A stretch of 43,125 nucleotides of DNA from Pirellulaceae bacterium (GTDB lineage: Bacteria > Planctomycetota > Planctomycetia > Pirellulales > Pirellulaceae): assembly GCA_028281725.1 (NCBI GenBank), contig JANQJJ010000371.1, positions 1 through 43,125 on the forward strand. Reading direction: 5' to 3'. The position numbers and the translations under genes were made by a program. Numbering within the stretch: the stretch's first letter is position 1; each line of letters begins with the position of its first letter. Under the pieces are notes generated by a model. The model saw only the letters and a program-made list of their open reading frames with translations, had not been told where the DNA came from and did no database searches. This document shows, piece after piece, positions 1-43,125 of this stretch.

Positions 1-2171
1 CAGGCCAGCAGCTGGAGAGCATCGCGAGACACCCCTGCTGCCCAAAAGCACTCGCATAGCACTCGCGCCGGCAGTACGGTGTCGGAAGCCGGCTTGAGAA
101 TCACGGTATTTCCAGCCGCCAAGGCGGCGGCAATTCCGCCACACGGAATCGCGATCGGAAAGTTCCACGGGCTGATGACCACCACCGTTCCAACCGGCCG
201 CGCCGCGATGGAAGGATCGGTCTGCAGTGGCAGGGCTGTGCTCGCATAGAACTCGACAAAATCGATCGCCTCGGATATCTCCGGATCACTTTCGAGAATG
301 GTCTTCCCGGCATCGGCCATGGCCGCGCCCACCAGATCGCCTCGCCTCCGCCGAATCTCTTGAGCTACGCCGCGCAGCAAGCCATACCGCTGTGCTGCGT
401 CCATCTCTCGCCAACCGCCTGGATCGTCCTTCGCACACTCGACGGCCCGGCGAATTTGACCTTCGCTGGCCTGCCGGTATTTAGCCGCAACGACGCCCGG
501 ACGGGACGGGTCCATGGAAGAAAAGTCGCTCCCCTCACCCGCCTCATCATCTCCACCGACGGCCATGGCAATCTCGGTTGCCGCCGAGTCACATCGAGAC
601 TGCCAATCGGCAACGACCCGCCGCGCCCACTGGACGTTCTGCTCCAAGGAAAAATCGGTGTCCGGCTCGTTGGAGAACTCCTGCCAGTGGAGACATGCGG
701 GAGGGGCCACCGGCTGGTCACGCCGATCTTGGGTTCGGCGCGGCACGGCGGACACCACGTCCATTTCCCGGATGGATTCTAAGAAGATGCGTTCCATCTT
801 CTGCCAATCAGGGCTGTCGACTTCGATCTTGAACGCGTGTCGGAGAAAATTGTCGGGGCCGGTGTTTTCGTCCATCCGCCGAACCAGGTAACCGATCGCG
901 TGAATAAAGTCTTCTTGTTGGCAGGCTGGCGCGTAGAGCAACAAGTTGTCCACCAATTCATGCAGCGCGCGTCGCTGATGGTTCGCCATTCCCTCGAGCA
1001 TCTCGAATTGCACATGCTCGAGCGCGCCAAGTTTGGCAGCCAGCACGATGGAGAAAGCCACTTCAAATAGATTGTGGCTGGCAATACCCAGACGCACCCC
1101 GGTGACATGCTTGGGAGTCAACCCATAAGCGACCATACGTTTGTAGTTTGCATCCGTCTCCACCTTCCGCTTGTACGGCGATTGGGGCCAGCCGCGGTGC
1201 GATGCTTCGACGCGTTCCATTTCCATGTTCGCGCCTTTGACAATACGAATCGTCACCGGGGCTGCCCCACTGGCGACCCGCCGCTGTGCCCACTGAGTAA
1301 TTCGCTGCTGAACAGGAAAGCTATCCGGCACATAGGCCTGGATCGCGATACCGGCCCGTACCTGTTCCATGCCCGGCCGTTCCAAAGCAAGCATGAACGC
1401 ATCAGCCGTCAGCTCCATATCTCGATATTCCTCCATGTCGAGATAGACAAACTTGGCAACTTCGCTCCCGTCAGCCCGCTTAAAGTGATTCCGAGTCGCC
1501 GCACGGTACAATAGCTCCAAGCGATCGGTGACCGTCTGCAATGTCTCTTCGCGAGCGAGCGTCGAGATCTGTGAATACAACGTTGAAATCTTGACCGACA
1601 CGCACTCGATTTCCGGCATCTGCAGGGCGGCCAAGTAAGATTCCAATCTTCGCTGGGCTTCCTTTTCGCCGAGTATGGCTTCCCCGAGAAGATTCACATT
1701 CATTCGCACCCCTTCAGCGCGGCGCTGTATCAGGTGTTCGCGGAGCATCTCCGGCTCGGCAGGCAAGATGACGTTCGCCGTCTCCTTTCGCATTTTCTCC
1801 TTGACCAGCGGCACGGCGACGCCGGGCAAGTAGCCTCCGAACGACTGGAACCCCCGCAGCATGGTCCAATCGAGTGGACTAAAAAATCTGGGGATTCCCT
1901 GGACGTCTAGAATGTGGATCAGCTGATCAACCGCACGGGCTGCCGTCTCACTTCGAAATGCCTGGTCGGTCATCTGCGTGAGAGTCGCTTTGTCTTGCGG
2001 ATGCTGGATCATGCGATCCAGTTCTGCCTGCTGCCGACGTTCCGCGGGTGTCTGCAACTGCTTTGCCCGCATCTGAATCTGTCGTGCCAGCTCCAATGCC
2101 ACGCGTGCGACACTGCTCAGGTCTTGCGCATCGCACTGCTTGAGCTCGTTCTCAATCAGGGAGAGATCCAT
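1..2171 (-). CDS. putA: Bifunctional proline dehydrogenase / L-glutamate gamma-semialdehyde (P5C) dehydrogenase, PutA-type; C-terminus cut by left window edge
   Basis: Open minus-strand frame from ATG at 2169-2171 (MDLSLIENELKQCDAQDLSS...) to position 1 without a stop; not in the ORF track because it runs off the window. Proline-dehydrogenase-like segments (LHVLDVQGIPRFFSPLDW-like start, SVKISTLYSQISTLA, VTIRIVKGANMEMERVEASHRGWPQSPYKRKVETDANYKRM, GIASHNLFEVAFS) followed by aldehyde-dehydrogenase segments (GTVVVISPWNFPIAIPCGGIAAALAAGNTVILKPASDTV). Confidence 0.93.
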   Translation of the reverse strand, partial: MDLSLIENELKQCDAQDLSSVARVALELARQIQMRAKQLQTPAERRQQAELDRMIQHPQDKATLTQMTDQAFRSETAARAVDQLIHILDVQGIPRFFSPLDWTMLRGFQSFGGYLPGVAVPLVKEKMRKETANVILPAEPEMLREHLIQRRAEGVRMNVNLLGEAILGEKEAQRRLESYLAALQMPEIECVSVKISTLYSQISTLAREETLQTVTDRLELLYRAATRNHFKRADGSEVAKFVYLDMEEYRDMELTADAFMLALERPGMEQVRAGIAIQAYVPDSFPVQQRITQWAQRRVASGAAPVTIRIVKGANMEMERVEASHRGWPQSPYKRKVETDANYKRMVAYGLTPKHVTGVRLGIASHNLFEVAFSIVLAAKLGALEHVQFEMLEGMANHQRRALHELVDNLLLYAPACQQEDFIHAIGYLVRRMDENTGPDNFLRHAFKIEVDSPDWQKMERIFLESIREMDVVSAVPRRTQDRRDQPVAPPACLHWQEFSNEPDTDFSLEQNVQWARRVVADWQSRCDSAATEIAMAVGGDDEAGEGSDFSSMDPSRPGVVAAKYRQASEGQIRRAVECAKDDPGGWREMDAAQRYGLLRGVAQEIRRRRGDLVGAAMADAGKTILESDPEISEAIDFVEFYASTALPLQTDPSIAARPVGTVVVISPWNFPIAIPCGGIAAALAAGNTVILKPASDTVLPARVLCECFWAAGVSRDALQLLA

Positions 2172-2206
2172 GCCTAACTATCGCTTTTTCCGGGGTCTGG
2201 TGCTAC

Positions 2207-3211
2207 TTAGCCTGAAGTGAGATCGACGGTTACAGGCGGTTCGGTTGGCAGAGCTTCCTGCCCGTCCGCCGCTGAACTTCTCGGATGATAGCCGGTCATA
2301 CCACCGAGCAACTTCTCGAGAGTAATCTCGGCCGCGACCCGAGTTTTCGGATGATCGAAATCTTCAGGCTGCTCCAGCCGCGCGACAATCGCGGTGATAT
2401 TGTCTGCACCCCCACGAAAGTTAGCGACATCGATAAAAGAACGGCAACACTCCAGCGGCTCCAGTTCACTCAACATCATCTCCTGCAACTCCGTATCACT
2501 CACATAGCGATACAAGCCATCGCTGCAGAGTAAAATCCGATCATCGGTCCGCAACGCGACCTTGTGAATCTCGGCATTCACCTCACTCGCGCCCGCTCCC
2601 AACGCGTTGTACAAGACGTTGCTCCAGGGTGAACTGTTCGCTTCGTCCTTCGTCATCCCGCCTTTCTCCATCAGTTGGCTGGAAACGGTATGATCGCGAG
2701 TCAGCTGTCTTAGTTCACCGTTGCGCAACAGATAGCATCGACTGTCCCCGGCATGTACGACATACATCCATGGCCAAATCACATAAGCCAATGTCAACGT
2801 GGTCCCCATCCCTCTGCTGCCGGAATCCTCGCTGGATTCCTTCTCAATCGCTTCGTGCGCTTTTTGCAACATCCTCTTGAGATCTTCGATGAACCCCTGC
2901 TCGCGATCATCTTGCTCGGTGTCCATCCGGAAGAACCAATGCATACTGTTGAGCAACTGGTTGATCAGCAGATCAATTGCCAGAGTACTGGCTCGGTTGC
3001 CCGCCTGATGACCTCCCATGCCATCGGCTACCATAAACAGTTTGCCGTGCGACATTCCGTATAGTCGAGATTGAGTTTCCAAGTTGAGACTGGTTGATTG
3101 CACCAGCATCGACTTGTTAAGATCCGCAATCAAATACTGGTCCTGATTGGAATCTCGTTTCTTCCCAATGTCGGTCCGACCCGCACTCGTTATTCTTGCC
3201 AGCATAGACAA
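2207..3211 (-). CDS. PP2C-family (PPM) Ser/Thr protein phosphatase
   Basis: 334-aa ORF with PP2C motifs: SAGRTDIGKKRDSNQDQ, LFMVADGMGGHQAGNRAS, VHAGDSRCYLLRNGELRQLTRDHT, LCSDGLYRYVSD, GGADNITAIV. Confidence 0.92.
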   Translation of the reverse strand: MSMLARITSAGRTDIGKKRDSNQDQYLIADLNKSMLVQSTSLNLETQSRLYGMSHGKLFMVADGMGGHQAGNRASTLAIDLLINQLLNSMHWFFRMDTEQDDREQGFIEDLKRMLQKAHEAIEKESSEDSGSRGMGTTLTLAYVIWPWMYVVHAGDSRCYLLRNGELRQLTRDHTVSSQLMEKGGMTKDEANSSPWSNVLYNALGAGASEVNAEIHKVALRTDDRILLCSDGLYRYVSDTELQEMMLSELEPLECCRSFIDVANFRGGADNITAIVARLEQPEDFDHPKTRVAAEITLEKLLGGMTGYHPRSSAADGQEALPTEPPVTVDLTSG

Positions 3212-3452
3212 CTTTCTCCCGTAGATTCCTCGACGGATTCGGCATGTTCTGTGGGTATTCTAGACCGTGCGGCTATTGCGTCTAGCTGTGGCGAGAGTCG
3301 ATATCAGGAACCTCCTGACATCACAACTTCCATCGGTCTGACGCATTTGGCCGCCGGCTCCACCACACACGAGTATTCTTGACAAGATGCAGAGAGCTGC
3401 GCCCGGCGTCTCTTGCGCGCCCCCGCGGCTGCGCCAAAGATCCGGGCCTGGT

Positions 3453-4667
3453 TCAGGGCAAACGCAAACTGGCGATCGTAAACGGAATACGCTGCTGCTC
3501 TAATTCGAAGTACTTCTTGACGATGTCCATATCGATGCCGGCCTTGCGTCTGGCGTCTGAGAGTGTCAGCCCTCGCAGACTCTTGAGATGCTGCCGGTAA
3601 AGCTGTCTGGCACCGGTCTCCTTTCCACATTTTACCCCCAGATCAAACGCGGGCTGCAGGAACCGAGGAATACGATAGGGCTCGGGATAGATCCTGGCCA
3701 GCACGAACTTGAAAACACGATACTCAAACCAACTGACACGCTTGGCCGTTCCCATGGCAAACCCTAGTACAAACGCTTCATCTTGATCCTGGAGTCCACG
3801 CCCGAGCAACACATGCAAGACATCGTGATCCTCCAGGTCGACCGCTCCACGAAAACGCATCCAGCTCTCCGGATTCTCAAATAGCTTCACGATCCAAGGT
3901 ATCTTCGACTGCGGTGCCGCCGGCATCGAATTGATGACCTCGTCGACGATCAAGTCGGCATTCTCGATGCCTGGATACCAAGCGAGCCAGAGGCTGGTGT
4001 CGGTATACGAATCACGACGCCGTCCCTGATTGTCGTAAAGCCACGCGCTGGTATCAAACAGGCTGAGAATGGAATCCGGTTTGGGCGAGTTGGCGGCTGT
4101 CACCACCGCAGCCGAAGCAACGCGGTTGAGGTGTTCGAGCACAACGCCCTCGGCCTCCAACCTCTTTAGTTCTCCAATCGAGCCAAGCTCCAACGTTTCG
4201 CTCAACTCTTCCATGATATCCTGTGACCAACCGCGGAGTACCTTCTGATGGTTGGCTCGATACGCGGCCCGAAGCATTCCCGCGTGACTTGCGGCCCGCA
4301 ACGCCGCAATCGTCAGCCCCAACTCCCGGTTATCGGCGACATAGCGGCCCACCCCGCCACGATGGTTTCCTTCACTAGCTTCGGCGACCGCCACCACACA
4401 CTGCAACTGCCCATCATGCTGCTCCGCAACGTCCACTTGGGCCAGCCTGATCGGTTTTCGGCACAGTTGCGAGACCACGTCGGCTACCGAGTCCTCCAGC
4501 TCGGTTCCATGGCCCACCAAAATCTCTTCCTTGCCGAGCTTGTTACGCAACACCAAACGGCACTCGGCAGCGTCGCCTTCGCTGGCCCGTTGGAACACGA
4601 CCTGCAGAACCTCGATGGTCGCGACTCTCAGCGGAGTGGATTCTTTGACGTCCTCAGCATCTGGCAC
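3453..4667 (-). CDS. Two-part protein: N-terminal LeuA-regulatory-domain-like segment (tentative) plus C-terminal Coq4-like domain
   Basis: 404-aa ORF, GTG start at 4665-4667. C-terminal half contains HDVLHVLLGRGLQDQDE, matching the Coq4 metal motif HDxxH(x)11E, then FVLGFAMGTAKRVSWFEYRVFKFVLARIYPEPYRIPRFLQPAFDLGVKCGKE. N-terminal half has two similar beta-alpha-like segments (ECRLVLRNKLGKEEILVGHGTELEDSVADVV / LQCVVAVAEASEGNHRGGVGRYVADNRELGLTIAALRAASHAG) reminiscent of LeuA_dimer. Confidence 0.6.
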   Translation of the reverse strand: MPDAEDVKESTPLRVATIEVLQVVFQRASEGDAAECRLVLRNKLGKEEILVGHGTELEDSVADVVSQLCRKPIRLAQVDVAEQHDGQLQCVVAVAEASEGNHRGGVGRYVADNRELGLTIAALRAASHAGMLRAAYRANHQKVLRGWSQDIMEELSETLELGSIGELKRLEAEGVVLEHLNRVASAAVVTAANSPKPDSILSLFDTSAWLYDNQGRRRDSYTDTSLWLAWYPGIENADLIVDEVINSMPAAPQSKIPWIVKLFENPESWMRFRGAVDLEDHDVLHVLLGRGLQDQDEAFVLGFAMGTAKRVSWFEYRVFKFVLARIYPEPYRIPRFLQPAFDLGVKCGKETGARQLYRQHLKSLRGLTLSDARRKAGIDMDIVKKYFELEQQRIPFTIASLRLP

Positions 4668-4689
4668 GGAGAGTTCTCCGATGGGTTAC

Positions 4690-4797
4690 GGGTCGGGTAA
4701 AGGGGTCATGAGTCAATTGTGCACAGCACCCGAAGGGCCGCTGGCGGCAATTGACTCCTGACCCCTTTACCCAAATCTTTAGTGTTGACAGCGCACT
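4690..4797 (-). repeat. Palindromic MITE-like element, copy 1 (one end truncated or diverged)
   Basis: 25-bp inverted arms 4695-4719 (GGGTAAAGGGGTCATGAGTCAATTG) and 4748-4772 (CAATTGACTCCTGACCCCTTTACCC) with one mismatch, 28-nt asymmetric loop. Right terminal sequence TTGACAGCGCACT at 4785-4797. Reverse complement of the copy at 42832-42964, loop included, with one loop difference. Confidence 0.85.
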
Positions 4798-4818
4798 AGC
4801 CGAAGCTACCTTCCTTCT

Positions 4819-5664
4819 TCACTTCTTCGGATCTACCAAGTGCTCATCGAACCAAGCCAGCAACCCTTCGATCATTCGCCTGTTGCCCTCGGCGTCAAAT
4901 CCGTGTGCCGCGCCTTCGATCGTAATCATTCTGTGATCCACATTGACGTCGGCCAGCGCCTTGCTGATCTTCTCACTGTGCCAGATCGGTACCAGTTGAT
5001 CTTGGTCGCCATGCACCAGCAGTGTCGGCGCATCGTCACTGGTCACATGCATTAGCGGTGAGTATTTCGAAGCTTCTTCCGGATCGAACTGCAGCGCAGG
5101 GAATCGTTCGCGCAGCGGGTTACCTGGCTCGACGTAGGGCTCCAAGTCTGTTGGTGGAAAAACTGCCACGACGGCCGCCACACGAGGTGCGCTGCCATCG
5201 TTGCTACCTCGATCGTTGGTTTGGGTTCCCAGCAACAGAGCCAGATGACCACCCGCGCTAAACCCGAACACGCCAATTCTGGTTGGGTCAATTCCGAATT
5301 CCTTGGCGTGATCGTGAACGTGCCTAAGCGCCGAACGCACGTCGACGGCAATTTCCGGAATGACATAGCGAGGGCTACTGCCGTGCCGCACTGTGATGAC
5401 GGTGTAGCCGCGATCGATCAGCGGCTGGAACAGCCTGACTGCCTGCGTTGGCTCGGCCCACCTTGAAACCCAACCGCCGCTGACCATAAACATCAGCCCG
5501 ACACCTTTTGCGTTCTCGGTCGGTTTGAACACGTCGTAAGTCAAGGCCATTCCATCCTTGTGGCCGTAAACGACGTCTGCGTCAACTGAATAATTAACGT
5601 CTTGAGCAGCCAATGGCCCGGACGCGATCATCAGTACCGCCAGTGCCAAATTCATCAATCGCAT
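4819..5664 (-). CDS. Secreted alpha/beta hydrolase (esterase/lipase, BD-FAE/dienelactone-hydrolase-like)
   Basis: 281 aa; signal peptide MRLMNLALAVLMIASGPLAAQ; nucleophile elbow GFSAGGHLALLLG; acid/His segments LLVHGDQDQLVPIWHSE and EGAAHGFDAEG. Confidence 0.85.
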   Translation of the reverse strand: MRLMNLALAVLMIASGPLAAQDVNYSVDADVVYGHKDGMALTYDVFKPTENAKGVGLMFMVSGGWVSRWAEPTQAVRLFQPLIDRGYTVITVRHGSSPRYVIPEIAVDVRSALRHVHDHAKEFGIDPTRIGVFGFSAGGHLALLLGTQTNDRGSNDGSAPRVAAVVAVFPPTDLEPYVEPGNPLRERFPALQFDPEEASKYSPLMHVTSDDAPTLLVHGDQDQLVPIWHSEKISKALADVNVDHRMITIEGAAHGFDAEGNRRMIEGLLAWFDEHLVDPKK

Positions 5665-5962
5665 TCGTCATGTTCCTTGCTTGCGTTTCCGCGTGAGTTT
5701 GAGTTGGATAGTGGAGCTGGCTCGGTGTCCGCCGCCTGAAGCCCGGCAGCCCTTGCAAACCAGCATAACGAAAGAACCAGTCTACCCAAAGAACCGCGAC
5801 GGCCTCGAGCAAACCGAACCAGTTTTTTTCCTCTGCGGCTCGCTGCGCGGCCAGGAAAGGATTAAGGTGAAGGGAAAATCGATGCGGCAGCCGCTGTTCG
5901 ACATTCCTCCTGACGCCTGCCCTTTCCACCAACCCGCCAAGCACTCCACCACGAGACCGTCC

Positions 5963-7000
5963 ATGTACTCCAAACTAAGCACTTCGTTATTCGCACTGAT
6001 TGCCATCGCTTCTCTGCCTGTCATCTCGCGATCGCAGGAGACCGATACCGGTCCGCTGCGCATCGGGATGATCGGACTGGACACTTCACATGCCCCCGCA
6101 TTCGCGCGGCTGATTAACTCTCCCGAAGCTCAAGGCAGCTTGGCGAACATGCAAGTCGTCGCGGCCTTCCCAAGTGGTAGCGACGATCTTGCATCCAGTC
6201 GCGATCGCATTGATAATTTTACGAAGGATTTGAGCGACATGGGTGTGGAGATCGTCGGTTCAATCGAAGAACTCCTGACGCAGGTCGATGCCGTCTTACT
6301 GGAGAGTGTGGACGGACGCAAACACCTGGAACTGGCGTTACCGGTCTTTCGAGCCGGCAAGCCGCTGTTTATCGACAAGCCCCTGGCCGGCAACCTGACC
6401 GATGCCATCGCCATCGACCTGTTAGCCCAAAAGTATGACGCGCGGTGGTTTAGTAGCTCGTCGCTCCGCTTCAGTCCCAGTATCATTCGCTATCGCGAAG
6501 ATGCCGAGCGAAGCGGTCAGGTCCGTGGCGCGACTGCTTGGAGCCCCTGTTCCTTGGAGCCGTCTCACACCGATTTCTACTGGTATGGAGTGCATGGGGT
6601 CGAGACGCTTTACACCGCTATGGGCATCGGCTGCCAGTCGGTAACCCGTGTTCATACCGACGGAGTCGACGTGGCCGTTGGCGTCTGGAACGACGGCCGA
6701 GTCGGAACGTTTCGTGGAATCCGCGATGGCAAGGGAGGCTACGGGCTGGTTGTCTTTGGCGAGAAAAGCATCGAAGTCGATGGCAAGTACTCGGGCTATG
6801 GTCCGCTGGTGGAGCGCATCGCCGACTTTTTCTCCGGCGGAGAACCTCCGGTATCAAGTGAAGAAACGCTGGAGATGTTTACCTTCATGCAAGCCGCGGA
6901 CGTGTCCAAACACAAAGGTGGAGTTCCAGTCAAACTGTCCGATGTATGGGAAAAGGAGCTAATCGAGGCCGAAAAGAAAATCGCCGCGCTCGATCCGTAG
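5963..7000 (+). CDS. Gfo/Idh/MocA-family oxidoreductase, secreted
   Basis: Start moved from track position 5681 to ATG 5963 (MYSKLSTSLFALIAIASLPVISRSQETD signal peptide). Rossmann start LRIGMIGLDTSHAPAFARL; GKPLFIDKPLAGNLTDAIAI matches the family EKP motif region. Confidence 0.85.
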   Translation: MYSKLSTSLFALIAIASLPVISRSQETDTGPLRIGMIGLDTSHAPAFARLINSPEAQGSLANMQVVAAFPSGSDDLASSRDRIDNFTKDLSDMGVEIVGSIEELLTQVDAVLLESVDGRKHLELALPVFRAGKPLFIDKPLAGNLTDAIAIDLLAQKYDARWFSSSSLRFSPSIIRYREDAERSGQVRGATAWSPCSLEPSHTDFYWYGVHGVETLYTAMGIGCQSVTRVHTDGVDVAVGVWNDGRVGTFRGIRDGKGGYGLVVFGEKSIEVDGKYSGYGPLVERIADFFSGGEPPVSSEETLEMFTFMQAADVSKHKGGVPVKLSDVWEKELIEAEKKIAALDP

Positions 7001-7079
7001 TGTGTGCGTATAATAAGCGTTGATGGCGACTTCCGTCGTGGGCAAATCCTCCTCAGGCCCTCCAAAAATGAGTTAGGCT

Positions 7080-8327
7080 ATGAAACTCGGGGCAGCACCG
7101 TTCGCCGTAGGTTGGCTCCTGCTTCTAACAGGCAATCTGGTTGCTCAGCTTCCCCAGGTCTCGGACAAACGCCTGGGAGTCGACCGAGTCCGTATGGAAG
7201 GAGGCAAACGGCTCTACGGATTCGTGCTGGCAGAGAACCCGGATCGCAGCATCACCTTGGCGGTGGAGCGCGTTTGGCTGGAAACTACTTATCCCAGTCT
7301 GTTTGAAAAAGAAGTCGAGCGAGAAAAGATACGCGCCCAAGCGGCGCGCGACGAGTTGCTGTCGCGGATCGAGACATGGATTCAGCAGCGCGAGCAAGAC
7401 GAGTTGCTGATTCGATTCCTCCGGTCGGAAAGCCAGCGAATAGATGCTACCGAAGCATCTCAGCGGCCGACCGCACCGCTGCTGTCGATTCATCTTCCTA
7501 AAGAAGAGATTCGCGACGTCTTCCTTCAGCCGCCAGATCGCCGAAAAATCGCCGGCCTTGCATTTCAGCATGGTCTCCACGGTATGACGGTCACTCCCGC
7601 GTCCATCCTCCGCAGAAAACTCCTGCAACAAGGCGTCGACTTGGATGCTGAGCAGGTCGATCTGTCCGGCAGCATGCCTGCGACGGAAAAACAGTCGTTA
7701 CGCCAGTGGTCTGCCCGCAAGGCTCTGGTCGAATTCCACAGGCGTGAAGCACTCGAGTATCAGGGGACCGGCACCAACCTGATTCGCAAAGGCGAACAGA
7801 CCGACCTGGCGGCGTTGATCGGTCAGTTCCTCGGCGGCGGCGGCCTGGACGCCATCGGTCAGTTGGGCGCGGAGTTGGGATTGCCGGAGTTTAAGAAACC
7901 ATCAAGCTCTTCCGACTGGTGGCGCAAGGCAACCAGAGAAGCCGAACGTGATGGATTCCGTGGCGTGCTGCTCACGCGTTTGAACCAGAGTCTACTGTCT
8001 CCGGAAGTGATCGTGACGTCCCACTTCTTTGCTCAAGAGGCCCCTGGCAAGTGGTTCTTGGTGGCTGAGTTTCGCGCGGCCTCCAACGCCAACAGTCAAC
8101 CCGCAGAACGCATTGCCCGCCTCAAGGAAGATCCGCAGATCAAGAGCCTGCTCGGCACGCTCGACGGCTTGGGCATATCCGCGGGGGATCGGCTAGACCA
8201 AGCCCTCCGTCACGGAGCCGCTACAGGGCAGGCGCTGGAAAAGGCCACAAGTCAATTCTATACATTCCTTGGTCCGCAGATCAGGGCTCTGGACGGCCCT
8301 CCCGTACCGGTCCAGGAGACTCGCTAG
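7080..8327 (+). CDS. Secreted hypothetical protein
   Basis: 415 aa with signal peptide MKLGAAPFAVGWLLLLTGNLVAQ; no recognised domain; long uninterrupted ORF downstream of 5963-7000. Confidence 0.7.
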   Translation: MKLGAAPFAVGWLLLLTGNLVAQLPQVSDKRLGVDRVRMEGGKRLYGFVLAENPDRSITLAVERVWLETTYPSLFEKEVEREKIRAQAARDELLSRIETWIQQREQDELLIRFLRSESQRIDATEASQRPTAPLLSIHLPKEEIRDVFLQPPDRRKIAGLAFQHGLHGMTVTPASILRRKLLQQGVDLDAEQVDLSGSMPATEKQSLRQWSARKALVEFHRREALEYQGTGTNLIRKGEQTDLAALIGQFLGGGGLDAIGQLGAELGLPEFKKPSSSSDWWRKATREAERDGFRGVLLTRLNQSLLSPEVIVTSHFFAQEAPGKWFLVAEFRAASNANSQPAERIARLKEDPQIKSLLGTLDGLGISAGDRLDQALRHGAATGQALEKATSQFYTFLGPQIRALDGPPVPVQETR

Positions 8328-8342
8328 CCAAACCGTGCTTGG

Positions 8343-9620
8343 TCAGGTGGTGTACTGGCTTACATCGATCAGAATCATCTGGCGCTGCCCCGACATCATC
8401 GAGTCGATACACAACGTCTTGCCGTCACGGCTCCACCCGGGATGCAAGTCGCATCGATGCGGTTTGCCACGCACCGCTTCGGGTTGAAAAAACGTACCCA
8501 GTTCAATCCGCTGGTTGTCGGCAGGTCGGAACAAATAGAGATGATGAAGATTATCTCGACCGGGATAAGTATCTGTGCAAATCCACTGACCGTCCGGCGA
8601 ATAGGTACAGTGACCATCGACCTTGAGAATCCCGTCTCCGACCACTTCCTGCTTGCCGGACTGATCATCATAAAGAAAAAATCGACTTCCGATTTCCGGT
8701 TCCCGGGACCAGGCCAAGATCTGCCGAGGATTTTTCCAGATGAAGTGAGAAACCATGTCGTGATCTGCTACCACATGGATGTCCGACCCGTCAGGCTTGG
8801 CGGTAAGCATGCGGGTCTTCCAAGGGGAGCTCAAATCCCGTCGCCAGCGGTGAAGGAAAATGAATCGATCGCCGCTGGGGTTGAACAACAGGTGATTGAA
8901 CCAGTGAAGCGACTCCTTCATCGAATCCTGAGGCGCGATGTCCAGCATCCGCGCCAGCGATATGACCAATTGGTGCTCACCGGTTTCGAGATCCAAACGA
9001 TAGATGCCGTCGCGGTCGGTTACTTTTTGTTGACCGTAGGGATCTACGATGCCTTCGTACCCGTAGCCGGGACGCAGCACGCCGAGTCGTGCAAAATTGA
9101 CACTCATCGCCGTCTTGCCGGTCGGGCTAACCGTATAGACGGGACGCTCGAGAATCTGCTGTTGTCCCGTCTCGACGTCCTGGATCACCGATCCGTAGTG
9201 CCCCTCCAAACGCGTGTTAAAGATGACTTTGGAGTCGGACCCAGGCAACCACTGCAGCATACAACCTTGCTGCCAACACCAGGCCGAGGTCTCGCCAATC
9301 TTGATCCAGGCGTCGCCATCCTGGAGGTCAACCATTCCCAGTTCAATAACGTCGCTGGGCGTCGGGGGACGACTTTCGAAGTCGACGGCCATTCCGAGCA
9401 CGTACCTGCCGGAAGAATCAAATTGGAGTTTGTCGTAGTACCCGAACCAGTGAGCCTTCGGTCCCTTGGTAATCGTTCGTATCGGGACCTGCGGCTTGGC
9501 CGCTTTTTCGTCTGCCCAAATTTTTTTGTCGGCACTCGCGACAGGCAATCCGGCCACGGCCAAAGCCTTGAGAAATCCCCGCCGGTCCGCGCCGACCCAC
9601 GCTGAAGTTCCACGCCTCAC
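8343..9620 (-). CDS. Tat-exported PD40/TolB-like beta-propeller protein
   Basis: Likely GTG start at 9618-9620 preceded by GGGAGAGAACC: VRRGTSAWVGADRRGFLKALAVAGLPVASA (twin-arginine signal). Repeats such as FNPSGDRFIFLHRWRR, YSPDGQWICTDTYPG, WSRDGKTLCIDSMMSGQRQMILIDVS. The track extends to 9866, but that N-terminal extension looks non-coding. Confidence 0.78.
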   Translation of the reverse strand: MRRGTSAWVGADRRGFLKALAVAGLPVASADKKIWADEKAAKPQVPIRTITKGPKAHWFGYYDKLQFDSSGRYVLGMAVDFESRPPTPSDVIELGMVDLQDGDAWIKIGETSAWCWQQGCMLQWLPGSDSKVIFNTRLEGHYGSVIQDVETGQQQILERPVYTVSPTGKTAMSVNFARLGVLRPGYGYEGIVDPYGQQKVTDRDGIYRLDLETGEHQLVISLARMLDIAPQDSMKESLHWFNHLLFNPSGDRFIFLHRWRRDLSSPWKTRMLTAKPDGSDIHVVADHDMVSHFIWKNPRQILAWSREPEIGSRFFLYDDQSGKQEVVGDGILKVDGHCTYSPDGQWICTDTYPGRDNLHHLYLFRPADNQRIELGTFFQPEAVRGKPHRCDLHPGWSRDGKTLCIDSMMSGQRQMILIDVSQYTT

Positions 9621-9866
9621 GGTTCTCTCTCCCAATTCTTGTAGCCTGTGGTCTGTCCAGTATTTTTGGCTCGATCTCGCTAAAACGATTTGATTGTAGC
9701 CGATGCTCTTCGCTCCCACCTTGTCGCCGAACACTCCGCGATCGGTGCGTTGCCGTCGCTCGCCATCGCAGTGCAGCGATCCGTGAGGCTCGCTCGGTCC
9801 GGAGCCACAGCAGCCATCCGAGCGAACGCAGTGACTTCCAAACGCGACGACTTCCAAACGCGCCAA

Positions 9867-10652
9867 CTATCTGGTTTCTAACCGAGCAAGATGTTGTTGA
9901 GCCAACGTCCCAAAATTAGCATCCTCGATGAGTTCCAGCGGCGAGTATCTGGGATGCCTTGACTCTTTGTAGGGGTCATTCCCCTTGGTGTTGTAACAGC
10001 AGATCAGTGACCATCTGGGATCGGAACTTGTATTCTGATCACTGCGGTGCAGCAGGTTGCCGTGAAAGAACAGGCCATCGCCCGGCTCCATCTCGACGTG
10101 CTCAACCGGCAGACGTTCCAGGATCGCATCGACGCGTTCCAGATCCGCGCCGGTCTGCCCACCCACCTTGCCATGATCAATGCGCCCAATATGATGCGAA
10201 CCCGGAATAATCTGCAGGCATCCATTCTCTTGGGTCGCGCGATCCACGGCGATGAAACAGCTGCCCATGGTCGGATAAAGACAACCAAAGTCGTACCAGT
10301 AACCATAATCTTGATGCCACTCCCAGGCGCCTCCTACCAGAGGTTCTTTGAGCATCATCTTGTGATGGTAGTGGTAGACTTCATCGCCGAGCAACTGGGC
10401 CATGTTGCTTGCCACGCGCGGCAAGCGAACCACGGCGGAATAGAGATCGTCTCGGAGCTCATTGCTGAGCGAGAGAGTCGTAGTGCCCCCTTTTGCGTCC
10501 TCGCGACTTGTCGCGCTGGAGACGAACTCTCTGTCGGCTCGCGCGTAAAGGCTCAGTAACCGTATGTCAGCTTTAGAAAACAGGCTGCGGACGAGGGCGA
10601 ATCCCTGCTCGGCGAAATTCTCTCGTTCTGCCTGCGTAATGGTATACGTCAT
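9867..10652 (-). CDS. Phytanoyl-CoA dioxygenase (PhyH) family Fe(II)/2OG oxygenase
   Basis: Likely start ATG 10650-10652 (MTYTITQAERENFAEQGFALVRSLF); HxD in WHQDYGYWYD, NGCLQIIPGSHHIGRIDH, distal His in DGLFFHGNLLHRSDQN. Confidence 0.88.
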   Translation of the reverse strand: MTYTITQAERENFAEQGFALVRSLFSKADIRLLSLYARADREFVSSATSREDAKGGTTTLSLSNELRDDLYSAVVRLPRVASNMAQLLGDEVYHYHHKMMLKEPLVGGAWEWHQDYGYWYDFGCLYPTMGSCFIAVDRATQENGCLQIIPGSHHIGRIDHGKVGGQTGADLERVDAILERLPVEHVEMEPGDGLFFHGNLLHRSDQNTSSDPRWSLICCYNTKGNDPYKESRHPRYSPLELIEDANFGTLAQQHLARLETR

Positions 10653-10940
10653 GATAGCTGTCCCCTGCTCTTCCAACTCCTGCATTGCTGCATCGATGTC
10701 AACCTTCCGGCACAGATTTCCGGTAAGATAGCTAGTCGATATCAGAGCTTAACCGATATGGCAAGAATAGCAATTTGCCGACAGGCTCATGCCGCCAGCT
10801 AGGTGGCGAGTTTGCGATCCGGAAGGGAAGCCCTCATTTGAAGACACGCTTTCAGCCTGGAAGGCGCGCTAGTTCGTCGCTCGGGCGCTAGAACGCTCGG
10901 GCGCCCCAACCGTTTGCCCAACGACCTGGAGGAAACACCG

Positions 10941-12170
10941 ATGAAAAACGTGGTTCGAGTTAGAACTTCTTTCTTTCTGCTTTTCTGCGGGTTGAACATT
11001 CTTCCGGTTTCGCTCTGCCGGTGTGCCAGCCCCGTGGACTTACAGCCCCAAGAATTATCAGTCAAGCTCAAGGTCGGCTATGCGGTTCGAGCTGTCGACG
11101 TCGATGCGGATGGGAAGCTGGACATCGCCATAGTCGATAGCCGGCGAGTGCTTTGGCTCAAAAATCCGACCTGGTCGGAACATGTCATCTACTCAACACC
11201 AGATGCCAAATTTGATAACGTCTGCTTTGCACCGCACGACATCAATGGCGATGGTCGAGTCGATTTCGCGCTCGGCGCGGACTGGCAGTTCGGGAACTCC
11301 GATTCCGGGGGTACCATCGGTTGGCTTGAGCATACCGACGATGGGCCGTGGACCTATCACCCAATCGCTACCGAGCCAACAACGCATCGCATGAATTGGA
11401 TGGACACTGGCGGCCGGCCTCAGCTCATCGTCGCCCCTCTGAAGGGACGCGGCAGCCGCCCACCCGGCTTTGACCAAGTCGGAATTCGCTTACTGGCCTT
11501 CGAGCCGGGCGCGAACCCTGCCGAAGGCGCCTGGAATCGACGCCTGCTAACAGACGCCCTGCACGTGATGCACAATTTTGACGTCACCGATATCGATGAC
11601 GACGGACGCCTTGACTTGGTAACCGCCAGTTACGAAGGAGCGACCTGGGTCAAGTTAGACGATTCCGGCGGCGTGACCTTAAGGCAGCTCGGTTCTGGCC
11701 AGGAGGAGCCCGCTCCCAAGCGCGGAGCCAGCGAGATTCGTCACGGTCGCTTGGCGGGTGGACGCAGTTACCTTGCAACCGTCGAACCGTGGCATGGAGA
11801 CAAAATCGTCGTCTATGTTGCGCCGGACACTTGGCAGACAAACAGTGCCCTTTGGTCTCGCTCGGTGATTGACGATCAACTTGCTTGGGGGCATGCCGTC
11901 GCTTGCGCCAACCTGGATGACGACGCCGATCAGGAACTGATTATTGGCGTCCGCGATGACCAGAATCAGCAGTATCGACGCGGGCTGAGAATCTACGATC
12001 CGGTAGACGCTGGGAACGGTCAGTGGAAGCGGCAAATCGTAGATCCCGGCGCCGTCGCGATCGAGGATTTAACTGTCGCGGATCTGGATGGCGATGGCGA
12101 CACCGATATCATTGCCGTCGGTAGAGCGACCCACAACGCAAAGATCTATTGGAATCGTTTGATCAAGTAG
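10941..12170 (+). CDS. Secreted FG-GAP/VCBS-repeat beta-propeller protein
   Basis: Start MKNVVRVRTSFFLLFCGLNILPVSLC at 10941; repeated VDVDADGKLDIAIVD, HDINGDGRVDFALG, TDIDDDGRLDLVTA, ADLDGDGDTDIIAVG motifs. Confidence 0.85.
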   Translation: MKNVVRVRTSFFLLFCGLNILPVSLCRCASPVDLQPQELSVKLKVGYAVRAVDVDADGKLDIAIVDSRRVLWLKNPTWSEHVIYSTPDAKFDNVCFAPHDINGDGRVDFALGADWQFGNSDSGGTIGWLEHTDDGPWTYHPIATEPTTHRMNWMDTGGRPQLIVAPLKGRGSRPPGFDQVGIRLLAFEPGANPAEGAWNRRLLTDALHVMHNFDVTDIDDDGRLDLVTASYEGATWVKLDDSGGVTLRQLGSGQEEPAPKRGASEIRHGRLAGGRSYLATVEPWHGDKIVVYVAPDTWQTNSALWSRSVIDDQLAWGHAVACANLDDDADQELIIGVRDDQNQQYRRGLRIYDPVDAGNGQWKRQIVDPGAVAIEDLTVADLDGDGDTDIIAVGRATHNAKIYWNRLIK

Positions 12171-12262
12171 TCCCAGCGAAACTCCGCAGCCGAATGGTTG
12201 CCAATCAGGGGCAGCCAGCCAGTGTCGCCGGGGCGACTAGATTTTTGCAAGACGAAAACCGC

Positions 12263-13111
12263 TCATTTTGAATACTTGGCAACTTGGCTTTTCATAAATG
12301 CCAAGCCCTCTTGTGCCAGTTGAATTTCATCATCAAACATGCGACGCCAGATTTTCGTCGCCGCGGCAATCTCAGGTAGCGCCAAACCGAAGGCTTCGAT
12401 CACCAGCCAGCCGTCATAGCCGACGTCCGATATGGATTGAAAATTCTCATCCCACCGAACATTCCCCGCACCAGGCGTACTCCGATCATTCTCACTTATG
12501 TGGATGTGGCACAGGACATCTTGGATATCACTGAGCGCCTGGGAGATACTCTTTTCCTCGATGTTACTGTGAAACGTGTCGTACATCACACCGCAAGCCG
12601 GATGGTTGACTTCACGAGCAAAACGCGCCGCGTCCGCATGCGCATTCAGAAAGTAGCATTCGAACCGGTTAAGCGCCTCGACGCCCAGCTTCACGCCGAC
12701 CGAACCGGCATGCTCAGCCACAGCCCGCATACTCTCGACACCCCACGCCCATTCCTCTTGGGTCGGACCGGCGCCAGAGAAATGCCCCAGCGCAGAATGA
12801 TAGGGTCCGCACAGCGTCTGAACGCCGGCCGCGGCGCAGCAATCGAGCGTCTTCTTTGAAAGCTCCACCCCCTTGGCTCGGACGGACGCGTCAGCGCTGA
12901 TTGGATTGTCTTCCAGGTTGCGAATGGTGACGGCGGTCCGTTCCAACCCGAGCTCGTCCAGTTTCTTTCCCCAGTAAGCGTAGTCCAGGTCCAGGTTGAA
13001 CAGTGGAAACTCAATGCCGTCGTATCCCAGCGACTTGAGCTTCTCCAAGGTAGGCAGCATGTCCTGGCTAATCTCGCCACCCCAGAGCAAAAGATTCATG
13101 CCGTATTTCAT
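12263..13111 (-). CDS. Sugar phosphate isomerase/epimerase (AP-endonuclease-2 family; D-tagatose/D-psicose 3-epimerase-like)
   Basis: Start MKYGMNLLLWGGEISQDM at 13109-13111; motifs LGYDGIEFPLFN, GVEALNRFECYFLN, CGVMYDTFHSNIEEKS, CHIHISENDRSTPGAGNVRW, GWLVIEAFG. Confidence 0.88.
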   Translation of the reverse strand: MKYGMNLLLWGGEISQDMLPTLEKLKSLGYDGIEFPLFNLDLDYAYWGKKLDELGLERTAVTIRNLEDNPISADASVRAKGVELSKKTLDCCAAAGVQTLCGPYHSALGHFSGAGPTQEEWAWGVESMRAVAEHAGSVGVKLGVEALNRFECYFLNAHADAARFAREVNHPACGVMYDTFHSNIEEKSISQALSDIQDVLCHIHISENDRSTPGAGNVRWDENFQSISDVGYDGWLVIEAFGLALPEIAAATKIWRRMFDDEIQLAQEGLAFMKSQVAKYSK

Positions 13112-13205
13112 CACCAAGTCTCCAATGTCGTAGTTGTTTTCAGCTTGTGTGTCGTATTTCAGGTGTGCCAGTCTAGACGCTTTTTCCCATTCCCGCACTA
13201 GGACG

Positions 13206-13913
13206 TTATTCCGACCTGCGTTGCCCAGCCCCCGCTTTTGCATCTGGCGGCGTGAGCAATTCGTCGGCCGATTGACGCACTCTCGGGCGAGCCGTGGCCA
13301 GCCAATCAATCACGGACTCTGGAAGCAGCGGCAGTCCGACACGCCGCATGACGCCGTTGAGCCTCATCAAGAGTAGGCGATCATCGTGGTAGTCGGCCAA
13401 GAATCGCTCTCGGATGAATCGAGGCACTGCGACGGTGAGCTGTGTCACCGGTTTGCGACAAATCTTGTTGGCAGCCGCTTGCAGCAGCCGGGCATCCAGG
13501 GAGTCGAACGTGGCATAGTAATCGTCCAGTAGCCGTGGCTCGCGTTCGACGAGAATGGAATCCAACAACAGCTCCACACTGATGTGCCCAACGAAGCCGG
13601 CCTGGTGTCCAAGCCCTTTTTCCAGTATCTCACGCAGCTCCACCGCGAACCCGGTATTCAGTAGGACAAATCGTTCGCCCTGGTGGAACCAACCATCATC
13701 TTCATGGTGCTGCACTACGCCACGGGCAAGGGAAGATACCACCGGATCCGGGTCCGAGGTAACTGGCTCGGCAAACTGTCGACGCGCGCGATTCTTGCGG
13801 TCGATCATACTTAGCCAATCTGGCAGAGCCGTGCCCGCGGCGAAGTAGGGTTCGCCCAGGTGCTTGTAGGCATGAGCTAGATAGTTCAACGGATTATTCT
13901 CTGTTCTCGGCAA
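13206..13913 (-). CDS. Putative AcpH-like (DUF479/ACP phosphodiesterase-like) protein
   Basis: 235 aa; NYLAHAYKHLGEPYFAAGTALPDWLSMID near the N-terminus, VVQHHEDDGWFHQGERFVLL and GHISVELLLDSILVERE resemble the His/Asp helical pattern of this family; by-eye only. Confidence 0.55.
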   Translation of the reverse strand: MPRTENNPLNYLAHAYKHLGEPYFAAGTALPDWLSMIDRKNRARRQFAEPVTSDPDPVVSSLARGVVQHHEDDGWFHQGERFVLLNTGFAVELREILEKGLGHQAGFVGHISVELLLDSILVEREPRLLDDYYATFDSLDARLLQAAANKICRKPVTQLTVAVPRFIRERFLADYHDDRLLLMRLNGVMRRVGLPLLPESVIDWLATARPRVRQSADELLTPPDAKAGAGQRRSE

Positions 13914-14108
13914 GAACTATGTTGCATACGGCGCCAGAGTATCTGACAATGGAAATTGTACCCACCGCGAGACGCCTCTAAAGAACCAGCGGCACCCCCA
14001 CCCGGACACCCCAGTCCCAGTGCTGATACGAAGCTCCACACGCGCCCAACCAGGTCGCAACTGATATCGCAGCTATCGTTTTTTAACCGACTCCTACTCG
14101 AGTTCACT

Positions 14109-15497
14109 ATGACTATCCCACTCTATGGATTGGACCGTCGAGGATTTTTGCGCGTGGGTGCTGGAGGAGTTGTCGGGGCGACACTTCCCGGCATCCGGGC
14201 GTCAGCCGATGATCTCGGCTCGGAAGCAAAACTCGGTTTTGGACGAGCCAAGTCGGTGTTGATCGTAATACTAAGCGGCGGCCCCAGCCAACTCGACACG
14301 CTCGATCCCAAGCCGGAAGCGCCGGCGGAGGTCCGCGGGGAGTTCTCCCCAATATCAACAACGATTCCAGGCGTCTCGGTCTGCGAGCATCTACCCAGAC
14401 TGGCACAGCAGACCGACCGCTGGTCCATCATGCGCACCTTGGCGCACCGCGAGCATAACCACTTGTTGGCAACCCATGTAGCGCTTACCGGACGACCGAC
14501 CCCCTTGCCACGCGGCGGAAGCGATCTGGATCGTGTCGAGTCGCGTAGTGACTTTCCTAACTACGCGGCAGCTCTCGACTTCATTCGTACGCCTCAGGAT
14601 GGGATTCCGACAGGCGTTTCGCTTCCCAACTACTTTATCGAAGGCCCACTCACCTGGCCCGGTCAGCATGCGGGCTTTCTCGGGCCGCAACACGATCCGT
14701 GGCAGATTCGCGGCGACCCCAATGACAAGAACTTTCGCATGGAAGCCCTCAGTATGCGCGATGGAATGTCGCTAGGTCGCCTGCGGTCTCGACGCGAGTT
14801 GCTGGAGGAACTCAGTAGTGGTCGCCGCTTGCTTTCGAGCGACGACGCCAATTCGTTTCGCGACCAACAGGAAGTCGCGTTTGGTTTGTTAACGTCCGGT
14901 CGCATGGTGGAAGCCTTTGAACTGGATCGCGAGACGGACGAGGTACGCGATCGCTACGGTCGCAATAAGTTTGGTCAATCGTTGCTTCTGTCGCGCAGAT
15001 TGATTGAGGCGGGCGTGCCGGTCGTTCAGGCAGCGATGGGAATAGTGCAAACGTGGGACACGCACGTCGATAACTGGGGCAAGCTGAAAAACACACTGCT
15101 GCCACAACTCGATACGGGGCTGGCGGCATTGACCGACGACTTGCTCGCGTCCGGTTTGCTCGACCAAACACTCGTGATCGTCATGGGAGAATTCGGACGC
15201 ACGCCCAAGGTATCCACCTTGCCGGGGCAAACGATTCCTGGACGCGATCATTGGGCCCACGCGTACTCGGGCCTATTCGCCGGAGCTGGTGTCCGGGGAG
15301 GACAAGTCATTGGGAAAACCGATGCGCAGGCGGCGTACCCGGTAACTCGGGCCTGGTCACCCGCCGACATCTGCAGCACGGTATTCAACGCGCTCGGTGT
15401 GGAGCACGATGTCACGATCACCGATCCGCTCCAGCGGCCCCATCATCTACTCAACGGAACCGTGATCTCACCGCTCTATACAGGACACAGTGGATGA
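14109..15497 (+). CDS. DUF1501 family protein (sulfatase/alkaline-phosphatase-like fold), Tat-type signal
   Basis: Start MTIPLYGLDRRGFLRVGAGGVVGATLPG at 14109; VLIVILSGGPSQLDTLDPKPEAPAEVRGEFSPI, WDTHVDNW, LVIVMGEFGRTPKV, PGRDHWAHAYSGLFAGAGVRGGQVIGKTD. Confidence 0.93.
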   Translation: MTIPLYGLDRRGFLRVGAGGVVGATLPGIRASADDLGSEAKLGFGRAKSVLIVILSGGPSQLDTLDPKPEAPAEVRGEFSPISTTIPGVSVCEHLPRLAQQTDRWSIMRTLAHREHNHLLATHVALTGRPTPLPRGGSDLDRVESRSDFPNYAAALDFIRTPQDGIPTGVSLPNYFIEGPLTWPGQHAGFLGPQHDPWQIRGDPNDKNFRMEALSMRDGMSLGRLRSRRELLEELSSGRRLLSSDDANSFRDQQEVAFGLLTSGRMVEAFELDRETDEVRDRYGRNKFGQSLLLSRRLIEAGVPVVQAAMGIVQTWDTHVDNWGKLKNTLLPQLDTGLAALTDDLLASGLLDQTLVIVMGEFGRTPKVSTLPGQTIPGRDHWAHAYSGLFAGAGVRGGQVIGKTDAQAAYPVTRAWSPADICSTVFNALGVEHDVTITDPLQRPHHLLNGTVISPLYTGHSG

Positions 15498-16960
15498 GTC
15501 GCTCTACTCGACCAATGCGGAGTACCACCTGGCAGCACGCTATGGCCTCCCGTCGCGAAGCGCTACAAGTCGGTGCCATCGGAATCCTGGGCCTGGGCAT
15601 GAACCACCTTTCTGGATTGCGCGAGTCGCAGGCCGGCGAAGTCATTCCGGCCGGTACGGCCAAGTCCTGTATTTTCATCTTTCTTTCCGGCGGCTTGGCT
15701 CAGCACGACAGCTTTGACATGAAACCCGATGCACCCGACAACGTTCGAGGTGAATTTCGGCCCCGTGCAACCAGAACGCCCGGCCTGCAGATCTGCGAAC
15801 ATCTGCCCATGTTGGCCGAGCGCAGCCAGATGTGGTCGCTCTGCCGCTCGCTTACGCACGGGTCGAACGAGCATTCCGCTGCACACCATATCATGCTCAC
15901 CGGTCACTCGCAGTTGCCGGCCGGCTTCAAGCCCAACAGCCCCAGTCGATCGGATCGTCCGTCGATTGCCGCGGTGGCGGGCTACGTCGGTCAAGCACGC
16001 AACAACCTGCCGCCCGCGGCCATCTTGCCCGAGCGTCTGGTGCATTCCACCGGACGGGTCATTCCGGGCCAACTCGCCGGTGAGATGGGTTCCCAGCACG
16101 ATCCATGGCTCATCGAAGCGTCCCCCTTTCACAGTACCGCGTACGGAGCTTATCCCGAGTTTAGTTTTGACCACCAAGAACGGGGAAAACCGGATCAGCG
16201 CCTGTTTGAAGCACCCCAATTGACGCTTGCACCCGGGCTGGGAATGCACGAAGTTTCCGGTCGCCTAGCCCTGCTGGAAACGCTGCAACACCAATCCAAA
16301 ACCTTGGCCCATTCCGCCCAAGTCGCCAACTTCGATCGACTACGCCAGGGCGCCGTATCGCTGTTGACCGAACCATCGGTGCACCAAGCGCTCGACGTAA
16401 CGCGCGCAGACGACAAGTCGCTCGATCGCTACGGACGCAACTCGTTTGGTTGGTCCTTGTTGATGGCTCGAAGACTGGTCTCAGCTGGTGTCCAGTTGGT
16501 GCAAGTCAACCTGGGCAACGATGAAACTTGGGATACCCACGGGAACGCGTTTCCACACTTGAAGAATAACTTGCTTCCGCCAACCGACCGCGCCCTTTCC
16601 GCCTTGTTGGATGATCTGCATGCCAGTGGCGAGTTGGACGAAACGCTCATCGTCATGGCAGGGGAGTTTGGCCGCACGCCCCAGATCACCCTGCTGGAAA
16701 AACACTATCAGCTTCCTGGTCGCGACCACTGGGGCGCCGTACAAACGGTATTCTTCGCAGGCGGCGGAGTTCGTGGAGGCCATGTCGTGGGCAAATCGGA
16801 TTCCCTGGGTGCCTACCCCGCAGAAACCCCGGTCAAGCCAGAGAATTTTGCGGCCACGATCTACCACGCCCTGGGCATACCGGCGACTGCTGCCTGGCAC
16901 GACGCCCAAGATCGCCCCCACCAAATATATCACGGAGAACCGATTGCCGGCCTGAGTTAG
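15494..16960 (+). CDS. DUF1501 family protein, second tandem paralogue
   Basis: Start MSRSTRPMRSTTWQHAMASRREALQVGAIG at 15494, overlapping the previous stop as ATGA (15494-15497). IFIFLSGGLAQHDSFDMKPDAPDNVRGEF, WDTHGNAFPHLK, LIVMAGEFGRTPQI, PGRDHWGAVQTVFFAGGGVRGGHVVGKSD. Confidence 0.93.
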   Translation: MSRSTRPMRSTTWQHAMASRREALQVGAIGILGLGMNHLSGLRESQAGEVIPAGTAKSCIFIFLSGGLAQHDSFDMKPDAPDNVRGEFRPRATRTPGLQICEHLPMLAERSQMWSLCRSLTHGSNEHSAAHHIMLTGHSQLPAGFKPNSPSRSDRPSIAAVAGYVGQARNNLPPAAILPERLVHSTGRVIPGQLAGEMGSQHDPWLIEASPFHSTAYGAYPEFSFDHQERGKPDQRLFEAPQLTLAPGLGMHEVSGRLALLETLQHQSKTLAHSAQVANFDRLRQGAVSLLTEPSVHQALDVTRADDKSLDRYGRNSFGWSLLMARRLVSAGVQLVQVNLGNDETWDTHGNAFPHLKNNLLPPTDRALSALLDDLHASGELDETLIVMAGEFGRTPQITLLEKHYQLPGRDHWGAVQTVFFAGGGVRGGHVVGKSDSLGAYPAETPVKPENFAATIYHALGIPATAAWHDAQDRPHQIYHGEPIAGLS

Positions 16961-17045
16961 AAACCTCATGGCAGAAGTCAAGACGTCCCTGCCGGCCCTT
17001 CCTCGTTACGCTCCCCACCTCCCCCTAACCTTCGGCGAATCCACC

Positions 17046-20000
17046 ATGAGTTGCCGCGCGACCGCACTCTGTTTCGTAGCTCTCTTGTTAATCACTGGAC
17101 GATGCGGCGCTCAGGCGACCGTCCATTCCGTACAGCCGCGCACGTGCAAGCCGGGACAGACCACGCGTCTGACATTGCACGGCAAGGATTTGGACAAGTC
17201 GCTAAAAATCATCGCAAGTACTCCAACCGTCGACGTGCATGTCGAGCGTATCGAACCCACTCAGGCGATCGTCGATCTCCGATTGCCAGGTCACCACCCA
17301 CTGGGCCCTCTGGGTCTATGGATCGCAGACTCCGGTGGCCCGCTCAAACCGCTCGTTGTCATGGTGGATGATTTGGATGCGGTGACGGACCAAGGCGACA
17401 ACCATTCGTTGGAATCAGCGCAGCAGGTCTTTACATCTTGCGCAGTCGACGGCGTATGCGACGGCTCGCAAAGCGATTTCTATCGAATAACGACGACCGA
17501 AGCGCAGCGCATCGCATTCGAAGTCCAGACGCAGCCGTTACACTCCGCGATGGATCCGGTGCTACGGCTCTTGGACGCTCGGGGCAATCGGCTCCACCGG
17601 GCCGATGACGATGCTGTGGGCCCGGATTGCCGATTCAGCTACCAGTTTGCTGCAGGCGAGTACTGGTTGGAGGTACATGACAGTCGGCACTCGGCCTCCG
17701 GTGAAGCCTATCATCTGCGCATCGGTGATTTCCCGATTGTCAGTCATGGTTATCCGCTAGCGATTCGCACCGGTGAGAAGGCGAAGATAGAATTCGCCGG
17801 CCCGGATAGCTCGCACGTAGCTGCTCGCGAAGTAGAGATTCCCGCCGAGTTCACCGGCGACTCCCTGAACGTCGATGTGCGAATGGACGGTGGAAGTTCT
17901 TCCGCTTGGATTTCCGTTTTGGCGAGCGACTCTATTCAGTTCACCGAGCCGCAGTTTACCGAGACCGAAGCGGGTCAGGCTACTCAGCCGGAAGAGCCTC
18001 TACCCATACCGATTGGAATCAGTGGACGTCTCCGAAGTCCTGGAGAGCGCGATTCGTATCGGATTCGCGGTTCAAAGGATCAACGGATCCGCGTGGCGTC
18101 GCTTACTCGCAGTCTTGGCTGCCCAACCATGCTGCAGATGCAACTATTCGATTCAGCCGGTTCGAAGGTCGCCGAGACGAAAGTGACCAAGGCAGACGAA
18201 TGGAGTTTTGACTACGTGTTTCCAGCAGACGGCGAATACCGACTCGAAGTCGCGGATCTCCTCAAACGCGGGGGAGAAGAGTTGAGTTACTGGGTTGGAA
18301 TCTCACCAGCCGGCACGTTTTCGATCGCTCTCAAGGCGGACGCCAAGACGCCTGAGCAATTTGCGATCCAGCCCGGACACGGCGCCTGTGCGATCGATTT
18401 GCAGATTGCAAGGTTCGGCTACGAAGGTGCCATCGAGCTATCACTGGACGACGAGATCGAGGGACTTCGCATTCTAAATCCACGCATTGCCGCCAAGTCG
18501 AAGGAGGCGCGCGTCTACCTGCTTGCCGACTCGAATTGGAATGACGATTCGGTCGAGGTTATGCGACTGGTCGCAACGGCCACGGATGATCCGAATATTT
18601 CTTGCAGAATTGGCAGTCGAGCGCTGCAGCGTGCCAAAAAGCCATTCATCCTGTTTCCGGCCGAGTGGGCTGACGGAGCAATCGTGCTCGGCGGTGTTGC
18701 CGCGAGTGGTTCGCCGTTTGCGCTGGAGCCGGCTGAACAGGCAATATTCGCTCGTCCACTGAAAAAGCACTCGGCAACCTTGAGCTTGAAACGCACCGAA
18801 AAGGAATTTAAGCAAGCGGTGCGTGTGCTTGGCAATGGGCTACCGCCTGGCTGGGACGTATCGGTGAAAGTCGATCAGGACAAATATACGGCTACCTTTT
18901 CTCAAAGCGAGCCGAGCGTGGATCCCCCCGAGCAACTATCTCTACTAGTTTATGGCGAGTTCCAAGGACGAGGTCGCATCGAATCGGTCGATCTGCCGGT
19001 ACAGTGGTTTGATCCGCTGAAGGTTACGCTGGAGTTGCCAGAACCACTCATCGCCGGCGGCCGAGCCACGGTTCGAGCAAAAATCGTTCGCGGGGGAACT
19101 GATTCACAACCGGTGGTGTTGAAGCTCTCCAATCCTCCACCCGGGCTGGCAGGTCCGGAAACGGTCACGGTACCCGCAGACGCGTCGCAGGTTGATTTTC
19201 AGCTGCAGATATCACCCGACGTCCAACTCGACGGCGAAAGCGAACTCAGTCTGGTCGCGTCTAGCAAGTACGGCGAAAGCGACTTCACCGTACACTCCAG
19301 CTCCGTGCCACTCAACCTCGTTGCCGGTCCGCAGCGGCTAGAGGTCTATCCCGACAAGATTGCACTGGCCGGCCTCAAAGATAAGCGGCAACTGGTTGTC
19401 ACTGGCTTCGACAGCGCGGAGGCTCTTCGTGACTGGACCCATGAGGCCCGAATCACCTCGATGAATCCAGCGATTGCGGAAGTTCGGGGAGGCGTGGTGC
19501 ACCCCAAATCCGATGGTCAGACTGACATTCTGGTCGAGGTAGGCGGGCTGCAACAGACCGTTCCTCTGCAAGTATCCGACGTGAATTCGCAACACCCGAT
19601 AGCGTTCGAATCGGAGGTACTTGTAGCGCTGTCTAAACAGGGCTGCAACTCGGGAGCTTGCCATGGCTCGCCGAGTGGCAAAGGGGGCTTTCGTCTGTCT
19701 CTACGCGCGTTTGATCGGCGGCTCGACGAACTGACTTTGATCCGCGAAGATTTTGGACGCCGCGTCAACACACTAGCCCCCGAACGAAGCCTGCTGTTGC
19801 TCAAACCGCTGATGAAGGTCTCACATGGTGGGGGAAAGCAACTGCATAAGGAGGACCTGGCCTACCAACTTCTGAGAGACTGGATCGCTGAGGGAGCGCA
19901 GGCCGATCCTGCCGACACGCCTCGCTGCGTTCGTCTGGAAGTTTTCCCGGGAGAAAAACGGGTGCTGGAGGCGGCATCGCGGGGGCAACAGCTGGCCGCC

Positions 20001-21689
20001 ACGGCTCACTTTGCCGACGGCACCGAGCAGGATGTGACGCACTTAGTCGCGTACGATAGTTCCAACACGAGTGTCGCCACGGTGGACGAACACGGTTTCG
20101 TGACGCCTCGTGAGAGAGGTGAAACCGTGATTCTCGTACGCTACTTGGAGCATATCGAATCGGTACCGTTGATGTTCGTTGAAAACCTGGAGAATTTTCA
20201 GTGGCAGGCGCCGACGCCGAACAACTACGTCGACCGGTTGGTCAACGCCAAGCTACGGCAGTTGCAATACCTACCATCTCAGACATGCACTGACGCGGAG
20301 TTTCTGCGGCGAGTTTACTTGGACGTGGTCGGCATCCTGCCAACGGTCGAAGAAACCAAGGAATTCCTTGAAGACGACCGCACCGACAAGAGAACCATCC
20401 TGATCGACAGGCTGCTCGAGCGGGAAGAATACGCCAAATTCTGGGCGCTCAAATGGGGCGATTTGCTCAAGATGACGAGCAAAACCGTCGGAGATGAAGG
20501 GGTGTATAAATACCAGCGCTGGGTAGAAGAAGCGTTGCACGACAACATGCCCTATGACGAGTTCGCAAGGCAATTGCTGACCGGAGCGGGCAGCACGCTG
20601 GCTAATCCGCCGGCGAACTTCTACCGCACTTCCACCGACATGAACGAGTGTGTGGAGACGATTTCCCAAGTATTCCTGGGCGCTCGTTTGCAGTGCGCGA
20701 AGTGCCACAATCATCCGTTCGAGCGCTGGACGCAGGACAACTACTACGGGCTGGGCGCGTTCTTTCACCGGGTCGAGCGCCGCCAGACGGGGCGGCCCGG
20801 CGAGATGTTCATTTACACCTCATTCTCAGGTGAGGTCACGCAGCCAAGAACGGGACAGGTCATGCAGCCCTGGCTACCTCAAGTCGGCAGTATCGCGGCA
20901 GCGGATGACCGAGATCGTCGCACCGAGTTTGCCCAGTGGTTGGTCGATGCCGACAATCCCTATTTCGCGAAAATCGAAGCCAATCGGATTTGGAGCCATC
21001 TGTTTTCACGCGGTATCGTCGATCCGATTGATGACTTTCGCGATTCTAACCCACCCAGCAACGTGCCTTTGCTGGAAGCGCTGGCCAAGGATTTCATCGA
21101 AAGTGGATATGATCGCAAGCATCTGTTGAGGACTGTGCTCGGCAGCCGAACCTATCAGGCGAGCTACGAGACGAACGAATTCAACCAGGACGACGAATTA
21201 TACTTCTCCCACCAGCAACCACGGCTGCTGAGCGCCGAACAGCTGCTCGACGCCATTAATCACGCATTGGGGCTAGAACAGAAGTTCGGCAACCTACCAG
21301 ACGGAACGCTGGCTACCCAGTTGCCCGCGCCGGATATCGTCAAAGTCGACTTCCTGAAGATCTTCGGTCAACCCGAGCGTAGCACGGTATGCGCCTGCGA
21401 ACGCACGGACGATTCCAATCTGGGTATGGCCATTGAACTTTTCAACGGCCCGATGCTTCACGAAAAGTTACGCGATACCAAGAATCGGTTTCGGGCAGCC
21501 ATCGCGGCCGGACGATCGGTCGAAGAGACGATCCGTGAATTGTACCTGTCCGCCGTGTGCCGTCCGCCATCGCCGGGAGAACTACAGGCCGCTATAGATC
21601 ACTGTGCAACACGTGAAGACGCGGCGGCGGGACTAGAAGACGTTAGCTGGGCGCTCTTTAACACCGATGAATTTCTGTTCCAGCACTAA
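17046..21689 (+). CDS. Large secreted protein: PPC-like and Ig/BIG2-like N-terminal regions, cytochrome-like CxnCH motifs, DUF1549 + DUF1553
   Basis: Start [23 protein letters not shown] at 17046. [80 protein letters not shown] (DUF1549), [72 protein letters not shown] (DUF1553). Confidence 0.92.
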   Translation: [1547 protein letters not shown]

Positions 21690-21729
21690 CCGACCTGCGG
21701 GACGCCACGGTCCCAGGAGTAAAGTAGCA

Positions 21730-21747
21730 GGCACGCTCCGTCGTGCC
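21730..21747. repeat. Short inverted repeat (GGCACG-CTCCGT-CGTGCC) in intergenic spacer
   Basis: Read directly: GTAGCAGGCACGCTCCGTCGTGCCATCC; 6-bp perfect arms, 6-nt loop, no T-tract. Confidence 0.5.
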
Positions 21748-21855
21748 ATCCGCCTCCCGCCATTTCGCTCACCTAAGAGAGTGGTGGCGGAGCCATGGTA
21801 ATTCGCACTAGCATAGCTGGTGGCTCAAGAAAGTGATTTAGAGAGATCAATCCCC

Positions 21856-23181
21856 ATGCAACGCTTCATCCTGACGTGCTCGATCACGATGCTTCTGCCA
21901 ACCGGCCCTGCCCTGCCATCGGAGACGACCAGCTTCAGCAAAGAGGTTGCCCCCATATTGCTCGACAACTGCCTGGCCTGCCATGGTGCCAAAAAGGCCG
22001 AAGGCGGCTATCGAGTTGACAACTACGACGAACTGTTGGCTCCGGGGGATTCCGGAGAGACTCCCGTAGTGCCCGGCGAGGGAGAAACGAGCGAGCTGTT
22101 AAGACGCATCGTCAGCGAAGACGAATCCGAACGCATGCCTGCCGAGAGCGAACCTCTCACCGCCGAGCAAATCGCGCTTGTTAAAAATTGGATTGCCGGT
22201 GGTGCCAAGTTCGACGGCCAGTCCCGCGACGATCCGCTGTCTCTCGTGATTCCTGCCCCCCGATACGCGGACCCGCCGGCGTCCTACGCCAGCCCGGTAC
22301 CTATCGCGGCGACGTCCTTTTCTCCCGATGGCAATCAGCTGCTCGTTGGTGGCTATCACGAGCTAACGATCTGGGATGTGAGCAGTGCCAAGCTGGTCCG
22401 CCGCATCAAGAACATCGGCCAGCGCGTATTTTCCATTGCTTTTGATTCTGGCGGAAAGACAATCGCTGTCGGCTGCGGCGAACCGGGCAGGACCGGCGAG
22501 TTGCGGTTGGTCGATTTCCAATCTGGAGAAGTCCGAGATGTCATCGCGAGATCGAACGATGTCGTACTGGACGCTGCCTTCCGGCCGGGCAGCAACCAAT
22601 TGGCGGTTGCCTCTGCAGACAGTCTGATTCGCATCTTTGACGTGGAAACGCTCGAAGAATTGCGAGTCATTGCCAGCCATGCGGACTGGGTAACCGCCAT
22701 CGCATGGAGCGACGATGGAAGCCGATTGGTCTCCGCCAGTCGGGACAAATCGGCCAAGGTGTTTGACGGACAGTCGGGTGAGCTGCTGGCTAGCTATCTG
22801 GGACACGGTGCCGCCGTCCGCGGTGTCTCCATCCTGGCTGATGGCAAACAGGTGGTGTCAACCGGCGCCGACAACAAGCTCCACCGATGGCAGATCGACG
22901 GGGCCAAGCGTACCGCGGAGATCGCGCTCGGCGGAGAAGCCTTTAAGCTGGTTCGAGGCAAAGATTTTGTGCTCGTGCCCTGTACAGACCAACAGCTGCT
23001 GCGCATCGACCTGAACACCAACAAAGTCTCGCAAGCCTATCAGGGACACTCCGACTGGGTCCTGGCCGCAACGCTCCAGTCGTCCGGCTCACTGCTGGCC
23101 AGTGGTGCTTTCAATGGAGAAGTTCGAATTTGGAACGGTAATGACGGATCGCTGACGCAATCGTGGCTTGCCAAACCTTGA
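21856..23181 (+). CDS. Secreted protein with Planctomycete-cytochrome-C-type heme motif and WD40 beta-propeller
   Basis: Start MQRFILTCSITMLLPTGPALPSET at 21856; FSKEVAPILLDNCLACHGAKKAEGGYRVDNYDEL (CxxCH); WD40 units such as SHADWVTAIAWSDDGSRLVSASRDKSAKVFDGQSGE and GHSDWVLAATLQSSGSLLASGAFNGEVRIWNGNDG. Confidence 0.92.
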   Translation: MQRFILTCSITMLLPTGPALPSETTSFSKEVAPILLDNCLACHGAKKAEGGYRVDNYDELLAPGDSGETPVVPGEGETSELLRRIVSEDESERMPAESEPLTAEQIALVKNWIAGGAKFDGQSRDDPLSLVIPAPRYADPPASYASPVPIAATSFSPDGNQLLVGGYHELTIWDVSSAKLVRRIKNIGQRVFSIAFDSGGKTIAVGCGEPGRTGELRLVDFQSGEVRDVIARSNDVVLDAAFRPGSNQLAVASADSLIRIFDVETLEELRVIASHADWVTAIAWSDDGSRLVSASRDKSAKVFDGQSGELLASYLGHGAAVRGVSILADGKQVVSTGADNKLHRWQIDGAKRTAEIALGGEAFKLVRGKDFVLVPCTDQQLLRIDLNTNKVSQAYQGHSDWVLAATLQSSGSLLASGAFNGEVRIWNGNDGSLTQSWLAKP

Positions 23182-23627
23182 CACGGCCACGGCCTGTGGA
23201 AGCGGGGCAGATGCCGTTGGGTGCAAACGCAACGGAGGCTCGTGAAAGACGTTCCACTGGGCGAGAGTTGGGTGTGTCGCCTACCGCTCCGCAGGTCGGT
23301 GCGCCCTCGACTGGTTCTATGTAGATAGCCCAACGACACGCTGTCGAAGTGGACCGTTTCCTGCCAGTGGATTCGCTGGCGCCTCTAGCCAGAGATAGAC
23401 TCTGAAGCCAAAGTCGGTCGCGATCTCTTGGGTAACACGACTGTTCATCCAGTCGGCACGCACCGATCGGCGCCAGTGGAACGCGGCTGTATGGTGTCTG
23501 ATCCGCCTTCAGATCGGCCAGCTTTTATCAAGCAAGCGACGAAATGAACTTTTCTTTGGAGGTGTCTCTGTTTTTTGTAAGGAGGCCCCTGAGCAAGTTA
23601 CCAATACTTCTGGAATGAGGTTTTGCG

Positions 23628-24152
23628 TTGCTTGACAAAGATCAAAAATCACTCTTCATGACTTGGCTCGGCGAGCATGGCTCTTCGGTCATGAAGGTGG
23701 CGCGCGCCTACACCCTGACCAGCGAGGAATGTCAAGATCTTGCCCAGGAGATTCTACTGCAGGCCTGGCGGTCCTTGCCAAACTTCAAAGGCGAGGCAAA
23801 CGCGGCAACTTGGTTTTATCGTGTGGCACTCCACACCGCCATGAACTGGCAACGTAAGGACAAACCTCGCCGATCAAGACAACAGCCGCTGCTGGAGGTG
23901 CAAACCGTAGTCACTGACAGGTTGGACGGTGCAGAGCAAGCTCAGCATCGAGATACCGTTGAGCGACTCTACGAAGCAATTCACCAGTTACCGAAAACCG
24001 ACGCAGCACTGGTGCTGTTGTACCTGGACGAACTGAGTTATCGAGAGATGTCGGAAGTGTTAGGCATCTCAGAGAGTAACGTGGGCGTGAAGCTGAATCG
24101 GGCAAAGAAGTCTCTGAGTACATTGATGAATGGGGAATCAGATGGACCCTGA
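23628..24152 (+). CDS. ECF-type RNA polymerase sigma-70 factor
   Basis: 174 aa; region 2 (VMKVARAYTLTSEECQDLAQEILLQAWRSLPNFKGEANAATWFYRVALHTAMNWQRK) and region 4 (YEAIHQLPKTDAALVLLYLDELSYREMSEVLGISESNVGVKLNRAKKSL). Confidence 0.93.
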   Translation: MLDKDQKSLFMTWLGEHGSSVMKVARAYTLTSEECQDLAQEILLQAWRSLPNFKGEANAATWFYRVALHTAMNWQRKDKPRRSRQQPLLEVQTVVTDRLDGAEQAQHRDTVERLYEAIHQLPKTDAALVLLYLDELSYREMSEVLGISESNVGVKLNRAKKSLSTLMNGESDGP

Positions 24153-26376
24153 CAAGTATCAGCAGGCATGGCAAGCACATGAAACTCAGACGCGTGTTAC
24201 CATCCATGCCGACTTACTTCGGAAAGAAATGCAGCGTGACCAGCGAGATTTCCGAACGGTAGTCTTCTGGGGAGATGTTGGTGAAGCTTGGATAGCCATT
24301 CTGCTGGTGCCGGTGTGGATCTATTTGGGCATCGCGACGTCATCACCCTGGACGTGGTATCTAGTGGTGCCAGCTCTGGTTTGGCAAGCGGGGTTTGTGC
24401 TGGTGCAACGCATGCGTCGCCGGCAGAAACCGATTGAGCCAGATGAACCGCTACTGGGGTGCGTGGAACGTTCGCTCGCTGAGTTGGAGCAGCAAATCTG
24501 GTCGGAGCGCAGTGCTTTCTGGATGTCTTCTCTGCCGGCTGGTATTTTGCTGCTGGTATACTTTGCCCACGCCACATGGCTAGGGTCCGACGATTGGTTG
24601 GACGCTCTTGGCTACGCGCCCCTTTTCGCCCTGACGATTGTAATTTTTGGTTTTATTTATTTCATGAATCAATACACCCTACCTAAAAAGTATCAGCCGC
24701 GACGTCAGGAACTGTTGACGCTGCTCGCAAGTCTCCAGGATGAGGCGGGTGAAAACGCCGACGATCATGTCAGCTTGCCTGCATTGCCCTTTAGAGATGG
24801 GAGTCTCCGGACGCCAGGCTATTCTCGGGCCAGAGTTACCATCGGTATGTTGGCTGCTGTCATGATCATGACGGTCACAGTGGGCTTGGTGGTGTTCATT
24901 TTCAACACGGCCCCCTATCTCTTCTCTGAGGAAGGCTACCCTAAGAAATCTCCTTTCGCCGCGGTGCGATGGGAGCAGTACCAACCAGAAGTCAGACTGG
25001 GTGAGGAATGGTTTAAGCTCGTGTCGCTGGATGAACTTCCTGCCGCCGAGATCGTGGCTTTTAGCCGGCGGACCTATGGGGATCGGTGGCGTAAGCGATT
25101 CGAAGAAGACCTCGTCGAGCTTTTAACCGGAATGAAGCATCCGCCCCGGGATCAGGTTACGCTGGTTGTTCAATCGTTGACGTCGTCGGAGACCCAGGTC
25201 CGGGAAGACGTCCCCATGACGTATGCGAATCGGCGGGCGATTTACGATGCGGCTGATAAGCGAGCGATTCCGGAACCACAGCGCAAGCGTGTCGCGCGAG
25301 CTGCCGTCTCCATCGACAACGCCGAGCAGTTCAACCAGCGCGTCGATGAATTCCTGCAGCTCGCGCGAGTCAAGACTGGCTTCTCCGGGGTCGTGGTGGT
25401 GGCTCGAGGGGGCGAACCGGTCTATCAAGGCGCATTCGGATTTTCACATCTCGCATCCAGAATCCCAAACTCACTGGATACGCCATTTCGAATCGCTTCG
25501 CTCTCCAAACAATTCACGGCCGCTGCGATCCTTTCGCTCGAAGCCGAGGGAAAGTTAAGCACGGACGATCCCGTGCACCGCTACCTGCCTGAGTTCACTG
25601 CCGAGCCCTATCGCAGAATCACGATTTATCACCTGTTGACTCACACGTCCGGGCTGCCGCGGACTCCTGAAGAGGCGGCAAGACATGCTCGCTGGGATGC
25701 CATGTCTAGGGCACCAACACCAGTCAACGACTATGTTCGGCTCGCCTGCCAGTGTCCACTCACATTCGAACCGGGGCAGGATTTTCAGTATTCGAACTTC
25801 GGATACCGCGTCCTTTCGGCAATCATCGTCCAAATCACCGGTGAAGAATACGCAGATTTCATGGAGGAGAGATTGTTCACTCCGCTGAGTCTCCGGCAGT
25901 CCGGCGTGGCTCGGATCTCCCAACCGTCAGACGAGGCCCGAGTGGCCGAAGTGGTCAGCTTCGTGGTGCAAAATCATCGCACGCGTGAGCCGTCGTTTGT
26001 GAGCACCGATAGCGGTCGCAATTACGGCACCGGGTACGGAAGTGGTGGAATCTATGCGAGCGCGAACGATCTATTGCGGTGGGATCGAATCCTCGCCGAC
26101 GAGAGCTTTCTTCCCGCAGAGCAGCAGGCCAAGCTCTTCCGGCCGGTTAGGAAACACTATGCTTGCGGATGGATCGTCAAGAAGTCCGGTCTGGACGGTC
26201 GCCTCTATCAAACTCATTCTGGTTCCAATGGAGGGTACTTCAGCAAAATGATGCGCATTCCTGAGGATAACTTGGTCATCATTGCATTGGGCAATGTCCG
26301 CCAGACAGATGAAATTGACGAAGCCCTAGAGCAGTTGTTTCGACTCTGCCGCTCGCTGCCGTATCAAGATTTGTAA
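24142..26376 (+). CDS. Multi-TM membrane protein (candidate anti-sigma-like) fused to C-terminal serine beta-lactamase/PBP-like domain
   Basis: ATG 24142 (MDPDKYQQAWQAHET) overlaps the ECF stop at 24150-24152. About five hydrophobic TM segments in the N-terminal ~265 aa; C-terminal FRIASLSKQFTAAAILSLEAEGKLSTDDPVHRYLPEF (SxxK), FQYSNFGYRVLS (YxN), YQTHSGSNGGYFSKM (HxG). Confidence 0.88.
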   Translation: MDPDKYQQAWQAHETQTRVTIHADLLRKEMQRDQRDFRTVVFWGDVGEAWIAILLVPVWIYLGIATSSPWTWYLVVPALVWQAGFVLVQRMRRRQKPIEPDEPLLGCVERSLAELEQQIWSERSAFWMSSLPAGILLLVYFAHATWLGSDDWLDALGYAPLFALTIVIFGFIYFMNQYTLPKKYQPRRQELLTLLASLQDEAGENADDHVSLPALPFRDGSLRTPGYSRARVTIGMLAAVMIMTVTVGLVVFIFNTAPYLFSEEGYPKKSPFAAVRWEQYQPEVRLGEEWFKLVSLDELPAAEIVAFSRRTYGDRWRKRFEEDLVELLTGMKHPPRDQVTLVVQSLTSSETQVREDVPMTYANRRAIYDAADKRAIPEPQRKRVARAAVSIDNAEQFNQRVDEFLQLARVKTGFSGVVVVARGGEPVYQGAFGFSHLASRIPNSLDTPFRIASLSKQFTAAAILSLEAEGKLSTDDPVHRYLPEFTAEPYRRITIYHLLTHTSGLPRTPEEAARHARWDAMSRAPTPVNDYVRLACQCPLTFEPGQDFQYSNFGYRVLSAIIVQITGEEYADFMEERLFTPLSLRQSGVARISQPSDEARVAEVVSFVVQNHRTREPSFVSTDSGRNYGTGYGSGGIYASANDLLRWDRILADESFLPAEQQAKLFRPVRKHYACGWIVKKSGLDGRLYQTHSGSNGGYFSKMMRIPEDNLVIIALGNVRQTDEIDEALEQLFRLCRSLPYQDL

Positions 26377-26622
26377 CCGCAGGTACTGCTAGCCCCGGCG
26401 ATGGAGTGCCATGCCGTCGCGTCGAGCGAGAACTGGCCCCCTTTGATTGGGGTGGAGCTCTTCCAGTGTCATTCGTCAGGCAGCCCAAATAGTGAAAGGC
26501 AGTATTCAGAACGCTCAAATTAGAATGTTGCCGGCTATTCAAAAAAATCCACCTCAGCGACAAACGGCGCCATTAACGGCGTTCCGTCGATTGATTCGCT
26601 TAGAAAATTCAACGGAACTCCC

Positions 26623-27741
26623 TTAATCGTCCAACCACCCGGGCGGAATCTCGAGCGACCAAACTTCGCTGTTGAGTGGACGGGCGTGCCCACCAGCAAC
26701 CCAGAGTTTGTCTTGGAAAACAAACGCCGAATGCTCGTGCCGCGGTTTCCAACTATTGCCAGTTTCTAACAGCTTCCAATCCTTGCCATCCAGCGAATGC
26801 CAGACATCGCCCAAGTTCGTCGACGGATTGTCATGCCAACCGCCTAGCAGCCACATGCGGTCTCGATATACGGCAGCAGAAAACCAAAGTCGAGAACGCC
26901 ACGGTGCAGCTCTGACGACTTGCGTCCAGTGGATGCCGTCTTCCGATGACCAAACATCGTTGTGCTCCGCGTAGTCAGGCACGTAATTCCCGCCGCCGAA
27001 GACCCACATCTTGTTGTCAAACACAACCGCTCCATGATAAGCCCGGGGCGCCCAGCCAGCGTCGTCAGTCACCAGAGTCCAGTTCTTGCCGTCTTGCGAA
27101 GACCAGACATCGTTTTTGAGACTCTTCGCGTCACCAAAATAGTAGTTCTCGGAACCACCGAGTATCCACATCTTACCTTGAAACTCCAGCACACCTGCGG
27201 CGAGACGCGGTGACCAGCCCGCATTGTCGGTCGCTTGCTCCCAGTCCACTCCATCGGTGGATGACCACACTTGATTGCTGGCCGAATGGCCGGCGAGACG
27301 CCCGTTGTACCAACCACCCATGAACCACATTTTGCCCTTAAAGGTCAATGACATCGACAAGTCGCTATGAATCCATGGAGCTCGGTTCTTGACGAGCGTC
27401 CAGTGTTCACCATTGGCTGAGTTCCAAACATCCCGAGGGGGCGCTTCATAGGAATCAAACCAGCCGCCAAAAATCCAGAGTTTGTCCTGGTAGACCAATT
27501 CTCCTTGCGAGTCTCGGGCTTGCCATGCAGCTTTCTTAGTAACCTGGACCCAATTCAAGTCGACCTTATCGGCCCGCTCAGGAGTAGTTTGTGCTTCCAA
27601 CTCCACGGTAGGTGCCGCTTCAGTCGCGTTTTTCTGGCCTCCTGCCAAGACAACTTGGATTTTATCCGACCTTGCCCATTCGGCGGACGAGCTGATGCCA
27701 AGGAGCGCTAGGGACCACAAGAAAACCGGGTGCCGTGCCAT
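26623..27741 (-). CDS. Secreted kelch-type beta-propeller protein
   Basis: Likely start MARHPVFLWSLALLGISSSAEWA at 27739-27741; at least five repeats of the type DVWSSxDGxxWTxVxxxAxWxxRxxxxxxxFxxKMWxxGG. Confidence 0.87.
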   Translation of the reverse strand: MARHPVFLWSLALLGISSSAEWARSDKIQVVLAGGQKNATEAAPTVELEAQTTPERADKVDLNWVQVTKKAAWQARDSQGELVYQDKLWIFGGWFDSYEAPPRDVWNSANGEHWTLVKNRAPWIHSDLSMSLTFKGKMWFMGGWYNGRLAGHSASNQVWSSTDGVDWEQATDNAGWSPRLAAGVLEFQGKMWILGGSENYYFGDAKSLKNDVWSSQDGKNWTLVTDDAGWAPRAYHGAVVFDNKMWVFGGGNYVPDYAEHNDVWSSEDGIHWTQVVRAAPWRSRLWFSAAVYRDRMWLLGGWHDNPSTNLGDVWHSLDGKDWKLLETGNSWKPRHEHSAFVFQDKLWVAGGHARPLNSEVWSLEIPPGWLDD

Positions 27742-27844
27742 AGGAAAACATCTTTCTACTTCGTGCATTGCAAAACGTTGAGACAATTCAGTGCCCCACT
27801 CAGGTATCCCATCGAGAGTAACAGAATTCGGTTGGGCTCGCTTA

Positions 27845-27884
27845 CTAGTGCTTTGTCAACACTAAAGATTTGGGTAAAGGGATC
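27845..27884 (+). repeat. Half-copy of the palindromic MITE-like element (copy 3)
   Basis: CTAGTGCTTTGTCAACACTAAAGATTTGGGTAAAGGGATCA matches the left end of the copy at 42830 onward with one difference (GGGGTCA vs GGGATCA), then similarity ends. Confidence 0.8.
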
Positions 27885-27921
27885 ACCGCCTTCAACGCTT
27901 TGAAACCGAAGATAACAAATC

Positions 27922-27955
27922 CCCACCACGCTAAGAAAACTTAGTGGGGATCTTA
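27922..27955 (-). terminator. Possible transcription terminator downstream of the 1144-aa gene
   Basis: ATCCCCAC(CACGC)TAAG-AAAA-CTTAGTGGGGAT hairpin-like sequence with an internal bulge, just beyond the minus-strand stop at 27966; weak T-tract (TTTGTT). Confidence 0.35.
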
Positions 27956-27965
27956 TGGGAACCTG

Positions 27966-30900
27966 CTAACGGACACCTTCGGCGAGTGTCGTCAACAATT
28001 CATCTTCATCCTCTTCCTCGTCGTCGTCGGACTGAATGACGAAGTCGATAGCGTTGGCTTGACGGTCGCTCGACATGTTGGAGTTGATTGCATTCACAAC
28101 ATGCAGAGCATCCAGCGCAGAGACGTATCCGTCTTTGTTGACGTCTACATAGTGCTCCAAGGCCAACGTCAGCGTTTGCAGAAACTCCGAGCCGTGCCGA
28201 TTTAAGAAATTCAGAATCAGTAGCACATCCAGCGGACTGGTTGACCCATTGTTGTCAACGTCGGTGGGCAATGCATCGTTGTGGAAGTCCAACTCTGCGT
28301 CCTCATCACTATCGGATTCGTCATTCTCGCCGGTGACCTCGCCCTCTTGCTCGGATTCTGACTCGTCGCCTGCATCCTCATCGACCTCTTCGGACTCACC
28401 GTCTTCGGAGTCACCTTCGTCTTGGTCAGGCTCTGAACCCGAATCGTCGTCGCCCGCATACTCATCGACTTCCTCGGACTCATCGTCTTCAGAATCACCT
28501 TCGTCTTGGTCCGACTCCGAATCTGAATCGTCGTCGCCTGCACCCTCATCGACCTCCTCGGACTCGTCGTCTTCGGAATTACCTTCGTCTTGGTCAGATT
28601 CTGAACCTGAATCGTCGCCGCACGCATCCTCATCGACCTCGTCGGAATCATCGTCTTCAGAATCACCTTCGTCTTGGTCAGACTCTGAACCCGAATCGTC
28701 GTCGCACGCACCCTCATCGACCTCGTCGGACTCTTCGTCTTCGGAATCACCTTCGTCCGAATCTTCGTCCGCTTCGTCACCTCCTCCTTCATCGCCATCT
28801 GGCACCGGCACGCCGCCACTGAAGTTTGTCAGTGTTCCGGGATCAATCAGCACGCCACCGGCTCCCTCGTTGGCCATGTGATACAGCGGCGGCGACGTCG
28901 CGGCGGGTGGAGCGATGCTTCCAACGACGCCACCTGAGACGAATTCAACACTTGCTGCGTCTGCCGGAGCAATTGCTCCTCCGAAAGATGTACCGTACCG
29001 ATCCTTCAGCTGTTGATTGGTCTGCCCAATCATCTCTTCGGGCAATCGCACCGTTTCGTGTTCAATCTGCTGTGTAATTGGCACGAAATCCGCAGCTTGC
29101 TCATCAAAGTAGAGTTGTTGTCCGTTGAAAGTGATCGAATCCGACATCAAGAAAAAGAATGGTTGATGCGCATCGGCATCGAAATCGGCGGACATCACAA
29201 TGTTCCTGCGCTGGCCAGCCAGTTCTGCGACCGCCGTTCCTTCGAGTGACCCGAATGTAACGTCAGTCATCTGCAAGTCTCGAGGGGCTTGCCGAGCTTC
29301 CTTGATCAGCATGTCGGTTGTGTTGCTAAGCCGAACATTGTTCAATTGCCATGTATCCTGACGTGGCGCCAGCAACCCCATATTGAAACCCTCGATCGAT
29401 ACGTTCTCGATCACACCGGGGCCGCGTGTGACTTCGTTGTACATATCAATGCCAACTCCCGTATCGGCGGTACCGCCGTTCTGAACATACGGAGCTCCGA
29501 TGCCGATCAGCCTTGCGTTCTTAATCGACATGCGTTCGTTGTAATTCATCAGCATACCGTCGCGTGATCCCCATACGGTCAGGCCATCGATGGTCGGATT
29601 CAATGTGTCGATATACGCTTGATCTGGCGGCGTGTGGAAGGCGCTTCCGATTTCGCCAAGGTATCCAGCGGAATGAACGTATCGCGAGCGAAATCCAATC
29701 GTCGCACCGTAGGACTCGTTATTGCTGATTTCAGATAGCGGAGCCCACCAAGTTGGGATCGTATCGCGGCCTGTGATCAATTGTCCGTTTTCAAGATGCG
29801 ACACGAGCACACTCGAGCGACCTCGCGTCAGATCCGGTTCGATGATCCCATCGCTCCAAATGATGATTCCATGGGCAGAAGCGCCGGCGGAAACGTTGTC
29901 TCGCATGCTGACCATATGGCCCGACAGCCAGAATCCATCGCCATCGACGCCAAAGTCCATGCGGTCAGCTCGTAGATCAGGATCGATTGCGCCGGCATCA
30001 TCCAGCGTGAAAGTGGGACTGACGGTGCGGATCGCGATGTTGCCAACCATCGACCCGATCTCGTCTCCGACTTCCGTGTAGAACGCCGCGCCTTGAACAC
30101 CGTACGCGACATTGTCGATCATGTTCACATGCGCCGAGTGGTTCACCAGCCCCCAGCCGGGACTGCCAGCGACGACACTTCCAGAGACGGTTGCTGGCGT
30201 ACTATCTGGATTCACTCCACCACGGTGAAAGTGGATAGGGTAGCGGCCGCGAATGTTCGTGCGTGCGCCAGTTGTTGCGGTGAACACCACCGGAGCGCTG
30301 GTCTGATTACCTACTGCATCATCATCGAAATCAAAGATCCAGTCATCCAACGGACGAGTCTTATCAGTGCGCCCCAGATCATTGAATTCCGCGTTTTGAA
30401 TGGCGACGTCCAGCGTATGCATCAGCATGATGTGGCCGCGCCGGGCAACTTCCGTATTTTCAGATGAAAACTGAACGTTCCGAGTCTTGTTGGCAACATA
30501 AACATTCAAGTCCGATTGTGGCGGGATGTGATCCAGCTCGAGAGGCTCGCTGAACGTGACGGAATCGGCGTCAATCGACTCAATGACGCGAACTTCATCA
30601 CTGGTGGCACCCTGCGTCCCCGTAATCACGATTTCATCGCCCGCGTTCCAGTTCACCGGAACCGTACTAAGCTGAATCGATGTCGCACCAGCGGCGGGGA
30701 ACGTGGCCAGCGTGACGCGGTGTGTCGTTTCGACGCCGTGAATCTCAGTAGGTCCTTGCAACACGGCACCGCGGCTGAGTTGACTTGGATCCCAAGTGGT
30801 GTCGATCGCACCATCATCGGCAAACACAACCTTCGCGGTCACGCCCTTAGCGATAGGTTTGGCGGAGGTACCCATTTCGAATCGACCGTGGGGAGCGCTG

Positions 30901-31400
30901 ACGATCGTGTCGACGCGCAGCTGCGTGTTGACATCGGTGGCGAATCGCAGCGTGCCGTGAATACCGATCGTCTTAAATTCAGTCGATATGACCGAATCGA
31001 CAGTCAGCGTCACTCCTTGCGGAATCACAATCCGCGCTCCGGCTTCGGGACGCGCACCGTTCTCCCAAACGTCCGGGTCGGACCAATTGCCGGAAGCGAC
31101 GACGGTATTGGTTGCCTGATCCGCAGAAATTAGAGCCATAGCGGCCGGATTGGCTGCGTGCTGATGACTCTCGTGGCCAGATTCCATCGTCGCAGAAACG
31201 CTACTTTCGCCGGCGGCCAATTCCGTGATTGACCCAATCTCCGCGACCGGATCAACCAACGAAACGTCGCCCGCAAGCAGTTGCCGGGCACCGAGCGTTT
31301 CCAACAACAAGCGACGATTTCTTTTTTTCAGCCGGCCAACTTTTCTACCGTTGGCTTTCGACCGGCGACCAAGCGATTGGTGAATCCAGTTGCAAGACAT
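27966..31400 (-). CDS. Large surface protein: planctomycete-type signal, G8 domain, right-handed beta-helix, acidic repeat linker, dockerin-like EF repeats
   Basis: 1144 aa. N-term RRLLLETLGARQLLAGDVSL; G8-like WSDPDVWENGARPEAGARIVIPQGVTLTVDSVISTEFKTIGIHGTLRFATDVNTQLRVDTIV; beta-helix-like middle; C-term DVDNNGSTSPLDVLLILNFLNRHG ... DVNKDGYVSALDALHVVNAINS (dockerin type I-like). Confidence 0.88.
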   Translation of the reverse strand: MSCNWIHQSLGRRSKANGRKVGRLKKRNRRLLLETLGARQLLAGDVSLVDPVAEIGSITELAAGESSVSATMESGHESHQHAANPAAMALISADQATNTVVASGNWSDPDVWENGARPEAGARIVIPQGVTLTVDSVISTEFKTIGIHGTLRFATDVNTQLRVDTIVSAPHGRFEMGTSAKPIAKGVTAKVVFADDGAIDTTWDPSQLSRGAVLQGPTEIHGVETTHRVTLATFPAAGATSIQLSTVPVNWNAGDEIVITGTQGATSDEVRVIESIDADSVTFSEPLELDHIPPQSDLNVYVANKTRNVQFSSENTEVARRGHIMLMHTLDVAIQNAEFNDLGRTDKTRPLDDWIFDFDDDAVGNQTSAPVVFTATTGARTNIRGRYPIHFHRGGVNPDSTPATVSGSVVAGSPGWGLVNHSAHVNMIDNVAYGVQGAAFYTEVGDEIGSMVGNIAIRTVSPTFTLDDAGAIDPDLRADRMDFGVDGDGFWLSGHMVSMRDNVSAGASAHGIIIWSDGIIEPDLTRGRSSVLVSHLENGQLITGRDTIPTWWAPLSEISNNESYGATIGFRSRYVHSAGYLGEIGSAFHTPPDQAYIDTLNPTIDGLTVWGSRDGMLMNYNERMSIKNARLIGIGAPYVQNGGTADTGVGIDMYNEVTRGPGVIENVSIEGFNMGLLAPRQDTWQLNNVRLSNTTDMLIKEARQAPRDLQMTDVTFGSLEGTAVAELAGQRRNIVMSADFDADAHQPFFFLMSDSITFNGQQLYFDEQAADFVPITQQIEHETVRLPEEMIGQTNQQLKDRYGTSFGGAIAPADAASVEFVSGGVVGSIAPPAATSPPLYHMANEGAGGVLIDPGTLTNFSGGVPVPDGDEGGGDEADEDSDEGDSEDEESDEVDEGACDDDSGSESDQDEGDSEDDDSDEVDEDACGDDSGSESDQDEGNSEDDESEEVDEGAGDDDSDSESDQDEGDSEDDESEEVDEYAGDDDSGSEPDQDEGDSEDGESEEVDEDAGDESESEQEGEVTGENDESDSDEDAELDFHNDALPTDVDNNGSTSPLDVLLILNFLNRHGSEFLQTLTLALEHYVDVNKDGYVSALDALHVVNAINSNMSSDRQANAIDFVIQSDDDEEEDEDELLTTLAEGVR
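28338..28757 (-). repeat. In-frame ~84-bp tandem repeat (28-aa acidic units, about 5 copies) inside the G8/dockerin gene
   Basis: Units DEGDSEDEESDEVDEGACDDDSGSESDQ / DEGDSEDDDSDEVDEDACGDDSGSESDQ / DEGNSEDDESEEVDEGAGDDDSDSESDQ / DEGDSEDDESEEVDEYAGDDDSGSEPDQ / DEGDSEDGESEEVDEDAGDESESEQEGE. Confidence 0.9.
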
Positions 31401-31547
31401 TTCGTTCTCCCATTCGCCGTGTTAGATACGACAGTTCAATGAAAAGAGGCTGCCAAGTCGCATCGCGGACTTGGCGAGTACCATTTCCTTGGTCGAGACA
31501 GGCTTGAGTTCTTACACGGATTCCGAAATAAAGTGTGGAGGGAAACG

Positions 31548-31582
31548 AAAAAACCGCCGCAAAGGTGACTCTTGCGGCGGTT
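31548..31582 (-). terminator. Rho-independent terminator of the 31624-32208 gene
   Basis: Perfect 11-bp stem AACCGCCGCAA (31552-31562) / TTGCGGCGGTT (31572-31582), 9-nt loop; on the minus strand the stem runs into TTTTTT. Confidence 0.85.
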
Positions 31583-31623
31583 GCCAGAGACTGAGAGCCC
31601 AACCGGGCGTGGTTCCCGCGGTA

Positions 31624-32208
31624 TTACTTACAGATGTCAATCAATTGCCGTTGCATTTTCTCCGGCTGATCCAGCTCGGCATAAAGCTGGGCGAGCCGAA
31701 GGCCGATAACGCGACGAACAGCAGGTTCATCGACGGATTCGAGCAGGCGTTCAAGTGACTGCACAATGTCTCCAGGTTCCATTTCTTCAGCAAGTAGCTC
31801 TAACGCGAACGCGACAAGTGTTAACTTGCTATCGACAATCTCTGCAATTTCCTGCACTCGCTCGATACGTGCGCCAAGTTCACATGACAGGTCGTCTTCA
31901 TCAAACTCTTCGTCTTCCTCTTCGATGCCTTCCTCTTCCTCGTTGTCCTCAATCCATTCTTGGTCCTCGAGCCACTCTTCGTCCTCGACTTCTTCGTGCT
32001 CCACCTCCTCCGTCGCGAACTCGTTTTCTAGAAATTCCTGATCGTCTACCTCGCCATACTGGTTCGCGTGAGTGGGAACTTCTGCCGTCAGGTCGCCTCC
32101 AACCTCTTGGTTGAGTTGGGCAAAAGCGGTGAACGAGAACGTCACCATGAGCAATGCAATCAGTGCGACGGCGTACAGTGCTACGTTTCGATTGAACAGA
32201 TGGTACAT
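31624..32208 (-). CDS. Small acidic secreted or membrane-anchored protein
   Basis: Likely start MYHLFNRNVALYAVALIALLMVTFSFTAFAQ at 32206-32208; extremely acidic tract EEVEHEEVEDEEWLEDQEWIEDNEEEEGIEEEDEEFDEDD followed by a helical C-terminal domain. Confidence 0.8.
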   Translation of the reverse strand: MYHLFNRNVALYAVALIALLMVTFSFTAFAQLNQEVGGDLTAEVPTHANQYGEVDDQEFLENEFATEEVEHEEVEDEEWLEDQEWIEDNEEEEGIEEEDEEFDEDDLSCELGARIERVQEIAEIVDSKLTLVAFALELLAEEMEPGDIVQSLERLLESVDEPAVRRVIGLRLAQLYAELDQPEKMQRQLIDICK

Positions 32209-32398
32209 CGTTTTCTCCCCCAAGTTGGATCATGCGGAAACGGTTCGCTGATGCATTCCTTGCAGGGGCGTTCCCGATTTCTTACATGCGCCGGCTGCAA
32301 AAACGGGAAATTGGTCTATACTGCAACGTAGCGGCGGGTTCGTTCCAGCCACGGTCAACCAACGAACGCTGTGCTGCGGGGCCCCAACTTTTCCGAGG

Positions 32399-33004
32399 AT
32401 GCGCGTGGCTGAAGCGGCGCCAACACGACTGAGCTTGCTGGTTCGACTGCGGAACAGTGATGATACTGACGCGTGGTCGCAGTTTGTCGAAATATACAGT
32501 CCCTTGATTTTCAGCTTCGCTCGTCGATGCGGATTGCAGGACAGCGACGCGGCCGATCTGGTGCAGGAAGTGATGGGAGAGGTCGCCAAGTCGATCAAGC
32601 GCTTTGAATACGATCCGCAAATCGGCAAGTTTCGCAGTTGGCTGTACAAGATCGCCAAGCGAAAGATTTCAAGAATCCACAAAAAGCAGGCGCGTCAACC
32701 GATTGCCTCCGGTCAGAGCGGAGCGTTTAGAATGATCGCGAACCAGCCCGACTCTCACAACGAAGTTCAAGAATTCTGGGACCGGGAGTACCAGAGGCAC
32801 TTGATCGATTGGGCGGCCGAGAATGTCCGGCCTCATATCAAGGAAGCTACTTGGAGGGCATTCTGGCTAACATCGGTCGAGGAACAGTCGCCTCAAGAGG
32901 TCGCTGAACAACTTGGCATGAGTGTCGGAGCCGTATATGTGGCGAAGAGTCGCGTGACGAAACGGCTTGCGGAAAAGATCCGAGAGATTGATGACAGCCA
33001 GTAA
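32399..33004 (+). CDS. ECF-type RNA polymerase sigma factor (planctomycete, kinase-associated)
   Basis: 201 aa; SLLVRLRNSDDTDAWSQFVEIYSPLIFSFARRCGLQDSDAADLVQEVMGEVAKSIKRFEYDPQIGKFRSWLYKIAKRKI and ATWRAFWLTSVEEQSPQEVAEQLGMSVGAVYVAKSRVTKRLAEKI. Confidence 0.93.
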   Translation: MRVAEAAPTRLSLLVRLRNSDDTDAWSQFVEIYSPLIFSFARRCGLQDSDAADLVQEVMGEVAKSIKRFEYDPQIGKFRSWLYKIAKRKISRIHKKQARQPIASGQSGAFRMIANQPDSHNEVQEFWDREYQRHLIDWAAENVRPHIKEATWRAFWLTSVEEQSPQEVAEQLGMSVGAVYVAKSRVTKRLAEKIREIDDSQ

Positions 33005-35405
33005 CCCTTGCCCAGACGATTCCGTTTTGGAAGACCTTGTCGCTGGCCGGCTGGCGTGGGACCTGGTCGAGCAATGGACCGCACATATCGACACCTGCGC
33101 CAATTGCCAACGAGGGATATTGACCCAGCCGAGTCTTGCAAATCTTGAAGCCTGGTTACCGGAACTGAAGCATGCAAAAAGCGACAAGCCGCATCTGCGA
33201 CAGGCCATTGACAAGGTAAAGTTGCTGCGTGGATCCACGCCGTTGCCCGGCTCACACGAAGCCGATCCACACGAGTCGCAAGCCGCTGCCAACCCCACCG
33301 CATTTACCGACGATGGCTTTGAACTGCTTGGCACCATCGGACGTGGTGGCATGGGCGTTGTTTACCGCGCCCGTGACAAATCGTTGAACCGCGTTGTCGC
33401 GATTAAAACGTTGGCGCCCGAGCTGGTTATCGATCCTTCCGCGCGAAAGAGGTTTCTGCGAGAAGCGCGTTCGGCAGCCGCAGTAACCCATCCCAATGTG
33501 ATTACGGTTTATACCGTTTCCGAGAAACCGCCGCAGCCGTACCTAGTGATGGAATACGTCGAAGGAATTTCGCTCCAACAGCAACTTGATCGAGGTGGAA
33601 CGATCAGCATTGTCAATGTCGTTCGCATCGGTCGACAGCTTGGCGCCGCGCTCACTGCCGCACACAGCAAGGGCGTGATCCATCGCGACATCAAACCTGG
33701 CAACATCATACTAAATGCGCAGGCTGGCAAAGTCATGTTAGGCGATTTTGGACTTGCCCGAGTAGGCGGACACTCCCGCCTCACGCGTTCCGGTACGATC
33801 GTCGGTACCCCGGCCTTCATCGCTCCAGAAACGATCGAATCTGAGAGCAGTGCTGATCATCGCGCCGATCTATTCAGTCTGGGTGCCGTTCTATATGCGA
33901 TGTGCAGTGGTGATTCGCCATTCCAAACGGATTCGCTGCTCGGGACACTTCATCGCGTTTCCTCGGTGGATCCAGCTAAACTCTCCGATCAGGCGCCGCA
34001 TGTTCCCCTTTGGCTATCCGACGTCGTCATGCGACTGTTGGCGAAAAATCCCAATGATCGGTTCCAATCAGCCGTCGACGTCTGCGAAGCACTCAGACGT
34101 GGTCCAACTGAGAACGCATCGTCAGAACGGACAGCGGCGGTCAATGAAACGAAACCCCTGAAGACGTTTCCCGGCACCTCGTCTAAATCAGGAAGCGCTT
34201 CCAGTGTCCGTGTTCGCGCTAAGCGGAAGACGGTCAATCCAATAGCAAAGTACCTTGGAATCGCTGCATCCATTCTGCTTCCCTTGGGGCTAGCCGTTTT
34301 CTTGCTAAGCAATGATGGCGGGAGGCAGCAGGCTGGCAACGAAAAACCATCCCAAGCGAGCGGGGACGCGGGACCGAACAAACCAATCGGCAGGATCGCA
34401 TCATCAGAAATTGCGATGAAAACAGACGGCAATGTCGAAGAAAATGTGTTCATAGTGATTGATGAAGGCCAAGAACTGATTGGAGCCTTTGATACGCTCG
34501 CTGACGCGGTTGATCACCTACCGTCGCGGGCGACGATTCAGATTCGTTCGAACGAGGCAATCGACATCGAACCGTGTTCGATCGACGGGCATGGGGTCAC
34601 TATGATGGCGGCTCCGGGATTCACACCCTCGCTGCATTTTGAGCCGGACCTGGAAGAAGAATACGAGTCGATGATAGCTACGGAAGGAAGCCTGAAGCTG
34701 GTTGGCCTGGAACTCCGGCTTCCTGCGCACGTTGATGAAGAGACATTTTCATTGATTGACGTATGCGATCAAGGATCTCTGCAGCTAACGGATTGCCGGC
34801 TGGTGGTTGAAGACATGGGGTACTGCCTGAGCGGTGATTCGGAATCGACAATCGATGTTGTCCGTTGTCACCTGCACGCTCCGCGCTCCGCGGCAGCAGG
34901 TTTGTTCAACAATGATGGCGGATCAACGAGTTTGCAAGAATCATGGGTCACCGGCAAAGTAGGATTTCATCTGGTTGGCAACTTGGCACACAGATTAACA
35001 CTCCGCAACAGTCGAGTCATTTGCAACTTGGCATTTCAAATCGAAGCGGACGAATTGGAAGAAGAGGAGGTCACGCACGTCTCCTACATCGACGGTTCCG
35101 TGCTGTTCGTAACCGAGGCGCTGGCTGCTGAAGATGGAGAGCAACTGGACCTTCAATCACTTCGTGAAGCTATCAAGTTTGTCGGTCGCCAAAACACGTT
35201 CGCGGGAATCTTGTTCCCAGATGATGAGCCCGAACAATGGCGACAGTGGCGAGAGTATTTGCTCGAGCACGATTCTCTTTATGTCCAGAATCCACTTGGT
35301 ATCGATGCAAAGACCATCTCAGAGACAATACATGGCGCGGCGTTTCCTGGTTTTGCGTTTGATGCAGAGTCGAACTCGGCGCGACCGATCCAACTTGTCG
35401 ACTAA
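32991..35405 (+). CDS. Hanks-type Ser/Thr kinase with zinc-finger anti-sigma-like N-terminus, TM helix and extracytoplasmic beta-helix-like domain
   Basis: ATG 32991 overlaps the ECF stop (33002-33004). HIDTCANC matches HxxxCxxC; kinase motifs GRGGMGVVYRARD, VAIKTL, HRDIKPGN, DFGLARVGG, GTPAFIAPE; TM YLGIAASILLPLGLAVFLLS; C-terminal repeats like GSLKLVGLELRLP, GSLQLTDCRLVVE, STIDVVRCHLH, RLTLRNSRVICN. Confidence 0.92.
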   Translation: MTASNPCPDDSVLEDLVAGRLAWDLVEQWTAHIDTCANCQRGILTQPSLANLEAWLPELKHAKSDKPHLRQAIDKVKLLRGSTPLPGSHEADPHESQAAANPTAFTDDGFELLGTIGRGGMGVVYRARDKSLNRVVAIKTLAPELVIDPSARKRFLREARSAAAVTHPNVITVYTVSEKPPQPYLVMEYVEGISLQQQLDRGGTISIVNVVRIGRQLGAALTAAHSKGVIHRDIKPGNIILNAQAGKVMLGDFGLARVGGHSRLTRSGTIVGTPAFIAPETIESESSADHRADLFSLGAVLYAMCSGDSPFQTDSLLGTLHRVSSVDPAKLSDQAPHVPLWLSDVVMRLLAKNPNDRFQSAVDVCEALRRGPTENASSERTAAVNETKPLKTFPGTSSKSGSASSVRVRAKRKTVNPIAKYLGIAASILLPLGLAVFLLSNDGGRQQAGNEKPSQASGDAGPNKPIGRIASSEIAMKTDGNVEENVFIVIDEGQELIGAFDTLADAVDHLPSRATIQIRSNEAIDIEPCSIDGHGVTMMAAPGFTPSLHFEPDLEEEYESMIATEGSLKLVGLELRLPAHVDEETFSLIDVCDQGSLQLTDCRLVVEDMGYCLSGDSESTIDVVRCHLHAPRSAAAGLFNNDGGSTSLQESWVTGKVGFHLVGNLAHRLTLRNSRVICNLAFQIEADELEEEEVTHVSYIDGSVLFVTEALAAEDGEQLDLQSLREAIKFVGRQNTFAGILFPDDEPEQWRQWREYLLEHDSLYVQNPLGIDAKTISETIHGAAFPGFAFDAESNSARPIQLVD

Positions 35406-35442
35406 ACTCGTGTATAGATTTCCTTTACTGGTGGCTAAAAAC

Positions 35443-36552
35443 ATGAGATCGATCCTATCTTCATTCCTCGCTGCTTTGCTACTCGTCGGCGTAGCCTCAC
35501 CTCCTCTACTCACCGCACAGCAGCCGCTCACGCTCGACGACGTGGAAGAAGGCTTGCCGGCTATCACTGCCGACGAACCTATCGCGACCAAGTATTCCGC
35601 GGAAAGAGCGGCGCGGTACCTGGATCGTGCCGCGTTGAATTGGCAGAAGACCAAGGGTTGTGCCACCTGCCATACCAATCTGTTCTATCTGGCCGCGCGG
35701 CCCGCACTGAGAACCATCCTGCCGGACTCGGGCGAAGTTCGCAGCTTTTATGAAGACTATCGCAAGGTGCGTTGGGAGAAGAAGGGGCCCACCGAATCCC
35801 AAGGCTTCTGGCCAATTGTTGTTGGTGCTGGTCTGACCATCAATGATGCGCAGGCAACCGGCAAACTGAGCCAAGTCGCGCGGGAGGTGCTCGACATCAT
35901 GTGGACCGTCCAACGAGACGACGGTGGCTGGAATTGGCCCGACTGCGATTACGCGCCGATGGAAATCGACGATCACTATGGCGTCACCATCGCCGCGTTG
36001 GCCGTCGGCATCGCCCCGGACGGCTACTCCAATACGCCACAGGCTCGCGCGGGCCTCGAAAAGATTCGCAAGTACTTCAAGCACAATCCTCCCAAATCGC
36101 TGCACCATCGCGCCATGCTGGCTTGGTGTTCGGTTCGAGTCGACGGCATCGCCACCAAATCGGAGCGCAGGGAAACACTGGCTGAACTGCTTGCCCTTCA
36201 GCTTGAGGACGGCGGTTGGTCGACATCGAGCCTGCTCACCGATTGGAAGGGACTCACCCGCAGCGACGACCGACCGCTCGAAACCAAGACGAGTGACGGC
36301 TATGGTACCGGTGTGGTGATGGTCATCGCTCGGGAACTCGGCCTTCCTGCGAACGACGCACGACTGCAGCGCGGCGTCGACTGGCTGCGTGCCAATCAAC
36401 GTGAGAGCGGCAAGTGGTTCACCCAGTCTCCCGTGAACGACTGTGGCCACCTGATCTCCAATGCAGGCAGCGCCTACGCCGTCCTGGCCCTGCAGGTCTG
36501 CGGCGAGTTGCCTGGCGGGGCTCTGGGACAAACACGACCACCACGCCAGTAG
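35443..36552 (+). CDS. Secreted alpha/alpha-toroid (prenyltransferase/squalene-cyclase repeat) protein with CxxCH motif
   Basis: Start MRSILSSFLAALLLVGVASPPLLTAQQ at 35443; GCATCHTNLFYL; QRDDGGWNWPDCDYAPMEIDDHYGVTIAALAVG, QLEDGGWSTSSL, GVDWLRANQRESGKWF. Confidence 0.83.
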   Translation: MRSILSSFLAALLLVGVASPPLLTAQQPLTLDDVEEGLPAITADEPIATKYSAERAARYLDRAALNWQKTKGCATCHTNLFYLAARPALRTILPDSGEVRSFYEDYRKVRWEKKGPTESQGFWPIVVGAGLTINDAQATGKLSQVAREVLDIMWTVQRDDGGWNWPDCDYAPMEIDDHYGVTIAALAVGIAPDGYSNTPQARAGLEKIRKYFKHNPPKSLHHRAMLAWCSVRVDGIATKSERRETLAELLALQLEDGGWSTSSLLTDWKGLTRSDDRPLETKTSDGYGTGVVMVIARELGLPANDARLQRGVDWLRANQRESGKWFTQSPVNDCGHLISNAGSAYAVLALQVCGELPGGALGQTRPPRQ

Positions 36553-36613
36553 AATCGCATGCACTGCGGCTTGAATTCGCCCTGCACCCTCCACCCAGAA
36601 AAGTTTCCCTCCG

Positions 36614-37879
36614 ATGAATTCACGATCACACTTCAATCGCCGTCGATTTCTTGGCACAGCCGCCGCGGTAACGGTCGGCGGCTCACCGAAGCCGGGCAGT
36701 TCGAGGCTTCATGCGGCAGAAGCAATCCGCGAAACGGAACACTTTTGGTGTCGCCTCGCACCGGCCGGGCCCTACATCGACTCGCAGCGAGACAACAAGG
36801 CTTTCGGATTTGGTGACGGTCAGGTTTTTCTGTCCGAGGACAATGGGCAATCGTGGACTCGCAGCGTCGAGTTTCCTGATGCGGAGAACATCACTTTCAG
36901 TTGTCTGCTGAAAAACGGGAACGTCCTCTTCGCTACCCGCCAAAAATTATTCATGAGCACCGACGACCTGAAGACGATTCGGCAAGTCATTGTCAAGAAC
37001 CGTGAAGGCAACGATTACTTGCCACACACGCCACGAAATCCGGACCAGCCCGGTTGGTACTTTCATCCGCTCGACGGCATTCATACTTGGGACATCGACG
37101 GCTGGGAGATGCTGGTCTGGGGAAACTACTGCAACGTGCTCGGCGGGCCGGCGCCGGTGAATATTTACTACTCGACTGACGGCGGCGAGACGGTCAAGAT
37201 CGCTTACTCTTTCGGCCGGAATCCTCGTTTTCAGGAGAAAGGCACTAAGGCCGGGGCTATGCTGGGCGATCCCGATAACTCCGTTATCTGTCGGCATGTC
37301 CATGCGGTGACCTACAACCCGGCCGAGCGAGCTTTTTACGCCTGTACCGGAGACATCAATCGCGGACACGGGAATGAATGCCACTGGCTGCGCGGCGTGT
37401 ATGACGTGCAGAGCGACACCTGGGGCTGGCGGGTGTTGGTGTCGGTGAATGCGAACTCACGCTACAAGTCCGGCGGCATCAACTTCGTGGACGGACAGCT
37501 GTACTGGGCTGCCGACGCGAACGGTCCCAAGCAGCCTGAAGAGAAATACGATCGAGGCATTTTCCGTTGCGCTCCAGCGGATCTCGCCGACCCGACTAAG
37601 CACACGCTCCTGTTTGATCCAGAATTCGAACTGGCCAATATGATCATCGAAGACCGTGTCATCTTGGCAGGACATTGCGCCCCCGCGTCCACCTACGCCA
37701 CGGGCATTACCGTTTCCCCTGACCTGGGCAAGACTTGGGCCCAGTACGATCTGGCCGAGTATGGCGCGCGGTCTCCCGTTCGCTTCCACCCGAAAAACAG
37801 CGATGGCTGGTTCCGGGTGGATCTGCGAAAAGGATGGATTGAGCGGGCCGAGGTCTTGTTCATTAAGCCGAAGCCGTGA
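36614..37879 (+). CDS. Tat-exported BNR/sialidase-like beta-propeller protein
   Basis: MNSRSHFNRRRFLGTAAAVTVGG Tat-type signal; Asp-box-like VFLSEDNGQSWTRSV, IYYSTDGGETVKI, VSPDLGKTWAQYD. Confidence 0.8.
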   Translation: MNSRSHFNRRRFLGTAAAVTVGGSPKPGSSRLHAAEAIRETEHFWCRLAPAGPYIDSQRDNKAFGFGDGQVFLSEDNGQSWTRSVEFPDAENITFSCLLKNGNVLFATRQKLFMSTDDLKTIRQVIVKNREGNDYLPHTPRNPDQPGWYFHPLDGIHTWDIDGWEMLVWGNYCNVLGGPAPVNIYYSTDGGETVKIAYSFGRNPRFQEKGTKAGAMLGDPDNSVICRHVHAVTYNPAERAFYACTGDINRGHGNECHWLRGVYDVQSDTWGWRVLVSVNANSRYKSGGINFVDGQLYWAADANGPKQPEEKYDRGIFRCAPADLADPTKHTLLFDPEFELANMIIEDRVILAGHCAPASTYATGITVSPDLGKTWAQYDLAEYGARSPVRFHPKNSDGWFRVDLRKGWIERAEVLFIKPKP

Positions 37880-38178
37880 AAAGACTCTGGCGTCTGTGCA
37901 GGCCCTTGCATTTCATCGCCACTGGTTCGATTCCGATTTTGTGCCTGTTGGCCTTTGTACTCGTAGGAACCAGGCTGTTTCGTAAAACAGCATGTGCTGT
38001 CTTTTTCCTCTCAGATCGTTGGCTCGGAGGATTTGCCACCCATTTCAATCTTTACGACTCAATCTCTACTACAGAACGGCAGCTCACTCCATGTTAGAGG
38101 ACGAGAATCACCGAATGATTGACCAGCCGTGCTGATCCCTTCTTGGGAGCACGCAGGCAACACCCAATAGTTCAGCCT

Positions 38179-38400
38179 ATGCTGTTCTACGGTCCGGAAA
38201 GTGTTGCCCATTTGGCGGAAGCCTTTGGCGCGGACTTGGTCGTCACCCGATTGGACAATAGCAAGATTTTAAGTCGATACGGCCCAGCATGGGATGCCCT
38301 GGAAGCAGATGCTCGTTTCCAGCTGTTCGAATCGAGTTCGCCTGCCCTGAGAGTCTTTAGGTATTCGCGATCACCTGCATTGGCGTCAACTGAATGGTGA
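38179..38400 (+). pseudogene. Possible C-terminal remnant of a larger gene
   Basis: Short ORF segment MLFYGPESVAHLAEAFGADLVVTRLDNSKILSRYGPAWDALEADARFQLFESSSPALRVFRYSR looks like a protein C-terminus without the preceding domain. Confidence 0.3.
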
Positions 38401-38542
38401 GAATGCACGATTCAGAAGGACTCTCATTTGGCATCTCAGAGGTATCCAACGAGGAATTCTGCAACTCACGTAACCACGGCGCCAAAATCTCGGTAAACTT
38501 GGGTCACACCAATCGACTCCCGAATCACCCTAGTTCCGTCCT

Positions 38543-39559
38543 ATGAAAATCCACCCCCAAGAACCGGATCGATTGCAGCTGGCCAGCTTGCCGACGCCGA
38601 TCGTTCAGGCCCAGCGCTTGGCTGACCACTGGAACATCGACCGGCTGGTTTTCAAGCGAGATGACCTCACTGGTCTGGAGTGCAGCGGAAACAAGATTCG
38701 CAAACTGGAATACGTTGTCGCTGCGGCTCTGGAGTCCGGTGCGGATACGCTGGTGACGATCGGTGGTGTGCAGTCCAATCACTGTCGGGCGACCGCGGCA
38801 GTGGCTGCCCGACTAGGATTGCATTGCCGGTTGTTGCTGCGGATCGATGCAGCCGAGCCCTCTACTCCCGTCGGCAACCTGCTGCTAGACGAACTGCTGG
38901 GAGCCGACATCAGCTACCATTCAGGCGAGGAGTTCAGCTCCGGTCGTCAACACCTGATCCAAGGTGTGATGGGAGTCCTGCGGGCCGCTGGCAAGCAACC
39001 CTATTTCATTGACATGGGTGCTTCGATTCCTCTGGGCAGTTGGGGCTATATCCGCTGCTTTCGAGAACTGGCCGATCAGCTGGGAGCGGACAGCCCTGTC
39101 GACCTGTACTGTGCCACTGGCTCCAGCGGTACACAGGCCGGATTGATGCTAGGCAAGGCTCTGTTCGGATGCGACAACTGGACAGTAACCGGCGTTCCAG
39201 TGTGTGACGATGTCGAGTATTTTCAACGCGAAATCCGACGGCTGGAACGGGCAACTGTCTCGGAGTTTGGTCTCGACGTCGGCGAGGAGTTGACTCCCAT
39301 CAACTTGCTCGACGGGTTCAAGGGGCCCGGGTACGGCGTTCCCTACGCCGAGGCCATAGCGGCGCTCCGCTCTTGTGCCCGCTATGCGGGATTGCTGCTC
39401 GATCCGGTGTATACGTCCAAGGCCATGGCTGGCATGCTAGCTAACATTCGTGCGGGCCGGGCTCGTCGCGAGTCCGTTCCGGTATTCGTTCATACGGGAG
39501 GAGCTTTTGGGTTGATGGCGTGTTCCGAATTGTTTGACACCACAGCCACCGGCAAATAG
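38543..39559 (+). CDS. PLP-dependent D-cysteine desulfhydrase / ACC-deaminase family enzyme
   Basis: 338 aa; FKRDDLTGLECSGNKIRKLEYVVAAAL (PLP Lys), TIGGVQSNHCRATAAVAARLGLHCRLLLR, DLYCATGSSGTQAGLMLGK, FVHTGGAFGLMA. Confidence 0.9.
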   Translation: MKIHPQEPDRLQLASLPTPIVQAQRLADHWNIDRLVFKRDDLTGLECSGNKIRKLEYVVAAALESGADTLVTIGGVQSNHCRATAAVAARLGLHCRLLLRIDAAEPSTPVGNLLLDELLGADISYHSGEEFSSGRQHLIQGVMGVLRAAGKQPYFIDMGASIPLGSWGYIRCFRELADQLGADSPVDLYCATGSSGTQAGLMLGKALFGCDNWTVTGVPVCDDVEYFQREIRRLERATVSEFGLDVGEELTPINLLDGFKGPGYGVPYAEAIAALRSCARYAGLLLDPVYTSKAMAGMLANIRAGRARRESVPVFVHTGGAFGLMACSELFDTTATGK

Positions 39560-39570
39560 GGAACGGGGAC

Positions 39571-41028
39571 TTGGCACACGAGTACGGTGCATGGTCGCTG
39601 TTGCCGCCGCTACTGGCGATTGTGCTGGCGATCGGCACCAAACAGGTGTTCGTTTCGCTGGCCTCCGGAATCTGGATCGGGCACGTGTTGATTGAGCGAT
39701 CCGCAATAACCGGTACCATGGCCGCGTTGCAAGCGGCCGTGAGCGTCTTCGGCGATGCGGACAACACTCAAGTGATTCTGTTCAGCTTGCTGATCGGTTC
39801 ATTGATTGCACTGCTGCAGCGCAGCGGAGGGGTACAGGGTTTTGTCAACGCGGCGCAAAGGCGCGGATTGCTCGCCAGTAGAAAACGTGCCGGATTGCTG
39901 ACGATGGCCGTAGGGGCCTGCATCTTCGTCGAATCCAACATGTCGAGCCTGGTCACCGGTACCGTCGGACGGCCGATCTTTGATCGTCTGAAAATGTCAC
40001 GGGAAAAGCTGGCATACGTGTGCGATTCCTGCTCCGCGCCGGTTTGCATCCTCATCCCGCTCAACGGCTGGGGCGCCTATATTCTGGCACAACTGACGAC
40101 GCTAGGTGTCGAGGACCCGGTTCCGCTGCTGGTTGCTTCTCTGCCTCTGAACTTCTACGCCCTCTTTACGCTGGCGCTGCTACTGGTTTCTCTGGCCAGA
40201 GACATCGATTTCGGACCCATGCAGACGGCGCAACAACGTGTTCTGGAAACCAGCCAGATTCACCGCCCGGGCGCAACGCCCCTCGTGGCGGATGAGGTCA
40301 TCGAGCTGGATGCAGACTTGCAAACACCGAAGAGAACGATCAATTTCGTACTGCCTGTAGTCGTCATGATTGCGTTATTGCCGGCTGGCTTAGCATATAC
40401 CGGCATGACCAGTCTGCCGGCTGACCGAGAACTGTCTCTGTGGAATGTTTTGCGATCGTGTTCCGGATCCACATCAGTTTACTGGGCCGTGTTTGCCGCC
40501 GTGTTGTTTGCTTGGTTGCTCTATCGTTGTCAGGGAATCATGAAGTTGCCGGAACTGGTAAATGTTTCCCTGAAGGGAGCTGCCGGCATGCTACCACTGG
40601 CTTTGTTGATGATGCTGGCCTTTGCGATTGGCAAGTTATGCGGTGAAGACGGCATATCGACCGGTTCGTATTTGGCATCTGTGGTCGGCGAAGATGTTCC
40701 CCAATCCGTCGTGGTACCGCTGCTGTTCCTGCTCGCCAGTGGGATTGCCTTTTCAACGGGGACCAGTTGGGGCACTTTTGCCATCATGCTGGCGATTGCC
40801 ATGCCGCTGAGTGTTCAGCTGGAACTGAACCAGCCACTGGTCGTGGCCGCCGTACTGGGCGGCGGAGTTTTTGGCGATCACTGTTCACCGATTTCCGATA
40901 CAACGGTCGTCTCGTCGATGGCGGCCGCAACCGATCACATCGACCATGTGCGTACTCAATTGCCTTACGCGTCGTGTGCCGGTGTGGCCACGTTGATCCT
41001 TTATCTGCTGGCCGGCTTAATCTTATAG
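39571..41028 (+). CDS. NhaC-family Na+/H+ antiporter-type transporter
   Basis: TTG start 12 nt after the previous stop; 485 aa, multiple TMs; GTSWGTFAIMLAIAMPLSVQL, AAVLGGGVFGDHCSPISDTTVVSSMAAATDHIDHVRTQLPYA. Confidence 0.9.
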   Translation: MAHEYGAWSLLPPLLAIVLAIGTKQVFVSLASGIWIGHVLIERSAITGTMAALQAAVSVFGDADNTQVILFSLLIGSLIALLQRSGGVQGFVNAAQRRGLLASRKRAGLLTMAVGACIFVESNMSSLVTGTVGRPIFDRLKMSREKLAYVCDSCSAPVCILIPLNGWGAYILAQLTTLGVEDPVPLLVASLPLNFYALFTLALLLVSLARDIDFGPMQTAQQRVLETSQIHRPGATPLVADEVIELDADLQTPKRTINFVLPVVVMIALLPAGLAYTGMTSLPADRELSLWNVLRSCSGSTSVYWAVFAAVLFAWLLYRCQGIMKLPELVNVSLKGAAGMLPLALLMMLAFAIGKLCGEDGISTGSYLASVVGEDVPQSVVVPLLFLLASGIAFSTGTSWGTFAIMLAIAMPLSVQLELNQPLVVAAVLGGGVFGDHCSPISDTTVVSSMAAATDHIDHVRTQLPYASCAGVATLILYLLAGLIL

Positions 41029-41130
41029 ATTTTTTGAGTTGACTGGCGGCAGGACCACGGTGGATCCAACCGCCACCGGAGATTTGGCGTTTACGAGAAC
41101 TTCCATCGCATACGCCCTCGTCACCTAGAT

Positions 41131-42576
41131 TCAAAACAGGGCGGTAATCGGATCGCCTTCGTCGAGCAAGTTGTAGGGCCTGCCCTGCGAGTCCTGCGCC
41201 GCCAGGTCATGGATGCCGGCGGCGAAGTAAACCGTCTTCGCTATATCGGCCGGCGTGAGCGGATGCTCAGCGGGATACTCGCCCAATCGATCACTCGAAC
41301 CGTACGTCTGACCACCTTGAATTCCTCCGCCGGCCATCAGCACGCTCAGACAGTGAGTCCAGTGGTCGCGTCCGGCGCCCCCTGCACCGCCGGATCGTGG
41401 GTCACCAATCTTAGGCTTACGCCCCATTTCACTAGTCACCAGCAACAGCGTTTGCTCCAACAAACCGCGTTGATCCAAATCCTCCACCAAAGCCGAAAAC
41501 GCCTGGTCGAAGCTCGGTAGCAAGTGATCTTTTAGACATTGAAAGTTGTTGCCATGCGTGTCCCAGCCGCCGGCGCTCTTGCACTGATTCTTGATCGCCT
41601 CATTCTCTTTCCAGAACACGGTCACAAAGGGAATCTCCGCTTCTACCAAACGGCGAGCCAACAGCAGGCTCGTCGCGTTGACCGATTTGCCGTATCGATC
41701 GCGTATGGATTCGGGTTCCCGACTAACATCAAATACGTTGGTCGCTGCTGACGATAACAACAGATCGAGCGTCCGCCGTTGATGTTGCTTCCACGTTCGC
41801 TGCACCGCGTAGTTTTCGAACCCGCGTCGGGCCCCATCCAGCTTTTCCAGTAGCTGCTGTCGCGTGCGTAGCTGCTCTGCCGTCACATCACCGGCCAAGA
41901 CCAGGGAAGGCGCTTGAAATTTTAGCGGATCATCCCATGATCCGTGGACGTAAAGCGGATCGAACTCGACACCCAGTCGTGCTGCAAACTGCCCCGGTCG
42001 TGTGTACGGTGCTTTGCTCGGCTTGTGAGGCAAGGTAATCGCGTTGGGTAGACTCAAACGCAAGGGGCGACGCTGGGATACGACCGAGCCCATGAACGGC
42101 CAGTCGTCAGCGGTCGGGCGACGGTCGTTCCCCAGCGACTGAAATGTGGAATCGGGCTGGTGGCCCGTCAGGTTGTAATAGTAGCCCGCATGATGATCGT
42201 TGGTGCTGACCGTTCCACCAACAGAATTGATCACCGCCAAGTGATGAGCCTGTTTTGACAACAGGGGGAGATGCTCGCACAAACGAATGCCGGAAGCCGA
42301 AGTCGGTACCGCCGAAAACGGACCGCGATACTCGGCCGGAGCCTCCGGTTTGAGATCCCAGGTATCCAGGTGCGACGCGCCCCCGCAGAGGAAGAACAGA
42401 ATGACCGACTTGGCCTTGCCTCCGCCGGTGCCCCGCTCTCGAGTCGAGCCACCGCCTATCTCTTTATCGCTGGCTGATAGCCGCCTGGGCATTCCGAAAT
42501 GCAATCCAGCGAACCCGCTTGCCGAAGCAACCAGAAACGCTCGGCGGTCGACCGATTTTCGTTTCCGTGGCGCCAT
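41131..42576 (-). CDS. DUF1501 family protein, Tat-type signal
   Basis: MAPRKRKSVDRRAFLVASASGFAGLHFGMPRRLSA; VILFFLCGGASHLDTWDLKPEAPAEYRGPFSAV, GGWDTHGNNFQCLKDHLLPSFD, LLVTSEMGRKPKIG, GRDHWTHCLSVLMAGGGIQGGQTYGSSD. Confidence 0.93.
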   Translation of the reverse strand: MAPRKRKSVDRRAFLVASASGFAGLHFGMPRRLSASDKEIGGGSTRERGTGGGKAKSVILFFLCGGASHLDTWDLKPEAPAEYRGPFSAVPTSASGIRLCEHLPLLSKQAHHLAVINSVGGTVSTNDHHAGYYYNLTGHQPDSTFQSLGNDRRPTADDWPFMGSVVSQRRPLRLSLPNAITLPHKPSKAPYTRPGQFAARLGVEFDPLYVHGSWDDPLKFQAPSLVLAGDVTAEQLRTRQQLLEKLDGARRGFENYAVQRTWKQHQRRTLDLLLSSAATNVFDVSREPESIRDRYGKSVNATSLLLARRLVEAEIPFVTVFWKENEAIKNQCKSAGGWDTHGNNFQCLKDHLLPSFDQAFSALVEDLDQRGLLEQTLLLVTSEMGRKPKIGDPRSGGAGGAGRDHWTHCLSVLMAGGGIQGGQTYGSSDRLGEYPAEHPLTPADIAKTVYFAAGIHDLAAQDSQGRPYNLLDEGDPITALF

Positions 42577-42831
42577 TCGTTTCTCCCAACAAAAGCCTTT
42601 CGGTCAACACACACCAACATCCATCACCGTCCTGGCGAGCCGGCCGACGGCCGGTCTGATTCCGCTTCGTGCCGGGCCTCGCCACCATCCTACCATGTCG
42701 AACACACCGAGATAACAGTCTATTGAACAGCGCGGGTGATATGGATCGCTCTCTTATTCCTCTAACAACAAAGCTCTTTCTCAGATTCTCTGTAACGATT
42801 CGCGACCTTTTCCGCTAACCACCTCACGCCT

Positions 42832-42964
42832 AGTGCTTTGTCAACACTAAAGATTTGGGTAAAGGGGTCAGGAGTCAATTGCCGCCAGCGGCCCTTCGAG
42901 TGCTGTGCACAATTGACTCCTGCCCCCTTTACCCGACCCAAAGATTAAGCTTTGACAGACCACT
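42832..42964 (+). repeat. Palindromic MITE-like element, copy 2 (most complete copy)
   Basis: Arms 42857-42881 / 42910-42934 (25 bp, one mismatch), 28-nt loop, outer terminal inverted repeats AGTGCTTTGTCAA (42832-42844) / TTGACAGACCACT (42952-42964), 11 of 13 matching. Confidence 0.88.
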
Positions 42965-43008
42965 CGTTACCAAATCAGACTTCAGAAGTCGACCTCGAGA
43001 GAACCGTT

Positions 43009-43125
43009 ATGTCAAAGTCTGCTAGAAAGCTGAGCCGGGATGCGGGAGAAATCACCCGATCTTATGAAAATGCGATCAAGTGGGCCATCGTTTCGGCAGA
43101 CACCCCGTATATACCCGGAACACTC
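43009..43125 (+). CDS. N-terminus of an ORF truncated by right window edge; function unknown
   Basis: ATG 43009: MSKSARKLSRDAGEITRSYENAIKWAIVSADTPYIPGTL, open to the edge. Too short to classify. Confidence 0.45.
   Translation, partial: MSKSARKLSRDAGEITRSYENAIKWAIVSADTPYIPGTL

Follow-up and report, generated by a model that had tools for sequence, protein, structure and literature searches.

In Bacillus thuringiensis, a PBP-type sensor, an ECF sigma factor and a membrane partner are encoded together in the sigmaP/RsiP/PbpP system, and beta-lactamases are among the outputs of this system; there, PbpP exists as a protein of its own, and RsiP is degraded in successive proteolytic steps (PMC8092216). 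The gene pair of a Pirellulaceae bacterium analyzed here resembles this system in that an ECF sigma factor, a membrane partner and a penicillin-binding-type domain are encoded together; it is closer to sigmaP/RsiP/PbpP than to BlaR1/MecR1. The locus does not encode a PBP and an anti-sigma factor as two proteins; instead, the penicillin-binding-type domain is carried by one 744-aa protein with five transmembrane (TM) helices. No description of this system was found in the open-licence literature, and the planctomycete combination of an ECF sigma factor with a membrane protein of the beta-lactamase type looks like a previously undescribed way of sensing cell-wall-type signals.

Gene pair and domain structure of the membrane protein

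The window, i.e. the whole analyzed stretch of 43,125 nucleotides, is contig C553 of an incomplete genome (6.3 Mb in 568 contigs). The planctomycete-specific domains PSCyt1, PSCyt2, PSD1 and Planc_extracel are also encoded on it. A counterpart of the locus with 59% identity was found in a Planctomycetota MAG. Both findings assign the contig to the Planctomycetota. The features of the locus are listed in Table 1.

Table 1. Features of the ECF/membrane protein locus (window positions)
Feature	Position	Strand	Basis
Predicted ECF-type promoter, TGTAAG (23576-23581) - 17 nt - TACCAAT (23599-23605), T-rich context	23571..23608	+	Motif conservation
ECF sigma-70 factor, 174 aa, regions 2 and 4, TTG start	23628..24152	+	Pfam Sigma70_r2/r4_2, NCBIfam sigma70-ECF superfamily
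N-TM domain, residues 1 to about 202: cytoplasmic N-terminus, four TM helices, conserved cytoplasmic loop and tail	24142..24744	+	Profile A1
Fifth TM helix, about residues 236-254	24847..24903	+	Hydropathy, K+R distribution; AlphaFold2 helix 229-260
MID domain, about residues 266-371, predicted extracytoplasmic	24937..25254	+	Profile A2/A4
Class C beta-lactamase/S12 serine-hydrolase (BL) domain, predicted extracytoplasmic	25336..26373	+	PF00144, residues 406-726
SLSK catalytic motif, residues 453-456, intact	25498..25509	+	Direct reading; alignment of 47 BL domains
YSN motif, residues 550-552	25789..25797	+	Direct reading, alignment
HSG motif, residues 692-694	26215..26223	+	Direct reading, alignment

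The product of the first gene showed both regions expected of an ECF sigma factor above the curated cut-offs, namely Sigma70_r2 (PF04542; E-value 2.5e-12, 46.8 bits, cut-off 24) and Sigma70_r4_2 (PF08281; E-value 2.8e-14, 52.9 bits, cut-off 25.7). The membrane-protein gene extends from the ATG at 24142 to 26376 and includes the ECF stop codon (TGA, 24150-24152). The overlap, already recognized in an earlier note made from this DNA alone, was thus confirmed and amounts to 11 nt, from which we infer co-transcription of the two genes. The membrane protein consists of the N-TM domain with four TM helices, a fifth TM helix, the MID domain and the BL domain, in this order.

A simple hydropathy scan, used in place of a dedicated topology predictor, revealed hydrophobic helices at about residues 46-64, 70-88, 124-142, 156-174 and 236-254. 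The helices of the AlphaFold2 model (23-66, 70-92, 104-148, 159-202 and 229-260) match them, and the number agrees with the about five TM helices of the earlier note. The model was built from a 54-sequence alignment and had a mean pLDDT of 82.5; its pTM was 0.54, and therefore the arrangement of the domains with respect to each other is not reliable in this model. The successive loops contain 3/0/7/0/7/0 lysine and arginine residues, i.e. the positive charge alternates strictly. Together with the five helices, this pattern predicts a cytoplasmic N-terminus and a C-terminus that exposes the BL domain outside the membrane. Wherever all helices were detected in members of the family, five or seven of them preceded the outer domain, and the short proteins consisting of N-TM only had four; other counts in some members are explained by weak helices below the detection threshold. 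Both the helix counts and the positive-inside pattern support, at the level of prediction, the earlier suggestion that an odd number of helices places the domain outside.

The N-TM domain did not match any Pfam or NCBIfam family above the cut-off, and no anti-sigma family was recognized in its cytoplasmic part. Judging from sequence, N-TM is a family uncatalogued in these databases, and we consider it a putative anti-sigma/sensor module. A match to RseC_MucC was sub-threshold only (7 of 10 members, best E-value 3.1e-5). In the window protein it covers the TM3-TM4 part, and it was taken as a resemblance of TM segments. As regards the characteristics of an anti-sigma factor, the window protein adjoins an ECF gene and has a predicted N-in/C-out topology, and it lacks a recognizable anti-sigma domain family. 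No natural fusion of an ECF factor with N-TM was present among the loci found.

The MID domain corresponds to what had previously been described as an intermediate region. Such a region is present, and it had not been separated there as a folded domain; modelled alone with AlphaFold2, MID reached a pLDDT of 90.5. MID had no sequence match in Pfam or PDB. Naming it by fold was not accepted either: the best Foldseek E-value was 0.24, and the weak matches included several PDZ/S41 proteins. In a sample of 80 genomes, MID was detected in N-TM proteins and in one protein with the order TM-M23 peptidase-BL-MID encoded without an ECF gene, and nowhere else. Thus, MID appears to be found almost only in the N-TM system.

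The BL domain was assigned to PF00144 (Beta-lactamase) with an E-value of 2.1e-62 and 211.7 bits against a cut-off of 27. The three motifs pointed out in the earlier note (SxxK, YxN and HxG) were read directly as intact SLSK, YSN and HSG. The nearest PDB sequences were the PBP 3tg9 and the alkaline D-peptidase 4y7p, and a Foldseek search with the AlphaFold2 model of the window protein returned the class C/S12 fold (E-value 8e-17 to the FmtA-like protein 4gdn). The curated class C beta-lactamase equivalog of NCBIfam was not reached by the window protein (NF033085, 66 bits against a cut-off of 415), and by annotation standards its BL domain is not a beta-lactamase. S12-type domains act on various substrates including D-peptides and esters. 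Because of this variety, and because the domain scores far below the equivalog cut-offs, a beta-lactam sensor is just one of the possible roles. Since the domain retains its catalytic residues, it could also act as an enzyme and need not be a receptor alone.

Association of the N-TM family with ECF sigma factors and BL domains

About 1,000 genomes were searched with profile A1, which comprises the first 202 residues of the window protein and contains no ECF sequence; these profile searches replaced a scan of contigs with a degenerate pattern, which had found two loci only. Matches were obtained in 36 of 397 genomes of the order, 35 of 241 of the family and 19 of 392 across the phylum, the three sets overlapping. 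An ECF gene was located directly upstream of the N-TM gene at 77 of 78 distinct loci in planctomycete genomes (74 by the family ECF profile, plus three ECF fragments that were frame-broken or at contig ends), and the single remaining N-TM locus begins at a contig edge. The 11-nt overlap of the window was found in identical form in 45 of the 74 ECF/N-TM pairs. In addition, ECF and N-TM proteins diverged in parallel: over 65 pairs, the correlation was r=0.88, and permutations did not exceed 0.30. Partners that are inherited together should show such a correlation, to which shared species history also contributes.

The earlier note had proposed that pairs of an ECF gene and a TM-beta-lactamase gene might be conserved, and had named rare adjacency of the two as an argument against its reading. 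The opposite was observed: an ECF gene lies upstream of nearly every N-TM gene, and the conservation extends to the whole N-TM family. The association of ECF, TM and BL is conserved far above chance, as judged by comparing the 78 loci with the window's own genome. This genome contains 71 sigma70_r2 and 12 BL matches, of which only the window pair lies within 5 kb; none of the other 70 sigma70_r2 matches was within this distance of any of the 12 BL matches.

The N-TM domain is followed by nothing, by further TM helices, or by MID, BL, BL-MID or MID-BL. Thus, BL and MID appear to be exchangeable extracytoplasmic modules behind N-TM. A BL domain is fused to the N-TM protein at 21 of the 78 loci, and a stand-alone BL gene adjoins the N-TM locus at 15 others; the stand-alone BL proteins that were inspected carry an N-terminal extension of the export type. 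The remaining 42 loci have no BL domain, either fused or adjacent, and BL is therefore not an obligate part of the system.

Four separate places were occupied by the fused domains in a tree of BL domains: the window protein with L102, L069, a clade of seven rows with the ASVTK motif and a clade of ten rows with GxxK. A single clade of all fused domains was rejected (p-AU 7.6e-8), and on this tree at least four separate origins of the fusion are counted. Since the same fold was recruited repeatedly to the same partner, the link between them should be functional, and this is the strongest argument for such a link. The four clades differ from each other and may not share one ligand.

The serine of SxxK was replaced by glycine in 11 of the 21 fused BL domains (GISK, GITK, GVAK, GIAK, GLTK, GITQ and GLSQ), most of which keep the lysine and the motifs YSN and HNG. 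Among the stand-alone neighbours, 25 of 26 keep SxxK and one has lost it. The difference between fused and stand-alone domains was significant in Fisher's test (p 1.8e-4, uncorrected for phylogeny); the 11 cases are not phylogenetically independent, as they comprise one clade of ten and L102, which gives at least two independent losses. The dN/dS values of the serine-less domains were 0.09-0.23 (three pairs), indicating that these domains are under purifying selection and are not decaying. According to the BL tree, the serine-less clade is sister to a group of serine-bearing stand-alone neighbours. Such a pairing of serine-less fused domains with serine-bearing stand-alone proteins would be expected if a receptor and an enzyme had arisen from one fold. 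L102, the other member of the window's lineage, has lost its catalytic residues (GLSQ, HSR). The ASVTK clade and L069 have intact catalytic motifs like the window protein.

Predicted promoter and regulon

A two-block motif, TGTAA-N18-[TG]AC[CT]AA, was found upstream of the ECF gene at 47 of 74 loci, with 18 nt between the blocks in all 47. The best 4+4 dyad occurred in 37 of 68 upstream regions, compared with at most 6 in dinucleotide shuffles. In the window's genome, the site before the ECF gene was the sole strict match. These results allow us to predict an autoregulatory promoter before the ECF operon.

A weight matrix was built only from ECF-upstream sites, so that the scores are circular for ECF sites and not for BL sites. 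Among 25 stand-alone BL genes in the neighbourhood, 11 had a site with a score of at least 10 within 260 nt; among 386 control ORFs drawn from the inspected loci, there was one, which overlaps an ECF gene. Most of the remaining stand-alone BL genes, which have no motif of their own, follow closely in the same operon. At five loci with the order BL-ECF-N-TM, the motif preceded the BL gene in all cases (scores 30-43) and was not found immediately upstream of the ECF gene.

Across 47 genomes, 49 strict matches were found, compared with 24 for the reversed-pattern control. Of the 38 best sites (score of at least 25), 31 precede an ECF gene of the family, six precede BL genes and one is located about 360 nt before an ECF ORF. 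The complete genome G008 contains only two strict sites, one before the ECF gene and one before an unlinked BL gene (L121) about 0.75 Mb away. A convincing second target was not found in the window's own genome, where two relaxed matches scored low and the reversed-pattern control gave eight. Since the motif also precedes BL genes, for which the score is not circular, hydrolases of the BL family are predicted to be regulon outputs of the ECF factor in the relatives.

Proposed function and comparison with known systems

The data allow us to assume, with a probability of roughly 0.7, that the two genes encode an autoregulated pair of an ECF sigma factor and a putative TM anti-sigma factor with an external BL-fold receptor, whose output includes active BL hydrolases in many relatives. 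According to this model, the membrane protein would hold its partner ECF factor in check via its cytoplasmic face. The BL-fold domain, which follows the five TM helices and MID on the outer side of the membrane, would serve as a receptor. Its ligand would be extracytoplasmic and is probably a D-amino-acid peptide or peptidoglycan fragment or a beta-lactam-like compound. Binding of the ligand would free the sigma factor, which would then transcribe its own operon from the conserved promoter. In many relatives, the in silico data suggest that the ECF factor also drives secreted, catalytically intact BL hydrolases, either by read-through or from their own copy of the promoter. In one lineage, the serine-less fused receptor would be limited to binding, and the stand-alone paralogue would carry out hydrolysis. 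The nucleophile is present in the window BL domain, which may undergo acylation or have an enzymatic role as well. Here, sigma binding, the direction of regulation, the ligand and the mechanism of signal transfer are all inferred. Both readings of the earlier note, namely a TM anti-sigma factor and the sensing of a cell-wall or beta-lactam-type ligand, are plausible; the serine-less clade and the predicted regulon lend indirect support to the second one.

It is also conceivable, though unlikely, that the fused BL domain is an effector, namely a membrane-anchored hydrolase of the D,D-peptidase/esterase type made on demand of the ECF factor, with the four-TM part alone acting as the sensor. The intact SxxK, YxN and HxG motifs of the window protein, the ASVTK clade and L069 fit this explanation; moreover, N-TM-only and seven-TM members lacking BL share the ECF gene and the promoter, so the four-TM part can dispense with BL. 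However, the ten-member clade and L102 lack the nucleophile and yet are under purifying selection, with K, YSN and HNG mostly kept in the clade, and an anchored enzyme would be redundant in the many operons that already have a separate intact secreted BL protein. A sensing role is favoured by the fused domains devoid of the nucleophile and by the promoter motif that ECF and BL genes have in common.

We regard as improbable the assumption that the TM protein activates the ECF factor or serves as its co-factor, or is an unrelated co-transcribed membrane enzyme. No known anti-sigma domain was recognized in it by Pfam and NCBIfam, which agrees with this assumption, but the adjacency at 77 of 78 loci, the strict overlap, the N-in topology and the correlated divergence argue against it. 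A neighbourhood accident or domain shuffling in one lineage is a negligible explanation of the ECF-BL link: BL genes are abundant in these genomes (12 matches in the window's own), but fusions arose in four separate lineages, BL genes adjoin N-TM loci elsewhere, and copies of the promoter precede BL genes including an unlinked one.

To our knowledge, what many ECF groups sense and how they work has yet to be explained, also for groups from planctomycetes. The proposed ECF/anti-sigma pair with its external receptor would provide one ECF subgroup with a partner family, a predicted promoter, predicted targets and a candidate ligand class, i.e. the substrates of S12 hydrolases (D-peptides, peptidoglycan stems and beta-lactam-like compounds). 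Owing to the exact spacing of the promoter and the small size of the predicted regulon, a single reporter would suffice to test the system. A further proposal, which in our opinion is evenly balanced between acceptance and doubt, is that these proteins form a class of one-protein receptors, in which a BL/PBP fold is built into a multi-TM anti-sigma factor, the serine-less domain of some members is a non-covalent receptor and the ECF factor makes its active secreted paralogue. If so, the serine-less domains, with active paralogues next to them, would exemplify the conversion of an enzyme fold into a receptor, and BlaR1 and PbpP would be joined by a further circuit for the sensing of beta-lactams or the cell wall.

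The fold and the three catalytic motifs are common to the window protein and the class C/S12 hydrolases AmpC, AmpH, FmtA-like proteins, LACTB and alkaline D-peptidase. Unlike these enzymes, the window protein is below the NCBIfam equivalog cut-offs and is fused to a five-TM ECF partner and MID, and several of its relatives lack the nucleophile. The analogy with BlaR1/MecR1-BlaI/MecI is functional only: there, too, a domain that recognises penicillin is exposed by a receptor in the membrane, and the output includes a hydrolase. Pfam and NCBIfam scans revealed no M56 metalloprotease domain of the BlaR1 type in the window protein; in addition, there is no BlaI-type repressor, the output would pass via an ECF sigma factor and the external domain is class C/S12-like. 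The operon order, the overlap, the predicted cytoplasmic N-terminus and the predicted autoregulatory promoter are similar to those of other pairs of ECF and membrane anti-sigma factors, including multi-TM ones, whereas N-TM matches no catalogued family and its outer BL and MID modules are exchangeable. A BL output like that of sigmaP was predicted computationally for the stand-alone BL genes of relatives preceded by the motif; in the window's genome, none was predicted beyond the operon. In contrast to sigmaP/RsiP/PbpP, the fused BL domains sometimes lack the nucleophile, and the class C/S12 domain of the window protein is a covalent part of the five-TM partner (five or seven TM helices in the family).

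MID and the serine-hydrolase domain

The predicted extracytoplasmic domain (MID) gave a confident AF2 fold (pLDDT 90.5) and contains a conserved motif around KRFEEDLVE. Neither a Pfam nor a PDB relative of MID was found, and its resemblance to PDZ/S41 domains is weak (best E 0.24).

The 837-aa protein of locus L116, which has several TM helices and no accompanying ECF gene, contains a peptidase-like segment of the M23 type (HLHLQ) together with MID and a class C beta-lactamase/S12 domain (BL) that retains its Ser. BL-MID is here also combined with a peptidoglycan-hydrolase-like module. Among 26 stand-alone neighbouring BL proteins, only that of L054 is degenerated (SxxM and FSM motifs).

Coordinates of the features described
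Feature	Location	Strand	Remark
MID domain	window 24937-25254		alignment A4
837-aa protein	L116 115-2628 (genome G037)	-	
Degenerated stand-alone BL neighbour	L054 353-1735	-	
Second ECF sigma factor; Ser/Thr protein kinase	window 32399-33004; 32967-35405	+	
1144-aa protein	window 27966-31400	-	

ECF-N-TM systems and their promoter

In the ECF-N-TM systems of L036, L038, L046, L048, L095 and L097, the four-TM N-terminal domain (N-TM) is followed by 2 or 3 additional TM helices, both BL and MID are absent behind it, and the family promoter is retained.

A weaker promoter match (score 16.4; L139, G197:C1:480843-480872) was located upstream of a different ECF gene, which is followed by a cysteine-containing, zinc-finger-anti-sigma-like ORF; this match possibly reflects cross-talk or chance.

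Other genes in the window

Besides its G8 and CEMIP beta-helix domains, the 1144-aa protein has a long acidic stretch of D/E/S repeats and ends in a C-terminal dockerin. The second ECF factor matches Sigma70_r2 and r4_2, and its ORF overlaps that of the Ser/Thr protein kinase; such ECF/kinase pairs are already known in planctomycetes.
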